The translations under genes and the position numbers were made by a program. Under the pieces are notes generated by a model. That model had not been told where the DNA came from, ran no database searches, and saw only the letters and a list, made by a program, of their open reading frames with translations. From positions 2,753,501-2,817,500 of the forward strand of contig NZ_RBXO01000001.1 in the NCBI RefSeq assembly GCF_003634935.1: DNA of 64,000 nucleotides, given 5' to 3'. Of this stretch, positions 1 to 64,000 are shown one piece after another. Each line of letters opens with the position of its first letter. The first letter of the stretch is position 1. The DNA comes from Saccharothrix australiensis (GTDB taxonomy: Bacteria; Actinomycetota; Actinomycetes; Mycobacteriales; Pseudonocardiaceae).

Positions 1-1
1 C

Positions 2-448
2 GCCGAACAGGGCGTGCTGGTCGGCACCGGACCGTGGGCCGATGGCTCCGGTGTGCTGCTGATCTGCCAGGTGCCTGACGAGGCCGCGGCGCGCGACCTG
101 GTGCGGGGCGACCCGTACGTCCGGTCGCAGTCCGTCGCCGAGGTCCGCATCCGGCAGTGGCACGTGCTGCTGGGTGTGCCGGAGGGTGAGCGGGTGCCGG
201 GCATGGTCCGGCCGCGGGACGGGCAGAGCGCCGAGGCCGCGCGGTCGCGCGAGCCGTTGACGCCGCACGAGCACCGGATCGCGCTGATGATGCTGGAGGG
301 CATGACCAACCGCCAGATCGCCGAGCACTTCTCGGTGTCGACGCGGGCGGTCGAACTCCACATCACCCGGATCTACCGGAAGCTCGACATCGGCCGGCGC
401 GCGCAGCTCGCCGCGGCGATGCCGTGGGGTCAGCGCTCGTACCTCTAG
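2..448 (+). CDS. YCII-domain/LuxR-type HTH regulator (5' truncated)
   Basis: Only the C-terminal 148 residues are in the window; the reading frame is open at base 2, so the true start lies upstream. The first ~54 visible residues match the end of a YCII domain (a glycine turn, then a DPY motif and a basic strand ending in RQWHVLLG). A LuxR/GerE helix-turn-helix follows (LTPHEHRIALMMLEG, TNRQIAEHFSVSTRAVE, RIYRKLDI). It is probably a DNA-binding regulator with a small-molecule or dimerisation YCII module. The HTH is clear. The YCII assignment is by pattern only. Confidence 0.7.
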   Translation, partial: AEQGVLVGTGPWADGSGVLLICQVPDEAAARDLVRGDPYVRSQSVAEVRIRQWHVLLGVPEGERVPGMVRPRDGQSAEAARSREPLTPHEHRIALMMLEGMTNRQIAEHFSVSTRAVELHITRIYRKLDIGRRAQLAAAMPWGQRSYL

Positions 449-552
449 GGCGGGTGCCGGGCGCTCCGCGAGGCGCGCCCGGCGCCCCATCCCGCGCCAA
501 GTGCACCCGAGCGGGCGGTTTCCGCCGGTCAGGACGCGGGAACCCGCAGCTC

Positions 553-996
553 ATGGTCGAAGTGAGCCTGCGGGTGTCCGCACCGCTGGAACAGGTGTTC
601 GGCGTGCTGGCCGACGGCTGGTCGTACGCGAGCTGGGTGGTCGGCGCGGCGCACATCCGCGAGGTGGACGCCGACTGGCCCGCGCCAGGGGCCCGCATCC
701 ACCACAGCATCGGCCCGTGGCCGCTCCAGGTGAAGGACATCACGACGGTGCGCGCCGTCGTGGCCGGCCGGATGCTGGAGCTGGACGCGCGGATGTGGCC
801 GCTCGGCGCGGCGCACATCCGGTTCGACCTGATCGAGGCGGGCGGCGCGACCACCGTGCGGATGCGCGAGGAGGTCGAGAAGGGGCCGCTGTCGCTGCTG
901 CCCGCACCCGTCCAGGCGCTGGCGCTGACGCCGCGCAACCGGGAGTCGCTGCGCCGGTTCGCGGACCTCGCGGAGCGGCGGCAGGCCACCCGCTAG
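553..996 (+). CDS. SRPBCC (polyketide cyclase/START-like) protein
   Basis: A 147-residue protein that opens with the strand typical of SRPBCC helix-grip proteins (VEVSLRVSAPLEQVFGVLADG), followed by W-rich and acidic strands and a C-terminal helix. Such proteins bind hydrophobic ligands in a deep pocket; the ligand here is unknown. I chose the ATG at 553 because the family N-terminus starts there; an upstream extension in the same frame to 424 has no family match. It stands alone, about 100 bp after the LuxR-type gene and 197 bp before the convergent FAD enzyme gene. Confidence 0.75.
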   Translation: MVEVSLRVSAPLEQVFGVLADGWSYASWVVGAAHIREVDADWPAPGARIHHSIGPWPLQVKDITTVRAVVAGRMLELDARMWPLGAAHIRFDLIEAGGATTVRMREEVEKGPLSLLPAPVQALALTPRNRESLRRFADLAERRQATR

Positions 997-1193
997 GTCA
1001 CGCGGCCCGGAACCGCTCCGCGTGCCGCGCTTCCGACCGCCGCCGCACGCGTGCCGCCCTTCGACGTCCGCCGGGCGTGCCGCATGCCGACGCTCGGCTT
1101 GGCGCGCCGTCTTGCGGCGCTTCGTCAGCCGTCCCGCCCGCGGCGGTGCCAGGGGTGGACCGCGCTTCGTCGGGAGTGCCGCCTGCGGCGGTC
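997..1193. repeat. Intergenic region with imperfect direct repeats
   Basis: This stretch lies between the convergent SRPBCC and FAD-oxidoreductase genes. I see no gene. Near 1130-1193 there are two imperfect copies of a unit built on a CCGCC(C/T)GCGGCGG palindromic core followed by a GGTGGACCGC or GGTAGACCGC motif. The second copy runs into the 3' end of the minus-strand gene. The palindromic cores could form weak hairpins and end transcription. Confidence 0.3.
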
Positions 1194-2774
1194 TCAGCGG
1201 TAGACCGCCCGGTGCAGGCCGCGCATGAGGAGGCGGTAGCCGTCGCCCGCGAGCCCGTTGCGCGCCAACGCCGCCCGCGCCGCGTTCGCGCCCGCCGCCC
1301 CGTGCACCCCGCCGCCGGGGTGCGCCGACGCGCCGGCGAGGAACAGCCGGTCCACCGGCGTGTCCGACCGGCCCAGCCCCGGCACCGGCCGGAACACCAG
1401 CTGCTGGTGGATCGCCGCCGTGCCCGCGTTGATCGAGCCGCCGACCAGGCTCGCGTTGCGCGCCTCCAGGTCGGCCGGACCGTGGATCGCCCGCGCCAGC
1501 ACGAGGTCCCGGAAGCCCGGCGCGTGCTGCTCGATCAGCTGCTCCACCCGGTCCGCCCGCCGGCGCAGCCGGTCCGGGCTCCAGCTCTCGCCGCGCGGCA
1601 CGTGCGTGTAGCCCCACGCGGACTCCGTGCCGGCCGGTGACCGCGTCGGGTCGGCCGTGGTCATCTGCCCGAGGATCACGAACGGCGTGCGCGGCAGGCG
1701 GCCGGTGGCGATCTCGGTGCTGCCGACCGACAACCCGTTGAGGTCGCCGCCGAGGTGCACGGTGCCCGCGCCCTTCGCCTCCGCCGCCGCCCACGGGATC
1801 GGGCCGGACAGCGCCCAGTCCACCTTCACCGTCGCGTCGTCCCACTCGAAGCGGCGCAGGTCGTCCAGCAGCCGCGCGGGCAGGTGCTCCGCACCGACCA
1901 GGCCGAGGTAGAGGTTCGGCGCGGGCACGTCGGCCAGCACCGCCTTCCGGGCGCGCACCAGGCCGCCGGACGCGTCCCGCACGCCCAGCGCACGCCCTTG
2001 TGCGACGACGACGTCGGTCACCGCGCGCCCGCACTCGACCCGGCCGCCCAGCCGGTTCACCAACGCCTCCGCGAGCCGCCCCGCGCCGCCCTCGGGCACC
2101 GGGTAGCCGAAGTCCTGGCCCAGCATGGACAGCAGCCACCCGAACGCCGTGCTGCCCGCCTGGTCCGGACCGAGGTCGGTGTGCATCGCGTTACCCGCCA
2201 ACAACAACGGCGCGCCCTCGCCGGTGAACCGCTCGTCGCCGAAGGCGCGCACGGACTGCACGAACATCCGCCCGAACCGCAACGCCTCCGCCGCGCCCAG
2301 CGCGCCCAGCAGCCCGGCGCCGGCCCGCACCGGCGGGAACGGCCGCATCAGCGCCTCCACCAGCGGGTCGCGGACCCGTTGCCAGCGCGCGTGCTCCGCG
2401 AGCCACGCCGCGCCGTCACCCGCGCCGAACGCCTCCACCGACGCGGCGGTCCGCTCGACGTCACGGGACAGCAGCACGGCCCGGTCGTCGGGCAGCACGT
2501 GCGCCAGCACCTCGGGCGCGCGTCGCCACCGCAGCCCGTGCCGCTCCAGGTCGAGGCCGGCGATCACCGGCGAGGCCGCGCCGAGCGGGTAGAACGCGCT
2601 GAACACGTCGTTGCGGAACCCCGGCGCGGTCAGCTCGGCGGTGCGCACCGCGCCACCCGGCACGTCGGCCGCCTCCAGCACCAGCACGTCCCACCCGGCG
2701 TCCGCCAGGAGGTTCGCGGCCACCAACCCGTTCGGACCCGACCCGATGACCACGGCGTCCACGACGTCGCTCAC
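1194..2774 (-). CDS. FAD-dependent oxidoreductase, phytoene-desaturase/amine-oxidase-like
   Basis: A 526-residue flavoprotein with an N-terminal Rossmann dinucleotide motif (VVIGSGPNGLVAANLL, residues 8-23) and the acidic end of the second strand (VLVLEA). Near the C-terminus is the FAD-contacting segment FLAGASAHPGGGVHGAAG. This matches the NAD(P)/FAD oxidoreductase family that includes CrtI-like desaturases and the human PYROXD2 group; the substrate is not predictable. GTG start at 2774. The stop of the upstream epimerase gene (2775-2777) touches this start, so the two are co-transcribed and probably translationally coupled. Confidence 0.8.
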   Translation of the reverse strand: MSDVVDAVVIGSGPNGLVAANLLADAGWDVLVLEAADVPGGAVRTAELTAPGFRNDVFSAFYPLGAASPVIAGLDLERHGLRWRRAPEVLAHVLPDDRAVLLSRDVERTAASVEAFGAGDGAAWLAEHARWQRVRDPLVEALMRPFPPVRAGAGLLGALGAAEALRFGRMFVQSVRAFGDERFTGEGAPLLLAGNAMHTDLGPDQAGSTAFGWLLSMLGQDFGYPVPEGGAGRLAEALVNRLGGRVECGRAVTDVVVAQGRALGVRDASGGLVRARKAVLADVPAPNLYLGLVGAEHLPARLLDDLRRFEWDDATVKVDWALSGPIPWAAAEAKGAGTVHLGGDLNGLSVGSTEIATGRLPRTPFVILGQMTTADPTRSPAGTESAWGYTHVPRGESWSPDRLRRRADRVEQLIEQHAPGFRDLVLARAIHGPADLEARNASLVGGSINAGTAAIHQQLVFRPVPGLGRSDTPVDRLFLAGASAHPGGGVHGAAGANAARAALARNGLAGDGYRLLMRGLHRAVYR

Positions 2775-3836
2775 TCAACCCCCTTGGCTCTGCCTGACCG
2801 GACGACCCCACCCCAGTCTGCGCCACCGCCCGCCGGCACGCGGCGCGAGCGGTCCCCACGAACCCCGGCCCTCGGCCACGGCGGCGACGAACTCGGCCAG
2901 CGCGTCGCGCGGCGCGTGCCGGGGCCGCCACCCCAGCGCGCGCAGCCGGGAAACGTCCACAATGGAAGCCCGGTCGGCCAGCCGCAGCCAACCGGGGTGC
3001 ATCGGCTGCAACCCGGCCCGCCAGGTCGGCCACGCCAGGCCCTCCAGCAGCCCGAACGGCACCGGCACCCGGAAGCCGCCGAACACCCGCGCCAACTGGT
3101 CCGCGTCGAGCACCTCCTCGGACGCCACGTTGAACGCGCCGGTGGCCCCTTTGCGCAGGATCACCAGGATCGCCCGCGCCACGTCCTCGGCGTGCACGAC
3201 CTGCGCCCGCAGCCCGGACCACAGCGGGACCGGCAGCCACTTCCGGCCGAGCGCGCACGGCGGGAGCAGCGGGCTGAGCACCCAGCGACCGACCTCCGCG
3301 CCCGCGTCGGGCTGGACGACCGCGCACGGCCTGATCCGCACCACGTCGTGACCGTCGAGCAGCCGTTCCAGCTCGGCCTTCTGCCTGCTGTACGCGCTGC
3401 CGGGCACGCCGCCACACGGCCAGTCCTCGTCCACGGCGTGGTCCGCGGGCGTGTACGCGGCGACCGACGAGGCCACCACGACCCGCGGCACCCCGGCCCG
3501 CTCGGCGGCGCGCACGACGTGCGCGCTGCCGCCCAGGTTGGTGCGCCGCATCGCCGGCTCCTCCGGGCCGGGCTGGACGGCCCACGCCAGGTGCACCACC
3601 GCGTCCGCGCCGGTGAACGCCCTGGTCAGCACCGCCTCGGCGGACGGCGCGCCGATGTCGCAGCTCAGCCAGGACGTGCGGGGCGGCCCCGCGCCCGGCC
3701 CGCGCGGCGCGCCCCGGGGCGTCGCCGGCACCCGGCGGGCGACGCCCAGCACGTCCGCACCCGGCACGTCGGCGTGCAGGACCCGGCGCAGGGCCGTACC
3801 CACGCTGCCGCTGGCACCCGTGACGACGACCCTCAT
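2775..3836 (-). CDS. NAD-dependent epimerase/dehydratase (extended SDR)
   Basis: A 353-residue extended short-chain dehydrogenase. The cofactor loop is TGASGSVG (residues 6-13), followed by VHLAWAVQPG and the catalytic Tyr-x-x-x-Lys in SAYSRQKAE. ATG at 3836 is preferred over an upstream in-frame start because the Rossmann strand begins directly after it. It is a paralogue of the gene at 42395-43399: they share order and wording in the cofactor loop, the VHLAW strand and the C-terminal tail (LGWxPRHxxREAL). The substrate is unknown. It is first in a two-gene operon with the FAD oxidoreductase. Confidence 0.8.
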   Translation of the reverse strand: MRVVVTGASGSVGTALRRVLHADVPGADVLGVARRVPATPRGAPRGPGAGPPRTSWLSCDIGAPSAEAVLTRAFTGADAVVHLAWAVQPGPEEPAMRRTNLGGSAHVVRAAERAGVPRVVVASSVAAYTPADHAVDEDWPCGGVPGSAYSRQKAELERLLDGHDVVRIRPCAVVQPDAGAEVGRWVLSPLLPPCALGRKWLPVPLWSGLRAQVVHAEDVARAILVILRKGATGAFNVASEEVLDADQLARVFGGFRVPVPFGLLEGLAWPTWRAGLQPMHPGWLRLADRASIVDVSRLRALGWRPRHAPRDALAEFVAAVAEGRGSWGPLAPRAGGRWRRLGWGRPVRQSQGG

Positions 3837-3852
3837 GCCCAGCCGGGTACCC

Positions 3853-6165
<2,313 letters not shown>

Positions 6166-6304
6166 TGTGCCCGCACTCGCGTCGCGCGGGGGTGCAGGGG
6201 CGGGCATGGGCGGGTCGCGCCTGCTGTCGTCCGTTCGGGTGAGCCGGGGTGCTCCTGGTCGTCACGGGCGGTCGTCCGGTTCGCCACCGCGCGTCGGCCC
6301 GCCG

Positions 6305-7198
6305 TCACCCGGTGCGGGCGCGGGCCGGGTCGCGCCGTCCCGCGTAGGCGGTCGGCGTGATGCCGGTGAGGGCGCGGAAGTCCCGGTTCAGGTGGGACTG
6401 GTCGGCGTAGCCGCAGTCGGCGGCGACCCGTGCCGGCGGCGCGGTGGGCAGCAGCGACGCCGCCCGGTGCAGGCGCAGGGTCCGCGCCGCGGTCTTCGGG
6501 GTCAGGCCGAGCTGGTCGCGGAACCGGGTCACGAGGTGCTGCCGCGTCCAGCCGATCTCGTCCGCGAGCGCCCCGATGCGCAGCGTGCCGCCGGTCTCGG
6601 CGAGGCGTCGCCACGCCACCCGGACGGCGTCGTCCGGCGCGGGCCCCCTGGCCAGCCGCTCGGCCAGCAGGCGGTCCAGGAGTCGGAAGCGGGCCTGCCA
6701 GGGCGTGCTCAGGGGCGGGTGCGCGGTGTTCGTCGGTCGCGCTGTGCGGTGGTGGTGGTCCGCCTGGTCGGGTTGCCCGGCTCGGGCGGGGCGCCCGACC
6801 TCGGCCAGCCGCTCGGCGAGCAGGTGCGCGTCCCGGCCGAGCAGGTCGACCAGTCCGGGTGTGGTGTTCGCCAGCTCGCGCAGCGGCCCGAACAGGGCGT
6901 GCGCGGCGGGCGGGGACAGCCCGACCGTGATGCCGACCGCCCGGCCGGACTGCGTGGCCGTCAACGGCCGGTCGCGCGGGCCGATGACCGGCGACCACGG
7001 CAGACCGCCCCGGTCGGGTGTCGTCAGGTCGATGGTGAAGGTGACCGCGCCCAGCGGGGACACCGTCCAGCGCTGCGGCCCGGCGGACGTGTCGTGCGCG
7101 CTGTAGGACAGCACCCCCGCGACGGCAGGCGTGCCGAACACCAGGGGGTCGGCGCGCTCGACCGCCCGCCTCGGCACGACGATCGACCAGTCCGCCAC
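6305..7198 (-). CDS. AraC-family transcriptional regulator
   Basis: A 297-residue protein with an N-terminal effector-type domain and a C-terminal double helix-turn-helix of the AraC/XylS family (IGALADEIGWTRQHLVTRF, then CGYADQSHLNRDFRALTGITP). GTG start at 7198. It is divergent from the alpha/beta-hydrolase gene at 7282, with 83 bp between the two starts, so that hydrolase is the likeliest target. A histidine-rich, Thr/Pro-rich stretch near residues 145-165 is probably an interdomain linker. The inducer is unknown. Confidence 0.88.
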   Translation of the reverse strand: MADWSIVVPRRAVERADPLVFGTPAVAGVLSYSAHDTSAGPQRWTVSPLGAVTFTIDLTTPDRGGLPWSPVIGPRDRPLTATQSGRAVGITVGLSPPAAHALFGPLRELANTTPGLVDLLGRDAHLLAERLAEVGRPARAGQPDQADHHHRTARPTNTAHPPLSTPWQARFRLLDRLLAERLARGPAPDDAVRVAWRRLAETGGTLRIGALADEIGWTRQHLVTRFRDQLGLTPKTAARTLRLHRAASLLPTAPPARVAADCGYADQSHLNRDFRALTGITPTAYAGRRDPARARTG

Positions 7199-7281
7199 GC
7201 GTCGAGCCTACGGGCGTCCGGCGCGGCCGGGGTTTACTTTCGTCCAATACGGGCGGGCGGTCCGAATCCTACGGTCGCCGC
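7199..7281. promoter_or_regulatory. Divergent promoter region, araC-type regulator / hydrolase
   Basis: This 83-bp gap between two divergently read starts must hold both promoters and any AraC-type operator. It contains the only AT-richer run nearby (GTTTACTTTCGTCCAATACG, 7233-7252). I cannot assign exact -10 and -35 boxes. Confidence 0.4.
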
Positions 7282-8121
7282 ATGACAACGGGGATGTTCG
7301 TCGACCGGCAAGCCCACGAGCGCTACCTCGCCGCCTACCGCGCCGCGCAGGCGCTGTGCCCGCCACCGGACCGGGAGCTGGACGTGCCGACCTCCTTCGG
7401 CACCACCAGGGTCTACCGGTTCGGCGACGGCCCGCCGCTCGTGCTGCTGCCCGGACTGTCCGCGACGGCCCTCGGCTGGGGCGCGGAACCGGCCCGCTAC
7501 GCCCGCGACCACGCCGTGTACGCCGTGGACACCCTCGGCGAGGCCGGGCTGAGCGTGCAGACCGCGCCCATCCGGGACGCCGCCGACCGGGGTCGCTGGC
7601 TGGGCGAGCTGATCGGCGGGCTCGGGCTGGACCGCGCCCACCTGGTCGGCGCGTCCACGGGCGGGTGGCACGCGTGCGCGGCGGCCGTCCACGCGCCGGC
7701 CAGGGTCGCCTCGCTCAGCCTGATCGACCCGACGGCGGTGACGGCCGGGTTCGCGTTCGGCGTGCTGTGGCGTGGTGCGGTGGCGGCGCTGACCAGGTCG
7801 GAGCGCGCGTGGCGGTGGTTCCTGCGGTGGGCGGGCGAACTGGACCCCGAGCGGGCCGACGTGCGGCTGGTGCTGGCCGGCATCACCGAGTACCGCGCCC
7901 GCCCCGCGCCGCAGGTGCCCTTCGGCGAGGCGTTGCGCGCCGTCCGCGCGCCGGTGCTCGCCCTGTTCGGCGGTCGTAGCGTCGTGCACGACGGCGCGAA
8001 GGCGGCGGCCCGGATGCGCGACCTCGTCCCGCACGCCGAGGTCGAGGTGTGGCCGGACTGCGGCCACCGGATGGACGCGGCCGAGCGCGTCCTCGCGTTC
8101 GTGCGGCGGTGCGCGGCGTGA
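7282..8121 (+). CDS. Alpha/beta-hydrolase
   Basis: A 279-residue alpha/beta-hydrolase fold enzyme. It has the oxyanion-side loop LLPGLSATALGW (~55-66), a nucleophile elbow GASTGG with Ser125, and a terminal catalytic histidine in DCGHRM (His262). An acidic residue in the strand before the last helix would complete the triad. There is no signal peptide, so it is cytoplasmic. The class covers esterases, haloperoxidase-like and lactone hydrolases, and the substrate cannot be told. It is divergent from the AraC-type gene, which probably controls it. Confidence 0.82.
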   Translation: MTTGMFVDRQAHERYLAAYRAAQALCPPPDRELDVPTSFGTTRVYRFGDGPPLVLLPGLSATALGWGAEPARYARDHAVYAVDTLGEAGLSVQTAPIRDAADRGRWLGELIGGLGLDRAHLVGASTGGWHACAAAVHAPARVASLSLIDPTAVTAGFAFGVLWRGAVAALTRSERAWRWFLRWAGELDPERADVRLVLAGITEYRARPAPQVPFGEALRAVRAPVLALFGGRSVVHDGAKAAARMRDLVPHAEVEVWPDCGHRMDAAERVLAFVRRCAA

Positions 8122-8299
8122 TGGGGGCTGTCGCGAGGGGACGAATGTCCTGAAGGGACGGTCGTGTGGCTGACTGCGGTGTCAGGGTGTCGGCGGTGAT
8201 TCGGTGATACCTGTTCCGGTGCTTCGGCGCGATCACCCCAACCGGTGGTCGCGTGTGGACAATGCTCCACTGTGGACCGCGTCGTTCTAGGCTCCGGTT

Positions 8300-8914
8300 A
8301 TGGCCACCCCCACCCCGCCGCTGCTCGCCCGCATGGTGACCGAGATCCTCGCGCCCTGGGTGCTCGTGCTGAGCCTGCCGCTGCTGGTCGCCTGGCACGC
8401 CACCGGGAACCCGTACCAGAGCCTGGTGTGGGGCACGGTCGTCGGCGTGACCGGCTCGGTGATCCCGATGGCGGTCGTCGTCCGCGGTGCCCGGCGCGGC
8501 CGGTGGGACGGCCACCACGTGACCAACCGCGAGGGCAGGCTGGTCCCGCTGGTCACCTGCGTGGCCTCGCTGGGCACGGGGATCGCGGTGCTGGCGCTCG
8601 CCGGCGCGCCGCAGCGGGTGCTGGCGCTGGCGTTGGCGATGTTCCTGAGTCTGGTGGTCAGCATCGCGGTCACGTTCGCCGCGCCCGTGCCGGGCGGGAG
8701 GGGGTGGAAGATCTCCGTGCACACCGCCGTCGCGGCGGGCGCGCTGGGGGTGCTGATCGTGACGTTCGGCTTGTGGACGCTGGTGTTCTCGCCGGCGGTG
8801 GCGCTGGTGGGGTGGTCTCGGGTGGCGTTGGGCGATCACACGGTGGCGCAGGTGGTGGGTGGTGGTGCGTTCGGTCTGGTGGTGGGTGGGGTGGCGTTCT
8901 GGTGGTTGGTGTGA
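8300..8914 (+). CDS. PAP2-like integral membrane protein
   Basis: A 204-residue protein with about five or six hydrophobic segments. The C-terminal half keeps the layout of a phosphatidic-acid-phosphatase type 2 domain: a basic KISVHTA segment where family members have the PSGH-like motif, and WSRVALGDHTVAQVVGG matching the SRxxxxxHxxxD motif with an Ala-Gln in place of the usual final acidic residue. It may be a divergent or inactive lipid phosphatase. The ATG at 8300 follows a 178-bp gap in which I see no gene. Confidence 0.6.
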   Translation: MATPTPPLLARMVTEILAPWVLVLSLPLLVAWHATGNPYQSLVWGTVVGVTGSVIPMAVVVRGARRGRWDGHHVTNREGRLVPLVTCVASLGTGIAVLALAGAPQRVLALALAMFLSLVVSIAVTFAAPVPGGRGWKISVHTAVAAGALGVLIVTFGLWTLVFSPAVALVGWSRVALGDHTVAQVVGGGAFGLVVGGVAFWWLV

Positions 8915-8994
8915 GTGAGGGGGTGGGGGAGGGGAGGGTGAGGGGCGGGGAGAGGGGGAGGGGAGGTGAGGGGAGGGGAGGGATTTAGGGAGCG
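8911..8994 (+). repeat. G-run tract with quadruplex potential
   Basis: About 80 bp directly after the PAP2-like stop consist almost only of G and A, with more than twelve runs of three to five G on the plus strand. Several overlapping four-run sets with short loops fit G-quadruplex rules. The cytosine strand would match the intercalated-motif pattern. There is no coding logic in it. It could stall polymerase together with the hairpin that follows. Confidence 0.6.
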
Positions 8995-9071
8995 GGAGCG
9001 GTGTGGGCTTGGGAGCAGCTGTGTTTGATTTGCCCTCCTTCGTCGGGCGGCTCGACCGCCTGGGAGTCGGC

Positions 9072-9132
9072 GGCTCACGGGGCGAGTTCCGCCGATCGAA
9101 AAGCGTGATCGGCGGAACTCGCGCCGTGAACC
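9072..9132. terminator. Long hairpin between convergent genes
   Basis: A perfect 16-bp inverted repeat (GCGAGTTCCGCCGATC at 9082-9097 and its complement at 9107-9122) with a 9-nt loop. It is flanked by a further 9-bp arm with one mismatch (9072-9080 with 9124-9132), giving a stem of about 25 bp. It sits between the convergent PAP2-like and I36-type genes. There is no T tract, as usual in actinomycetes. Three tandem copies of GGGAACGCGTGTG-like 13-mers follow at about 9156-9194. Confidence 0.7.
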
Positions 9133-9215
9133 ACCGACGCGGTCTCGCGGGGCGGGAACGCGTGTGGGAACGCGTGTGGGAACGCGTGCGGGAGCGGGGT
9201 GGCGAGCGGGAGGGG

Positions 9216-9788
9216 TCAGCAGTTCTTCACTGAGGCCACCCAGCGCCAGTCGGCTACCGGGTCGTTGTCGTAGGCCGGGGACGCCCAGCGGGTTACGCCG
9301 TCGCTGCTCTTGAACTGCGCGACGGTGCCCGTGGTCTGGTTGTTGATCCAGGAGCCGTCGGAGTACCAGGGGATCGGGACCGTCTGGCAGGCGGCCCACT
9401 TGATGTTGTCGCCCTGGTAGTAGGTTCCCGCCCAGGCGCAGAAGAAGCCGCCCAAGCAGGTGGAGGTGGCCGCGTCCACCCCGCCCCCGGCCCCCAGGTC
9501 GCGCGCGTGCGCCTCGCCGGGCAGGACGAGCGTCAGCTCCGCACCCTGTCCCAACGCCACCTTGTTGATCGCCGTCCGGGTGCCGCCGAGCTGCCGCGCG
9601 TACGCGTCCGCACGGGACCCGAGCCGGTCGGCCTCCTCGGCGGACAGGCCCAGCGCCGCGGCCTGCTCGCGGAACGCCGTGCCCTCGTCGGGCGTGGCCG
9701 CCGTGCCCACGCCGGCGGTGCCGAGCAGCAGTCCGGTGACGGCCGCCAGGACCGGCAGCAGACGGCGGATGACGGGTCGTTGTTTCAC
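9216..9788 (-). CDS. Secreted peptidase inhibitor family I36-like protein
   Basis: A 190-residue exported protein. GTG at 9788 is preferred because it follows a GAGGG Shine-Dalgarno and starts a signal peptide: KQR..RR, a hydrophobic core (LLPVLAAVTGLLLGTAGV) and a cleavage site near GTAA-TPD. The mature C-terminal half has the four-cysteine pattern of I36 (SMPI-type) metalloprotease inhibitors: CLGGFFCAWAGTYYQGDN, then SWINNQTTG and a final SVKNC. The region between is an alpha-helical propeptide-like stretch. The target protease is unknown. Confidence 0.75.
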   Translation of the reverse strand: MKQRPVIRRLLPVLAAVTGLLLGTAGVGTAATPDEGTAFREQAAALGLSAEEADRLGSRADAYARQLGGTRTAINKVALGQGAELTLVLPGEAHARDLGAGGGVDAATSTCLGGFFCAWAGTYYQGDNIKWAACQTVPIPWYSDGSWINNQTTGTVAQFKSSDGVTRWASPAYDNDPVADWRWVASVKNC

Positions 9789-9960
9789 GGTGAAGCCCTC
9801 TCGTCCGGGGTTCGGGTGGTGAGGCCGGTCCTCCTCCGGACCCCTCCGGAGGAGGTGGACGACGACGTCCAGGCGGGGCACAGCGTGTCGGACCGCGCGC
9901 GGGCCACGCGATCCTTTCGGTTGTGGCTTAATGGACCCCGGACCGACCGGGGGGTATCGG

Positions 9961-10959
9961 GTGAAACGCGTGCACTTCACCGCCGAGGACTTGGCGCGGA
10001 CGCGGGTGGCGACGACGATCGGCGTGGCGGCCGAGACGTTCGACAGCGTGAAGTTGCTGCGCGACCGGGACCGGACGCCCGTGTTCCACGCCTGGCGCTC
10101 CTCGCTGCGCGGCCGGCTGGGCGAGCCGGCGAAGCCGTTGACCGCGTTGATGCCGGCGCGCGGTCCGATGCTCGACGTCACGAGCATCGCGGGCGACACG
10201 CCGTGCATCGAGGAGGCGGTCGAGAACGTCCTCGCGGCTCCGCGCGAGCTGATGCGCGTCGAACTGGAGGCGATCACCTTCCAGCCCGCGCACCGGACCT
10301 GGGCCGCGGACCTGGTCGACGGCGACCGGGAGGCCAGGCGGCAGCTCGCCGCGGCGCTCCGGGCCTGCCACCGGGTGACCATCGCCCCCCACTGGGCGCG
10401 GGTGCGGTCGCACCTCGCCGGGGTCCGCGCGGGCTACGCGCGCACGATGGCCGAGGGCGGTGTCGAACGGCTCCTCGCGACCCTGTGCCCACCGCTGGTG
10501 CGCTGGCGGTCGCCGGTGCTCCAGGTGAGCCACCCGCGCGACGCGGACGTCCACCTGCGGGGCCGCGGTCTGGTCATCACGCCGACGCTGTTCTCCACGG
10601 GGCAGGTGGAACTGCTCCAGTGTCCGGGTGATGCGGGCGAGCCACCGGTCCTGGCCGTGCCCGCCGTCGACGCCGACGCGGCCGGCATCGGGCTGTGGGA
10701 GGACGACGAGTCCGGCGAGCGGTCCCTCGGCGAGCTGCTGGGGCGCACCCGCGCCGCCGCGCTGGCCGTGACCGCCGAGGGGTGCGGCACCACCGAGCTG
10801 GCCCGCCGCCTCGCCATCTCGCCCGCGGCGGCGAGCCGGCACGCGACGGTGCTGCGCAACGCCGGCCTGATCACCACCAGCCGGGAGGGGAAGGCGGTGC
10901 GGCACACCATCACCCCGCTGGGCGCGGCACTGCTGCGGTCCAGGCCCGGCTTCGGCTGA
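9961..10959 (+). CDS. Winged-helix (ArsR-like) transcriptional regulator
   Basis: A 332-residue protein whose C-terminal ~90 residues form an ArsR-type winged helix (LGRTRAAALAVTA, TTELARRLAISPAAASRHATVLRNAGLI, then the wing TTSREGKAVRHTITPLG). The N-terminal ~240 residues resemble those of actinomycete regulators in this class: RDRTPVFHAWRSSLRGRL and VHLRGRGLVITPTLF. GTG at 9961 follows a G-rich ribosome-binding stretch; an in-frame ATG at 9931 would add ten residues with no match. It is divergent from the I36-type gene, with a 172-bp spacer that can hold promoters for both. Confidence 0.75.
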   Translation: MKRVHFTAEDLARTRVATTIGVAAETFDSVKLLRDRDRTPVFHAWRSSLRGRLGEPAKPLTALMPARGPMLDVTSIAGDTPCIEEAVENVLAAPRELMRVELEAITFQPAHRTWAADLVDGDREARRQLAAALRACHRVTIAPHWARVRSHLAGVRAGYARTMAEGGVERLLATLCPPLVRWRSPVLQVSHPRDADVHLRGRGLVITPTLFSTGQVELLQCPGDAGEPPVLAVPAVDADAAGIGLWEDDESGERSLGELLGRTRAAALAVTAEGCGTTELARRLAISPAAASRHATVLRNAGLITTSREGKAVRHTITPLGAALLRSRPGFG

Positions 10960-11018
10960 AAGGCAACGGGGCCGGGGCTCGACGTCGCTCTCGGCCACGG
11001 GCCGGCCGCGTCCGGACA

Positions 11019-11055
11019 GGTGTGGGCCCGGCCTCGTGCAGGCCGGGCCCACACC
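11019..11055. terminator. Perfect 16-bp stem terminator
   Basis: An inverted repeat, GGTGTGGGCCCGGCCT at 11019-11034 and its exact complement at 11040-11055, with a 5-nt loop. It lies between the convergent regulator gene (ends 10959) and the DUF4235 operon (ends 11141). It probably serves both directions. Confidence 0.85.
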
Positions 11056-11140
11056 CGCGTCGGTGAACCCCGGGGGAAGAACCGGTCGTGTCGACCGCCC
11101 AGCCCGTGGAGCGCTTCGTCCTCAGTGGACGGTGTGGTGG

Positions 11141-11422
11141 TTACTTGTCCACGTCTTCGGTTTCGCCCGGCCACTCACCGGTCAGCTTGTCGTAACCGGT
11201 CGCCCCGCCGCGGTCGATCGCGGCCTTGACCAGGCCGAAGATCGCGCCCTGCACGGTCGCCGCGAGCAGCACCTCGCCCCACCCGCGATCCCGCTGGGTC
11301 GGGTTCGGCGCGACCTTGTCCCCGCTGATCAGCTTCCACACCTGCCCGAACAGCTTGCTCGCGGCCAGGCCGCCCAGGACGCTGAACAGCATCCCGAGCG
11401 GCCGGTACAGCAGCTTGCTCAT
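11141..11422 (-). CDS. DUF4235 membrane protein
   Basis: A 93-residue protein with the DUF4235 signature: KLLYRPLGMLFSVLGGLAASKLFGQVWKLISG, then a W-G-E-V-L-L-A-A-T-V-Q-G-A-IFGLVKA segment, giving two transmembrane helices. The function of the family is unknown. It is last of three overlapping genes: its ATG (11420-11422) overlaps the TGA of the DUF3618 gene. I rejected an upstream in-frame start at 11449 because it lies inside that gene. Confidence 0.88.
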   Translation of the reverse strand: MSKLLYRPLGMLFSVLGGLAASKLFGQVWKLISGDKVAPNPTQRDRGWGEVLLAATVQGAIFGLVKAAIDRGGATGYDKLTGEWPGETEDVDK

Positions 11423-11811
11423 GACCTGCTCCCGCGCACCAGCCGCCACACCAGCACCGCGACCGCCGCCACGCCCACCGCGATCGCCGCCGGGTGCCTG
11501 CGCACCTGCTCGGCCACCGGCGGCGGCAGGGCGTCGACCGCGTGGGACGCCTTGTCCGACACCTGCGTCGAGACCTTCGCCGCGGTCTCCTGCGCCTTCT
11601 CGGCCGCGACGACGGCGGCCGTGTTGACCCGTTCCGCCACGGTCGTCGCGCCTTCCCTCACCTGCTCAACGCCCTCGTGCGCGGTCTCCTTCACGCGGGC
11701 GGGCACGTCCGCCTTGTGCACCAATGCCTCCACGGTGTCGCCGAGTTCGCCACGAGTCTTCTCGATGTCCGCGCGCAGCGCGGCCGGGTCGTGCGGAACG
11801 TCCTTGCTCAT
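11419..11811 (-). CDS. DUF3618 protein
   Basis: A 130-residue protein beginning with the DUF3618 motif (LRADIEKTRGELGDTVEALVHKAD). A long Ala/Glu/Lys amphipathic helix region follows (residues ~45-95), then a single C-terminal transmembrane helix (AAIAVGVAAVAVLVWRLV). It is probably membrane-anchored with a cytoplasmic coiled stretch. It overlaps its neighbours by four bases (ATGA) on both sides, so the holin-like, DUF3618 and DUF4235 products are likely made together, as they are in many actinomycetes. Confidence 0.88.
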   Translation of the reverse strand: MSKDVPHDPAALRADIEKTRGELGDTVEALVHKADVPARVKETAHEGVEQVREGATTVAERVNTAAVVAAEKAQETAAKVSTQVSDKASHAVDALPPPVAEQVRRHPAAIAVGVAAVAVLVWRLVRGSRS

Positions 11812-12233
11812 CGGTGCGCCCTCTCCTTGACCTGCGAGATGTCCCGCTGCACGCCGCTGACGGCCTGCTCGGGGATGGGCGGCGTGCCCCGGTCGATCCG
11901 CTTGCGCCCGATCAGCGCGAGCACACCGGCGACCGCGAACACCGCGACGGCGACGACGAACGCCGCCAGCCACGCGGGCATCACCAGTGCCAGCACCAGG
12001 ACGAGCCCCGCGATCAGCGCCATCACACCGAACCACGCGAGCACGCCCGCGCCGCCCAGCAGCCCGGCGCCCACGCCGACGTTCCTGCCCTTGGTCTTCA
12101 CCTCGGCGACCGCCAGGCTGATCTCCTCGCGGGCGAGCCTGCCGACCTGTTCGGACAGTCGGCCGACCAGTTCCGCGGTCGACGGGTCGTGGTCGTGGTG
12201 CTGTGCCGACGGGTCGCGGGCCGGGTGGTTCAT
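11808..12233 (-). CDS. Phage-holin-family (holin 3, superfamily III-like) membrane protein
   Basis: A 141-residue protein. It has a His/Asp-rich start, the conserved STAELVGRLSEQVGRLAREE helix (residues 18-37) and two transmembrane segments (VGAGLLGGAGVLAWFGVMAL and LAAFVVAVAVFAVAGVLALIG). The C-terminal tail is amphipathic. Despite the family name, members in actinomycetes are chromosomal membrane proteins found with DUF3618. It is the first gene of the operon, so the promoter must lie in 12234-12400; I could not place it. Confidence 0.85.
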   Translation of the reverse strand: MNHPARDPSAQHHDHDPSTAELVGRLSEQVGRLAREEISLAVAEVKTKGRNVGVGAGLLGGAGVLAWFGVMALIAGLVLVLALVMPAWLAAFVVAVAVFAVAGVLALIGRKRIDRGTPPIPEQAVSGVQRDISQVKERAHR

Positions 12234-12434
12234 GGGCCGCCTCCTCTCCTCGGCCCAGGACTACCCATTGCGCGCCGGGTGTACGCACGGCGCATCCGGG
12301 AACCCCCGGTGCCCAGGACCGTGGGCCTACCCGTAGATGAGAGCAGGTAGCACCGGGTTTCACCGGCACGGCACCGCCGTGACGCCGGAAGCAGAGGACG
12401 GGTGGACCCGCCTGCCGCCGCGGTCCCGCGCGAG

Positions 12435-12464
12435 GGTGGGGGCGCCGGGAACGGCGCCCCCACC
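12435..12464. terminator. Hairpin terminator after the 12526-13350 hydrolase gene
   Basis: GGTGGGGGCGCCG at 12435-12447 pairs perfectly with 12452-12464 across a GGAA loop (13 bp). It lies 60 bp past the hydrolase stop on the minus strand. The rest of 12234-12525 should hold the promoter of the holin-like operon, and I see no gene in it. Confidence 0.8.
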
Positions 12465-12525
12465 GGCTCGTCGTGCACGACCGCGCCTTACCGGCACGGC
12501 CGCGAGCAGCCGTGCCGCCGGTGCG

Positions 12526-13350
12526 TCAGCTCCCCAGCACGGTGCGCAGTCGCGTCGCGAACGCCTCGGGCACCTCCGCGAACCCGACGTGGTCGCCGGG
12601 GAACGGGGTCGGCTCGACGCCGAGCCCCGCCGCCAACGCCCGCGACGTCCGGTCGCACAGCTGGCCGCCGGACTCCTCGCCGATGCCGACCACGATCCGG
12701 CTCCCCGACCCGCGCAGGGCGTCCAGGTCGGGCACCCACCGCGTGGTGGGGCGCAGCATGTGCGCGTGCTGGTAGTGGTCGTCCGCGAGGGCTTGGGCGT
12801 CGCGCTCGCCGCCGGCGATCTGCTCGACGACCTCGTCGGGCAGGAAGATGTTCGCCACCTCCAGGAACTTCCGGAACGCGCCGACGTGGTCGCCCCCGAG
12901 GTAGGTGGCGATGATCTCCTCGGTGCCCGCCCGCAGCTCCGCGCGGTCCTCCAGCAGCTCGTTCAGCGGCGGTTCGTGCGCGATGACGGTGTGCACGACC
13001 TCGGGGTGCGCCTGCGCGAGGGCCAGCGCGCTGACCGCGCCGCCGCTGGAGCCCAGCACCGCGGCCGGCCCGGTGCCCAGGTGGGTGATCAGCCGGCGCA
13101 GGTCGTCGGCGCGCATTTCCGGCGTTGAGTCGCGCTCGGGGTCGTCCACCGGGCTGCGGTTGATGCCGCGCGGGTCGGTGGTGAGCACGGTGTGGTCGAC
13201 CGCCAGCAGGTCGGCCAGCGGGACGAACGACCTGGCGTCCATCGGCGCGCCGACCAGCACCACCAGCGGGCCGTGGCCGCGCACCTCGTAGTGCAGGGAC
13301 GCGTCGTCCACGCGCAGCGAGCCGATGGTGACGGTAGGTGTGGTGCTCAT
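12526..13350 (-). CDS. Alpha/beta-hydrolase
   Basis: A 274-residue alpha/beta-hydrolase. Its elements in order are VVLVGAPMDARSFVPLADLL (oxyanion loop), TTDPRGINRS, the nucleophile elbow GSSGGAVSALALA with the Ser of GSSGG, and a C-terminal FPGDHVGF with the catalytic His. ATG at 13350 follows a GGAGG-type site; a longer in-frame version to 13398 would run into the divergent promoter. The divergent partner is an ECF sigma factor 68 bp away, a pairing often seen when the sigma factor controls its neighbour. The substrate is unknown. Confidence 0.82.
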   Translation of the reverse strand: MSTTPTVTIGSLRVDDASLHYEVRGHGPLVVLVGAPMDARSFVPLADLLAVDHTVLTTDPRGINRSPVDDPERDSTPEMRADDLRRLITHLGTGPAAVLGSSGGAVSALALAQAHPEVVHTVIAHEPPLNELLEDRAELRAGTEEIIATYLGGDHVGAFRKFLEVANIFLPDEVVEQIAGGERDAQALADDHYQHAHMLRPTTRWVPDLDALRGSGSRIVVGIGEESGGQLCDRTSRALAAGLGVEPTPFPGDHVGFAEVPEAFATRLRTVLGS

Positions 13351-13418
13351 AGGTCCTCCAGTGTGGGGTGACGCCCGTTCGGGGTAAGTGACTCCCACCG
13401 CGAGGCAGAATCGTCGGG
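13351..13418. promoter_or_regulatory. Divergent promoter, hydrolase / ECF sigma factor
   Basis: Sixty-eight base pairs separate the two divergent starts, so both promoters lie here. The stretch has a GGAGG site for the hydrolase at its left edge and TAAGTGACTCCC in its middle. If the ECF factor is autoregulated, its recognition boxes must fall here, but no well-supported pair can be named. Confidence 0.4.
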
Positions 13419-14450
13419 GTGACCGAAGTTTTTTCCACGCCGCCCACCGCGGACGCCGAACTGGGCCTCGCGCGGGCGGGCGACGCCGCCGCGTTCACCC
13501 GTTTGGTCGAGCCACTGCGTCGCGAGCTGCACGCGCACTGCTACCGGATGCTCGGGTCGGCGCACGACGCCGACGACGCGTTGCAGGACGCGCTGGTGCG
13601 GGCATGGCGGGGGCTGGCCCGGTTCGAGGGGCGCGGCTCGCTGCGGTCGTGGCTGTACACCGTGGCCACGCGCACCTGCCTGGACGCCGTCGAGCACCGG
13701 CGCAGGCGGGCGCTGCCGGTGGACCTCGGCCCGTCGAGCGACCGGGCGGTGCGGGACGTGCCGCTGACCGACGTGGCGTGGCTCGGGCCGTACCCGGACG
13801 CGGGGCTCGCCGACGGGCCGGCCGGTCCGGGCGCGCGGTACGAGCAGCGGGAGGCGGTGGAGCTGGCGTTCGTCGCCGCGCTCCAGCACCTGCCGGGCAA
13901 CCAGCGGGCGGCGTTGCTGCTGTTCGAGGTGCTGGGCTTCTCGGTGGCGGAGATCGCGGCGAGCATGGGCACGACCACCACCTCGGTGAACTCGGCGCTG
14001 GCGCGGGCGAGGCGGGTCGTCGCGGAGAAGGTGCCGCCGGTGACCCAGCAGCAGGCCCTGCGCAAGGTCGACGACGCGCGGCTGCGCGAGGTCGTCGCGG
14101 GGTTCGCCGGCGCGCTGGAGCGCGGGGACGCCGACGCCTTCGTCGCGCTGCTGACCGAGGACGTGACCTGGTCGATGCCGCCGATGCCGCACTGGTACGC
14201 GGGGCGTGCGGCGGTGCTGGACTTCGCGGTGACGGTGCCGCTGACCTCGTGCGGGTCGTGGCGGCACCGGCTGGTGGGCGCGAACGGGCAGCCCGCCGTG
14301 GCCGCCTACCTGTGGGACGGGGCGACCGGGGCGCACCGGGCGTGGTCGGTGAACGTGCTGACCCTGCGGGACGGCCTCATCGCGGGGATCACGTCGTTCG
14401 TGGGCGCGGAGCACTTCCCGCTGCTCGGGTTGCCCGACCAGGTGCCGTGA
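13419..14450 (+). CDS. ECF RNA polymerase sigma factor with SnoaL-like C-terminal domain
   Basis: A 343-residue sigma factor. Region 2 covers residues ~25-93 (FTRLVEPLRRELHAHCYRML, DADDALQDALVRAWRGL, then RSWLYTVATRTCLDA). Region 4 covers ~147-204 (LPGNQRAALLLFEVLGFSV, then EIAASMGTTTTSVNSALARA). The last ~120 residues form a SnoaL/NTF2-like domain (DVTWSMPPMPHWYAGRAAV, then AYLWD), as in the sigma-70 TIGR02960/SigG-like group. No separate anti-sigma gene is adjacent. In such factors the SnoaL domain is believed to control activity. GTG start at 13419. Confidence 0.88.
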   Translation: MTEVFSTPPTADAELGLARAGDAAAFTRLVEPLRRELHAHCYRMLGSAHDADDALQDALVRAWRGLARFEGRGSLRSWLYTVATRTCLDAVEHRRRRALPVDLGPSSDRAVRDVPLTDVAWLGPYPDAGLADGPAGPGARYEQREAVELAFVAALQHLPGNQRAALLLFEVLGFSVAEIAASMGTTTTSVNSALARARRVVAEKVPPVTQQQALRKVDDARLREVVAGFAGALERGDADAFVALLTEDVTWSMPPMPHWYAGRAAVLDFAVTVPLTSCGSWRHRLVGANGQPAVAAYLWDGATGAHRAWSVNVLTLRDGLIAGITSFVGAEHFPLLGLPDQVP

Positions 14451-14518
14451 CGCACCGCGGAGGCCGGTGACCCGGCTCGCGGTGCCCCGCGCGGGCCGTG
14501 GCGGCCAGGCCGGCATGG

Positions 14519-14552
14519 GGAGGGGCGGGACCGCACGCGGCCCCGCCCCTCC
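14519..14552. terminator. Hairpin terminator between convergent sigma and thioredoxin genes
   Basis: GGAGGGGCGGG at 14519-14529 pairs with CCCGCCCCTCC at 14542-14552 with a 12-nt loop. It lies between the stops at 14450 (plus) and 14566 (minus). Confidence 0.75.
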
Positions 14553-14565
14553 GCACAGCCGGTGG

Positions 14566-14928
14566 TCACGCCTGCTGGTCGGCCACCTGCTTGCGCACCT
14601 CGTCCATGTCGACCTTGCGGGCCTGGTCGATCAGGTCCTCCAGCGCCGCTTCGGGCAGCGCGCCGGGCTGGGAGTACAGCACCACGCCGTCGCGCACGAT
14701 CATCAGGGTCGGGATCGACCGGATCTCGAACGCTGCGGCGAGCTGCTGCTGGTCCTCGGTGTCGACCTTGCCGAACACGATGTCACCGTGCTTCTCGGCG
14801 GACTTCTCGTAGACCGGTGCGAACTGCCGGCACGGGCCGCACCAGCCCGCCCAGAAGTCGACCAGGACCATGTCGGAGCCGCCGACCACCTCGTCGAAGT
14901 TCTCCGCGGTCAGCTCCACCGTGGCCAT
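14566..14928 (-). CDS. trx: Thioredoxin
   Basis: A 120-residue thioredoxin with the active site WCGPC (Cys30 and Cys33) and the cis-proline loop IRSIPTLMI. It is slightly longer than the usual 105-110 residues because of a charged C-terminal tail (DMDEVRKQVADQQA). It reduces protein disulfides in the cytoplasm, normally with thioredoxin reductase, which is not in this window. ATG start at 14928 follows a GAGGA site. It is transcribed alone. Confidence 0.93.
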   Translation of the reverse strand: MATVELTAENFDEVVGGSDMVLVDFWAGWCGPCRQFAPVYEKSAEKHGDIVFGKVDTEDQQQLAAAFEIRSIPTLMIVRDGVVLYSQPGALPEAALEDLIDQARKVDMDEVRKQVADQQA

Positions 14929-15137
14929 AGGTTCTCCTCGCTCGACTGAGGGGTTCGCGCCCCCGGATACCCGGTCCAACGAGCCGGACACCCGCGGAAT
15001 TCCGTTCAACGTCTTGTCGATGCCTTCAACCCGGAGTTGTACTCTACGGTGAGCGGTCCGTCCGCGCCCGCCGACGGCGGGTCGGGCCGGGTGGCGTCCC
15101 GGCGGTCCGGCCGAGGTTCCCCCGAGAAGGTGCCCAG

Positions 15138-16619
15138 GTGGTCGTGCGCATCCCGTCGTCGTACCTGCTCCAGTTCCAGGAGCCGGTGGGCTACCTGGAC
15201 TTCGCCCGGTTCGGGCCGCCCTCGCACGCCGTGGTGGAGGAGACGACGCGCCTGCTGGAGCGGTCCGCCTCCGCCGGGCCGTCCACCGTGGACGAGCTGA
15301 TGCGGTGGGAGGACCGCGCCAGGGCCGCGGCGGCGCGGCTGTGCGGTCACGACGTCGACCACGTGGCACTGGTGCCGAACACCAGCACGGGGTTGTTCCA
15401 GGTGGCGCTGGGGCTGGCCGGCGAGGTCGCCGTGTCGCCTGCCGAGTTCCCGGCCAACACCTACCCGTGGGTGCGGGCCGGTCGCGCGCGGGTGCGCCGG
15501 CTGCCGCCCGGCCCGGTGACGCCGGACGTCGTCGCGGGCGCGCTGACCGCCGACGTCACGGCGCTGGCGGTGAGCGCGGTCGACTTCCGCACCGGCTACC
15601 GCGCCGACCTGGCGGCGCTGCGGGACGTGGTCGGCGACCGGCTGCTGGTCGTGGACGGCATCCAGGGGTTCGGCGTCGTGGACGAGCCGTGGGCGGCGGC
15701 GGACGTGCTGGTGGTGGGCGGCCAGAAGTGGGTGCGCGCCGGGTGGTCGACCGGGTTCCTGGCGCTGTCGGACCGGGCGCTGGAGCGGCTCGACCCGGTG
15801 GTGTCCGGGTGGACCGGCGCGGTGGACGCGGGGCTGTTCGACGACTCGGTCCACCCCGTGGCGCCCGGCGCGGCGGGGTGGTCGATCACGAACCTCAGCC
15901 CGGTCGCGGCGGGCGCGTTCGCCACGGCGCTGGAGCTGGTCGAGCTGGCGGGCGTGCCCGCGCTCGGCGCGCGGGTGGTGCGGCGGGCCGACGAGCTGGC
16001 CGAGGCGGTCCGCTCGGTGGGCGGGGTGGTGGTGTCCGAGCAGGTCCGGCGGGCGGGCATCGTGGCGTTCGCGCTGCCCGACGTGTCCGCCGCCGTGGTC
16101 GGTGAGGCGTTGGCGGACGGGGGTGTCACGGCCACCGTGCGCACCGGGCACGTCCGGCTGTCGCCGCACGCGTCCACCACGGCCGAGGCGGTGGAGCGGT
16201 TCGCGGGGGTGTTGCGGCGGCTGCGGGGCGCGGGCGGGGTCGGGAGGGACGGCGGCTTCGCGGTGGAGGGCCGCCCGGTGGAGGAGCGCCCGGTGGGAGA
16301 GCGCCCGGTGGAAAAGCGCGCGGTGGAGGAGCGCGCGGTGGGGGGTCGGGTGGCGGGTGACCGGGCGGTGCAGGAGCGGGCGGTGCCCACCGATGTGCGT
16401 GCCCTGCGGAGGCTACTGGTCGAGCGGGCCATCGCCGCCGTCGGCGTGCCCGTCGAGCTGATGAAGAAGTCGCACAAGTCACGGGTGGTGCGCGACCTGG
16501 ACGCCGCCGGGCTGTTCCTGATCCGGGACTCCGTCGACCACCTCGCCGGCGAGCTGGGCGTCACCCGCTACACGATCTACAACTACCTCAACGAGGTCCG
16601 GGCGCGCGACCCGGAGTAG
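15138..16619 (+). CDS. Class V aminotransferase-fold PLP enzyme fused to HTH_22-like DNA-binding domain
   Basis: A 493-residue two-domain protein. Residues 1-365 form an aminotransferase class V/kynureninase-like fold: substrate loop NTSTGLFQVALGL (81-93), PLP-contacting Asp173 in VVDGIQGFG, and Schiff-base Lys197 in VVGGQKWVR. Residues ~367-418 are a low-complexity linker made of about eight short (R/A)-(P/A)-V-(E/G)-(E/G/K)-(R) units. Residues ~420-488 match the C-terminal helix-turn-helix of YheO-type regulators (AAGLFLIRDSVDHLAGELGV, then TRYTIYNYLNEVR). It may be a PLP-sensing regulator or a DNA-tethered enzyme. GTG start at 15138. Confidence 0.78.
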   Translation: MVVRIPSSYLLQFQEPVGYLDFARFGPPSHAVVEETTRLLERSASAGPSTVDELMRWEDRARAAAARLCGHDVDHVALVPNTSTGLFQVALGLAGEVAVSPAEFPANTYPWVRAGRARVRRLPPGPVTPDVVAGALTADVTALAVSAVDFRTGYRADLAALRDVVGDRLLVVDGIQGFGVVDEPWAAADVLVVGGQKWVRAGWSTGFLALSDRALERLDPVVSGWTGAVDAGLFDDSVHPVAPGAAGWSITNLSPVAAGAFATALELVELAGVPALGARVVRRADELAEAVRSVGGVVVSEQVRRAGIVAFALPDVSAAVVGEALADGGVTATVRTGHVRLSPHASTTAEAVERFAGVLRRLRGAGGVGRDGGFAVEGRPVEERPVGERPVEKRAVEERAVGGRVAGDRAVQERAVPTDVRALRRLLVERAIAAVGVPVELMKKSHKSRVVRDLDAAGLFLIRDSVDHLAGELGVTRYTIYNYLNEVRARDPE

Positions 16620-16716
16620 TGCCCGGCGTCACCGCGACGACCGCCCGGCGCGCGGTCGTCGGTCGGGCCGACGCGGCGTTTTCCACCTCGGCGCGGTGGT
16701 GCCGCATGATGCACCC

Positions 16717-17109
16717 ATGCTGTCTGCCAAAGGCGAGGACTTCCGGGCGTTCTGGAGCGAGCGCCACCTGTGCACCCTGACGACGATGCGCGTCGACGGC
16801 ACCCCGCACGTCGTGCCGGTCGGCGTCACGCTCGACGTGGCGACGTCGACCGCGCGGGTCATCGCCTCGCGCGGCTCGCACAAGGTGCGCCAGGTGCTGG
16901 CCGCCGGACCGGACGGCGCCGCGGTCGCGGTGTGCCAGGTGGACGGCGCACGGTGGTCGACGCTGGAGGGCCGCGCGGTGATCCGGCAGGAGGCGGAGCA
17001 GGTGGCGTACGCCGAGCGCCGGTACGCCGAGCGGTACCGGCAGCCGCGGCCCAACCCCGAGCGGGTCGTGATCGAGATCGCCGTGACGCGCGCGCTGGGC
17101 ACGGTGTGA
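16717..17109 (+). CDS. PPOX-class (pyridoxamine-phosphate-oxidase-like) F420/flavin-dependent protein
   Basis: A 130-residue split-barrel protein of the PPOX/F420-dependent class: [23 protein letters not shown] (two core strands), then [17 protein letters not shown] and a [12 protein letters not shown] strand. Members bind FMN or the deazaflavin F420. Its reading frame ends within the start of cobL (GTG at 17106, overlap of four bases), so it is translationally coupled to the cobalamin genes. A role in cobalamin metabolism is possible but not shown by the sequence. Confidence 0.78.
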
Positions 17110-18305
17110 CCGCCGGCGAGCTGACCGTCGTCGGCATCGGGGCCGACGGGTGGGACGGCCTGCCGGAGGCGTCCCGCCGCGCGCTCGCCGCCGCCGACGT
17201 CGTGCTGGGCAGCGCCCGCCAGGTGGCGCTGGTGCCCGGCGACGTCGAGCGGGTGGTGTGGCCGTCGCCGATGCTGCCCGCGCTGCCCGGCCTGCTGGCC
17301 GCGCACGCCGGTCGCCGGGTGTGCGTGCTGGCCAGCGGCGACCCGATGTTCCACGGCATCGGCTCGACCCTGGTCCGGCTGCTCGGCGCGGGCGCGGTGC
17401 GCGTGCTGCCGCACCCGTCGTCGGTGTCGCTGGCCTGCGCCCGGCTCGGGTGGGCGCTGGACTCGGTGGACGTGGTGAGCCTGGTCGGCAAACCCGCGGC
17501 GCTGCTCGTGCCCCACCTGCACCCCGGTCGGCGGGTGCTCGTGCTGGGCGGGTCGCCCGCGGAGGTGGCCGCGCTGGCGGGCGACGCCCGGCTGACCGTG
17601 CTGGAGCGGTTGGGCGGGCCCGACGAGCGCGTGCACCACGACCTGGCCGACGCCGACCCGCTGCACGTGCTGGCGGTGGAGTGCGGGTCGGGCGGGTACT
17701 CGCTGGTGCCCGGCCTGCCCGACGACGCCTACGAGCACGACGGGCAGCTCACCAAGCGCGAGGTGCGCGCCGTGGCGCTGGCGCTGCTCGCGCCGCGCCC
17801 CGGCGAGCTGCTGTGGGACGTGGGCGCGGGTTCGGGCAGCATCGCCGTCGAGTGGTCGCGGACGCACCCGGCGTGCCGGGCGATCGCCGTCGAGCGCGAC
17901 CCCGTGCGCGCGGCCCGGATCGGCCGGAACGCCACCGCGCTGGGCGTGCCGGGTGTCGAGGTGGTCGTGGGCGCGAGCCCCGGCGCGCTGGACCTGCCGA
18001 CGCCGGACGCCGTGTTCATCGGCGGCGGCCTGACCGCGCCCGGCGTGGTCGAGCGCTGCTGGGACGCCCTGCGGCCGGGCGGCCGGCTGGTGGCCAACGC
18101 CGTCACCCTGGAGTCCGAGTCCGCGCTCGCCCGGTGGCGCGGCGTGCTGGGCGGTTCGCTGACCAGGCTCTCGGTCAGCCGGGACGCGCCGGTGGGCGGG
18201 TTCACCGGCTGGCGTCCGCACATGCCGGTGACCACGTGGTCCGTGACCAAGGACGACACCGGCTCGCCGGTGGAGCGGGGATTCGTGATGGAGGAGAACC
18301 AGTGA
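17106..18305 (+). CDS. cobL: Precorrin-6Y C5,15-methyltransferase (decarboxylating), CbiE-CbiT fusion
   Basis: A 399-residue fusion. Residues ~5-200 are the CbiE-type tetrapyrrole methylase ([42 protein letters not shown]). Residues ~205-399 are the CbiT methyltransferase with the SAM motif [14 protein letters not shown] and the family-typical QLTKREVRA start. The enzyme methylates C5 and C15 and decarboxylates the acetate side chain in corrin synthesis. It overlaps the PPOX gene upstream and cobM downstream by four bases each. GTG start. Confidence 0.95.
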
Positions 18306-19045
18306 CCGTCCACTTCATCGGCGCGGGGCCGGGTGCGGCCGACCTGTTGACGTTGCGCGCCGTCCGGCTGCTGGAGGCGTCCCCGGTGTGCCTGTACGCG
18401 GGCGCGCTGGTGCCGACCGAGGTGCTGGCGCACTGCCCGCCGGGCGCCCGCCTGGTCGACACCGCCAACCTGGACCTCGACCGGATCACGGCCGAGTTCG
18501 CCGCCGCGCACGAGGCGGGCGCGGACGTGGCGCGGCTGCACTCCGGCGACCCGTCGGTGTACAGCGCGATGGCCGAGCAGATGCGCCGGCTCGACGCCCT
18601 GGGCATCCCGTACGACGTGACGCCCGGCGTGCCCGCGTTCGCGGCGGCGGCGGCGTCGCTGCGCCGGGAGCTGACCGTGCCCGGCGTCGGCCAGACCGTC
18701 ATCCTGACCCGGACCGCCGCCCGCGCCACCCCGATGCCGCCCGGCGAGGACCTCGCGACGCTCGGCCGGTCCCGCGCCACGCTCGTGCTGCACCTCGCCG
18801 TCCAGCGGATCACCGAGGTGGTCGCGGAGCTGCTGCCGAACTACGGGCCGGACTGCCCGGCGGCGGTGGTCGCCTGCGCGAGCCGCGCCGACGAGCTGGT
18901 GCTCCGGGGGACGCTCGCCACGATCGCCGGCCAGGTCGGGGAGGCGGGGATCAGGCGGACGGCGGTGATCGTCGTGGGCGGGGTGCTGGCCGCCGAGGGC
19001 TTCACCGACAGCCACCTCTACTCGACGGCGCGCTGCCGCTCGTGA
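18302..19045 (+). CDS. cobM: Precorrin-4 C11-methyltransferase
   Basis: A 247-residue uroporphyrin-III C-methyltransferase-superfamily protein: [22 protein letters not shown] at the N-terminus, then [33 protein letters not shown] (the SAM/substrate GDP loop) and [14 protein letters not shown]. It methylates C11 of precorrin-4. GTG at 18302 overlaps the cobL stop. Last of the plus-strand run PPOX-cobL-cobM; a hairpin at 19055-19091 follows. Confidence 0.95.
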
Positions 19046-19054
19046 CGCCTGCCC

Positions 19055-19091
19055 GCCGGCCCGTGACGCCGTGCGGTGGGTGTGGGCCGGC
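19055..19091. terminator. Hairpin between convergent cobM and cbiD
   Basis: GCCGGCCC at 19055-19062 pairs with GGGCCGGC at 19084-19091 around a 21-nt loop. It lies within the 53-bp gap between convergent stops at 19045 and 19099. Confidence 0.55.
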
Positions 19092-19098
19092 GCGCGGC

Positions 19099-20160
19099 TC
19101 AGCCCTGGCCGGCCCGGCCCACGATGGTGCCCGCGCGGTCGATCACGATCACGTCGACGGTGACCGGCGCGCCCTTCAGCACGCCGTCCGCGGTGGCCTT
19201 GGCCCGCTCCGCCACCAGGTCGCCCAGCGGCACGCCCGCCGCCTGGCACACCTGGAGCGCACCGAGGGCGGTGTTGGCGTCGCGGACGGCCTCGGCGAGC
19301 GCGGGGTCCCCCACCAGCGACGCCAGGAAGTCGAGGTTGACCTGCGAGCGGCCCGAGTGCAGGTCGAGGTGCCCGTCGGCGAGCTTGGACAGCTTGCCGA
19401 CACCGCCCGCGACGGTCAGCCGGTCCACCGGGTGCCGCTTGAGGTACTTCAGCACCGCGCCCGCGAAGTCGCCCATGTCCAGCAGCGCGCTCTCCGGCAG
19501 CCCGTGCACGGTCGCGGCGACCCTCTCCGACGTGCTGCCGGTGCACCCGGCGACGTGCCGGAGCCCCTCGGCGCGGGCCACGTCGATGCCGCGCCGGATG
19601 CTGTCGATCCACGCCGAGCACGAGTACGGCACCACCACGCCCGTGGTGCCGAGGATGGACAGCCCGCCGAGGATGCCCAGGCGCGGGTTCCACGTCTTGC
19701 GCGCCAGCTCCTCGCCGTGCTCGACGGACACCTCGACGACGACGTCGCCGGTGCCGCCGTGCGCGCGGGCGACGCGCTCGACGTGCTCGCGCATCATCCG
19801 CCGGGGCACCGGGTTGATCGCGGGTTCGCCGACGGCCAGCGGCAGCCCCGGTTTGGTGACCGTGCCGACGCCGCGGCCCGCGCGGAACACCACGCCCGTG
19901 CCCGGCTCGCCGTGGCGGACCGTGACCTGGACCAGCGCGCCGTGCGTCACGTCCGGGTCGTCGCCGGCGTCCTTCACGACCGCCGCGTACGCGTGGTCGT
20001 CGGTCAGCTCCTCGCGGGCGAGGGCGAACTCCGGGGTCCGGCCCTTGGGGAGCAGGATGCCGACCGGGTCCGGGAACTCGCCGGTGAGCAGCGCGGTGTA
20101 CGCCGCGGTGGTCGCGGCGGTGGCGCAAGCGCCGGTCGTCCACCCGTAACGCAGGTTCAC
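19099..20160 (-). CDS. cbiD: Cobalt-precorrin-5B C1-methyltransferase (CbiD)
   Basis: A 353-residue CbiD: NLRYGWTTGACATAATTAAY at the N-terminus, LPKGRTPEFALA, GTTGVVVPYSCSAW and a C-terminal NTALGALQVCQAAG segment. It carries out the C1 methylation and C5-fragment removal step. GTG at 20160 gives the typical family start; a TTG at 20175 in frame would add five residues without support. Its start is only 20 bp from the divergent cobK start, so each promoter must overlap the other gene. CbiD is best known from the anaerobic route, but occurs with CobG in actinomycetes. Confidence 0.94.
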   Translation of the reverse strand: MNLRYGWTTGACATAATTAAYTALLTGEFPDPVGILLPKGRTPEFALAREELTDDHAYAAVVKDAGDDPDVTHGALVQVTVRHGEPGTGVVFRAGRGVGTVTKPGLPLAVGEPAINPVPRRMMREHVERVARAHGGTGDVVVEVSVEHGEELARKTWNPRLGILGGLSILGTTGVVVPYSCSAWIDSIRRGIDVARAEGLRHVAGCTGSTSERVAATVHGLPESALLDMGDFAGAVLKYLKRHPVDRLTVAGGVGKLSKLADGHLDLHSGRSQVNLDFLASLVGDPALAEAVRDANTALGALQVCQAAGVPLGDLVAERAKATADGVLKGAPVTVDVIVIDRAGTIVGRAGQG

Positions 20161-20180
20161 GACGTCAGGATGCAACAGCG

Positions 20181-20915
20181 GTGAGAACGGTGTTGGTGCT
20201 GGGTGGCACGGGCGAGGCGCGGGAACTCGCCGCGCGGGTGCCCGCCGGTCCGCGCGTGGTGTCGTCCCTGGCCGGGCGCGTCGCGTCGCCCAGGCTGCCG
20301 GCGGGCGAGGTGCGCGTCGGCGGGTTCGGCGGGGTGCCCGGCCTGGTGGCCTACCTGCGGGCGGAACGGGTCGACGCCGTGGTGGACGCGACGCACCCGT
20401 TCGCCGACCGCATCACGGCCAACGCGCTCGCGGCGACCGCCGAAGTGGGCGTGCCGTTCCTGGTGCTGCGCCGCCCCGGCTGGGCGGAGGGCGAGGGCGA
20501 CCGCTGGACGTGGGTCGACTCGGTGGCCGAGGCGGCGGCGGTGGTCGGCGCGCGGCGCGCGTTCGTCACCACGGGGCGGCAGGCGCTCGGCGCGTTCGCG
20601 TGCGGCGTGGCGCGGGTGGTGGACCCGCCCGAGGAGCCGACCGCGCTGGACGTCGTCCTCGACCGCGGCCCGTACACCGTGGCGGGCGAGGTGGGGCTGA
20701 TGCGCCGGCACGGCGTGGAGGTGCTGGTCACCAAGGACAGCGGTGGGGCGATGACCGCCGCGAAACTCGTCGCCGCCCGACGCCTCGGCCTGCCGGTGGT
20801 GGTCGTGCGCCGGCCGCCCGCGCCGGACGCGCCGACCGTGCCGACGGTCGACGAGGCGCTGGCCTGGCTCGCGGCGGTCGGCGGGTGGGACGCCGGCCCC
20901 GCTCACGGCGGGTAG
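20181..20915 (+). CDS. cobK: Precorrin-6A reductase
   Basis: A 244-residue CobK/CbiJ reductase: VLVLGGTGEARELAARV start, VDATHPFADRITANALAA, FVTTGRQALGAFA and the late VLVTKDSGGAMTAAKLVAARRL segment. It reduces the corrin ring of precorrin-6A with NADPH. GTG start at 20181. The stretch CAGGAT at 20166-20171 resembles a -10 box nine bases upstream and suggests a very short or absent leader. It converges on cobIJ. Confidence 0.94.
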   Translation: MRTVLVLGGTGEARELAARVPAGPRVVSSLAGRVASPRLPAGEVRVGGFGGVPGLVAYLRAERVDAVVDATHPFADRITANALAATAEVGVPFLVLRRPGWAEGEGDRWTWVDSVAEAAAVVGARRAFVTTGRQALGAFACGVARVVDPPEEPTALDVVLDRGPYTVAGEVGLMRRHGVEVLVTKDSGGAMTAAKLVAARRLGLPVVVVRRPPAPDAPTVPTVDEALAWLAAVGGWDAGPAHGG

Positions 20916-20966
20916 CGGGGTGCCGGGCCGCGGCGTGCCGGCGGACGGCCCACGCCGGCGCCGGAC

Positions 20967-20996
20967 GGGGTGCCTGCCCCGCGTGACCGGCACCCC
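20967..20996. terminator. Hairpin between convergent cobK and cobIJ
   Basis: GGGGTGCC at 20967-20974 pairs with GGCACCCC at 20989-20996 around a 14-nt loop. It lies in the 89-bp gap between the convergent stops. Confidence 0.6.
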
Positions 20997-21004
20997 GGAC
21001 CGGC

Positions 21005-22603
21005 TCACCCCGGGTAGCGGCGAGGGGTGAACACCGTTCCCCGGTCCGTGCGCCGGGTCTGCGAGGACCCGACCAGGAGCAGGCACCGCATGTCCACGGC
21101 GGCCGGGTCGAGGTCGGCCAGCCGCACCACCCGGACGGTCTCCTCCGGCCCGCCGACGTCCCGCCCGATCACCACGGGCGTGTCGGGTGACCGGTGGCGC
21201 AGCAGCAGGTCGCGGGCCGCCTCCACCTGCCAGGTGCGGCTGCGCGACGCCGGGTTGTAGATCGCGAGCACCAGGTCGGCCCCGGCGGCGGCCTCCAACC
21301 GGCCGGCGATGACGTCCCACGGCTTGAGCCGGTCCGACAGCGACACCACGCAGTAGTCGTGGCCCAGCGGCGCGCCGACCCGGCTGGCGACGGCGTGCGC
21401 GGCGGTCAGGCCGGGCAGCACCCGCACCGGGACGTCGGCGAACTGCTCCTCGGCGGCGACCTCCAGCACGGCGCTGGCCATCGCGAACACGCCGGGGTCG
21501 CCGGACGACACGACCGCGACCCGCCTGCCGCGCCGGGCCAGGTCCAGCGCGAACGCGGCCCGCTCGGACTCGACCTTGTTGTCCGAGGCGTGCCTGCGCT
21601 GCCGGGGGCCGGTCGTGACGCGGTCCAGGTAGGTGACGTACCCGACGAGGTCGTCGGCGGCGGCCAGCGCGTCACGCGCCTCGGGGGTGAGCCACTCGGG
21701 ACCGGCCGGGCCCAGGCCGACGACGACCACCTCGCCGGCACCCGCCCGCGCGCCTTCCGCGTCCGCCCGCGAGTTCCCCGCACCGGCCCGTGCGGCGTGC
21801 GCGTCAGCCCGTGCGGCGTGCGCGTCGATCCGTGCGGCGTGCGCATCGGCTTGTGCGGCGTCGCCGTCGGCCCGCACGCCGTTCCCCGCCACCGGGCCGG
21901 CCTTGCTGGGCAGCAGGGCGAGCGAGAAGTACGGCACGCCGTCGGCGTCCACTTCGGACAGCGGCGCGGTGCGCTGCTTGCCCGTCGTCGCCCGCTCCAC
22001 GTACCACGCCTCGGCCAGCCGCCCGGACCGCTCCAGCGCCGCCCGCACGGTCGGGAACGTGCGGCCCAGCTTCATCACCGCCACCGGGTCCCCGCCCGCC
22101 AGGTGCTCCGCCAGCACCTCCGCCGGCAGCGTGCCGGGCAGCACGGTCAGCACCTCGTCCCGCTCCACCAGCGGCCTGCCGAGCACGGCCGCGCCGGCGC
22201 TCACCGACGTCACACCGGGCACGACCTCCGCCGGGTAGCGGTCCGCCAGCCGCTTGTGCAGGTGCATGTACGAGCCGTAGAAGAACGGGTCGCCCGCGGC
22301 CAGCACCACCACCGTCCGGCCCGCGTCCAGGTGGGCGGCCAGGCGGGCGGCGCTCTCCGCGTAGAACGCGTCGATCTCGCCCTGGTAGTCGTCGGAGTCC
22401 TCGGTCGTCACCGGGTAGACGAGCTGCTCCTCGACCTGGTCGCCGCGCAGGTAGGGCTCGGCGATCCGGCGCGCCACGCTGCGGCCGTGCCGCGCGCTGT
22501 GGAACACGACGACGTCCGCCTCGCCGATCAGGCGCGCGGCCTTGACCGTCACCAGTTCGGGGTCGCCCGGACCCACTCCGACGCCGTACAGCCTGCCGGT
22601 CAT
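21005..22603 (-). CDS. cobIJ: Bifunctional precorrin-2 C20 / precorrin-3B C17 methyltransferase
   Basis: A 532-residue fusion. Residues 1-235 are CobI ([50 protein letters not shown]). Residues 291-532 are CobJ ([43 protein letters not shown], ending in VGSSQT..G..TPRRY). Between them, residues ~236-290 are an Ala/Arg/Asp/His-rich linker with repeated A(R/D)(A/I)(D/R)AHAAR units, much longer than a simple hinge. It makes the C20 and C17 methylations with ring contraction. ATG at 22603 overlaps the cobH stop. Confidence 0.94.
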
Positions 22604-23220
22604 TCTTCCTCGCTCGCGATCGCGTTGACGGCCGCCGCGGTCATGGCGCTGCCGCCACGCCGCCCGTGCACGACCAGGTGCTCCAGGGCGCTCTCCGCCA
22701 GTGCCTGCTTGGACTCGGCCGCGCCGATGAAGCCGACCGGGATGCCCAGCACGGCCGCCGGCTTCGGCGCGCCCGCCGCGACGAGGTCGAGCAGGTGGAA
22801 CAGCGCGGTCGGCGCGTTGCCGATGGCGACCACCGCGCCGCCGAGCCGGTCGCCCCACAGCTCCAGCGCGGCGGCGCTGCGGGTGTTGCCCAGCTCGGCC
22901 GCCAGCGCGGGCACGCGCGGGTCGCCCAGCGCGCACAGCACCTCGTTGTCCGCGGGCAGCCTGCGCCGGGTGACGCCCGAGGCGACCATCTGCGCGTCGC
23001 ACAGGATCGGCGCGCCGGCCAGCAGCGCCTCCCGCGCGGCGGACACGACGCCGGGCGAGTACGCGAGGTCGCGGACCAGGTCGACCATGCCGCAGGCGTG
23101 GATCATCCGCACGGCGACCCGCGCGACGTCCGCCGGCAGCCCGGTCAGGTCCGCCTCGGCGCGGATGGTGGCGAACGAGCGGCGGTAGATCTCCGCGCCG
23201 TCCTTGATGTAGCTGGTCAC
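22600..23220 (-). CDS. cobH: Precorrin-8X methylmutase
   Basis: A 206-residue CobH/Cbi[21 protein letters not shown], then [21 protein letters not shown] with the catalytic His of the IHACG motif, [24 protein letters not shown] and [13 protein letters not shown]. It moves the C11 methyl group to C12, making hydrogenobyrinic acid. GTG start at 23220. It overlaps cobG upstream and cobIJ downstream by four bases each, so the three are coupled. Confidence 0.95.
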
Positions 23221-24224
23221 CTGATCTCCTCGTACCCGTCGCCGGTCGCGACGAACTCCACCACGTCGCCCGCCGGGCGACCACACCGCCGCGCGCAGCC
23301 CGACCAGTGCACCGGGCCGGTGTGCGGCGTGCCGATCCACCTCGCCGCGTCCGCCCGGACGTCCGCGAGCGACTTCGCGCAGCCGGGCCGCCCGGTGCAC
23401 GCGCTGACCCCGTGCCACGGCGAGCCGGGGTCGGTGAACAGGCCGGACGTGTCCGCGCCCGCCGGCACCACCAGGCTCCGCCACGGCGTGAGCCGCACCG
23501 GCACGCCCGCGAGCAGCCGCGCGTCGAGCCTGCCCAGCGGCACGCCCGCCACCACCCGGTCGCCGACCGGGCCCGGTGCGACCGGGATCACAGCCGGGGC
23601 AACGGCATCCGGTCCTGGCACGCCCAGGGCGGCCGTGATCTTCCGCACACCGCCGTCCACTTCGGACAGCCGCCACGCGGTGCCGCGCGACCGCTGGAAC
23701 AGCCGCGCGGCCTCGACCACGGCGGCCACCGGGTCCGCCACGCGGAGCCCGCTGTCCCGGCCGGCCAGGAACAACGCGTCGCCGACGAGCCCGACGTCAC
23801 CGCCCAGGCCGCTCACCGCCGCACCCACCGTGACCAGGAAGCGGCCCGGCAGGTCGGCCAGTTCGGGAACCCGACACAGCGCCCGGTCGAGCGCGTCGAC
23901 CAGGTCCTGGTTGTCCTCCAGCGGCGCGGCGACGATGTTGCGCACCCGCTCGTGGGTCAGCGAGGGCAGCAGCCCGGCGTCGCGCAGTCGCGCGCCCAGC
24001 TCGTGCTCCGCGCCCGGTGCCAGGCCCCTGATCTGCACGTTCGCCCGCGAGGTCAGTTCGAGCCACCCGTCGCCGAGGTCCAGCGCGGCGCTGCGCAGCG
24101 CGTCGAACCGGTCCGCCGACAGGGTGCCGCCGGGCACCCGGACGCGGGCCAGCCCGCCGTCGGCGGCCCGGTGCACGTCGACCGCGCCGGGGCAGGCGTC
24201 GGGGCGTTCACGGTCCTGGGGCAT
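23217..24224 (-). CDS. cobG: Precorrin-3B synthase (CobG)
   Basis: A 335-residue member of the sulfite/nitrite-reductase-like ferredoxin-hemeprotein family. It has [15 protein letters not shown] (substrate/sirohaem side), [15 protein letters not shown], and the four-cysteine iron-sulfur pattern [16 protein letters not shown] and WSGCARRCG near the C-terminus. CobG uses oxygen to make precorrin-3B and marks the aerobic cobalamin route. First gene of cobG-cobH-cobIJ. A -10-like TAGCAT ends seven bases before the ATG on the minus strand, so the mRNA is probably leaderless. Confidence 0.93.
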
Positions 24225-24258
24225 GGGCTGGATGCTAACGGCCCGTTAGGGTGAGATC
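24225..24258. promoter_or_regulatory. Divergent cobG/cobN promoter with palindrome
   Basis: A perfect inverted repeat CTAACGG-C-CCGTTAG spans 24235-24249. Read to the left it contains TAGCAT (24232-24237 on the minus strand), a TANNNT -10 box seven bases from the cobG ATG. Read to the right it ends in TAGGGT (24247-24252), a -10 box whose start site would fall near 24259, just before the riboswitch. The palindrome thus links two back-to-back -10 elements. Confidence 0.6.
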
Positions 24259-24395
24259 CGAACGGCGAAGCAACAGGAGGAAGCCGGTGCGAATCCGGCG
24301 CGGTCCCGCCACTGTCACCGGGTGCGAGCCCGGAAGTCAGGAACTCCGCCCGCCGTCCCCTACGACCTGGGGCGAGGACCCCCGAGGGATGGAGC
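24259..24395 (+). ncRNA. Cobalamin riboswitch
   Basis: The conserved AdoCbl aptamer core is present: AAGCCGGTGCGAATCCGGCG at 24281-24300, then CGGTCCCGCCACTGTCACC at 24301-24319, CGGGTGCGAGCCCGG, and the B12-box-type AGTCAGGAACTCC at 24335-24347. It lies in the leader of cobN on the same strand. Downstream, GGGG-CGAGGA-CCCC (24369-24382) sits next to the GGAG ribosome-binding site (24391-24394) and may act as the switching hairpin. Bound cobalamin most likely reduces cobN translation. It does not cover cobG, which reads the other way. Confidence 0.93.
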
Positions 24396-24401
24396 CCGCA
24401 C

Positions 24402-27400
24402 GTGATCCTGCTGTTGTCGACCTCCGACACCGACCTGCTGTCCGCCCGTTCCAGCGGCGCCGACTTCCGGCTGGGCAACCCCGCCCGGCTCGCCGCGGAC
24501 GACCTGCCCGACCTGCTGGAGGGCGTCGACCTGGTGGTCGTGCGCATCCTGGGCGGGCGGCGGATGTGGGAGGAGGGGCTGGACCTGCTGCTGGCCGGTC
24601 CCCGTCCGGTGGTGGTGCTGGGCGGTGAGCAGAACCCCGACGCGCCGCTGATGGAGCTGTCGACGGTGCCGGGCGGCGTCTGCGCGGAGGCGCACGCCTA
24701 CCTGGCGCACGGCGGTCCGGCGAACCTCGCCGAGCTGCATAAGTTCCTGTCGGACACGGTCCTGCTGACCGGCTTCGGGTTCGCGCCCCCGCGGCCCGCG
24801 CCGACGTGGGGCGTCCTGGAACGCCCGGCGCGGGCCGACCGGTCCGACGCCACCCGCGCGGACGGCGGCCGTTCCGGCGACGACCGCACCACCGACAGCG
24901 ACACCACCGACAGCGACACCACCGGGAGCGCCACCACCGGCGGTCGCACCGCGGGCGGCTCCGACCGCGGTGAAGGCCCCGTGATCGCCGTCCTGTACTA
25001 CCGGGCGCACCACGTCGCCGGCAACACCGCGTTCGTGCACGCCCTGTGCGACGCGATCGAGGCCAAGGGCGGGCGTCCGCTGCCGGTGTACTGCGCGTCG
25101 CTGCGCACGGCGGAGCCGGAACTGCTCGCCGAGCTGGCCAAGGCCGACGCGCTGGTCGTGACCGTGCTGGCGGCGGGCGGCACGAACCCCGCCACCGCCT
25201 CGGCGGGCGGCGACGACGACGCGTGGGACGTGGGCGCGCTCGCCGCGCTCGACATCCCGATCCTGCAAGGGCTCTGCCTCACCAGCAGCCGCGCGGCGTG
25301 GGACGAGAACGACGACGGCCTCTCCCCGCTGGACACCGCGACGCAGGTCGCGATCCCCGAGTTCGACGGCCGCATCATCACGGTCCCGTTCTCCTTCAAG
25401 GAGATCGACGAGGACGGGCTCACGGTCTACGTGGCCGACCCGGAACGCGCGCTGCGCGTCGCCGGCATCGCCGTCCGGCACGGCAGGCTGCGGCACATCC
25501 CGCCCGCCGAGCGCCGGGTCGCGGTGATGCTCTCGGCGTACCCGACCAAGCACTCCCGCATCGGCAACGCGGTCGGCCTGGACACCCCCGCCAGCGTCGT
25601 GCGGCTGCTCAAGGCCCTGCGGGACAACGGTTACGACATCGGCGACGACCTGCCCGGCGTGGCGAACCTGGACGGTGACGCCCTGATCCACGCGCTGATC
25701 GCGGCGGGCGGCCAGGACGCCGACTGGCTGACCGAGGAGCAGCTCCAGGGCAACCCCGTCCGCCTGCCCGCCGCCCGGTACCGCGAGTGGTACCGGACGC
25801 TGCCCGAGGACGCCCGCGCCGACATGGAGCAGCACTGGGGCGAGGCTCCCGGCGAGCTGTTCGTGGACCGCTCGAAGGACCCCGACGGCGAGATCGTGCT
25901 GGCCGCGCTGCGGTCGGGCAACGTCGTCGTGATGGTCCAGCCGCCGCGCGGCTTCGGTGAGAACCCGATCGCGATCTACCACGACCCCGACCTGCCGCCG
26001 AGCCACCACTACCTGGCCGCGTACCGGTGGCTGGAGGCCGAGTTCGGCGCGGACGCCGTGGTGCACGTCGGCAAGCACGGCAACCTGGAGTGGCTGCCCG
26101 GCAAGACGGTCGGCATGTCGGCGGGCTGCGGCCCGGACGCGGCGCTGGGCGACCTGCCGCTGATCTACCCGTTCCTGGTCAACGATCCGGGCGAGGGCAC
26201 GCAGGCCAAGCGCCGCGCGCACGCCACCCTGGTCGACCACCTGGTGCCGCCGATGGCCCGCGCCGACAGCTACGGCGACATCGCGCGCCTGGAGCAGCTG
26301 CTGGACGAGCACGGCAACATCGCCGCGATGGACCCGGCCAAGCTGCCCGCCATCCGGGCGCAGATCTGGACGCTGATCCAGGCCGCGAAGCTCGACCACG
26401 ACCTGGGCATCTCCGACCGGCCGCACGACGCCGAGTTCGACGAGCTGATCCTGCACGTCGACGGCTGGCTGTGCGAGGTCAAGGACGTGCAGATCCGCGA
26501 CGGCCTGCACGTGCTCGGCGAGGCCCCGACCGGCGAGACGCGCGTCAACCTCGTCCTGTCGATCCTCCAGGCCAAGCAGGTCTGGGCGGGCCAGGTCGCC
26601 GCGCTGCCGGGGCTGCGGGAGGCGCTGGGCCTCGCCGACGACACCCGCGCGTCCACCGACGCCGTGGAGGCGCGGGCGCGGGCGCTGGTGCAGGCGATGG
26701 AGGAGGCCGACTGGGACCCGGCGGTCGCCCGGACGCTGACCGACTCCGAGGACGTGGCGCGCATCCTGGAGTTCGGCGCGCGCGAGGTCGTGCCGCGGCT
26801 GGCGCGCACCACCGACGAGATGACCAACGTGCTGCACGCGTTGAACGGCGGCTACGTGCCGGCGGGGCCGAGCGGTTCCCCGTTGCGCGGCTTGGTGAAC
26901 GTGCTGCCGACGGGCCGCAACTTCTACTCCGTCGACCCGAAGGCCGTGCCGTCGAAGCTGGCCTGGGAGACCGGCCAGGCGATGGCCGACTCGCTGCTGG
27001 AGCGCTACCGCGCCGACACCGGCGAGTGGCCCGCGTCGGTCGGCCTGTCGGTGTGGGGCACCAGCGCCATGCGGACCGCCGGCGACGACATCGCGGAAGT
27101 GCTGGCCCTGCTGGGCGTGCGACCGGTGTGGGACGACCAGTCGCGGCGGGTGACCGGCCTGGAGGTCGTGCCCCTGGCCGAGCTGGGCCGACCGCGCGTC
27201 GACGTCACGGTGCGCATCAGCGGCTTCTTCCGCGATGCCTTCCCGCACGTGGTGGCGCTGCTCGACGACGCCGTCCAGCTCGTCTCCGGTCTCGACGAGC
27301 CCGCCGAGGACAACTTCGTCCGGGCGCACGCGGAGGCCGCGCTGGCGGAGCACGGCGACCGGCGGCGCGCCACCATGCGCATCTTCGGCTCCAAGCCGGG

Positions 27401-28097
27401 CGCGTACGGCGCGGGCCTGCTGCCGCTGATCGACAGCCGGAACTGGCGCGACGACGCCGACCTCGCCGAGGTGTACGCGGTGTGGGGCGGCTACGCGTAC
27501 GGTCGCGAACTGGACGGCGTGGCGGCGCGGACGGACATGGAGAGCGCCTACAAGCGCATCGCCGTCGCGGCGAAGAACATCGACACGCGCGAGCACGACA
27601 TCGCCGACTCGGACGACTACTTCCAGTACCACGGCGGCATGGTGGCGACCGTCCGGGCGCTGACCGGCAAGGCGCCCGCCGCCTACGTCGGCGACAGCAC
27701 GCGGCCCGACGCGGTGCGCACCCGCACCCTGCACGAGGAGACCAACCGGATCTTCCGCGCACGGGTGGTGAACCCGCGCTGGCTGGCCGCGATGCGCAGG
27801 CACGGCTACAAGGGCGCGTTCGAACTCGCCGCGACCGTCGACTACCTGTTCGGCTACGACGCGACGACGGGCGTCGTCGCCGACTGGATGTACGAGCAGC
27901 TGACGGCCAGCTACGTGCTGGACCCGGAGAACCGGAAGTTCCTCTCCGAGTCGAACCCGTGGGCGCTGCACGGCATCGCGGAGCGCCTGCTGGAGGCGGC
28001 GGACCGGGGCCTGTGGGAGCACCCGGAGGCGCAGACGCTGGAGGCGCTGCGCGCGATCTACCTCGAAACCGAGGGCGACCTGGAGGACGGTCGCTGA
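24402..28097 (+). CDS. cobN: Cobaltochelatase subunit CobN
   Basis: A 1231-residue CobN, the large subunit of the ATP-dependent aerobic cobalt chelatase. It shows family blocks such as VIAVLYYRAHHVAGNTAF, LTSSRAAWDENDDGL, LLSAYPTKHSRIGNAVGLDTPAS-type nucleotide-proximal sequence, VHVGKHGNLEWLPGK (chelatase core) and ETNRIFRARVVNPRWL. Residues ~142-192 are a Thr/Asp/Gly-rich insert absent from the core fold. CobS and CobT are not in this window. GTG start at 24402 lies seven bases after GGAG, under riboswitch control. Confidence 0.95.
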   Translation: MILLLSTSDTDLLSARSSGADFRLGNPARLAADDLPDLLEGVDLVVVRILGGRRMWEEGLDLLLAGPRPVVVLGGEQNPDAPLMELSTVPGGVCAEAHAYLAHGGPANLAELHKFLSDTVLLTGFGFAPPRPAPTWGVLERPARADRSDATRADGGRSGDDRTTDSDTTDSDTTGSATTGGRTAGGSDRGEGPVIAVLYYRAHHVAGNTAFVHALCDAIEAKGGRPLPVYCASLRTAEPELLAELAKADALVVTVLAAGGTNPATASAGGDDDAWDVGALAALDIPILQGLCLTSSRAAWDENDDGLSPLDTATQVAIPEFDGRIITVPFSFKEIDEDGLTVYVADPERALRVAGIAVRHGRLRHIPPAERRVAVMLSAYPTKHSRIGNAVGLDTPASVVRLLKALRDNGYDIGDDLPGVANLDGDALIHALIAAGGQDADWLTEEQLQGNPVRLPAARYREWYRTLPEDARADMEQHWGEAPGELFVDRSKDPDGEIVLAALRSGNVVVMVQPPRGFGENPIAIYHDPDLPPSHHYLAAYRWLEAEFGADAVVHVGKHGNLEWLPGKTVGMSAGCGPDAALGDLPLIYPFLVNDPGEGTQAKRRAHATLVDHLVPPMARADSYGDIARLEQLLDEHGNIAAMDPAKLPAIRAQIWTLIQAAKLDHDLGISDRPHDAEFDELILHVDGWLCEVKDVQIRDGLHVLGEAPTGETRVNLVLSILQAKQVWAGQVAALPGLREALGLADDTRASTDAVEARARALVQAMEEADWDPAVARTLTDSEDVARILEFGAREVVPRLARTTDEMTNVLHALNGGYVPAGPSGSPLRGLVNVLPTGRNFYSVDPKAVPSKLAWETGQAMADSLLERYRADTGEWPASVGLSVWGTSAMRTAGDDIAEVLALLGVRPVWDDQSRRVTGLEVVPLAELGRPRVDVTVRISGFFRDAFPHVVALLDDAVQLVSGLDEPAEDNFVRAHAEAALAEHGDRRRATMRIFGSKPGAYGAGLLPLIDSRNWRDDADLAEVYAVWGGYAYGRELDGVAARTDMESAYKRIAVAAKNIDTREHDIADSDDYFQYHGGMVATVRALTGKAPAAYVGDSTRPDAVRTRTLHEETNRIFRARVVNPRWLAAMRRHGYKGAFELAATVDYLFGYDATTGVVADWMYEQLTASYVLDPENRKFLSESNPWALHGIAERLLEAADRGLWEHPEAQTLEALRAIYLETEGDLEDGR

Positions 28098-28197
28098 TCC
28101 GCCGCACCCCGAGTCGCAGCTGGAGGGCACCGAGGATGGAGCCGATGCGGTGCCGGCGGTTCGCCGTTGGCGACGCGGTCGCGGAGGGGGTCGCGCC

Positions 28198-29232
28198 GTG
28201 ACCGGCGGCGCGGGCGACCCGCGCGGTGCACGCCGGGCGGGCGCCCGCCTGGAGGAGGTCGCGCGCGCGGCCGGGGTGTCCAAGTCGACCGTGTCACGGG
28301 TGATCAACGGCGAGCCGTACGTCAGCGCGAGGGCCCGCGCGGCGGTCCTCCAGGCCGTCGCGCGCCTCGGCTACCGCCCCAACCAGGCGGCCCGCGCGCT
28401 GGCGGGCAGCCGGGCGAACTCCGTCGCGCTGGTCGTCTCCGAGCGGGGCGGGCGGGTGCCGGCGGACCCGTTCCTCGCGGGCGTCCTGCGCGGCGTCCAC
28501 GGGGAGCTGGCGCGCAGGCGGGTCGAGCTGGTGCTCGTGCTGAGCGGCGAGGACGACCCGCGGGACCTGGTGGACCGCCTGTGCGGCGGGCACGTGGACG
28601 GCGCGCTGGTGGTCGCGCCGCACGGGCGGGACCCGCTGCCGCGCGCCCTGCTCGACGCGGGCCTGCCCACCGTGGTCGGCGGCCGACCGCTGGGCGCGAG
28701 CGGTTTGTCCTATGTGGACTGCGACAACTTCGACGGCGCGCTGCGGGCCGCGCGGCGCCTGGTGTCGTCGGGGCGCGAGCGCGTCGCGACCATCGCCGGG
28801 CCGGCGGACACGGCGGCGGGCGTGGACCGGCTCTCCGGCTGGAAGCGCGGGCTGACGCGGGCCCGGCTGCCCGCGGACCTGGTGGCGCGCGGCGACTTCA
28901 CGGCGGAGAGCGGGGCGGCGGCGATGGCGGAGCTGCTGGCGCGCGCGCCGGACCTGGACGCGGTGTTCGCCGGTTCCGACAGCATGGCCCTGGGCGCGTT
29001 GGCCACGTTGCGCGCGCACGGCCGGCGGGTGCCCGAGGACGTGGCCGTGGTCGGGTTCGACGACCTGGGTGCCGCGTCGACGGCCGTGCCGCCGCTGACG
29101 ACGGTCCGGTCGGACGCGGTCGGGGTGGGTCGCGCCCTGACCCGGCGGCTGATGGCGGAACTGGCCGGGGAGCCCGACCTGCCGCCGTTCGTGCTGCTGC
29201 CCGCGCCGCTGGTGCCGCGCGCGAGCGCCTGA
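28198..29232 (+). CDS. LacI-family transcriptional regulator
   Basis: A 344-residue LacI/GalR protein. The N-terminal HTH and hinge are LEEVARAAGVSKSTVSRVING and VLQAVARLGYRPNQAARALAG. The rest is the periplasmic-binding-like effector domain (SVALVVSE, DLDAVFAGSDSMALGALATLR, VAVVGFDDLGAAS). GTG at 28198 follows GGAGGGGG and is preferred to a start at 28150. Such regulators respond to sugars or related ligands; no sugar gene is adjacent, so the target is unclear. Confidence 0.9.
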   Translation: MTGGAGDPRGARRAGARLEEVARAAGVSKSTVSRVINGEPYVSARARAAVLQAVARLGYRPNQAARALAGSRANSVALVVSERGGRVPADPFLAGVLRGVHGELARRRVELVLVLSGEDDPRDLVDRLCGGHVDGALVVAPHGRDPLPRALLDAGLPTVVGGRPLGASGLSYVDCDNFDGALRAARRLVSSGRERVATIAGPADTAAGVDRLSGWKRGLTRARLPADLVARGDFTAESGAAAMAELLARAPDLDAVFAGSDSMALGALATLRAHGRRVPEDVAVVGFDDLGAASTAVPPLTTVRSDAVGVGRALTRRLMAELAGEPDLPPFVLLPAPLVPRASA

Positions 29233-29342
29233 CCCGCGCCGGACCGCCGACGCGGCGGGGGACCGCACCGCGGGGGACGCTGCCCGGTGTCACCGCGCTG
29301 CTCGACCCGCGCCACCCTCGCCGCGCTGCGCTGCCTGGCGCG

Positions 29343-29930
29343 CTAGTCGGGTGTGACGACGCGCTGAACGCTGTCGCGGAGCAGGGCTCGGCGTCGCTCG
29401 TGCAGCTCCGCGGGTTCCTGATCGCTGGCCGCGTAGACGTTGCTGACCGGTGACCATGCCATGGACATCGCGATGACCAGGGCCATCAGGTCGAACGGAT
29501 CGCCGGATCGGACGGTGCCGGCGGTTTGCGCGTCGGTGATGGCGCGCAGTTTGGCGTCATCGAGGCGGTTGGCGTCGTCGACGAGGTGACCGGTCGGGCG
29601 TCGTTCCAGGCGTGCCCAGGTGGCCAGCCGGATCAGGTCGGGGCGACGGAGGTACTCGTCGTACAGGCGGACCGCCCAGCCCGCCAGATCAGCGGCGTCG
29701 ATCGGGACGACGGTCATGATCCGTTCCAGGGAGCCGAGGAAGACCGCGTCGAACAGTCCCTCCTTGCTGCCGAAGTAGCCGTAGAGCTGGGCCTTGTTGG
29801 TGCGGGCGGCGACCACGATCCGTTCGATGCGTGCCCCTGCGATCCCGTACTGGGCGAACTCGCGGGTCGCCACCTCCACGATGCGCTGCCGCGTGGCGGC
29901 ACCACGCGAGGTCAGGGGCTTGTCCGGCAT
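29343..29930 (-). CDS. TetR-family transcriptional regulator
   Basis: A 195-residue TetR repressor with the N-terminal HTH: RQRIVEVATREFAQYGIAGA, then ERIVVAARTNKAQLYGYFGS and KEGLFDAVF. The C-terminal ligand domain is of the common TetR_C type. It is divergent from the alcohol dehydrogenase gene at 30027, with two palindromic sites in the 96-bp gap, so it probably represses both genes. Confidence 0.9.
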   Translation of the reverse strand: MPDKPLTSRGAATRQRIVEVATREFAQYGIAGARIERIVVAARTNKAQLYGYFGSKEGLFDAVFLGSLERIMTVVPIDAADLAGWAVRLYDEYLRRPDLIRLATWARLERRPTGHLVDDANRLDDAKLRAITDAQTAGTVRSGDPFDLMALVIAMSMAWSPVSNVYAASDQEPAELHERRRALLRDSVQRVVTPD

Positions 29931-29945
29931 GTCCCGCAGGTTAAC

Positions 29946-29961
29946 AACAGACCGGTCGGTT
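29946..29961. promoter_or_regulatory. Candidate TetR operator 1
   Basis: AACAGACCGGTCGGTT is a near-perfect 16-bp palindrome with an uninterrupted GACCGGTC core and outer AAC/GTT. It lies 15 bp before the tetR-type start and shares the ACCG/CAG half-site words with the second site at 29992-30013. This is a typical TetR-type operator layout. Confidence 0.6.
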
Positions 29962-29991
29962 GCCGCACGGTCGACGCTCGACTAGCTTGAA

Positions 29992-30013
29992 ATAGACCGA
30001 ACAGTCTGTCTAT
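29992..30013. promoter_or_regulatory. Candidate TetR operator 2 / dehydrogenase promoter region
   Basis: ATAGAC at 29992-29997 and GTCTAT at 30008-30013 form an inverted repeat around CGAACAGTCT. It contains the AGACCG and AACAG words of operator 1. It lies directly before the AGGAGA Shine-Dalgarno and the ATG at 30027, where bound repressor would block transcription of the dehydrogenase. Confidence 0.55.
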
Positions 30014-30026
30014 CTCAGGAGACGCC

Positions 30027-31070
30027 ATGAGGACCACAGTGGGCTGGCAGGCCGACCGCGCCGGGATCGCGTTGCGGCGGGTGTCGTTCGAACGTCGGGA
30101 GCTGCGAGCCGACGACGTCGCGGTGCGGGTGGACTACTGCGGCGTCTGCCATTCCGATCTGCACGCCGTTCACGCCCGCACCGGCACGGAGAACGCGCCG
30201 CTGGTGCCGGGCCACGAGTTCACCGGGGTGGTGACCGACGTCGGGCGTGAGGTCACGCGGTTCGCTGTCGGCGACAGGGTTGCCGTCGGCAACATCGTCG
30301 ACTCCTGCGGCGTGTGCGCCATGTGCCGACAGGGGCGGGAGAACTTCTGCTACGAGTTCCCGACCCTGACCTATGGCGGCACCGACCGCCACGACGGAAC
30401 CGTCACACTGGGCGGTTACTCCCGCGAGTACGTCGTTCGCGACCGGTTCACCTACCCGCTCCCCGCAGGGCTCGACCCCGCAGCCGCGGCTCCTCTCCTG
30501 TGCGCGGGGATCACCGTCTGGGAGCCGCTACGGGCCCTCGGCGTCGGGCCTGGCACCCGGGTCGCGGTCGCCGGACTCGGTGGCCTCGGGCACCTCGCGG
30601 TCAAGCTCGCCGTCGCACTGGGTGCGGACACCGCGGTCATCAGTCGGTCGGCGGACAAGGCCGATGACGCCCGCCGCCTCGGCGCGCACGACGTGATCGT
30701 GTCCACGGACCGGCGACGGATGACCACCGCCCGGGACCGGTTCGACGTCGTCGTCGACACCATCGCCGTCCCCCACGACCTCACCCCCTACCTGCGGCTG
30801 GTCGCCCTGGACGGGACCCTCAGCAACGTCGGGTACCTCGGACCGGTCACCGTGGAGACCGTCGACCTGCTGGTCGGGCGCAAGAAGCTCAGCTCCGCGG
30901 GCAGCGGCGGCAGCCTCGGAACCGCCGCCATGTTGGAGTTCTGCGCCCGGCACGACGTCACCGCCGACATCGAGCTCGTGCCCTCGGCGCGCGTGAACGA
31001 AGCCCTCGACCGCCTGGAGCGCAACGACGTCCGCTACCGCTTCGTGCTCGACATGTCCGACCTGTCGTAG
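30027..31070 (+). CDS. Zinc-dependent alcohol dehydrogenase (YahK/cinnamyl-type)
   Basis: A 347-residue medium-chain dehydrogenase. The catalytic-zinc segment is DYCGVCHSDLHAVH, then GHEFTGVVTDVG with the second ligand. The structural-zinc cysteines are CGVCAMCRQGRENFC. The cofactor loop is AGLGGLGHLAVKLA. The C-terminal half resembles NADPH-dependent aldehyde reductases of the YahK group. It reduces aldehydes or oxidises alcohols; the physiological substrate is unknown, but control by the divergent TetR gene suggests a role in response to a toxic or inducing aldehyde. Confidence 0.9.
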   Translation: MRTTVGWQADRAGIALRRVSFERRELRADDVAVRVDYCGVCHSDLHAVHARTGTENAPLVPGHEFTGVVTDVGREVTRFAVGDRVAVGNIVDSCGVCAMCRQGRENFCYEFPTLTYGGTDRHDGTVTLGGYSREYVVRDRFTYPLPAGLDPAAAAPLLCAGITVWEPLRALGVGPGTRVAVAGLGGLGHLAVKLAVALGADTAVISRSADKADDARRLGAHDVIVSTDRRRMTTARDRFDVVVDTIAVPHDLTPYLRLVALDGTLSNVGYLGPVTVETVDLLVGRKKLSSAGSGGSLGTAAMLEFCARHDVTADIELVPSARVNEALDRLERNDVRYRFVLDMSDLS

Positions 31071-31117
31071 CCCGCACCACGTCCCGGTCATGGAGCGGAG
31101 CGCGCCGCTTCGACGGC

Positions 31118-31147
31118 ACCGCACCGCCGGGCGGGACGGGGTGCGGT
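31118..31147. terminator. Hairpin between convergent dehydrogenase and LapA-type genes
   Basis: ACCGCACC at 31118-31125 pairs with GGTGCGGT at 31140-31147 around a 14-nt loop. It touches the stop codon of the minus-strand LapA-type gene. Confidence 0.55.
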
Positions 31148-31512
31148 CAGCGCAGCCCGCGCTTGGCCTGCCGCCGCAGCTGCATGATGCGGGCCGCGCC
31201 CACCAGCGCCACCGTGATCGCGCCGCCGATGGCCGCGAACAGCAGCGCCACGCCCAGGGGCAGCGTGCTGGAGACGCCCAGGAAGTGGATCGTCGTGTCG
31301 TCGATGTTCTGGAGGATGAAGATCAGCAGGACGATCAGGACGGCGATCGACGCCAGGACCGCCACCCAGGTGCCGCTGATCCTCGTCGGCCTCGGCTTCC
31401 TCCGCCGGGTCCGGTCCGGCCCGTCGACCGGGACGGTCGCGGGTGGCGGACCGTCCGGGACCGGCGCGGTCGGGATCGCGTCGGTGCGGTCCTCGTCACG
31501 GGGAGTGGTCAC
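31147..31512 (-). CDS. LapA-domain membrane protein
   Basis: A 121-residue protein with a Pro/Asp-rich cytoplasmic N-terminus (~50 residues) and two transmembrane helices (WVAVLASIAVLIVLLIFILQ and LGVALLFAAIGGAITVALVG). These match the lipopolysaccharide-assembly protein A (DUF1049) family, which is widespread in Gram-positive bacteria too and of unknown role there. The QN-x-x-x-x-x-IHFLG segment between the helices is typical. GTG at 31512 is chosen because sequence upstream runs into repeat DNA. Confidence 0.82.
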   Translation of the reverse strand: MTTPRDEDRTDAIPTAPVPDGPPPATVPVDGPDRTRRRKPRPTRISGTWVAVLASIAVLIVLLIFILQNIDDTTIHFLGVSSTLPLGVALLFAAIGGAITVALVGAARIMQLRRQAKRGLR

Positions 31513-31571
31513 GCCGTGATTATCTGCCCGTGCGGGTGGACCCGCCAGTGCAGCGGACGCCGCTCGCCCGG

Positions 31572-31709
31572 TCAGGCGCAGGGGTTTGGGCGCAGGGGTT
31601 TGGGCGCAGGGGTTTGGGCGCAGGGGTTTGGGCGCAGGGGGGCAGGCACAGGGGGTCAGGCGCAGGGGGTCAGGCACAGGGGGTCAGGCGCAGGGGGTCA
31701 GGCACAGGG
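31572..31709. repeat. Two blocks of 14-bp tandem repeats at the 3' end of the STAND gene
   Basis: Four copies of a 14-mer (GCGCAGGGGTTTGG, ~31576-31631) are followed, after a partial unit, by about five copies of a related 14-mer (GGTCAGGCGCAGGG or GGTCAGGCACAGGG, ~31653-31709). On the minus strand the second unit reads CCCTGTGCCTGACC, which is also the last three codons and stop of the STAND gene. Because 14 is not a multiple of three, the repeated TGA falls in all frames. Confidence 0.85.
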
Positions 31710-34418
31710 CGGTCGGTAGTCGAGGCCGCCGAAGTAGCGCCGCCACTCGTCCTCGGAGATGGGCTCCTCCACGGTCTTGCACAGCTCCTTGACGGCCGTG
31801 TCGACGTCGAACGCCCACAACCGCGTCGTGCCGTCGGCGTTCGAGGTGACCACCGTGTCCGACGCCTCCGTGAACCCCGCGCCGTAGACCCCGTCCGTCG
31901 GTCCGCTGATCCGCCCGCGCTGGACCGGCCGCCGCCGGTCGGACAGGTCCCACAGCCGGACCGTGTCGTCCTTGCCCGCGCTGGCCAGCGCCTGCCCGTC
32001 CGAGCGGAAGCCCAGCGCCAGCACCTTGTCCGCGTGGCCGTCCGCGGTCGCGAGCCGCTTCGGCGCCCACGGGTTGGTCAGGTCGACCAGCCGGATGCGG
32101 CCGTTCGCGTCGGCCAGCGCGACGGTGTGGCCGCCGGGGTGCAGGGCCAGCGTCGAGACGTCCTCCCCGTCGTGCAGGAAGCCGATCTGCCGCGGCGCGC
32201 GCGGGTCGGCCAGGCTCCACAGCCGCACCGCGTTGTGGTTGTCGACCGTGGCCAGGACCGAGCCGTCCGCGTTGAACGCGAAGTCGTTGACGAACCGCGG
32301 GTGGTTCGGCAGCACGGACAGCAGGGCCGGCTCGGAGGGGGTCGAGGCGTCCCAGACCTTCACCTCGGTCGCGCCCTCCACCGTCACCAGCAACCGGCCG
32401 CCCGTCGGCGCGAACGCGATGCGGGTGACCGGGCCGGTGAAGGCGTGCACGGGCACCGGTTCGCGCGCGTCGGTCACGTCCCAGATGCGGGCGTCCGGGC
32501 TCTCCGCGGTGGTCGCGTACGCGCGGGCCTGGGTGACCACGAAGGAGGTCACCGAGTCGCGCGGGGTGAGCCGGCCGCCGAGCCGCTGGAAGACCCGGTC
32601 GTCGGCGATCACCGTGGTGCGCGCGACCGGCACCTGCGCGCCGTCCGGGCCCAGCACCGGCCCCGGCGCGGGCACCGACCGGCTGACCAGGTCGGGCGCG
32701 CCCGCCGCGTGCGCGCTGAGCACCCGGTCGCGCAGGTCGTCGGTGCTGCTCAGGTGGAAGGCCGCGATCAGCATCTGGTTGGCCAGGCCCCGCTGGTCGG
32801 CGTCGCGGAGGCTCTGCGCCTCGTTCGCGACGTAGCGCGCGACCGAGATGTTCCGCTCGGTCGCCGCCTGGTGCTGGGCGCGGAACGTCAGCACCACCGC
32901 GCCGCTCGCGAGGACCAGCAGCACCAGCAGCAGCGCGACCAGTTGGCGCAGCCGGCGGGTGTGGCGGTGCGCCTGCCTGCGCTCCAGGTCGCGGGCCGCG
33001 AGGCTCTCGGCCAGGAAGTCGCGTTCCCGCGTGCTGGTGCGCACGCCGTCGCGCTGCGCCCACTCCAGCGCCGTGTCCAGGCGGGAGCCCCGGTACAGGG
33101 CGTCCGGGTCGCGGCCGAGGGAGTCCCAGGTCGCGGCGGCCTCGGTGAGCTGGCGCAGGGTGCGCAGGCCGTCCCGGTCGGTGGCCAGCCAGTTGCGCAG
33201 CCGCGGCCACGAGCGGATCAGCGCCTCGTGGGCGATCTCGACCGTGTCCCGGTCCAGCGTGAGCAGGCGGGCGTGGGCCAGCCGGTCCAGCACGACGTCC
33301 ACGTCGACGTCGGCGTCCAGTTCGGCGCGGGGCAGCCGGCGCTTGGTGTCCTCGGTGCCGTCGCCCAGTGCGGTGAGCCGCAGGAACACCTGGCGGGCCA
33401 GGACACGCTGGTGCTTCTCCAGGGACGTGAAGGTGCGCTCGGCGGTCTGCGCGATGGCGTGGTGGATGCCGCCGGCGGCCTCGTAGCCGGCCACGGTGAG
33501 GGTCGTGCCGCGCCGCCGGCGCCACGTCTCCAGCAGGGCGTGCGACATCAGCGGCAGGACGCCCGCCTGGCCGGTCGCGTCCGCGATCAGCCTGCTGACC
33601 AGGGCCGTCTCCACCGTGCAGGACGCCTTGACGGCGGGCTGCATGATCACCTGGCGCAGCTCCTCCGGACCCATCGGGCCCAGCAGGAGCTGGCCGTCGG
33701 CCAGCGCCTCGACCAGCTCGGGGTACTGGGCGCAGTGGCCGTAGAAGTCGGCGCGCACACCGAGGACGACCCGGCAGGGCGCGGTGAGCAGGGCGTCCAC
33801 GAACTCGGCCCGCTGCCCGGCGTCCGGGCAGAGCGTGAAGACCTCTTCGAACTGGTCGACCACGATCAGGTCCTGGCCGAGGTCCAGCTTGTCCGGCCGC
33901 ACGTCGACCTCGCCGGGCGTGGTCAGCACGGTCGGACCGGGCAGGCGCGGCACGAGGCCCGCCCGCAGCAGCGACGACTTGCCCGCGCCGGACGCGCCGA
34001 ACACCGCCACGAACCGGCGGGACGCGATGCGGGCCTCCAGGTCCTCCAGGATGCGGTCGCGGCCGAAGAACCACTCGGCGTCCGCCGTGCCGTACGGCGC
34101 GAGGCCGGCGTAGGGCGGGTGCGCCTCGCCGGGCGCCGCCGGCGGCGTGGGCAGCACCTCCGCGGCGACCCGGCGCCAGCGGTCCTCCCACTCCGCCACG
34201 TCGCCCTCGCAGGCGCGCACGTAGGCCAGCGTCACCGCCAGGCTGGGCAGCTTCCGCCCGCCCGCCGCGTCGGACAGGGTCGTCGCCGAGTAGTGCGCGC
34301 GGGCCCCGAGCTGCCGGTAGCTGTGGCCGCCCGCCTTGTCGCGCAGCGACCTGAGGTCGGCCGCGAACTTGAGCAGCGGACTGTCACCGACGTCCAACGG
34401 GCGCTCTCCACGCGGCAC
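31698..34418 (-). CDS. XRE-nSTAND1 NTPase with WD40 repeats
   Basis: A 906-residue signalling-type protein. Residues ~13-70 are an XRE-like helix-turn-helix (SYRQLGARAHYSATTLSDA). Residues ~105-420 are a STAND NTPase with Walker A GASGAGKSS (141-149) and Walker B LIVVDQFEE. One transmembrane helix lies near residue 500 (QLVALLLVLLVLASGAVVL). The C-terminus has a WD40 propeller with repeats such as VSTLALHPGGHTVALAD and VRLWDLSDR. It would sense a ligand through the propeller and use NTP-driven oligomerisation. GTG start at 34418. It lies 61 bp after the SARP gene on the same strand. Confidence 0.88.
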   Translation of the reverse strand: MPRGERPLDVGDSPLLKFAADLRSLRDKAGGHSYRQLGARAHYSATTLSDAAGGRKLPSLAVTLAYVRACEGDVAEWEDRWRRVAAEVLPTPPAAPGEAHPPYAGLAPYGTADAEWFFGRDRILEDLEARIASRRFVAVFGASGAGKSSLLRAGLVPRLPGPTVLTTPGEVDVRPDKLDLGQDLIVVDQFEEVFTLCPDAGQRAEFVDALLTAPCRVVLGVRADFYGHCAQYPELVEALADGQLLLGPMGPEELRQVIMQPAVKASCTVETALVSRLIADATGQAGVLPLMSHALLETWRRRRGTTLTVAGYEAAGGIHHAIAQTAERTFTSLEKHQRVLARQVFLRLTALGDGTEDTKRRLPRAELDADVDVDVVLDRLAHARLLTLDRDTVEIAHEALIRSWPRLRNWLATDRDGLRTLRQLTEAAATWDSLGRDPDALYRGSRLDTALEWAQRDGVRTSTRERDFLAESLAARDLERRQAHRHTRRLRQLVALLLVLLVLASGAVVLTFRAQHQAATERNISVARYVANEAQSLRDADQRGLANQMLIAAFHLSSTDDLRDRVLSAHAAGAPDLVSRSVPAPGPVLGPDGAQVPVARTTVIADDRVFQRLGGRLTPRDSVTSFVVTQARAYATTAESPDARIWDVTDAREPVPVHAFTGPVTRIAFAPTGGRLLVTVEGATEVKVWDASTPSEPALLSVLPNHPRFVNDFAFNADGSVLATVDNHNAVRLWSLADPRAPRQIGFLHDGEDVSTLALHPGGHTVALADANGRIRLVDLTNPWAPKRLATADGHADKVLALGFRSDGQALASAGKDDTVRLWDLSDRRRPVQRGRISGPTDGVYGAGFTEASDTVVTSNADGTTRLWAFDVDTAVKELCKTVEEPISEDEWRRYFGGLDYRPPCA

Positions 34419-34479
34419 CGGTTCACCCCCTGACCAGGTTCCCCGATTCTCCGCACCGTCCGGGGCGGCGTCCAGCCTG

Positions 34480-37400
34480 TCAGACGCGATCCCGCAGCGC
34501 GTCGGCCTCCGGCGACCGCATCCGGGTGAACAGCTCCAGGGCCGCCCGCCGGTACGCCGCGGCCAGGTCGGGTTCCGACCGCGCGGCGGCCACGCGGTCG
34601 AGCAGCAGCAGCGTGTGCGCCTCGCCCGGCCGGTGCCCGGTCGACCGGTGGATCTCCAGCGCCTCCCGCGCGTGCGCGTCGGCCGCCGCGGTGTTCCCGG
34701 CGGCCAGCTCGGCGCGGGCCAGCGCGGTCAGCGCCTTGCCCTCCACGACCCGGTAACCCGCCTTGCGCGCGATGGCCAGGGCTTCCTCGGCGCGGCCCTG
34801 CCCGATCAGCGCCTCGGCCGCCAGGAAGTCGTCGTCGGCCTCCCGCGCGAGCAGGGCGGCCTGCCGGTAGCAGTCCAGCGCGTCCGCCTCCTGCCCGGCG
34901 CGCCGGTGGATGTCGCCGAGCACGTGCAGCGCGCCCGCCTCGATGCGCCGCTCGCCGGTGTCCCTGGCCAGCATGAGCGACGTCCTGGCGTGCTCGTAGG
35001 CGGCGGGCAGGTCGCCCAGGTCGTTGTGGATGGCGGCCAGCGTGGTCAGGTTGCCCGCCTCGGCGACCCGCGCGCCGATCTCGCGGTGGATGCCCAGCGC
35101 CTCCGTGAGGTGCCGCAGCGCCTCGTCGGGCTCGCCCCGCGTGTGCCACAGCTCGCCGAGGTTGCCCAGCGCCAGCGCGATGCCCTGCGGCGCCTGCGAC
35201 TGCCTGCGCAACCGGAGCGCCTGGGTGAAGTACTCGGTGGAGTCGGCGAGCCTGCCCAGCTGCCACGCGACGATCGCGAGGTTGTTCAGGCTCGCCATCT
35301 GGCCCGCGTGCAGGCCGTGCCGCCGGTCGATCTCCAGCGAGCGGGCGAAGTGCGCGGCGGCCTCCGCCAGGTGCCCGGACTGGCGGTGGATGCCGCCCAG
35401 GTTGTTGTGCGCGGACGCCTGGCCGGCGTGCCAGCCGCCCTCCTCGGCCAGGCGCAGGGCGGCGGTGGAGTGCTCGATCGCCCGCGCGTGCTCGCTGAGC
35501 AGGAAGTGCAGGTTGCCGAGGCTGAGTTCGGCGGACGCCCGCGCGGTCGGGTCGCCCTCGGCGGCGCGGCGGGCGGCGAGGGCGACGGTCAGCCAGTCGA
35601 CGGTGGCCATGCGCAGCCAGAAGTAGCCGCGCAGCGCGTCGGCCAGCAGCCAGGCGTGCTCGGCGAGGTCGCCGCCCGCGTCGGCGGCGTGCAGCACGGC
35701 CGCGACGAGGTTCGCGCGCTCGGCGTCCAGCCACGCGGACGCCTGGGCCTCGTTCTCGAACAGCGGCTGCGGCGCGGGCCGGGGCAGGCGCGCCATGTCG
35801 GGGTAGAGCACGGCGGCGGCGGCCTCGGCGTGCGCGGTGTACCAGGCGTAGAGGCGGTGGCTCGCCCGGTCGCGGCGCTCGGGCGTCTCCTCGGCCCGCG
35901 CGCGTTCGCGGGCGTAGAGGCGGAGCAGGTCGTGGGTCGTGTACCGGTCGCCGTCGCGGTGCAGCAGGTGGGCGTCGGTCAGGGTGCCCAGCAGCTCCTC
36001 GGTGGCGGGCGGCGCGCCGCCGGTCGCCGCCACCGCCTCGTCGACCGTGAAGTCCTGGCCGGGTATGACGCCGAGCAGGCGGAACAGCCGGCGCGCCGGC
36101 GCGGGCAGCGCCGAGTAGGACAGGTCGAACGCGGCGCGCACCGCGGTGTCCTCGTCGGCGTGCAGCGCGGTGAGCCGGTTGCCGCGCCGCAGCTCGGCCA
36201 CGTGGTCGGCGATCCGGCCGCCGGTGAAGTGCGCGGCGGTGATCCGCAACGCCAGCGGCAGGTGCGCGCACAGGTCCGCCAGCTCGGCGGTCGCGTCCGG
36301 CTCAGCCGCGGTGCGCTCCCGGCCGAGCAGGGTGGCCAGCAGGTCGACCGACTCGGCCGGGGTCAGCACGTCCAGCGCGATGCGCGCCGCGCCGTCCCTG
36401 GCCACCAGGCCGGCCAGGCGGTCCCGGCTGGTGACCACGACCAGGCCGCCGGACCCGCCGGGCAGCAGCGGGCGCACCTGGTCGCCCGCGGCGGCGTTGT
36501 CCAGCACCACCAGGACCGACCGGTCGGCCAGCGTGCTGCGGTACAGGGCGACCGCCTCGTCCAGGTCCGGCGGCACGCGCTCGGGCGGCACGCCCAGCGC
36601 GTGCAGGAAGCGGGACAGCACCTCCAGCGGTCGCCGGGGCGGCAGGGCGTCGTAGCCGCGCAGGTCGGCGTAGAGCTGGCCGTCGGGGAAGCGGTCGCGC
36701 GCCGCGTCGGCCCAGCGGACGGCCAGCGCGGTCTTGCCAACGCCCGCGGTGCCGGAGATCACCACGACCGTGCCGGAGCGGTCGCCGCGGGCGCGGTCGG
36801 CCAGGCGGTCCAGCTCGGCGAGCGCCCGCGCCCGCCCCGTGAACGACGGGACCGCGGCGGGGAGCTGGCGCGGGATCGCCGCGCTCGCCGGCGGGGGAGT
36901 GCGGTCCAGGGACCGGTCCGCGCGCAGGATCTCGACGTGCAGGCGGCGGAGGCCGGGCGACGGCTCGATGCCGAGCTGCGCGTCGAGCGTCTCGCGCAGG
37001 CGCTGGTAGGCGGCCAGCGCCTCGGCCTGCCGCCCCGTGCGGTAGAGCGCGAGCATCAGCTGGCCCCAGAGCCGCTCGCGCAGCGGGTGCTGGTCGGTGA
37101 GGGCGCGCAGCTCGCCCGCGACGTCCTGGCCGAGCGCGAGGCGGGCGTCGATGTTGTCCTCCACGACCGCCAGCCGCAGCTCCTCCAGCACGGTCACCCG
37201 GTGGTGCACGAGGGCGGGCACCGGCAACCCGTCCAGCACCGGTCCGCGCCACAGCCCGAGCGCCCTGGTGAACCGCTCGGTGGCGACGTCGAACCGCCGC
37301 TCGCGCGCGGCCTGCCTGCCCTCCTCGACCAGGTCCTCGAAGTGCGTGGCGTCCAGGTCGGCGCGGGCGACGTCGAGCACGTACCCGTCGGGCCGGGTGT

Positions 37401-37635
37401 CGATGGCGACGTCGGGCCGGAGCAGGCGGCGCAGGTCGGACAGGTAGGTCTTGAGGTTCGCGGCGGCCGAGCGGGGCAGCTCGTCCCACAGCGCGTCGGT
37501 CAGGGCGTCGGTCGAGGTCGGCGCGTCGCGCAGGAGCAGCACGGCGAGCAGGACGCGTTCCTTCCGCCGCGCCGGCAGCAGCAGCCGACCCCGGTCGTCG
37601 CGAACCTCCAGCGGACCCAGCACCCCGAAACGCAC
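34480..37635 (-). CDS. AfsR/SARP-family regulator (BTAD - NB-ARC - TPR)
   Basis: A 1051-residue regulator of AfsR type. Residues 1-250 hold the OmpR-like winged helix (ALWDELPRSAAANLKTYLSD) and the bacterial transcriptional activation domain (ARLALGQDVAGELRALTDQH). Residues ~260-560 are an NB-ARC ATPase with Walker A GTAGVGKTALAVRW and Walker B SVLVVLDNA. Residues ~640-1040 are tetratricopeptide repeats (NNLGGIHRQSGHLAEAAAHF and others). Such proteins switch on secondary metabolism or stress genes. GTG start at 37635. A perfect 11-bp palindrome lies just upstream and may be its own operator. Confidence 0.92.
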   Translation of the reverse strand: MRFGVLGPLEVRDDRGRLLLPARRKERVLLAVLLLRDAPTSTDALTDALWDELPRSAAANLKTYLSDLRRLLRPDVAIDTRPDGYVLDVARADLDATHFEDLVEEGRQAARERRFDVATERFTRALGLWRGPVLDGLPVPALVHHRVTVLEELRLAVVEDNIDARLALGQDVAGELRALTDQHPLRERLWGQLMLALYRTGRQAEALAAYQRLRETLDAQLGIEPSPGLRRLHVEILRADRSLDRTPPPASAAIPRQLPAAVPSFTGRARALAELDRLADRARGDRSGTVVVISGTAGVGKTALAVRWADAARDRFPDGQLYADLRGYDALPPRRPLEVLSRFLHALGVPPERVPPDLDEAVALYRSTLADRSVLVVLDNAAAGDQVRPLLPGGSGGLVVVTSRDRLAGLVARDGAARIALDVLTPAESVDLLATLLGRERTAAEPDATAELADLCAHLPLALRITAAHFTGGRIADHVAELRRGNRLTALHADEDTAVRAAFDLSYSALPAPARRLFRLLGVIPGQDFTVDEAVAATGGAPPATEELLGTLTDAHLLHRDGDRYTTHDLLRLYARERARAEETPERRDRASHRLYAWYTAHAEAAAAVLYPDMARLPRPAPQPLFENEAQASAWLDAERANLVAAVLHAADAGGDLAEHAWLLADALRGYFWLRMATVDWLTVALAARRAAEGDPTARASAELSLGNLHFLLSEHARAIEHSTAALRLAEEGGWHAGQASAHNNLGGIHRQSGHLAEAAAHFARSLEIDRRHGLHAGQMASLNNLAIVAWQLGRLADSTEYFTQALRLRRQSQAPQGIALALGNLGELWHTRGEPDEALRHLTEALGIHREIGARVAEAGNLTTLAAIHNDLGDLPAAYEHARTSLMLARDTGERRIEAGALHVLGDIHRRAGQEADALDCYRQAALLAREADDDFLAAEALIGQGRAEEALAIARKAGYRVVEGKALTALARAELAAGNTAAADAHAREALEIHRSTGHRPGEAHTLLLLDRVAAARSEPDLAAAYRRAALELFTRMRSPEADALRDRV

Positions 37636-37651
37636 GGCACCCAGCGTAGTG

Positions 37652-37690
37652 ATGCCGGTACACGGCGGTGTGTACCGGCATGTGTACCGG
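37652..37690. promoter_or_regulatory. Palindromic operator candidate upstream of the SARP gene
   Basis: ATGCCGGTACA at 37652-37662 and TGTACCGGCAT at 37671-37681 form a perfect 11-bp inverted repeat with an 8-bp centre. A third half-site, TGTACCGG, begins at 37683, 12 bp after its twin. The cluster starts 17 bp upstream of the SARP GTG on the minus strand and has no coding role. It fits a multi-site operator, possibly for SARP autoregulation or another factor. Confidence 0.65.
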
Positions 37691-37789
37691 TGATCGAAAT
37701 GCTGGTGGTCAAGGGGGAGTGCGCAGGGGGCGGTGACCAGGGGGCGCCGCCCCCTCGGCTGTCCGCACTGGTCACGCGCCGCGCCGGGG

Positions 37790-37919
37790 ATGCGCCGCGC
37801 TGGTCTCGCGCGCCGCGCCGGGAATGCGTGCGCCGGGGTGCGTCAGGCCGCCGCGCCGGGGGTGCGTCAGGCCGCCGCGCCGGGGTGTGCCAGGCCCTCG
37901 CGCCGGGGGTGCGTCAGGC
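37790..37919. repeat. Tandem 24-bp repeats at the 3' end of the 37922-38746 gene
   Basis: About three and a half variable copies of a ~24-bp unit (GCCGCCGCGCCGGGGGTGCGTC and an AG) lie directly after the stop of the minus-strand gene. They have single-base and short length differences between copies. The rest of 37691-37790 shows no gene. On the minus strand each unit holds CTGACGC with a TGA, as in the 14-bp repeats after the STAND gene. Confidence 0.7.
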
Positions 37920-37921
37920 GA

Positions 37922-38746
37922 CTAGCACGCACACGTCTTCTGCTCCACGTCCCGCCAGTCCATCCGGCCGAAGTCGCCGACCTTGAGCAGGCGCGCCTCG
38001 GGCAACCCCTGGCCGGAACCGGCGGCGGCCACGAGGTCGCGGACCTCCTGCGCCAGGGGACCGTCGTCGGGCAGGTCTTCCAGCGCCCGCTTGAACCAGA
38101 ACCCCGCCGAGGCGTTGTCACCTTTCGCCGAGTGGGCCCTGCCCAGCAGCACGCGGCATTCGGCGCGTTCGCCGAGGTACTCGGCGTCCGCGCCGTCATC
38201 CTCGTACAACTGCTCGGCGCGGGACAGCTTCGCCACCGCATCGTCGACGTCCCCGGCCAGCAGCGCCTCGACGCCCAGTTCGCGCACCGCCCAGGCCACG
38301 CCTTCGACGGTGCCCTCGGTGAACTGCATCTCGACCAGGTCGATGAGGCAGCAGATGACCTGTTCCGGCATGTCCCGAGCCCGGTAGACGCTGGCCAGGG
38401 TGTCCAGTGCGAAGGCGTGGTGGCACAACCGGTCGTCGTTGGCCTCTTCGACGCACAGCGCTCGCCACAGCTCGACCATGCGAGCGGCCATGACGGTGGC
38501 GCCGTTCAACACCGCCATCCTGTAGTAGGCGACCGCCGCCGCGTGGAGTCCATCCGACAGGGACTCGGCCCGCGGGTGGCGGTCGGCGAACTCCAGGGTC
38601 GCGTGGTGCAGCCCCACTATCTCGTCCACGGTGAGGCGATAGGGCGCCACGAGCCAGGCTTGGCGGAGGAGCTTCGCCGATTCCTCCACCCTGCCGCCGG
38701 TCATGTGCCCGTGGAGGGTGGTCAGCAGTTGCTCGGTCGACTTCAT
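37922..38746 (-). CDS. TPR-like hypothetical protein ending in Cys-Ala-Cys
   Basis: A 274-residue, mainly helical protein, rich in Leu/Ala/Glu with TPR-like helices (FALDTLASVYRARDMPEQVI, CRVLLGRAHSAKGDNASAGF, FKRALEDL). No catalytic motif is recognised. It ends in KTCAC at the extreme C-terminus. ATG at 38746 is used; an earlier in-frame start at 38773 would overlap the divergent promoter. It is divergent from the XRE/DUF5753 gene with a 157-bp spacer, so the pair may be co-regulated. Confidence 0.6.
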   Translation of the reverse strand: MKSTEQLLTTLHGHMTGGRVEESAKLLRQAWLVAPYRLTVDEIVGLHHATLEFADRHPRAESLSDGLHAAAVAYYRMAVLNGATVMAARMVELWRALCVEEANDDRLCHHAFALDTLASVYRARDMPEQVICCLIDLVEMQFTEGTVEGVAWAVRELGVEALLAGDVDDAVAKLSRAEQLYEDDGADAEYLGERAECRVLLGRAHSAKGDNASAGFWFKRALEDLPDDGPLAQEVRDLVAAAGSGQGLPEARLLKVGDFGRMDWRDVEQKTCAC

Positions 38747-38903
38747 GTGATCACTTCGCGTTCCAGGTAGCACAGCTGTGCCTCTCTGTGCGTTTGCGCT
38801 GCCAAGACTCTGCGACCATACAGTTTGCGGTATGCAAAGATGGTGCAGGCAAACGGGTGGTGTCGGAAGGAATGGGGTTACGGAGAGTGGCTAAGGTGTG
38901 CAC
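38747..38903. promoter_or_regulatory. Divergent promoter region with inverted repeats
   Basis: This 157-bp spacer is less GC-rich than its surroundings. It holds an inverted repeat TTTGC-GGTAT-GCAAA at 38824-38838, nested with CATA/TATG arms (38817-38820 and 38831-38834). TACAGT at 38819-38824 could be a -10 box for the XRE gene. An XRE-type repressor commonly binds such sites. Confidence 0.45.
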
Positions 38904-39764
38904 ATGGCGGTAGGGACCACGCGTGCGAAGAGGCGGCTCGGGCGGCACGTGCGTCCGATCCTCGAACGGACCGGGCTCAAGCCCATCGAGGTGTCCAAGC
39001 TGGTGAGGACGTCGAAGGACACGGTCGACCGCCTGTTGTCAGGCGCGAACCTGCCGCGCTTCCCGACCTTCCTGGCGATCATGACGGTCATCAAGGCGAC
39101 GGAAGAGGAACTCGCCGAAGGCACCGTGCTGTGGGAACGCGCCAACCAGGACGCGGTCGTGGTGGAACACGCCGCGGCACTGTCATCGAGGTACCTGCGA
39201 TTCAGGATGGACGAGGGCGAGGCGAGCCGGGAGCGATCGCTCAGCCAGCAGATCGTTCCCGGACTGCTTCAGCTCGGCGGCTATGCCGAGGCTCTTGGTG
39301 ACCGTGCGCGTGTGCTGATGGCTGGGCGAGGGTGGATGGAGCGTGCGGCAGCGGAGCGGCGCGACCGGCAAGGGCTCCTGTCTCGTGAGCCGACCTTCCG
39401 TCTGCATGCTCTGATCGACGAGGTCGCGCTCCATCGGGTCGTGGGCGGCCATGAGCTGATGGCAACGCAACTCGCCCATCTGATCGAAGTCGCCGCCCAG
39501 GACAACGTCACCATTCAAATCCTGCCATTCGACGCCGGTTCCTATGGGTTGCACTTCGGCGCGCTGACGCTGCTCGACTACCCGGAACCCGACGAACCGC
39601 TCTCGGTCTACATCGAGGAGCACACGGGGATCAAGGTGGTGGAGGATGCTCAGGAAGCGGATAGGCTCGTCGCGGCGTGGGAAGACGCGGCGCGGTTGGC
39701 GCTTGACCCCGAGCAGTCCATGAAGCGCATCGAAGAAGTGAGGACCACCAGGTATGCAGCGTGA
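38904..39764 (+). CDS. XRE-family regulator with DUF5753
   Basis: A 286-residue protein: an N-terminal helix-turn-helix (LKPIEVSKLVRTSKDTVDRL, then LSGANLPRFP) and a C-terminal DUF5753 domain (QIVPGLLQLGGYAEALG, LIDEVALHRVVGG, NVTIQILPFDAGSYG, EPDEPLSVYIE). ATG at 38904 follows AAGGTG. It overlaps the downstream DUF397 gene by 11 bp. XRE/DUF5753 plus DUF397 is a standard actinomycete pair, for which a toxin-antitoxin-like or developmental regulatory role (BldB/WhiJ type) has been proposed. A damaged copy of the C-terminal two thirds follows. Confidence 0.9.
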   Translation: MAVGTTRAKRRLGRHVRPILERTGLKPIEVSKLVRTSKDTVDRLLSGANLPRFPTFLAIMTVIKATEEELAEGTVLWERANQDAVVVEHAAALSSRYLRFRMDEGEASRERSLSQQIVPGLLQLGGYAEALGDRARVLMAGRGWMERAAAERRDRQGLLSREPTFRLHALIDEVALHRVVGGHELMATQLAHLIEVAAQDNVTIQILPFDAGSYGLHFGALTLLDYPEPDEPLSVYIEEHTGIKVVEDAQEADRLVAAWEDAARLALDPEQSMKRIEEVRTTRYAA

Positions 39765-39945
39765 CGAGCAGTTGACTTGGCGGAAGTCGAGCCACAGCAG
39801 CGACAACCCCGACTGTGTTGAGCTGGCGGTCACGCCCGTCGAGGTGCGGGTTCGGGACACCAAGCAGCGTCACGGGGGAACGTTGCGGTTCTCGTCGGGT
39901 GCGTTCGCCGCGTTCCTGACGGGCTTGAAGACCTCCGGCGAGTAG
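39754..39945 (+). CDS. DUF397 protein, copy 1
   Basis: A 63-residue DUF397 protein: WRKSSHSSDNPDCVELAV at the start, VRVRDTKQRHGGTLRFSSGA and FAAFLTGLKTSGE at the end. The family partners XRE/DUF5753 regulators in actinomycetes. Its start lies inside the end of the regulator gene, so they are coupled. A hairpin terminator follows at 39955-39985. Confidence 0.9.
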   Translation: MQRDEQLTWRKSSHSSDNPDCVELAVTPVEVRVRDTKQRHGGTLRFSSGAFAAFLTGLKTSGE

Positions 39946-39954
39946 CCGAAGAGA

Positions 39955-39985
39955 GGCGGGGCGCTCCGGGTCGGGGTGCCCCGCC
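39955..39985 (+). terminator. Terminator after DUF397 copy 1
   Basis: GGCGGGGC at 39955-39962 pairs with GCCCCGCC at 39978-39985. The same hairpin recurs after copy 2 at 40697-40727, because it is part of the duplicated segment. Confidence 0.75.
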
Positions 39986-40018
39986 TTCGTGTGCGTGGAC
40001 GGAAGAGGAGCTCGGTTC

Positions 40019-40506
40019 GCTTCAGCTCGGCGGCTATGCCGAGGCTCTTGGCGACCGTGCGCGCGTGCTGCTGGCGGATGGAGCGGGCGGCAGTCGAGCG
40101 GCGCGACCGGCAGGCGCTCTTGTGCCGCGAGCCGACCTTTTACCTGCACGTCTTGATCGATGAGGTCGCACTCCATCGGGTCATGGGCAGCCACGAGTTG
40201 ATGGCGGCGCAGCTCGTCCACCTGTTTGCGGTCGCCGCTCGGGACAACGTCACGATTCAGGTCATCCCGTTCGAGACCGGTGCCTACGGACTGCACTTCG
40301 CCGGGCTGACTCTGCTCAGGTACCCGGAACCGGACGAACCGCTCTCGGTCTACATCGAAGAACACACGGGGACCAAGGTAGTGGAGGATGTGAAGGACGG
40401 GGAGGGGCTGGCGGCCGCATGGGACTACGCGGCGCGGTTGGCGCTCGATCCCGAGCAGTCTGTGAAGCGCATCGAAGAAGTGAGGGTCACCAGGCATGCA
40501 GTCTGA
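40019..40506 (+). pseudogene. Degraded copy of the XRE/DUF5753 regulator
   Basis: This is a second copy of bases 39266-39764. It keeps the DUF5753 part (LIDEVALHRVMGSHELM, NVTIQVIPFETGAYG, EPDEPLSVYIEEHTGTKVV) but lacks the helix-turn-helix. An 11-bp deletion near 40073, relative to copy 1 near 39317, shifts the frame, so the first 17 codons no longer join the rest. Just upstream, GACGGAAGAGGAGCTCG (39998-40014) matches bases 39103-39119 of copy 1, so an internal stretch of ~150 bp was lost as well. An open frame from 39976 can be read, but its N-terminus is unrelated. Confidence 0.8.
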
Positions 40507-40687
40507 CGAGCGGTTGAGTTGGCGGAAGTCGAGCCGCAGCATGGACAACCCCAACTGCGTTGAGCTGGTGGTCACGCCCGTCGAGGTGCGGGTTCGGGAT
40601 ACCAAGCAGCGTCAGGGGGGAACGTTGCGGTTCTCGTCGGGTGCGTTCGCCGCGTTCCTGACGGGCTTGAAGACCTCCGGCGAGTAG
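40496..40687 (+). CDS. DUF397 protein, copy 2
   Basis: A 63-residue DUF397 protein nearly identical to copy 1 (differences such as SRSMDNPNCVELVV in place of SHSSDNPDCVELAV and KQRQ for KQRH). It overlaps the end of the degraded regulator copy. The frame is intact, so it may still be expressed even though its partner is broken. Confidence 0.85.
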   Translation: MQSDERLSWRKSSRSMDNPNCVELVVTPVEVRVRDTKQRQGGTLRFSSGAFAAFLTGLKTSGE

Positions 40688-40696
40688 CCGAAGAGA

Positions 40697-40727
40697 GGCG
40701 GGGCGCTCCGGGTCGGGGTGCCCCGCC
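40697..40727 (+). terminator. Terminator after DUF397 copy 2
   Basis: GGCGGGGC at 40697-40704 pairs with GCCCCGCC at 40720-40727, the duplicate of the hairpin at 39955-39985. Confidence 0.75.
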
Positions 40728-40799
40728 TTCGTGTGCGTAGGGCTGTCGTCCCCTCGACCGCGCGTGATTCGTCCGGCCGGACGCGGGTAACCACGGCGC

Positions 40800-41348
40800 A
40801 TGGCTGACGATGAGGACGTGATTGCCCTGCTGGAGCGGCAGCACCGGGAGATCCGCGAGCTGTTCGCCGAGGTCGAGAGCGCGCACGGGGATGAGCGGAC
40901 CGCCGCGTTCCGGCGGTTGGTGCGGCTGCTCGCGGTGCACGAGACCGCCGAGGAGGAGGTCGTCCACCCGGCCGCCCGGAAGGGCGACGGCGGTGACGCG
41001 ATCGTGGACGCCCGCGTCGCCGAGGAGCGCCGGGCAAAGGAGCTGCTGTCGACGCTGGACCGGATCGGTCCCGACGCCGAGGGGTTCGACACGCTGCTGT
41101 TCGAGCTGCGCGACGACGTCCTGGCGCACGCCGAGCACGAGGAGCGCGAGGAGTTCCCGAGGCTGCGCGCGGAGTACGACGGCGACCGGTTGCGCGCCCT
41201 GGCGAAGGCGGTCCGGGCGGCGGAGGCGATCGCACCCACCCGGCCGCACCCCGGCGTGGAGTCGCCGGCGGCGAACATGCTGCTGGGCCCGCCGGTGGCG
41301 ATCATGGACCGGGCGCGCGACCTGATCCGCTCGGCGTTGGGGAGGTGA
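40800..41348 (+). CDS. Hemerythrin-domain protein
   Basis: A 182-residue protein with a hemerythrin HHE cation-binding four-helix bundle: RQHREIRELFAEVE, LLAVHETAEEEVVHP and HAEHEEREEFPRLR supply the His and Glu ligands for a di-iron centre. Such proteins bind oxygen or respond to redox or nitric oxide stress. The last ~40 residues are a Pro-rich tail. Its TGA overlaps the ribosome-binding site of the flavodoxin-like gene, so the two form an operon. Confidence 0.88.
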   Translation: MADDEDVIALLERQHREIRELFAEVESAHGDERTAAFRRLVRLLAVHETAEEEVVHPAARKGDGGDAIVDARVAEERRAKELLSTLDRIGPDAEGFDTLLFELRDDVLAHAEHEEREEFPRLRAEYDGDRLRALAKAVRAAEAIAPTRPHPGVESPAANMLLGPPVAIMDRARDLIRSALGR

Positions 41349-41353
41349 GCGCC

Positions 41354-41959
41354 ATGCGCGCGGTGGTGTTGAACTGCACGTTGAAGAAGTCACCGGAGAC
41401 GTCCAACACGCAGCTGCTCGCGAACGTCGTGGAGAGCGCGCTGAGGGAACGCGGCGTCGAGGTCAGCACGATCCGCCTCGTGGACCACAACATCCCGCCG
41501 GGCGTGATGACGGACCTGGGCGAGGGTGACGACTGGCCGGGCATCCACGAGCAGCTGCTGAACGCGGAGATCCTGGTGGTGGCCACGCCGACGTGGGTCG
41601 GCCATCCGTCGTCGCTCGCGCAGCGTGCGCTGGAGCGGATGGACGCGATGCTGTCGGAGACCGACGACGAGGAGCGCCCGGTGGCGTACAACCGGGTCGC
41701 GGGCGTTGTCGTGACGGGCAACGAGGACGGCGCCCACCACGTGATCAGCGAGGTGTCCGGCGGTTTGGCGGACATCGGCTACACGATCCCCGGCCAGGCG
41801 TGGACGTACTGGAACATGGGGCCCGGACCGGGCCCGAGCTACAGCGACACCGACCACCGCCACGACTGGTCGGAGTCCACGGGCAAGGCGATGGCGTCCA
41901 ACCTCTACGCGGTGGCCTCGGCCCTGGCGAAGAATCCGATCCCCGCTCCGCCGAGCTGA
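41354..41959 (+). CDS. NAD(P)H-dependent FMN reductase / flavodoxin-fold protein
   Basis: A 201-residue flavodoxin-fold protein: VVLNCTLKKSPETSNTQLL (phosphate-binding loop), ILVVATPTWVGHPSSLAQRA (the PTW FMN-contact motif) and VVVTGNEDGAHHVISEVSGG. It should bind FMN and reduce quinones or other small substrates with NAD(P)H. ATG at 41354 sits eight bases after GGAGG; a GTG at 41345 in frame is possible but has no such site. Following the hemerythrin gene suggests a shared redox role. Confidence 0.82.
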   Translation: MRAVVLNCTLKKSPETSNTQLLANVVESALRERGVEVSTIRLVDHNIPPGVMTDLGEGDDWPGIHEQLLNAEILVVATPTWVGHPSSLAQRALERMDAMLSETDDEERPVAYNRVAGVVVTGNEDGAHHVISEVSGGLADIGYTIPGQAWTYWNMGPGPGPSYSDTDHRHDWSESTGKAMASNLYAVASALAKNPIPAPPS

Positions 41960-42394
41960 GAACCGACCGCCATCACCGACCGCCATCACCGACCGCCATC
42001 ACCGACTCGGTTCCCGCGGACGCGACCACCGCCCATCCTGGTCACCGCACCCGGCTTTTCACGACTCCGAGGACTGTTGGCTGCCGGGTGTTGCGCGGAC
42101 TGCCGTCCCCGGCAGAAGGCTGTTCCCGATGATGTGGTCCCGTTGCTCGGTGTTCCCGGCTTGGTCCAGGACCTGCGTGCTTCGACGAGCGTTGAGTCCG
42201 TGGTTGCCCGTCTGCCGTCAAGCTGCGTATTACGCGCGCGGTCGTTGCTTCGGGATGTGGTGGCTTCGGCGGCCAGACCTGCGTTGGTGGGGCTTGGGGC
42301 TGCGGTCGTTGCGTTGGTGGGGGCCGTGGCGTGGGGGTGCGGCGTGGGGCGGGGCTGTGGGTAGCGGGTGGTTGGCCTGGGTAACCAGGGGAGC
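41960..42394. other. 435-bp region without a supported gene; three 13-bp repeats
   Basis: After the flavodoxin-like stop come three exact copies of ACCGACCGCCATC (41962-42000). The rest has lower GC than its surroundings up to about 42250, then G/T-rich sequence. Open frames exist on both strands (for example 42077-42364) but have no ribosome-binding site, no family match and unusual codon use. It could be decayed DNA or a regulatory leader for the epimerase gene. Confidence 0.5.
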
Positions 42395-43399
42395 ATGAGG
42401 ATCGTCGTGACCGGTGCGACCGGCAACGTGGGTACCGCTCTGCTGCGCAGGTTGGCGGTCGAGCCGGATGTCGAGGTGCACGGCGTGTCGCGTCGGCCGC
42501 CGGTTCCCGAGCCGCCCTACGACGTCGAGTGGACGCCGCTGGACCTGTCCCGCGTCGGCGCGGAGGAGCCGCTGACCGAGGTGTTGCGCGGCGCGGACGC
42601 CGTGGTGCACCTGGCGTGGAAGATCCAGCCGGGCCACGACGAGGCCGCCTTGTACCGGACGAACGTGGCGGGCAGTGACCGCGTGTTCGCGGCGGCCCGC
42701 AAAGCCGGTGTGCCGCACCTGGTGCACATGTCGTCGGTCGGCGCGTACTCGCCGGCGACCAAGGACCACACCGTGGACGAGAGCTGGCCGACCGGTGGCC
42801 TGACGAACTCCTACTACAGCCGCCACAAGGCCGCTGTCGAGCGGCAGCTCGACCAGGTCGAGCGGGACAATCCGGAGATGGTGGTGTCGCGCGTGCGGCC
42901 CGCCCTGATCCTCCAGCCGGACGCGGCGACCGAGATCAAGCGCTACTTCCTCGGCCCGCTGGTGCCGTCCGTGCTGTTCCGGTTCGGCCTGCCGGTGCTG
43001 CCGGTGCCCAACGCGATGGTGTTGCAGTTCGTGCACTCCGAGGACGTCGCGGATGCGTTGGCGGAGGTGGTGAAGCGCAAGGCGCCCGGCGCGTTCAACC
43101 TGGCCTCGGCGCCGGTGATCACGCCGAAGGTGTTGGCGTCGGTGTTGCGCGGCAAGCACGTCCCGGTGCCGCCCGCCGTCCTGCGCGGGCTCGCGCGGAT
43201 CACGTGGAAGCTGCGCCTCCAGCCGACCTCGGAGGGCTGGGTGGACCTCGCGCTGACCACGCCGCTGCTGGACTCGTCCAGGGCCCGCGCCGAGCTGGGG
43301 TGGTCGCCCCGGCACGACGCCCGCGAGGCGTTGCGCCGCCTGCTGGACGGCATGGGCAAGCGCGAGGGCGTGTCGGCCAGTCCGCCGTTGCGCCCGTAG
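42395..43399 (+). CDS. NAD-dependent epimerase/dehydratase (extended SDR)
   Basis: A 334-residue extended SDR: IVVTGATGNVGTALLRRL (Rossmann loop), VVHLAWKIQPGHDEAALYRT, the catalytic S/Y/K with YYSRHKAAVER, and a C-terminal LGWSPRHDAREALRR. It is paralogous to the gene at 2775-3836, though the two sit 40 kb apart. ATG at 42395 is chosen because the Rossmann strand begins there. The substrate is unknown. Confidence 0.82.
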   Translation: MRIVVTGATGNVGTALLRRLAVEPDVEVHGVSRRPPVPEPPYDVEWTPLDLSRVGAEEPLTEVLRGADAVVHLAWKIQPGHDEAALYRTNVAGSDRVFAAARKAGVPHLVHMSSVGAYSPATKDHTVDESWPTGGLTNSYYSRHKAAVERQLDQVERDNPEMVVSRVRPALILQPDAATEIKRYFLGPLVPSVLFRFGLPVLPVPNAMVLQFVHSEDVADALAEVVKRKAPGAFNLASAPVITPKVLASVLRGKHVPVPPAVLRGLARITWKLRLQPTSEGWVDLALTTPLLDSSRARAELGWSPRHDAREALRRLLDGMGKREGVSASPPLRP

Positions 43400-43402
43400 C
43401 CA

Positions 43403-43452
43403 CGGCCGGTGCGCCCACCTCCCGGCGGTTCGAGGAGGTGGGGCGCCGGCCG
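43403..43452. terminator. Long imperfect hairpin between convergent genes
   Basis: CGGCCGGTGCGCCCACCTCC (43403-43422) pairs with GGAGGTGGGGCGCCGGCCG (43434-43452) with a couple of mismatches and a short loop. It lies between the epimerase stop (plus) and the small membrane gene stop (minus). Confidence 0.75.
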
Positions 43453-43461
43453 CGCGGGGCT

Positions 43462-43698
43462 CTAGAAGAGGTTGGCCCACCCCAGCACCTGCGCCACCAC
43501 GAAGCCGAGCGCCATGACGGTGATGATCAGGACGACCACCAGCGCGGCGACGTTGCGCCCGCGCGACGGGGTCGGTTCGTGGTGGGACAGGCCCGAGGTC
43601 TGCCCTGAGTCGGGGGGCGTGTCGCCCGGAGCGACGCCACCGCCCGGTTCGAGGCCGGGTGTGCGTGCGGGATCCGGGTCCGGAGGGGTCGCTGTCAT
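43462..43698 (-). CDS. Small single-pass membrane protein
   Basis: A 78-residue protein: ~45 residues of Pro/Gly/Asp/Thr-rich sequence, a short basic SRGRN stretch, then one transmembrane helix (VAALVVVLIITVMALGFVVA) and a Trp-containing end. No family match. ATG at 43698. It diverges from the nucleotidyltransferase operon at 43758 with a 59-bp spacer. Confidence 0.55.
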   Translation of the reverse strand: MTATPPDPDPARTPGLEPGGGVAPGDTPPDSGQTSGLSHHEPTPSRGRNVAALVVVLIITVMALGFVVAQVLGWANLF

Positions 43699-43757
43699 GC
43701 CAACCGGATACCCGGCCGGCCCAGTGTGAAGCCCGGACGGCCGGGGTAGTCACAACC

Positions 43758-44312
43758 ATGAGCGGCGTTCAAGACGAGTTGCTGCGCACGTTGACCAAGG
43801 TGGCGAAGGCGCTGCGCACGCAAGGTATCCCGTTCGCCCTGACCGGTGGGTGCGCGGTCTACGCGCGAGGCGGTCCGGCGACCGAGCACGACGTCGACAT
43901 CCTGGTGCGCGAGGAGGACGCCAAGCCCGCGGTGAGCGCGCTGGTCGCGGCCGGGATGCGGGCCGCCGACGCGCCCGAGGACTGGCTGCTCAAGGTCTAC
44001 GACGGCGAGTCGCTGGTGGATTTGCTGTTCCGACCGAACGAGCTGCCGGTGACCGACGAGACGCTGGCCCGCGCCGAGGAGCTGGCGGTGGGCTCGGCGT
44101 CGCTGCCCGTGATGCCCGCGACCGACGTCATGATCAGCAAGCTGCTGGTGCTGGACGGGCACCGGTGCGATTTCAGCGAGCTGCTGCCGTTCGCCCGCGC
44201 GCTGCGCGAGCAGATCGACTGGTCACGGGTGCGCGAGGCGACGGCGCATTCCCCGTTCGCGGAGGCGTTCCTCGTGCTCGTCGAACGCCTGGACATCAGG
44301 AGCGAGTCATGA
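43758..44312 (+). CDS. Nucleotidyltransferase-fold protein
   Basis: A 184-residue protein of the polymerase-beta-like nucleotidyltransferase superfamily. FALTGGCAVYARGG (residues 27-39) is the GG motif, and EHDVDILV holds the Asp45-x-Asp47 catalytic pair. The helical rest contains VMPATDVMISKLLVLDGH. Family members act on RNA, proteins or antibiotics; here the target is not clear. First of four genes, each overlapping the next by four bases (43758-45812). Confidence 0.8.
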   Translation: MSGVQDELLRTLTKVAKALRTQGIPFALTGGCAVYARGGPATEHDVDILVREEDAKPAVSALVAAGMRAADAPEDWLLKVYDGESLVDLLFRPNELPVTDETLARAEELAVGSASLPVMPATDVMISKLLVLDGHRCDFSELLPFARALREQIDWSRVREATAHSPFAEAFLVLVERLDIRSES

Positions 44313-44557
44313 CCGCTGAGCAGTACCTGGCCGCCCGCCTGCGCCGGGCGTTGGCCGAGGACCCGCGGACCACCGAGCTGGGCGTGCGGGTGACCGTGCG
44401 CGGGGACAACGTCCTGCTGTCCGGTGACGTGGCGTGCGCGGAGCGCCGGGAGGAGTTGGAGGCGGTGATCCACGACGTCGCGCCGGAGCTGACCGTGCTG
44501 GACGACGTGAAGGTGGTGCCGGTCGGCGAGCCCGAGGGCAGGGAGGAGTTGCGATGA
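44309..44557 (+). CDS. BON-domain protein
   Basis: An 82-residue protein that is little more than one BON domain: LRRALAEDPRTTELGVRVTV, DNVLLSGDVACAERREELE and VLDDVKVV. BON domains bind phospholipid or occur in osmotic-shock proteins. No signal peptide is seen, so it is probably cytoplasmic or membrane-associated from inside. It overlaps both neighbours by four bases. Confidence 0.82.
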   Translation: MTAEQYLAARLRRALAEDPRTTELGVRVTVRGDNVLLSGDVACAERREELEAVIHDVAPELTVLDDVKVVPVGEPEGREELR

Positions 44558-45303
44558 TCCGCGTCGCCGCGGTCGGGGACGTGCACCTCGGCGAGGACGC
44601 GCACGGGCGGTTGCGCCCCGCGTTGGAGAAGGTCGGGGAGCACGCCGACGTGCTGCTGCTGGCCGGTGACCTGACCCGGCACGGCACCGTCGCCGAGGCG
44701 CGGGTGGTGGCCGACGAGTTCGGCGGCCTGCCGGTGCCGGTGATCGCCGTGCTGGGCAACCACGACCACCACGACGACCGACCCGACGAGGTCACCCGCG
44801 TGCTCGAAGACGCGGGGATCACGGTGCTGGAGGGCACGACCGCCCGAGTGGACGTCGACGGCCACACGCTGGGCGTCGCGGGCGTGAAGGGGTTCGGCGG
44901 CGGGTTCGCCGGCAAGTGCGGCAGCGCGTTCGGCGAGCGGGAGATGAAGGCGTTCATCCACCACACGATGGGCATCGCCGAGAGTTTGGAGAACGCGCTG
45001 CGCGGCCTGGACACGGACGTGAAGGTCGCGCTCACCCACTACGCGCCGGTACCGGACACATTGCGCGGCGAGCCGCCGGAGATCTACCCGTTCCTCGGCT
45101 CGTACCTGCTGGGCGAGGCGATCGACGCGACCGGCACCGACCTCGCCGTGCACGGGCACGCGCACTTCGGCGTGGAGCAGGGCATGACGCCCGGCGGCGT
45201 GCGGGTGCGCAACGTCGCGCAGCCGATCATCCGCACGGCGTTCACGGTGTACTGCGTGGAGCCGACCGAGGTGGCGCCGGCCGTGGAGGTGGTGGGGCGA
45301 TGA
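44554..45303 (+). CDS. Calcineurin-like metallophosphoesterase
   Basis: A 249-residue metallophosphoesterase with all metal-binding blocks: GDVHLG (Asp9, His11), LLAGDLTRHG (Asp39), LGNHDHHDD (Asn69, His70), LTHYAPV and GHAHFG. It hydrolyses phosphoesters, perhaps cyclic nucleotides or phospholipids. ATG at 44554 overlaps the BON gene stop. Its place behind a nucleotidyltransferase suggests opposing making/breaking activities, which is inference. Confidence 0.9.
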   Translation: MIRVAAVGDVHLGEDAHGRLRPALEKVGEHADVLLLAGDLTRHGTVAEARVVADEFGGLPVPVIAVLGNHDHHDDRPDEVTRVLEDAGITVLEGTTARVDVDGHTLGVAGVKGFGGGFAGKCGSAFGEREMKAFIHHTMGIAESLENALRGLDTDVKVALTHYAPVPDTLRGEPPEIYPFLGSYLLGEAIDATGTDLAVHGHAHFGVEQGMTPGGVRVRNVAQPIIRTAFTVYCVEPTEVAPAVEVVGR

Positions 45304-45812
45304 GCGGGATCGAAACCGAGGGCCCGTCGGTGGTGTGGGCGGGTCCGTCCGACGCGCCGGTGGTGCTCGTCCTGGACCCGGCGGGCGCGGCACCGCACGG
45401 CGAGCTGCCCGCGACGTGGCGGCCGCTGACCGAGCACCTGAGGGTGGCGTGGTGCCGCCTGCCGGTGGCCGACGATTCGCTGCGCGAGGCCGAGGCGGTG
45501 CTGGCGGACCTGCGGGGCCGCGACGTGCACGTGGTGGCGGGGGCGGCGGCCGGGTCGGGCGTCGGCGACTTGGCGAACCGGCACCGCGACCAGGTGCGTT
45601 CTGTTCAGACTTTCGCCGCGCCGCTGCCGTTGGGGCACCCGGACGTCGTGCTGGCGGTGCTGGAGAAGCTGCTGGCGCAGGACGTGGTGTCCGACGACGC
45701 CGGCTTGGACATCACCAGAGGTACCCCGTCCGGGGGATCTCTGCTGGGTGACGCGGCCACCGCGTTGTGGCAGTCGGTGTACCAGGTGGCGGAGCGCCTG
45801 AAGCGCGGCTGA
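45300..45812 (+). CDS. Alpha/beta-hydrolase-like protein, probably inactive
   Basis: A 170-residue protein: WAGPSDAPVVLVLDPAGAAP, TWRPLTEHLRVAWCRLP and VHVVAGAAAGSGVGDLANRH. These follow the first half of an alpha/beta-hydrolase, including an oxyanion-like loop and a GAAAGSG turn where the nucleophile Ser would be Ala. The C-terminal half is short and lacks a clear His. It may be a degenerate hydrolase with a binding role. Last gene of the operon, followed by a terminator. Confidence 0.55.
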   Translation: MSGIETEGPSVVWAGPSDAPVVLVLDPAGAAPHGELPATWRPLTEHLRVAWCRLPVADDSLREAEAVLADLRGRDVHVVAGAAAGSGVGDLANRHRDQVRSVQTFAAPLPLGHPDVVLAVLEKLLAQDVVSDDAGLDITRGTPSGGSLLGDAATALWQSVYQVAERLKRG

Positions 45813-45831
45813 GCAACTTTTCTTGAACCGG

Positions 45832-45857
45832 TGGCCCGAGGCACCCACCTCGGGCCA
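45832..45857. terminator. Hairpin between the operon and CRISPR array 1
   Basis: TGGCCCGAGG at 45832-45841 pairs with CCTCGGGCCA at 45848-45857 around a 6-nt loop. It separates the plus-strand operon from CRISPR array 1, which is transcribed toward it on the minus strand. Confidence 0.8.
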
Positions 45858-45866
45858 CAGCTGTCG

Positions 45867-46809
45867 AGGCCACCCCGCTCGCGCGCGGAAGACTCGGCCG
45901 CGTGTGAAAGACGCTCTCCCACCCAGGGTCACCCCCGCTCGTGCGGGGAAGACGTGACGGGCGGGTGGTCGGTCATCGGTGTGAGCGGACCACCCCCGCT
46001 CGCGCGGGGAAGACACCTCGGCGCGCACGAGCAGCACCTCACCCAACGGACCACCCCCGCTCGCGCGGGGAAGACGCGCGAGCAGGCCCGGAACCCGCAG
46101 GTCGGTGAGGACCACCCCCGCTCGCGCGGGGAAGACGGGATGAGCAGGTCATACACCGTCGGCCGCTTGGGACCACCCCCGCTCGCGCGGGGAAGACGGC
46201 GCGCCGAGCGGGCGGCATGTTGAGGTCCGCGGACCACCCCCGCTCGCGCGGGGAAGACCACGTGCTGCTGATCGAGCGCGGGCACGCCCCGGGACCACCC
46301 CCGCTCGCGCGGGGAAGACCCTGTGGATCAGGATGACGATGTCCGCGTCCTGGGACCACCCCCCGCTCGCGCGGGGAAGACGTAGGGCGCGAGCTTCTGC
46401 TTCCACGTCTGCGAGGACCACCCCCGCTCGCGCGGGGAAGACCGGATCGGATCGTGTTCGTCCCGGAACGCGATCGGACCACCCCCGCTCGCGCGGGGAA
46501 GACCCCGCCAGGAGGGCCACGTCGACGTGGGTGATCGGACCACCCCCGCTCGCGCGGGGAAGACAGGTCGGCCAGCTCCTGGTTGCCCAGCTCGGGAGGA
46601 CCACCCCCGCTCGCGCGGGGAAGACCCGTTGGGGATCATGAGCGTAACCAACGTTCCAGGACCACCCCCGCTCGCGCGGGGAAGACCGTATGCGGATTCG
46701 GCCCGTGGTACCTCACCCACGGACCACCCCCGCTCGCGCGGGGAAGACTCGTGGACGGTCAACGTGGAGGGCTTCGACGGCGGACCACCCCCGCTCGCGC
46801 GGGGAAGAC
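45867..46809 (-). CRISPR. CRISPR array 1 (type I-E-like), 16 repeats
   Basis: Sixteen 28-bp repeats start at 45867, 45926, 45987, 46048, 46109, 46170, 46231, 46292, 46353, 46415, 46476, 46537, 46598, 46659, 46721 and 46782, with spacers of 32-34 bp. In transcript orientation the repeat is GTCTTCCCCGCGCGAGCGGG followed by GGTGGTCC, a type I-E pattern with an inner C/G stem. The first two left-end copies are degenerate and the right-end copies are perfect. That, and the leader at 46810, show the array is read leftward with new spacers added at the right. Confidence 0.96.
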
Positions 46810-46925
46810 ACTTATTGACCTGCGAGTTTATCGTGTTACCCGTGGGTTTTCATTCGGTTCGTCGCAGTGTCGTAATGGTGCGGCACCACGAAGGGCGGCC
46901 GGGCGAGGTACGGCCGCCCTAAACG
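46810..46925 (-). promoter_or_regulatory. Leader of CRISPR array 1
   Basis: AT-richer sequence directly against the last repeat (CACTTATTGACCTGCGAGTT on the plus strand). It is nearly identical to leader 3 for ~65 bp, which marks the functional leader with the array promoter and integration site. It is bounded on the right by a hairpin (AGGGCGGCCG 46893-46902 with CGGCCGCCCT 46912-46921). Confidence 0.85.
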
Positions 46926-47140
46926 CGACTGACACGCAAGTGGGGCGATCCCACCCGCCGCGCGCCTCGATCCGGCGAGGTCACCGGGCGGGCGGCCGGG
47001 GTGCGGGATCACGGGGACTACCCCGCTCCGACCCCGGCCGCCGTCCGCGCTCATCGGGTCGGGTCGCCCGGCCGGGCCGCAGTCGGGCAGGTCGTAGCCC
47101 GTCTCGCTGGCCTGCGATCGAGAGCAACTGCGGCAACGGG
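46926..47140. repeat. Duplicated leader-flank and SRPBCC 3'-end fragment, copy 1
   Basis: This 215-bp stretch parallels 47888-48108 and 49853-50050. It holds a GTGGGGCGATCCCAC hairpin, a GGACTACCCCGCTCC relic of a repeat, and near 47055-47110 sequence equivalent to the last ~20 codons of the minus-strand SRPBCC gene at 49984. It then breaks off at CCTGCGATCGA into the end of array 2. There is no intact gene. Confidence 0.75.
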
Positions 47141-47761
47141 GGACCACCCGCTCGCGGGGGGAAGATTGCGCGTCCGCAGGTGACGAACTGCTCGACAGGG
47201 ACCATCCCTGCCCCCACGGGGAGAGCGACGTGCGCACGCGGAATGACGAGGACGTAGTCGGACCAACCCCGCTCGCGCAGGGAAGACATCAGCTCGGTGC
47301 ACGGCGCGACGGTGAGGTGCGGACCACCCTCCGGCACGGACCGCCCGAGCCCGCAGGGGGACGGGCTGACGGCGTCCCGCGCGGCGCGGGGAAGACTCGT
47401 GCTAGTCAACCACGCGCCATGCCTGGTGGGGGCCGTCCCCGCTCGCGCGGAGAAGACGGTTGCAGCCAGGCGATGTCGTACTCGTCGTCGGGACTATCCC
47501 CGCTCGCGCGGGGAAGACCCAACTGCGCGCAGGCCACCCGATGAGCGGCACGGACCGCCCCCGCCCGCGCGGGAAGACGAGTATTCGGCGTCGGTCAGCG
47601 ACCGCTGGCGCGGACCACCCCCGCCCGCGCGGGGAAGACCTCGGGTCGATGGACAGCTCAACCTCAGGGTGCGAACCACCCCCGCCCGCGCGGGGAAGAC
47701 AGGTTCGAGGTCGACCACGCCGAGGAGCTTGACGAACCACCCCCGCCCGCGCGGGGAAGAC
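47141..47761 (-). CRISPR. CRISPR array 2 (degenerate), 11 repeats
   Basis: Eleven repeats start at 47141, 47199, 47260, 47321, 47371, 47430, 47491, 47552, 47612, 47673 and 47734. The left half is strongly decayed (units at 47141, 47199, 47321 and 47371 have many changes and odd spacing). The right half uses a variant with CCCGCGCGGG in place of CTCGCGCGGG and GAACC for GGACC at the last two. Its leader has also diverged, so this array is probably little used for new spacers. Confidence 0.9.
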
Positions 47762-47890
47762 ACTTATTGACCTGCGAGGTTACCTCGTCGCACGGTGGTT
47801 TTCACTCGGTGCGTCGCAGTGTCGTAATGGAGCGGCAGGACGCGCTGGCACACGGCGAAGGGCGGCCGGACGTGGTCCGGCCGCCCTCAA
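47762..47890 (-). promoter_or_regulatory. Leader of CRISPR array 2 (diverged)
   Basis: It starts with the same CACTTATTGACCTGCGAG as the others but then differs (GTTACCTCGTCGCACGG against TTTATCGTGTTACCCG). The boundary hairpin is longer: AGGGCGGCCGGAC 47859-47871 pairs with 47875-47887 across GTG. Confidence 0.8.
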
Positions 47891-48108
47891 CGCGGCTGGC
47901 ACGCAAGTGGGCTGGCCCCACCCGCTGTGTGTCTCGATCCGGTGAGGTCACCGGGCGGGTGGCCGGGGGTGCGGGATCGCGGGGACCATCCCGCTCCGGC
48001 CCCGGCCGCCGGTCGCGCTCATCGGGTCGGGTCGCCCGGCCGGGCCGCCGTCGGGGAGGTCGTGGCGCGTCTCGCCGGCCTGAGATCGACAGCAACTGCG
48101 GCAACGGG
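47891..48108. repeat. Duplicated leader-flank and SRPBCC 3'-end fragment, copy 2
   Basis: It is very similar to 49856-50050 over ~190 bp, including the region equivalent to the end of the SRPBCC gene (from CTCATCGGGTCGGGTCG near 48017). It then breaks off at CCTGAGATCGACAGCAACTG into array 3. No gene is intact here. Confidence 0.75.
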
Positions 48109-49726
48109 GGACTACCCCGCTCACGCGGGGAAGACCGGCGGAGGTCGCTTAACGCGAACTCTAAGGCGGGACCACCTCCGCTCGCGCGGGGACGACTTCC
48201 AGGCCGCCAGCACCCGGTGCTGATACTCCGAACCACCCCCGCTCGCGCGGGGACGACGGCATCCGGCTTGGCGTTCTGAACCTCGAACGGGGACTCCCCC
48301 GCCCGCGCGGGGAAGACCAGGTGGCCGCCGCCCGGCGCGGCGGTGCGCTAGGGACCATCTCCGCTCGCACAGAGACGACTGATGGGCACCGACAACCTGC
48401 TCGGCGTGCTACGGACCACCCCCGCTCGCGCGGGGAAGACCGCGCTCACCGACAGCGCCGACGCGAGCCAGCCCGGACCCCCGCTCGCGCGGGGAAGACC
48501 TTCGGGGGTGGGTTCGGCCATCGCAGCGGCTCGGGACCACCCCCGCTCGCGCGGGGAAGACGGAAATGGAACCGTCCGGCGTCTCCACCCGGAAGGACCA
48601 CCCCCGCTCGCGCGGGAAGACCGGGCTACGCGCACTACCGTCTCGGCTGGCGGGGGACCACCCCCGCTCGCGTGGGGAAGACCCCCTCGGGCAGGCGGTG
48701 CTGCTGTGCCGCCTGGGGCCACCCCCGCTCGCGCGGGGAAGACGCCGGGCGGACCTGGCGCTGTGGGGCGGTTTCGCGGACCACCTCCGCTCGCGCGGGG
48801 AAGACCGGAGTGCGCGTGCAGCCGGTGCTGCGCGCCGCCGGACCACCCCCGCCCGCGCGGGGAAGACGGGGAAGACGGGGTGTTGCCGCCGGAGTTGGCG
48901 GGGCGGTACGGACCACCCCCGCTCGCGCGGGGAAGACAAGCCGTTGGTCCCGGCCGACTACGCCATCGCGGGACCACCCCCGCTCGCGCGGGGAAGACCG
49001 TCTCTGCGGCGCGGCGACATCGGTGGGGGCCGGACCACCCCCGCTCGCGCGGGGAAGACCCGGGTGGGAGTGGTGCTACGCGCCGGGTGTCGGACCACCC
49101 CCGCTCGCGCGGGGAAGACTACCGCACGACCGGCCGGAACGGCTCCGTGACGGGACTACCCCCGCTCGCGCGGGGAAGACCTGTACGTCCTGCCCGCCGT
49201 GGTGTTGTGAAAAGGACCACCCCCGCTCGCGCGGGGAAGACTGCTCGACTGCTACAAGCGCGGAAATCGGATCCGGACCACCCCCGCTCGCGCGGGGAAG
49301 ACATCCCCGCCGGCCGGTCCGGGCACGCCCACCGCGGACCACCCCCGCTCGCGCGGGGAAGACCGCGCGTGATTTCGGCGCATCCCGCGCGGAGGACCAC
49401 CCCCGCTCGCGCGGGGAAGACTGGCTGGTCGACCGACTCCGCAGGCTCGGCCAGGGACCACCCCCGCTCGCGCGGGGAAGACGCCGCGTTCGCCGACCTC
49501 GACCGCCACGCCCGCGGACCACCCCCGCTCGCGCGGGGAAGACACGATCGCCGCCCTGCGCGCCGAGCTGGCCCGCGGACCACCCCCGCTCGCGCGGGGA
49601 AGACGCGAACGGGCACCATGCCATCGCGCGCTCCTCCGGACCACCCCCGCTCGCGCGGGGAAGACCCGTGTCCAACCTCCGCAAAGAGTCTGCGCAGGGG
49701 ACCACCCCCGCTCGCGCGGGGAAGAC
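48109..49726 (-). CRISPR. CRISPR array 3 (type I-E-like), 27 repeats
   Basis: Twenty-seven repeats start at 48109, 48169, 48230, 48291, 48352, 48413, 48475, 48534, 48595, 48655, 48716, 48778, 48840, 48910, 48971, 49032, 49092, 49153, 49214, 49275, 49336, 49394, 49455, 49516, 49577, 49638 and 49699. The left end has variants (GGACGAC, AGAGACGAC, a 3-bp deletion at 48475). From 48910 rightward most are perfect. Spacers are mostly 32-33 bp. One, at 48868-48909, is 42 bp and begins with a second GGGAAGAC. It is read leftward from the leader at 49727. Confidence 0.96.
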
Positions 49727-49855
49727 ACTTATTGACCTGCGAGTTTATCGTGTTACCCGTGGGTTTTCATTCGGTTCACGGCAGTCTCGTAAAGCTGCGG
49801 CACGGTGTACCAGAACACGGCGAAGGGCGGCCGGACGTGGTCCGGCCGCCCTCAA
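49727..49855 (-). promoter_or_regulatory. Leader of CRISPR array 3
   Basis: It is nearly identical to leader 1 for the first ~65 bp next to the repeat. The hairpin AGGGCGGCCGGAC (49824-49836) pairs with 49840-49852 across GTG. Beyond it lies the end of the SRPBCC gene at 49984, which reads in the same direction as the array. Confidence 0.85.
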
Positions 49856-49983
49856 CGCGGCTGGCACGCAAGTGGGCTGGCCCCACCCGCTGTGTGTCTC
49901 GATCCGGTGAGGTCACCGGGCGGGTGGCCGGGGGTGCGGGATCGCGGGGACCATCCCGCTCCGGCCCCGGCCGCCGGTCGCGC

Positions 49984-50502
49984 TCATCGGATCGGGTCGC
50001 CAGGCCGGCCGCCGTCGGGCAGGTCGTGGCGCGTCTCGCCGGCCTGCGGCGGGCGGCTCACGTCGCCCCTCCAGCCGCCGGTCTCGCTGCCGCGCTGCTC
50101 GATGAACTTCTTGAACCGGTCCAGGTCGCCGGAGACGCGGTGCTCCACGACGCCCAGCGCCGCACCGGCCTTCTCGGTGAACGTCTGCGGGTCGAACTCC
50201 ATCTGGAGGTGCACCCGCGTCGCCCTGTCGTTCAGGCGGTGGAAGGTCACCACACCACCCTGCGGGGGACCGTCGACGGTGTGCCACGCCACCCGCTCGT
50301 CCGGGTGCTGCTCGGTGATCTCCGCGTCGAACTCGCGCCGCACACCGGCGATCTTGGTCACCCAGTGGGTCCTGGTGGCCGTGACCTGCGTGATGCTCTC
50401 GACGCCCTCCATGAAGCGCGGGAACGACTCGAACTGGGTCCACTGGTTGTACGCGGTGGTGACCGGAACCTCGACGTCCACGGACTTCTCGATCGTCGTC
50501 AC
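49984..50502 (-). CDS. SRPBCC-family (cyclase/dehydrase) protein
   Basis: A 172-residue SRPBCC protein: KSVDVEVPVTTAYNQWTQFE, FPRFMEGVESI, WVTKIAGVRREFDAEI and a long helix (RVSGDLDRFKKFIEQRG). A disordered Gly/Arg/Pro-rich tail of ~30 residues follows. This family (cyclase/dehydrase) is common in actinomycete stress regions. GTG start at 50502 follows GAGAGG. Fragments of its last ~20 codons recur at ~47055-47110 and ~48015-48070, so this is the source copy of the duplicated CRISPR flank. Confidence 0.85.
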   Translation of the reverse strand: MTTIEKSVDVEVPVTTAYNQWTQFESFPRFMEGVESITQVTATRTHWVTKIAGVRREFDAEITEQHPDERVAWHTVDGPPQGGVVTFHRLNDRATRVHLQMEFDPQTFTEKAGAALGVVEHRVSGDLDRFKKFIEQRGSETGGWRGDVSRPPQAGETRHDLPDGGRPGDPIR

Positions 50503-50604
50503 GGAAACAACCTCTCATCCGGTATCGCGTTCTCCCACCGGTTACCCCGTCGGGCCGCCCTTCACACATGGGTGACAGTGAGTAGCGCTTCGCCGAAATG
50601 TGTT

Positions 50605-50636
50605 TTGCGTTCCGGGTGAACGGCTAACTCTCCTCT
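50605..50636 (+). promoter_or_regulatory. Probable leaderless promoter of the heptose operon
   Basis: TAACTC at 50625-50630 ends six bases before the GTG start of the phosphatase gene, which fits a -10 box feeding a leaderless mRNA. TTGCGT at 50605-50610 is a possible but short-spaced -35. There is no Shine-Dalgarno before the GTG. Confidence 0.45.
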
Positions 50637-51152
50637 GTGGACCAGTACCCCGAGGCAGTGCTGTTCGACCGGGACGGCACGCTGATTCGCGATGTGCCGT
50701 ACAACGGTGACCCGGCAAGGGTTTCGCTCATGCCGGGTGCGTTGGAATCGGTGCGCGGGCTGCGCGCGCGGGGCGTCCGGACCGGTGTGGTGAGCAACCA
50801 GTCCGGTATCGGGCGCGGGATGTTGTCCTGGGCCGAGGTTTCGGCGGTCAACGGGCGCGTGGAGGAGCTGCTGGGTCGGTTCGACACCTGGCAGGTCTGT
50901 CCACACCATCCGGAAGAGGGTTGCGCGTGCCGCAAGCCCCGGCCGGGGCTGGTGCTCGCCGCGTGCGCGGCCCTCGACGTCGATCCGGCGCGGACGGTCG
51001 TGATCGGTGACATCGGGGCCGATGTGGACGCGGCGCACGCCGCCGGCGCGGAAGCCGTGCTGGTGCCCACGCCCCGCACGTTGCGTGAAGAGGTCGACCG
51101 CGCGCCCCGCGTGGCGCCGGACCTCGTGACCGCGCTGGCGGTGCTGCGATGA
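50637..51152 (+). CDS. gmhB: HAD-IIIA phosphatase, heptose-bisphosphate phosphatase-like
   Basis: A 171-residue HAD-IIIA hydrolase with the catalytic DRDGTL motif (LFDRDGTLI), VVSNQSGIGRG, the four-Cys/His zinc loop (CPHHPEEGCACRKPRPG) typical of GmhB, and IGDIGADVDAAHAAG. GmhB removes the 7-phosphate of D-glycero-D-manno-heptose 1,7-bisphosphate. Histidinol phosphatase is the main alternative, but the neighbours (isomerase and HldE-like) favour heptose. First gene of the operon; its TGA overlaps the next start. Confidence 0.85.
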   Translation: MDQYPEAVLFDRDGTLIRDVPYNGDPARVSLMPGALESVRGLRARGVRTGVVSNQSGIGRGMLSWAEVSAVNGRVEELLGRFDTWQVCPHHPEEGCACRKPRPGLVLAACAALDVDPARTVVIGDIGADVDAAHAAGAEAVLVPTPRTLREEVDRAPRVAPDLVTALAVLR

Positions 51153-52162
51153 CGCCCCGTTCCACCCCGCGCCGGATCCTGGTGGCGCGGTTGGACAGCG
51201 ACGGTGACGTGCTGCTGGCCGGTCCGGCGATCCGGGCCGCCGCCGCGTCCGGCGAGGTGGTGCTGCTGTGCGGGCACGCCGGCGCGCAGGCCGCCGGGTT
51301 GCTGCCGGGCGTGAGCCGCGTGGTGCGGTGGGACTGCCCGTGGATCGTGACGCCCGCGCCGCCGGTGCGCGAGCCCGACATCGACGGGATCGTGGCCCTG
51401 CTCAAGGGGGTCCGGGCGGACGTGGCGCTGATCCTCACGTCGTTCCACCAGAGCCCGCTGCCGCTGGCGCTGCTGCTGCGCCTCGCGGGCGTGCCCCGGA
51501 TCGTGGCCCGGTCCACCGACTACCCCGGCTCGCTGCTGGACGTCCGGCTGCGCGACGACCCGTCGGTGCCGGAGGCGGAACGGGCGCTCGGCGTGGCGCG
51601 GGCGGCGGGCTTCGAGCTGCCGCCGGGCGACGACGGCCGGCTTTCCGTTGTGCCGCCGCCGGAATCGCCCGTGCCCGCGCCGTACGTGGTGGTGCACCCC
51701 GGCGCGTCCGTGCCCGCGCGGGCGTGGTCGCCGGACCGCTGTGCCGAGGCGGTGCGGGCGCTGTGCGCGGCGGGCCACCGGGTCGTGGTCACCGGGGGAC
51801 CGAAGGAGACCGCGCTGACCGCGTACGTCGCGGGCGAGGACGCGGTGGACCTGGGCGGGCGCACGACGTTCGCCGAACTGGCCGGTGTGCTGGCCGCCGC
51901 GGACGCCGTGGTGGTGGGCAACACCGGACCGGCGCACCTGGCCGTCGCCGTCGGCACGCCCGTGGTGTCGCTGTTCGCGCCCGTCGTGCCCGCCGAGCGG
52001 TGGGCCCCGCACGGGCGGCACGTCCTGCTGGGCGACCAGGACGCGCCGTGCGCCGGTTCGCGGGCCCGCGAGTGCCCCGTGCCGGGGCACCCGTGCCTGG
52101 ACCGGGTCGAACCGTCCGAAGTGGTCGCCGCCGTCGCGGAATTGGTGGGAGTGCGGACGTGA
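51149..52162 (+). CDS. Glycosyltransferase family 9 (heptosyltransferase-like)
   Basis: A 337-residue GT9 protein: [20 protein letters not shown] at the start, [18 protein letters not shown] (acceptor/donor cleft), VVVTGGPKE and [20 protein letters not shown] near the end. GT9 enzymes transfer heptose from ADP-heptose in lipopolysaccharide synthesis. An actinomycete has no LPS, so the acceptor is unknown. It overlaps both neighbours by four bases. Confidence 0.88.
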
Positions 52163-53031
52163 AGGTACTGCTGTGGCACGTGCACGGCTCGTGGACGAAC
52201 GCGTTCGTCCGGGGCGGACACGACTACCTGCTGCCCGCGCCACCCGACGGCGTCGGGCTGGCCGGGCGGGACTGGCCCGCCGCGCGCGAGGTCCATCTGT
52301 CCGAAGTGGACGCGGATGTCGCGGTGGTGCAGCGCGTGGAGGAGCTTTCCCTGGTGCCGTCCGGGATTCCGGTGATATACCTGGAGCACAACACACCGGC
52401 CAAGCCCAACCAGCGGCACCCGATGGCCGACTGGCCCGGACTCCTGGTGCACGTCACGCACTTCAACGACCTGATGTGGGACTGCGGCACGACCCGCACC
52501 ACCGTCGTGGAGCACGGCGTCGTCGACCCCGGCCACCTCTACACCGGCGAGCTGCCCAGGGCCGCCGTCGTCGTGAACGAGCCGGTGCGTCGGGGCCGGG
52601 TAGTCGGGACGGACCTGCTGCCGCGGTTCGAGGCGGTGGCGCCGCTCGACCTGTACGGCATGGGCACCGAGGAGCTGGGTGGCCGCGGCGACCACCCGCT
52701 GGACTCGCTGCACCGCGAGCTGGCGCGCCGCAGGCTCTACCTGCACCCGGTGCGCTGGACCTCGCTGGGGCTGTCGCTGATCGAGGCGATGCACGTCGGG
52801 ATGCCCGTGGTCGCGCTGGCGTGCACGGAGGTCGTGCGCGCGGTGCCGCCGGAGGCCGGCGTGGTGTCCACGGACGTGGACGAGTTGGCACGCGGCATGG
52901 CCGCGCTGATCGCCGATCCGGCGCTGGCGCGGGAGAACGGCAAGCAGGCCAGGGAATTCGCCCTGGCCCGATACGGCCTCGACGCGTTCCTGAGGAACTG
53001 GGACCGGTTGTTGGCGGAGGTGAGTTCATGA
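52159..53031 (+). CDS. Glycosyltransferase (GT-B fold)
   Basis: A 290-residue protein: [20 protein letters not shown] at the start and [27 protein letters not shown] near the end, the E-containing nucleotide-sugar motif of GT4-like retaining transferases. It is shorter than usual (350-400 residues), mainly in the N-terminal half. GTG at 52159 overlaps the GT9 stop. The acceptor and donor sugar are unknown. Confidence 0.8.
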
Positions 53032-54239
53032 GGATCGCGATGGTGTCCGAACACGCCAGCCCCCTGGCCGCGCTGGGCGGGGTCGACGCGGGCGGGCAGA
53101 ACGTGCACGTGGCCGACCTCTCGGCGGCGTTGGCCCGGCTGCGGCACGAGGTCACGGTCTACACCCGCCGCGACGCGCCGGACCTGCCGGAGCGCGTCCG
53201 CACCGGGCAGGGCTACGACGTGGTGCACGTGCCCGCCGGCCCGGCCGCGCCGGTGCCCAAGGACGAGCTGCTGCCGCACATGGGTGACTTCGCCGAGTTC
53301 CTGCGCGACCGGTGGCGCGCCGACCCGCCGGACGTGGTGCACGGCCACTTCTGGATGTCCGGCCTGGCCTCCGTGCTCGCGACGCGCGGGCTGGACGTGC
53401 CGGTGGTGCAGACGTTCCACGCGCTGGGCGTGGTCAAGCGGCGGCACCAGGGGCGGGCCGACACGAGCCCGCCGGAGCGGGTGGCCACCGAGCGCCTGAT
53501 CGGGCGCGAGGTGGACCGGGTCGCCGCCACCTGCGGTGACGAGGTGTTCGAGCTGATCCGGATGGGCGTGCCGCGGTCGCGGATCTCCGTGGTGCCGTGC
53601 GGGGTCGACCCCGTGCTGTTCCGGCCCGAGGGCCCGCGGGACCGGCCGGGCCTGCCGCACCGCGTGGTCGCCGTCGGGAGGTTGGTGCCGCGCAAGGGTT
53701 TCGCGGACCTGATCACCGCGCTGCGGTCGCTGCCCGCCACCGAACTCGTGATCGCGGGCGGCGCGGCGGACGTGGACGCCGACCCGGAGGCGCGCCGGCT
53801 GCTCGGCCACGCGCGGGCGCTGGGCGTGCTGGACCGGGTGCGCCTGGCGGGCCAGGTGTCGCGCGACGCGATGCCGTCGCTGCTGCGGTCGGCCGACGTC
53901 GTGGTCTGCGTGCCGTGGTACGAGCCGTTCGGGATCGTCCCGCTGGAGGCGATGGCGTGCGGTGTGCCGGTGGTGGCCTCGGCCGTGGGCGGGTTGACCG
54001 ACACGGTCGTGGACGGCGTCACCGGCGCGCTGGTGCCGCCGCGCGAGCCCATCGCGCTGGCCAGGGCGCTGCGGTCGCTGCTGGCGGACCCGGCGCGGCG
54101 GGAGGCGTACGGGCTGGCCGGCAGCGACCGGGTGCAGGCCAGGTACACGTGGGACCGCGTCGCCCAGGACACCGAGCGGGTGTACCTGCGGGTGGGCGCG
54201 GGCCGGGAGGCCGCCGTCGCCGCCGGGGGTGCCCGGTGA
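53028..54239 (+). CDS. Glycosyltransferase family 4
   Basis: A 403-residue GT4: [20 protein letters not shown] (the glycine-rich start), [49 protein letters not shown] and [20 protein letters not shown], which holds the E(x)7E motif. It is a retaining transferase, like sucrose- or mannosyl-transferases. ATGA overlaps with both neighbouring genes. Confidence 0.92.
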
Positions 54240-54811
54240 GCGTCGAACGGCACCTGAGCGGGCTGGCGGAGTCGCTGGCCGGGTTGCGCGCCCAAGCGCC
54301 GAGGATCACCCGCTGGGGCGGGCTGCTGGCGCGTCGGCTGTCCGAGGGCGGCCGGCTGCTGGCGGCGGGCAACGGCGGGTCGGCGGCGGAGGCGCAGCAC
54401 CTGACGGCCGAGCTGGTCGGCCGGTTCCGGCACGACCGCGCGCCGTTCTCCGCGATCGCGCTGTGCTCGGAGTCCTCCAGCGTGACCGCGATCGGCAACG
54501 ACTACGGGTACGACCAGGTGTTCGCGCGGCAGGTCACCGCGCACGCCCGCCCCGGCGATGTGGTGGTGCTGCTGTCCACCAGCGGCAGGAGCCCGAACCT
54601 GCTGGAGGCGGCCCGCGCCGGGCGGGAGGCGGGCGCGCGGGTGTGGGCGTTCACCGGACCCGCGCCCAACCCGCTCGCGGCCGAGGCGGAGGAGGCCCTG
54701 GCGCTGCCCGGCGAACCGGCCAACGTGCAGGAGGCGCAGCTCGTCGCGGTGCACGCGCTGTGCGAGGCGTTCGAGGCCGCGCTGCCCGCCGCCGCCCGGA
54801 GGGTGTCGTGA
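54236..54811 (+). CDS. gmhA: Sedoheptulose-7-phosphate isomerase
   Basis: A 191-residue SIS-domain enzyme: [20 protein letters not shown] (phosphate loop), [20 protein letters not shown] (strongly GmhA-like) and [17 protein letters not shown]. GmhA turns sedoheptulose 7-phosphate into D-glycero-D-manno-heptose 7-phosphate, the first committed step of heptose synthesis. DnaA-initiator-associating protein DiaA is the other member type, but the operon favours GmhA. GTG start. Confidence 0.9.
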
Positions 54812-56091
54812 AGCTGGCGGTCGTGGGCGACTCCCTGCTCGACATCGACATCGAGGGCACCGCGGAGCGGCTGTGCCCGGACGCGCCCGCGCCCGTGCTC
54901 GACGTGCGGGCGGAGCACGTCCGGCCGGGCGGCGCGGGGCTGGCGGCGGCGCTGGCGGCGGGCGACGGGCTCGACGTGACGCTGGTGACGGCGCTGGCGG
55001 CCGACGCCGACGGGCTGCGGCTGCGCGACGCGCTGGCCGGGGTGCCCGCGGTGTTCGGGCCGTCGCCCGCGGCGACGCCGGTCAAGGCCCGGTTGCGCTG
55101 CGGGAGCCACTCGCTGGCCCGGATGGACCGGGGCGGTGGCGGCGGGACGCCCCGCGCGACCGACGACATGCTCGACGCGGTGCGCGCCGCCGACCTCGTG
55201 CTCGTGTCGGACTACGGCCGGGGGCTGGCCGCCGACGAGCGGCTGCGGGTGGCGCTCGCCGACCGCCCGGTGGTGTGGGACCCGCACCCGCGCGGTCCCG
55301 CGCCGACGCCCGGCGCGCGGCTGGTGACGCCGAACCGGGGCGAGGCCGACCGGTTCAGCGGGGAGCGCGACCCGGCGGACGCCGCACGCGCGCTGCGCGA
55401 CCGCTGGGCGGCGCGGGCCGTGGTGGTGACCCTGGGCTCGGACGGCGCGGTGCTCGACACGGGCGGCACGCCGGTCGCCGTGCCCGCGCCGCGCGTCGCC
55501 GTGCCCGACCCGTGCGGCGCGGGCGACCGGTTCGCCGTGACGGCCGCCGCGCGGCTCATGGCCGGCGCGGCGGTGGACGACGCGGTGGCCGCGGCCGTGG
55601 CCTCCGCCGCCGACTTCCTCGCCCGCGGCGGCGCGGCGGGCTTCCGCCCGGCCCGCCCGTCCACGGTGGACTCGACACGGGCGCGGGGCGGCGTCGTCGT
55701 CGCGACCGGCGGCTGCTTCGACCTGCTGCACGCCGGTCACGTGCGCACGCTGGAAGCGGCCCGCGCGCTGGGCGACTGCCTGGTGGTGTGCCTGAACTCC
55801 GACGAGTCCGTGCGGCGGCTCAAGGGGCCGGACCGCCCGGTCACGCGCGAGCACGACCGGGCGGAGGTGCTGCGGGCCCTGGGCTGCGTCGACGAGGTCG
55901 TGGTGTTCGGCGAGGACACCCCCGAGCGGGTCCTCGGCGAACTGCGGCCGGACATCTGGGTGAAGGGCGGCGACTACCGCGCCGAATCCCTGCCGGAAGC
56001 CGACCTGGTGCGCACGTGGGGCGGGCGGACCGTCGTCGTGCCCTACCACCGGGGTCGGTCGACCACGCAACTGCTGGCGAGGAGGGGCTGA
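54808..56091 (+). CDS. hldE: Bifunctional heptose-7-phosphate kinase / heptose-1-phosphate nucleotidyltransferase
   Basis: A 427-residue fusion. Residues 1-~290 are a PfkB-family kinase with GGAGLAAALA and the catalytic base in DPCGAGDRF (Asp239). Residues ~296-427 are a cytidylyltransferase-like domain with GCFDLLHAGH (the HxGH motif at ~307-310), VCLNSDESVRRLKG and WVKGGDY. It matches HldE, which makes heptose 1,7-bisphosphate and later ADP-heptose. With GmhA and the phosphatase the route to nucleotide-D,D-heptose is complete. No HldD-type epimerase is present. Confidence 0.9.
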   Translation: MKLAVVGDSLLDIDIEGTAERLCPDAPAPVLDVRAEHVRPGGAGLAAALAAGDGLDVTLVTALAADADGLRLRDALAGVPAVFGPSPAATPVKARLRCGSHSLARMDRGGGGGTPRATDDMLDAVRAADLVLVSDYGRGLAADERLRVALADRPVVWDPHPRGPAPTPGARLVTPNRGEADRFSGERDPADAARALRDRWAARAVVVTLGSDGAVLDTGGTPVAVPAPRVAVPDPCGAGDRFAVTAAARLMAGAAVDDAVAAAVASAADFLARGGAAGFRPARPSTVDSTRARGGVVVATGGCFDLLHAGHVRTLEAARALGDCLVVCLNSDESVRRLKGPDRPVTREHDRAEVLRALGCVDEVVVFGEDTPERVLGELRPDIWVKGGDYRAESLPEADLVRTWGGRTVVVPYHRGRSTTQLLARRG

Positions 56092-56092
56092 C

Positions 56093-56773
56093 ATGCCGGG
56101 TCAGGTGTTGGTGACGGGCGGCGCGTCCGGGTTGGGCGCGGCCGTCGTGCACGCCGTCCACGAGGCGGGCGGGCGACCGCTGGTGCTGGACAAGGCCGCG
56201 CCGACGTCCGACGAGGTGGCCGACTTCGAGTCGGTCGACCTCGGCGACGCCAGGGCGGCCGAGCAGGCGGTCCGGGCGATCGTCGAGCGCAACGGCGGCC
56301 TGCGGGCCGTGGTGACGGCGGCCGGGACGGACGCGTGCGGCCGGCTCGACGAGGTGCCCGCGACCGACTGGGACCGCGTCGTGCTGGTGAACCTGCTCGG
56401 CACGGCCGCCGTGGTGCGCGCCGCGCTGCCGCACCTCGACGGCGGCCGGGTGGTGACGATCGCGTCCACGCTCGGCCTCAAGGCGGTGAGCGACGCGACG
56501 GCCTACTGCGCCTCCAAGTTCGGCGTCGTCGGCTTCACGCGTGCGCTGGCGGCCGAGACGGCGGGCCGCGTCGGCGTGACGCTGGTGGTGCCCGGCGGGA
56601 TGCGCACGCGCTTCTTCGACGACCGGGCCGAGCAGTACCGGCCGCCGGACGACAGCAAGCTCAACCCGCCGGAGCACGTCGCCGACGCGATCCTGTTCGC
56701 GCTGCGGCAGCCGGCCGGGTGCGAGCTGCGCGAGCTGGTCGTGGCGCACAGCGAGGAGGGGTCGTGGCCGTAG
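56093..56773 (+). CDS. Short-chain dehydrogenase/reductase
   Basis: A 226-residue classical SDR: LVTGGASGLGAAVVHAV (cofactor loop), AVVTAAGTDACG, IASTLGLKAVSDATAYCASK (Ser, Tyr and Lys of the active site) and PGGMRTRF. Starts one base after the hldE stop and overlaps the P450 gene by 10 bp. It is not an HldD-type epimerase. It may change the heptose or the acceptor. Confidence 0.87.
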   Translation: MPGQVLVTGGASGLGAAVVHAVHEAGGRPLVLDKAAPTSDEVADFESVDLGDARAAEQAVRAIVERNGGLRAVVTAAGTDACGRLDEVPATDWDRVVLVNLLGTAAVVRAALPHLDGGRVVTIASTLGLKAVSDATAYCASKFGVVGFTRALAAETAGRVGVTLVVPGGMRTRFFDDRAEQYRPPDDSKLNPPEHVADAILFALRQPAGCELRELVVAHSEEGSWP

Positions 56774-57921
56774 CCTCCCGCCTGGACACCGGGCGGGTGT
56801 TCGCGAAGGTCCTGCTGCCGACGCTGGGCAAGGGCGTCATCGTGCGCCGCCGCTGGGCGATGGCGATGGCCGAGAAGGCCCAGTCGGACGCGGTCGCGGT
56901 GGCCACCGTGGCGGAGCTGCGCGAGCGCTACGGCCCCGCACCGCTGCGGCTGCGGGTCACCGGGCGCAGCGTCGCCCTGGTGCTCGACCCGGCCGACGTC
57001 GGTCGGCTGCTGGCCTGGTCACCGGAGCCGTTCGCCCTGGCCACCAGGGAGAAGCGGGCGGCGCTGAACCACTTCCAGCCGCACGGGGTGCTGGCGTCGC
57101 GCGGCCCGGAGCGCGAGCGGCGCAGGCGGTTCAACGAGCTGGCGCTGCGACCGGAGAAGGTCGACGTCGAGCCCGTGGTGCTGGACGAGGCGGACCTGCT
57201 GGCCCGTCACGTCGCCAGTGCCGGCGTGCTCACCTGGGACGACTTCACGCAGGCGTGGTGGCGCGCGGTGCGGCGGATCGTGCTCGGCTCCGGCGCGCGG
57301 TCCGACGTCGCGCTGATCGACGACCTGAAGGCGCTGCGGCAGGACGCGAACTGGGCCTACCTGCACCGGCGCCGGCACCGGCTGCGGGAGCGGTTCGAGC
57401 GGCGGCTGCTGGAGCACCTGGAGCGCGGCGAGTCGGGCAGCCTCGCCGCGGTGGCGTCACCGGACGAGCTGCTCGGGCAGGTGCCGCACTGGCTGTTCGC
57501 GTTCGACGCGGCGGGCATCGTCACCATGCGGGCGCTGGCGCTGGGCGGCGTCGGCGTGGAGGGCGTGCTGGAGTCGGCGCGGCTGTGGCCGACCACGCCG
57601 GTGATCCTGCGGGAGAGCACCCGGCCGACCCGGTGGCGCGGCACGTGGCTGCCGGCGGGCACCACGTTCATCGTGTTCACGCCGTACTTCCACCGGCGGT
57701 TCGGCGACGGGTACCGGCCGGAGCTGTGGCCGACGGACGAACCGTCGCTGGTGCCGTTCAGCGGTGGTCCCGGCGTGTGCCCCGGGCGCGACCTGGTGCT
57801 GGTCGGCGCCGGGCTGATGCTCGACGCGCTGCGCCCGCACCTGGACGTGCCGACCGTCCACCCGCCGCTGCCCGCGACGCTGGACCACTTCGCGCTGCGG
57901 CTGCCCGCCACCCGGAAGTAG
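56764..57921 (+). CDS. Cytochrome P450
   Basis: A 385-residue P450. The ExxR pair is Glu270/Arg273 in ESARLWPTTP. The haem loop is PFSGGPGVCPGRDLV with Cys339. The central helix (LFAFDAAGIVTMRALALGG) lacks the usual Ala-Gly-x-x-Thr: an Ala-Ala-Gly-Ile-Val-Thr stands in its place. GTG at 56764 overlaps the SDR gene and follows GAGGAGGGG. It could oxidise a product of this cluster. A redox partner is not adjacent. Confidence 0.88.
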   Translation: MAVASRLDTGRVFAKVLLPTLGKGVIVRRRWAMAMAEKAQSDAVAVATVAELRERYGPAPLRLRVTGRSVALVLDPADVGRLLAWSPEPFALATREKRAALNHFQPHGVLASRGPERERRRRFNELALRPEKVDVEPVVLDEADLLARHVASAGVLTWDDFTQAWWRAVRRIVLGSGARSDVALIDDLKALRQDANWAYLHRRRHRLRERFERRLLEHLERGESGSLAAVASPDELLGQVPHWLFAFDAAGIVTMRALALGGVGVEGVLESARLWPTTPVILRESTRPTRWRGTWLPAGTTFIVFTPYFHRRFGDGYRPELWPTDEPSLVPFSGGPGVCPGRDLVLVGAGLMLDALRPHLDVPTVHPPLPATLDHFALRLPATRK

Positions 57922-57963
57922 GGCTCGGGTTTGGCGGCGTCGGGGCAGTGGCACCCGGGGCGC

Positions 57964-59427
57964 ATGGACCACTCACAGGCGCCGGTGCTCGACGCGATCG
58001 CCGAGTACCGGCGACGCGGGCACGTCCCGTTCCTCCCGCCAGGCCACAAGCAGGGCCGGGGCGTCGACCGGCGGGTGCTGGACGTGCTGGGCGAGGACGT
58101 GTTCCGGTCGGACGTCATCGTCATGAACGGCTTGGACGACCGCATGACGAGCGGCGGCGTCGTGCCGCGCGCCGAGCGGCTGATGGCCGACGCGGTGGAC
58201 GCCGACCAGGCGTTCTTCTCCACGTGCGGCAGCTCGCTGTCGGTCAAGGCGTGCATCATCACCGTGGCGCGGCCGGGGCAGCGCATCCTGGTGTCCCGCA
58301 ACGCGCACAAGTCGGTGATCGCCGGCGTGATCATCAGCGGCGTCGAGCCGGTCTGGGTCCACCCCCGGTGGGACGCGCACTGGCAGTGGGCCTACCCGCC
58401 GTCACCGGAGGACGTGGCGGAGGGCTTCTCGCGCGCGCCGGACGCGGCCGGGATGCTGCTGATCACGCCGACCGACTACGGGACGTGCGCGGCGATCGGG
58501 GCGGCGGCGGACGTGTGCCACCGGCACGGCAAGCCGCTGGTCGTGGACGAGGCGTGGGGCGCGCACCTGCCGTTCCACCCCGACCTGCCGTCCTGGGCGA
58601 TGGACGCGGGCGCGGACCTGTGCGTGACCAGCGTGCACAAGATGGGCGCGGGCCTGGAGCAGGGCTCGGTCTACCACCTGCGCGGCGACCGGGTCGACCC
58701 CGAGCTGCTGAAGCTGCGCGCGGACCTGCTGGACACCACCAGCCCGTCCGCCCTGGTCTACGCCGGGCTGGACGGGTGGCGGCGGCAGATGGTCGAGCGC
58801 GGCGAGGAGCTGCTGGGCGAGGCGCTGCGGCTGGACCGGTCGATCCGGGACCGGCTGCGCGACGTGGTCACGGTGGTGGAGCGGGAGCACGTCGTGAGCC
58901 CCGACCGGGCCGACGACCACGACCCGCTCAAGATCATCCTGGACCTGGCGGAACTGGGCATCTCCGGCTACACCGCGAACCAGTGGCTGCGCGCGCACCA
59001 CCGGGTCGACGTCGGGCTGTCCGACCACCGGCGGATCGCCGCCCAGATCACCGTGGCCGACGACGAGCGGACGGCGTCGCGACTGGTCACGGCGGTGACC
59101 GACCTCGTCGCGCACGTCGGCGACCTGCCGCGGGCCAAGCCGGTGGACGTGCCCGCGCCCGGCGAGCTGGAGCTGGAGCAGGCGATGCTGCCCCGCGACG
59201 CGCACTTCGCCGACGCCGGGCACGTGCCCGCGCGGGAGGCCGTCGGCCGCATCTGCGCCGAGACGCTGAGCCCCTACCCGCCGGGCGTGCCCGCCGCGCT
59301 GCCGGGCGAGGTGATCACCCAGGCGGTGGTGGACTACCTGCTCAGCGGCCGGGACGCGGGCATGTACCTACCGGACCCGACCGACCCTTCGCTGTCCACC
59401 ATCCGGGTGGTTGACCGCGCACGCTGA
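57964..59427 (+). CDS. Orn/Lys/Arg decarboxylase-type PLP enzyme
   Basis: A 487-residue fold-type I PLP enzyme: FLPPGHKQGRGVD (the family N-terminal motif), FSTCGSSLSVKACI, VSRNAHKSVIAGVIISG, the Asp of LVVDEAWGAHLPFHP, and the Schiff-base Lys226 in TSVHKMGAGLEQGS. The C-terminal decarboxylase domain ends in SPYPPGVPAALPGE. It decarboxylates a basic amino acid. ATG at 57964 is used, though no strong ribosome site precedes it. It starts 42 bp after the P450 gene and may be co-transcribed. Confidence 0.9.
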   Translation: MDHSQAPVLDAIAEYRRRGHVPFLPPGHKQGRGVDRRVLDVLGEDVFRSDVIVMNGLDDRMTSGGVVPRAERLMADAVDADQAFFSTCGSSLSVKACIITVARPGQRILVSRNAHKSVIAGVIISGVEPVWVHPRWDAHWQWAYPPSPEDVAEGFSRAPDAAGMLLITPTDYGTCAAIGAAADVCHRHGKPLVVDEAWGAHLPFHPDLPSWAMDAGADLCVTSVHKMGAGLEQGSVYHLRGDRVDPELLKLRADLLDTTSPSALVYAGLDGWRRQMVERGEELLGEALRLDRSIRDRLRDVVTVVEREHVVSPDRADDHDPLKIILDLAELGISGYTANQWLRAHHRVDVGLSDHRRIAAQITVADDERTASRLVTAVTDLVAHVGDLPRAKPVDVPAPGELELEQAMLPRDAHFADAGHVPAREAVGRICAETLSPYPPGVPAALPGEVITQAVVDYLLSGRDAGMYLPDPTDPSLSTIRVVDRAR

Positions 59428-59443
59428 CGGGTATACGACCCGG

Positions 59444-59932
59444 ATGAGCGAGGCCGAGCTGTCCGACCAGCGCCGACTCGCGCGCAACCTCAGCGAGCTG
59501 TTGCAGGAGCTGCGGGTGGCGCAGGGCGGCGTGCAGATCCTCTTCGGCTTCCTCCTGTCGATCGCCTTCACCGAGCGCTACTCGCAGGCCGACCTCTACG
59601 TGCGGGTGACCCACCTGGGCACGATCCTCTTCGCGGCGGGCGCGGTGGCGCTGCTCACCGCGCCCGCCGCGTGGCACCGCATCCTGTTCCGCCGCGGCAG
59701 GCGGGAGGACATCATCGCGGTGGCGAACCGGTTCGCGGTGGTCGGCATGGCCTGCCTGGCGTTCGCCATGACCGGGACCATCCTGCTGCTGGCGGAGATC
59801 GTCGTCGGCGGCTGGCCGTCGATCGCGATGGGCGTGCTGGCGGCCCTCGTGTTCGGCACCCTGTGGTTCCTCCTGCCGTGGCGGGAGCGCCACCAGGACG
59901 ACGTCGACGCCGAGCGCGACGACCTGGACTGA
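59444..59932 (+). CDS. DUF6328-type membrane protein
   Basis: A 162-residue protein: LARNLSELLQELRVAQGGVQ (amphipathic start), then four hydrophobic helices (ILFGFLLSIAFT; LGTILFAAGAVALLTA; VVGMACLAFAMTGTILLLAE; IAMGVLAALVFGTLWFLLPW) and an acidic tail. This layout fits DUF6328, of unknown function. ATG at 59444 follows the decarboxylase by 16 bp. A hairpin terminator follows. Confidence 0.72.
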   Translation: MSEAELSDQRRLARNLSELLQELRVAQGGVQILFGFLLSIAFTERYSQADLYVRVTHLGTILFAAGAVALLTAPAAWHRILFRRGRREDIIAVANRFAVVGMACLAFAMTGTILLLAEIVVGGWPSIAMGVLAALVFGTLWFLLPWRERHQDDVDAERDDLD

Positions 59933-59940
59933 ACCGACCC

Positions 59941-59965
59941 GAGCGCGGGCCCCCGCCCCGCGCTC
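59941..59965. terminator. Hairpin between convergent genes
   Basis: GAGCGCGGG at 59941-59949 pairs with CCCGCGCTC at 59957-59965 around a 7-nt loop. It separates the DUF6328 gene (plus) and the secreted protein gene (minus). Confidence 0.75.
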
Positions 59966-59995
59966 GGCGGGACGGGAGCGGTGTGGGCGCGGTGG

Positions 59996-60655
59996 TCAGG
60001 AGATCGTGACCGTGGTCTCGTCCAGGTAGTAGTCGATGACGAAGGGGTAGGTCGAGGCGATCTTCACGGCCTGGCCGACGCAGACGGTGCCGTCGGCGGC
60101 CGGCGTCACCTGGTTGTGCTTGAAGTAGTAGCCGTACCAGCCCGGCCCGCCGGTGTGGCTGGTCGGGGCGATGTCGTGGAAGCCGTCCCAGCCGCTGCCG
60201 CCCAGGACCGGGTCGGTGACGCAGTCCGCGCCGACGTGGGCCTGCACCCGGTTCAGGCCGCCGGCGCCTGCGTCGCCGGTGTCCTCGCTGTACAGCGACA
60301 GCGTCAGCGCCACCTGCACGGGGTCGGTGGTCCCGGCGTCGAACCGGCGTTCGATCCAGAGCAGCCCGCAGTCGTGGGTGCCGTCGGCCCGGAAGTTCAC
60401 GCTGTGCGTGCCGTCCTTGGCCCGGTCGTCCGAGTGCACGACCTCCGACGCGTGCGGGGAGCACTCCGGCGTGCCGGTGTCCTGGTCGGTCTTGGGCGTC
60501 CAGCCCTGTAACCCGTCCTCGTAGCTGTACTGGTACTCGGCGAGCGGCGCGTTCGCGCCGGCGGACGCCGTGGCCGGCGCGAACGCGGCGATCACCGCGA
60601 TCACCAGCGCACCGGCGCGGGCGAGAGCGTATCGAGCGCGGTTCTCCTGTTTCAC
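59996..60655 (-). CDS. Secreted hypothetical protein
   Basis: A 219-residue protein with a signal peptide (KQENRARYALAR, then AGALVIAVIAAFAPATASA, cleaved near ASA-GAN). The mature part has four cysteines (two likely pairs: ECSPHA/DCGLLW and DCVTD/VCVGQ), is rich in beta strands and Trp/Tyr, and ends in YYLDETTVTIS. It resembles carbohydrate-binding jelly rolls but no family is certain. GTG at 60655 is preferred to a GTG at 60661 because GAGGAG lies five bases before it. Confidence 0.7.
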   Translation of the reverse strand: MKQENRARYALARAGALVIAVIAAFAPATASAGANAPLAEYQYSYEDGLQGWTPKTDQDTGTPECSPHASEVVHSDDRAKDGTHSVNFRADGTHDCGLLWIERRFDAGTTDPVQVALTLSLYSEDTGDAGAGGLNRVQAHVGADCVTDPVLGGSGWDGFHDIAPTSHTGGPGWYGYYFKHNQVTPAADGTVCVGQAVKIASTYPFVIDYYLDETTVTIS

Positions 60656-60850
60656 CAACACTCCTCAACCGATTGACGATCGTTCGCCACCGACCGGACG
60701 ATCAGCGGCCGGATCAAGTTCTAGTGGTGTCGGAGGGTGCTGGGCAGGGCGCCGGGTGCAGAGTTCGGTGTCCGGTCGGGCAGATGGCACGCGGACCGGC
60801 CGGACAGCGGGAGCGCCGGTCGGGCAGCCGCGGCGGCCGGGTCCGGGTGG
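60656..60850. promoter_or_regulatory. Upstream region of the secreted-protein gene
   Basis: This 195-bp gap on the minus strand should hold the promoter of the secreted-protein gene and the 3' end of the DUF6766 transcript. Near 60795-60830 there are overlapping GACCGGCCGGACAG-type inverted words that could pair with CTGTCC/GGCCGG segments. No gene is seen. Confidence 0.35.
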
Positions 60851-61525
60851 TCAGCCCGAGACGTCGGTCCGGTCGTGCGGCGCGCCGACCGGCTTGGACT
60901 CCGAGGAGCCGCGCTGTCGCAGGTAGACGCTGAAGATGGCCATCGACCCGATCGCCAGGAACTCCGACTGCCAGTTCTGTAGCGAGCGGTTCCAGAAGTC
61001 GGCCGACAGCACGTACTCCCACCACGACACGGTGTCCTGGAAGTCGATCAGGCGGTCGTTGTTGTACGCGCTGCGCCCGGCGATCGACTGCGTCAGCCAC
61101 GAGCCGAGGAACAGCCCGAGCATCACCAGGCCGAGCGAGTTGGAGTACAGCTTCGTGCGCCACCCGCCCGCGCGGGCCCACGGCGGCGACTCCGGTCGGG
61201 CGTGCGGCCCGAGGTGCTGCTGCTCGTCGGACTCGGGGCCGAGCCGGTCGGCGGGCTTGGACTCGTTGGAGCCGCGCTGCATCAGCCACACGGTCGCGAA
61301 GATGAACAGGAAGAACTGGAGGTACTCGGACTGCCAGTTCTCCGCGACGTCGACCGCGAAGTCCGACGAGGTCACGTACTGCCACAGGCCGACCGGGTCG
61401 CCGCCGTCCACCAGCCGCCGGTCGTTGAGCGACGCGTTGCCCGAGAACGCCTGGCCCACCAGGGACAGCAGGAACAGCAGTCCGAACGTGAGGCTGAGGC
61501 CGTTGTCCCACAGGAACCTCTTCAC
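60851..61525 (-). CDS. DUF6766-type membrane protein with internal duplication
   Basis: A 224-residue protein made of two similar halves. Each has a hydrophobic helix pair, an acidic/Asn-rich loop and the motif DF....(E/Q)NWQSE(Y/F)L followed by a helix ending in L(M/R)QRGS.ESKP. The halves are ~40% alike by eye. They meet at a hydrophilic linker rich in Arg/Pro/His. GTG start at 61525 overlaps the TGA of the small membrane peptide gene by two bases within GTGA. Confidence 0.75.
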   Translation of the reverse strand: MKRFLWDNGLSLTFGLLFLLSLVGQAFSGNASLNDRRLVDGGDPVGLWQYVTSSDFAVDVAENWQSEYLQFFLFIFATVWLMQRGSNESKPADRLGPESDEQQHLGPHARPESPPWARAGGWRTKLYSNSLGLVMLGLFLGSWLTQSIAGRSAYNNDRLIDFQDTVSWWEYVLSADFWNRSLQNWQSEFLAIGSMAIFSVYLRQRGSSESKPVGAPHDRTDVSG

Positions 61526-61611
61526 AGCCCCACCAGCCCGATGGCGCAGAAGCACACCAGCAGGCCCACCGCGCCGAGCAGGTAGGCGTAGAACATCCCG
61601 CGCTGCGTCAA
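61522..61611 (-). CDS. Small membrane peptide (24-29 aa) coupled to DUF6766
   Basis: A short frame between the lipoprotein gene and the DUF6766 gene encodes a peptide with one helix, FYAYLLGAVGLLVCFCAIGL. Its TGA (61522-61524) overlaps the GTG of DUF6766. A TTG at 61609-61611 overlaps the lipoprotein TGA. The alternative start is the ATG at 61594-61596 (24 residues). No other frame in the gap gives such a membrane helix. This fits a real, translationally coupled small gene. Confidence 0.6.
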   Translation of the reverse strand: MTQRGMFYAYLLGAVGLLVCFCAIGLVGL

Positions 61612-61970
61612 GGACCACCCACCTCGCACGTGTAGGGGCGGTCGGGCACCGGGTCGCACCCCGCGCCCGAGACCCGCCAGCCGGCCGAGACCTCCCGCAG
61701 GAACAGCGTGTCGGAGCTGGTGCGCACGCGGGCGGCGTCGCCCCACACCTCCACGTCGAGCACCTCGCCGTCGCCGGGCACGTCCACGGTGGAGCAGTCG
61801 TCGACGCCCTCCCGCGCCCGCTCGGTCAGCAGCGCGCACATCCGCGCCGGGTCGCCCGCCGACGCCGCGGACACGAACTCCTCCGCGACGTGGCGGGCGA
61901 GGTCGCCGGTGCCCGATCCGCACCCGCCGACCAGCAGCGCGGCGGCGAGTGCAGCCCATGGCCGGACCAT
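61608..61970 (-). CDS. Lipoprotein with NTF2-like C-terminal half
   Basis: A 120-residue protein with a lipoprotein signal: RPWAALAAALLVGGC, with Cys at residue 16 as the lipid-anchor residue. It has DPARMCALLTERAREGVDDC (one cysteine pair) and a strand-rich rest (DAARVRTSSDTLFLREVSAG). It ends in YTCEVGGP, with Cys pairing possible to GCDP. The pattern resembles small exported NTF2-like or DUF4878 proteins. ATG at 61970. First of three coupled genes. Confidence 0.72.
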   Translation of the reverse strand: MVRPWAALAAALLVGGCGSGTGDLARHVAEEFVSAASAGDPARMCALLTERAREGVDDCSTVDVPGDGEVLDVEVWGDAARVRTSSDTLFLREVSAGWRVSGAGCDPVPDRPYTCEVGGP

Positions 61971-61987
61971 GATCGGACCATAGCCCC

Positions 61988-63163
61988 TCACGGCTTCAGC
62001 AGCACCTTGACCGCGTTGTCGCGCTTCTGCTGGAAGATCTCGTACGCGTGCGGCGCCTCGCTCAGCGGCAGGTGGTGGGTGGCGAACTCCTCGGTGCCCA
62101 GCGGGTCGTCGTCGCCGAGCAGCGGCAGGATGTCCGGCACCCAGCGCAACACGTTCGCCTGCCCCATGCGCAGCTGGATCTGCTTGTCGAACATCGTCAG
62201 CATCGGCAGCGGGTCGGCCATGCCGCCGTACACCCCGACGACCGAGATCGTCCCGCCGCGCCGGACGACCTCGATCGCCAGCCGCAGCGCGTGCAGCCGG
62301 TCCACGCCCGCGGTCTTCATGAACCGCGCGGCGAGCGCGTCCGGCAGCAGCCCGACGGCCTGGTGCGCCATCTTCGCCACCGGCGCGCCGTGCGCCTCCA
62401 TGCCCACCGCGTCGATCACGGCGTCCGGCCCGCGCCCGTCGGTCAGGTCCCGGATGTGGTCCACCAGGTGGCTGTCCCGGACGTCGAGCACCGTCACGCC
62501 GCGTGCCCGCGCCCGTGCCATGCGCTCGGGCACCAGGTCGACGCCGATGACCGTGCTCGCGCCGCGGTGCCGGGCGACGCGGCACGCCATGTCGCCGATC
62601 GGGCCCAGTCCCAGCACGACCACGCTGCCCTCGCCGACACCCGCGTACTCGACGGCCTGCCACGCGGTGGGCAGCACGTCGGACAGGTAGACGAACCGGT
62701 CGTCCGGCGGGCCGTCGGGGACCTTGATGGGCAGCGTGTTCCCGAACGGCACGCGCAGGAACTCGGCCTGCCCGCCGGGTACCTGCCCGTACAGCTTGCT
62801 GTAGCCGAACGCCGCCGCACCCGAGCCCTGGTCGCGCACCTGGGTGGTCTCGCACTGCGACTGGAGGCCCTGCCCGCACATGAAGCAGGACCCGCACGAG
62901 ACGTTGAACGGGACGACCACCCGGTCGCCGGGTTGGAGCGCGGTGACGTGCGAGCCGACCTCCTCGACCACGCCCATCGGCTCGTGGCCGAGGATGTCCC
63001 CCACGTCGATGAACGGGCCCAGCACCTCGTAGAGGTGCAGGTCGGAACCGCAGATGCCGGTCGAGGTGATGCGCACGATGACGTCCGTCGGCTCCTCGAG
63101 CACCGGGTCGGGCACTTCGTCCACGCGGACTTCGCGCCTGCCGTGCCAGGTGACGGCCTTCAT
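61988..63163 (-). CDS. Zinc-dependent alcohol/formaldehyde-dehydrogenase-type enzyme
   Basis: A 391-residue medium-chain dehydrogenase: TGICGSDLHLYE and GHEPMGVVEEVG (catalytic zinc), CGSCFMCGQGLQSQC (structural zinc), the cofactor loop VLGLGPIGDMACRVA, and DGRGPDAVIDAVGM. Its length and insert resemble glutathione-independent formaldehyde dehydrogenase-type enzymes. ATG at 63163. It is divergent from the truncated SDR gene at 63272. Confidence 0.9.
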   Translation of the reverse strand: MKAVTWHGRREVRVDEVPDPVLEEPTDVIVRITSTGICGSDLHLYEVLGPFIDVGDILGHEPMGVVEEVGSHVTALQPGDRVVVPFNVSCGSCFMCGQGLQSQCETTQVRDQGSGAAAFGYSKLYGQVPGGQAEFLRVPFGNTLPIKVPDGPPDDRFVYLSDVLPTAWQAVEYAGVGEGSVVVLGLGPIGDMACRVARHRGASTVIGVDLVPERMARARARGVTVLDVRDSHLVDHIRDLTDGRGPDAVIDAVGMEAHGAPVAKMAHQAVGLLPDALAARFMKTAGVDRLHALRLAIEVVRRGGTISVVGVYGGMADPLPMLTMFDKQIQLRMGQANVLRWVPDILPLLGDDDPLGTEEFATHHLPLSEAPHAYEIFQQKRDNAVKVLLKP

Positions 63164-63271
63164 GTGGGTCTCCCTTCGTCCTCCGGGGCGTTCCCGGCGT
63201 GGGGGCGGGCAAACTCGTCCGGACGGCCCAAGGGCGCGTGTCGCGGTCCCGCGCCGGGGTATCCGGCGGGC
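63164..63271. promoter_or_regulatory. Divergent promoter region, dehydrogenase / SDR
   Basis: 108 bp between two divergent starts hold both promoters. GGGAGACCC sits close to the dehydrogenase start and gives its ribosome-binding region. No clear -10/-35 pair was found. Confidence 0.35.
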
Positions 63272-64000
63272 ATGGGCACTCCACTTCCACAGGACCGCAG
63301 GGGCGCGCCGCAGCGCGCCGTGGTGACCGGGGCCGACTCCGGCATCGGCAAGGCCATCGCGGTGGCCTTGGCGGGCGGCGGCGTCGACGTCGGCATCACC
63401 TACCACGAGGACTTCGACGGGGCACAGCACACCGCGGAGCAGGTCCGCGGGCTCGGCGTCGGCGCGGCGGTGCGCCGGCTCGACCTGACCGACCTGCCCA
63501 CGGCCGCCGCCGCGGTCGACGAGCTGGCCGGCGAGCTGGGCGGCGTCGACGTGCTGGTGAACTGCGCGGGCACCGGGACCGCCACCAAGGCGATGGACAT
63601 GGACTTCGACACCTGGCGCGGCGTGCTGGCGGTCAACCTGGACGGCGCGTTCCTGTGCGCGCAGCGGGCGGCCAGGCACATGATCGAGGCGGGCAAGGGC
63701 GGGCGGATCATCAACATCACGTCCGTGCACGAGCACGCGCCGCGCGTGGGCGCGGCCCCGTACTGCGCGTCGAAGGCCGGGCTGGGCGCGCTCACCAAGG
63801 TGTTGGCGCTGGAACTGGCGGAGCACGACATCACCGTCAACTCCGTCGCCCCCGGTGAGATCTCCACGCCCATGACGGGCCAGGAGGACGTCGACCCGCG
63901 CACCCAGCCCCGCCCCGGCTACCCGCTGGGTCGCCCCGGCCACGCGAAGGAGGTCGCGGCGGTGGTGGCGTTCCTGGCCACCCCTGCGGCCGGCTACGTG
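63272..64000 (+). CDS. SDR oxidoreductase (3' truncated by window end)
   Basis: The first 243 residues of a classical SDR: AVVTGADSGIGKAIAVAL (cofactor loop), VDVLVNCAGTG, INITSVHEHAPRVGAAPYCASK (Ser, Tyr and Lys) and VNSVAPGEISTPMTG. It resembles glucose-1-dehydrogenase/SDR-family reductases. ATG at 63272. The remaining C-terminus (~10-20 residues) lies past the window. Confidence 0.88.
   Translation, partial: MGTPLPQDRRGAPQRAVVTGADSGIGKAIAVALAGGGVDVGITYHEDFDGAQHTAEQVRGLGVGAAVRRLDLTDLPTAAAAVDELAGELGGVDVLVNCAGTGTATKAMDMDFDTWRGVLAVNLDGAFLCAQRAARHMIEAGKGGRIINITSVHEHAPRVGAAPYCASKAGLGALTKVLALELAEHDITVNSVAPGEISTPMTGQEDVDPRTQPRPGYPLGRPGHAKEVAAVVAFLATPAAGYV

Follow-up and report, generated by a model that had tools for sequence, protein, structure and literature searches.

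Within the window (the whole stretch of DNA analysed, 64,000 nucleotides from Saccharothrix australiensis, corresponding to C1:2753501-2817500 in the host genome, G000), three tandem CRISPR arrays fill the interval between a conserved gene for a protein of 170 aa, which gave no Pfam or NCBIfam match at E 0.001 (45300-45812, + strand), and a gene for an SRPBCC-type protein (49984-50502, - strand). The repeat unit is GTCTTCCCCGCGCGAGCGGGGGTGGTCC, all three arrays run leftwards with their leaders at the right ends, and together they hold 53 repeats (16 in array 1, 10 in array 2 and 27 in array 3). The features of the locus, in window coordinates, are:

45300..45812, + strand: conserved 170-aa gene, left border of the arrays; adjoins the SRPBCC gene in 17/24 relatives
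45830..45859, + strand: terminator-like hairpin 3' of the 170-aa gene; fold z -4.98, absent from the list of a scan for T-run terminators
45866..46809, - strand: CRISPR array 1; 16 repeats, 13 perfect
46810..46882, - strand: leader 1 (outer end approximate); leading 51 bases as in leader 3
46893..46919, - strand: SRPBCC-gene hairpin, copy 1; mutated, folding retained
47051..47114, - strand: SRPBCC gene-end fragment, copy 1; 64 nt, with a 1-base insertion
47115..47139, no strand: junction tail, copy 1; boundary between the gene fragment and the oldest repeat of array 2
47139..47761, - strand: CRISPR array 2; 10 degenerate repeats, none perfect, with up to 9 mismatches allowed
47762..47850, - strand: leader 2 (outer end approximate); diverged from leaders 1 and 3
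47860..47886, - strand: SRPBCC-gene hairpin, copy 2; identical to the native hairpin
48019..48082, - strand: SRPBCC gene-end fragment, copy 2; 64 nt, 1-base insertion as in copy 1
48083..48107, no strand: junction tail, copy 2; abuts the oldest repeat of array 3
48108..49726, - strand: CRISPR array 3; 27 repeats, 15 perfect, old end degenerate
49727..49816, - strand: leader 3 (outer end approximate)
49825..49851, - strand: native SRPBCC-gene hairpin; homologous hairpin sequence in the related genome G001
49984..50502, - strand: intact SRPBCC-type gene (Pfam Polyketide_cyc, PF03364); its copied end is 49984-50046

With a repeat of 28 nt, spacers of ~33 nt and a period of mostly 61 nt the arrays have the dimensions of type I-E arrays, and the repeat is presumably of the I-E kind as well (we take the "Ecoli subtype" of earlier nomenclature to be type I-E in current naming). 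A cas locus of type I-E starts ~133 kb to the right of array 3, where the I-E models for Cse1, Cse2, Cas7, Cas5, Cas6 and Cas1 score over their cut-offs, that is, the interference genes and cas1 are present. For Cas3, the core and HD models score over the cut-off and the full-length model under it. The gene cas1 is followed by an IS5-family element with 15-bp inverted ends (L209:7028-7960, G000:C1:2935027-2935959), and 6 bases past this element (L209:7966) the sequence ceases to be homologous to the cas locus of G001. A search for Cas2e with PF09707 gave no match in the host genome, compared with matches in 8 of 25 genomes of the genus. Spacer uptake is probably broken in this strain, as far as can be judged from its sequence.

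The three arrays differ in their state of preservation: perfect repeats make up 13/16 of array 1, 0/10 of array 2 and 15/27 of array 3, and arrays 1 and 3 each have a decayed old end of their own. No spacer, not even the oldest, is common to any two of the arrays among their 50 spacers. The best pair of spacers from different arrays scores 13, within the range of 11-16 reached by 30 shuffles, and the highest-scoring pair of all (score 17) lies entirely within array 3. Common spacers were therefore set aside as proof of duplication; either they have all been lost, or the copied unit held little beyond a terminal repeat. New repeats are copied from the first (leader-proximal) repeat of an array. 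The three leader-proximal repeats of array 2 share a variant base, which suggests that this array acquired its own spacers.

Copied gene ends and their junctions

Alignment of the three flanks reveals unbroken similarity from the leader through positions 47114, 48082 and 50046, respectively, i.e. to the end of the motif CTCGC(C/T)GGCCTG. Past this motif flanks 1 and 2 diverge from flank 3 and share a tail, (C/A)GATCGA(G/C)AGCAACTGCGGCAACGG, which is 25 nt long (47115-47139 and 48083-48107) and has two differences between the copies. The tails of flanks 1 and 2 abut the oldest repeats of arrays 2 and 3, respectively, whereas flank 3 instead enters the intact gene. Behind leaders 1 and 2 the copied DNA comprises a terminator-like hairpin, the intergenic DNA and the final 63 nt of the SRPBCC gene (49984-50046, its last 20 codons and stop), the gene-end copies being 64 nt each owing to a common 1-base insertion. 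The copied stretch measures 305-321 bp with the leader and ~230 bp without it. A preliminary description of this DNA had already noted flank copies of ~200 bp that end at the same motif and reach into the SRPBCC gene, and the alignment agrees with it on both points; a DNA search of the genome likewise bears out its claim that the complete gene stands solely beside array 3.

When the 320 bp from 49728 to 50047 were searched against the host's own genome, the three strong matches (E 2.5e-165, 1.8e-123 and 8.8e-96) all lay in the window, and three further ones were 31-38 bp long (E 1.5e-5 to 6.1e-4). The junction pattern, with up to 3 mismatches allowed, is present in only one of 390 genomes of the family, which is the host genome. 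The locus thus has the marks of tandem duplication: all units have one orientation, the breakpoint lies inside a gene that is intact elsewhere, and the novel junction is common to both extra copies and absent from relatives.

To the left of array 1 the junction tail was not found, and the unit thus lacks its original left end there; the oldest repeat of array 1 begins 6 nt beyond the hairpin of the 170-aa gene (45859 to 45866). As native DNA in relatives the tail gave only 3-mismatch matches, at other places. It may have originated as a truncated self-derived spacer or as filler DNA, and chance is also possible. In copy 2 of the tail, 21 nt are identical to the genome's own penicillin-binding-protein gene (PF00905; G000:C1:357113-357136).

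All three SRPBCC-gene hairpins show good folding scores on the minus strand (z -4.06, -5.17 and -5.17), and the two copied ones sit, in their native orientation, downstream of arrays 3 and 2 in the direction of transcription. They may be putative terminators that end the transcripts of arrays 3 and 2 before the next leader. The scan for T-run terminators did not list the hairpins, the required T-run being missing, and the scan for sigma-70-type promoters reported no promoter-like site.

Array-free relatives and mosaic flanks

The SRPBCC gene has a match in all 24 of the same-genus genomes compared. In 17 of them its neighbour is the 170-aa gene, the two matches being 117-418 bp apart and no array lying between them. 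In four others (G002, G010, G012 and G024) a metallophosphoesterase gene adjoins it instead, with 82-290 bp between the matches; G006 and G011 show other contexts, and in G017 the locus ends at a contig end. No array was found at the SRPBCC site in the 24 genomes (23 of them informative, G017 lying at a contig end), and the search for one-, two- and three-array states among them found no one- or two-array relative. The 24 genomes contributed 25 loci, which were scanned together with as much as 1.5 kb of DNA to either side; repeats with up to 6 mismatches turned up in G011 only. In this genome, which belongs to another species, the locus is rearranged, and two relict CRISPR repeats (L041:9877-9966) lie at a distance of 853 bp from the SRPBCC gene. 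A wider contig search returned at least 586 relatives of the SRPBCC protein, of which the best 80 were examined with up to 6 kb on each side; among these 80, repeats within 5 mismatches occur in L112 only, which is the same G011 locus, and four others have single matches at 6-7 mismatches.

Flank 3 aligns with the relatives from ~49921 inwards (matches start between 49921 and 50041, depending on the relative), and in G001 the alignment also takes in the hairpin. Judged from these alignments, flank 3 is the native one, from which flanks 1 and 2 were copied, because the copied bases (~49921-50046, and the hairpin in G001) are native in array-free relatives. The flank of array 3 is also where the preliminary description had placed the source, and only copy 3 has kept the gene. 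That description further held that array, leader and gene end had been copied as a unit: this stands for the leader, the gene end and the oldest repeat with its tail, and finds no support for the array content, of which no spacer is common. Copies 1 and 2 share the 1-base insertion and an A-to-G change, both absent from the gene and from 5/5 aligned relatives, and hence both descend from one scarred copy. Over the intergenic DNA, flanks 1 and 3 are identical at 142/166 positions (1 gap) and flank 3 and G001 at 92/142 (27 gaps); the greater closeness of flanks 1 and 3 suggests that the duplication is younger than the split from G001.

The copies are not related in the same way along their whole length. 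From the leader inwards, flank 1 agrees first with flank 3 (leaders 1 and 3 are identical over the leading 51 bases), then mostly with flank 2, after which flanks 2 and 3 are identical at 167/167 intergenic bases; in the gene end, flanks 1 and 2 agree at three columns, the insertion among them, and beyond these the pattern is mixed. Sites at which two flanks agree against the third number 49 and fall into only 8 runs, compared with a mean of 29.2 in shuffled data (p ~5e-5, the floor of 20,000 shuffles); 17 of the 66 variable columns had been dropped for this test, eight of them as three-state and nine as gapped. At columns that vary among seven other leaders, leaders 1 and 3 agree at 40/43 (including one column gapped in all three leaders) and leaders 2 and 3 at 30/43, so selection on a leader motif does not suffice to explain how alike leaders 1 and 3 are. 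The core of leader 2 differs from those of leaders 1 and 3, while behind the core it is leader 3 that differs from leaders 1 and 2, and thus at least two exchanges are needed beside two duplications.

From this observed mosaic we infer that later homologous exchange reshaped the flank copies. A short conversion tract of later date fits the perfect identity of flanks 2 and 3 best, because arrays 2 and 3 have no common spacer. For the same reason, together with the 167 identical bases, the mosaic was not put down solely to one unequal crossover giving rise to the middle unit, a possibility that had also been considered. Flank 1 differs from flanks 2 and 3 at 27 ungapped sites; G001 agrees with flank 1 at 7 of them, with flanks 2 and 3 at 14 and with neither at 6, so the sites do not point to one direction of exchange.

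Proposed history of the arrays

The following history, taken as one model, is in our opinion very likely to be right. One leader-array would have entered the short gap between the convergent genes, just outside the SRPBCC hairpin, as the array-free relatives suggest. The next step would have been a tandem duplication whose limits were the old end of the array (tail and oldest repeat) and a point 63 nt within the SRPBCC gene, so that a truncated gene end remained as a scar; here the junction itself is observed and the event is reconstructed from it. The scarred unit would have been duplicated again, because the junction and the insertion are common to copies 1 and 2, to give three leader-array units in the same orientation. 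Each copy would have brought the SRPBCC hairpin, as a putative transcript end, behind arrays 3 and 2. Every unit would then have acquired spacers of its own, as the missing common spacers imply, and homologous exchange would have occurred between flanks 2 and 3 and between the leader cores of units 1 and 3. Array 2 has decayed, in contrast to arrays 1 and 3, whose repeats are still mostly good.

A rather unlikely alternative is a larger tandem duplication that included the whole SRPBCC gene, followed by a deletion that brought the old end of the next array up against the last 63 nt of the gene, the product being duplicated in turn. This would yield the identical single junction and the common insertion, and would also account for the missing original left end; however, it requires one extra event, and the copies contain at most 63-64 nt of the gene. 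It is very unlikely that the copied flank inserted into one long array and so broke it up: although splitting is among the origins named for multiple arrays (PMC12814883), here every array comes with its own leader, and array 1 as well as array 3 has a decayed old end to itself. That the copied stretch is a long functional leader, alike through function and not through duplication, is barely credible, despite the 51 bases identical in leaders 1 and 3 and the hairpin retained in all three copies, since seven other leaders share only 15/58 aligned core columns, strong matches behind the core occur only at the three sites of the window, the matches listed away from SRPBCC genes in 25 genomes are short and weak, and the stretch includes gene codons and continues into the common tail.

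Beside the tandem triple, the genome contains two dispersed pairs of arrays, at 1636 kb/7804 kb (L036/L078) and 1832 kb/6915 kb (L073/L077), which have common flanks on both sides (leader side, several hundred bases; trailer side, ~200-300) and no common spacer. The leader-side flanks of the first pair are 91% identical over 394 bp, and those of the second 85% identical over 343 of 454 bp. The flank of the 7804-kb array (L078:8038-8431) holds a palindromic repeat dispersed in the genus (36 matches each in G003, G009 and G015), so flank sharing in the first pair may have another cause; 17 of 25 genomes match some part of its 394-bp flank. The 4752-kb array (L075:7044-7560) contains one spacer twice, with one other spacer in between. 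It is conceivable, if improbable, that arrays in this genome multiply as near-empty seed cassettes (leader, terminal repeat and outer flanks) and not as filled arrays, the tandem triple and the two dispersed pairs being three outcomes of one process.

Relation to known array duplications

Duplication, transfer and splitting are named as origins of multiple arrays in the available part of a recent study (PMC12814883, Microlife 2026), which, like the present case, concerns arrays of one consensus repeat in one genome that duplicate and then change their spacers. Recent duplication is gauged in that part by common spacers or a common last spacer (4.1%), whereas the arrays described here have no common spacer, and it is the host-gene DNA within the copied flank that proves their duplication. 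Duplication was also weighed as an explanation for similar leaders in Escherichia and Salmonella (PMC2886076, PLoS One 2010). According to the part of that paper available to us, CRISPR1 and CRISPR2 of Salmonella resemble our arrays in being two arrays of the same system (Ecoli subtype) with similar leaders and no common spacers; recent duplication was doubted there, the sequences being divergent, the loci non-contiguous and no spacer common, in contrast to the contiguous tandem units with a common breakpoint in S. australiensis. The duplication and deletion of spacer-repeat units through recombination or replication misalignment (PMC8047081, Front Microbiol 2021, available in part) is similar in that recombination between repeated units remodels arrays. 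The units treated there lie within one array, whereas here the leader, the array end and the end of a flanking gene were copied and would later have been exchanged between arrays.

Among the papers listed on array duplication, Saccharothrix and actinobacterial type I-E systems, titles and abstract openings yielded no published array duplication with a flanking gene fragment, which does not prove that none exists. Array duplication is a known route and not a new system; the gene-end scar is unusually clear evidence for it, and thus supports duplication despite the lack of common spacers.

Multiple arrays with the same repeat are often judged by their common spacers, although spacers turn over. 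At this locus a common origin is visible through host-gene DNA without any common spacer, and duplication counts based on spacers may therefore be too low. Comparison of leader flanks provides a simple test that could be scaled to many genomes, and the mosaic leaders suggest that duplicated arrays go on exchanging leader sequence.
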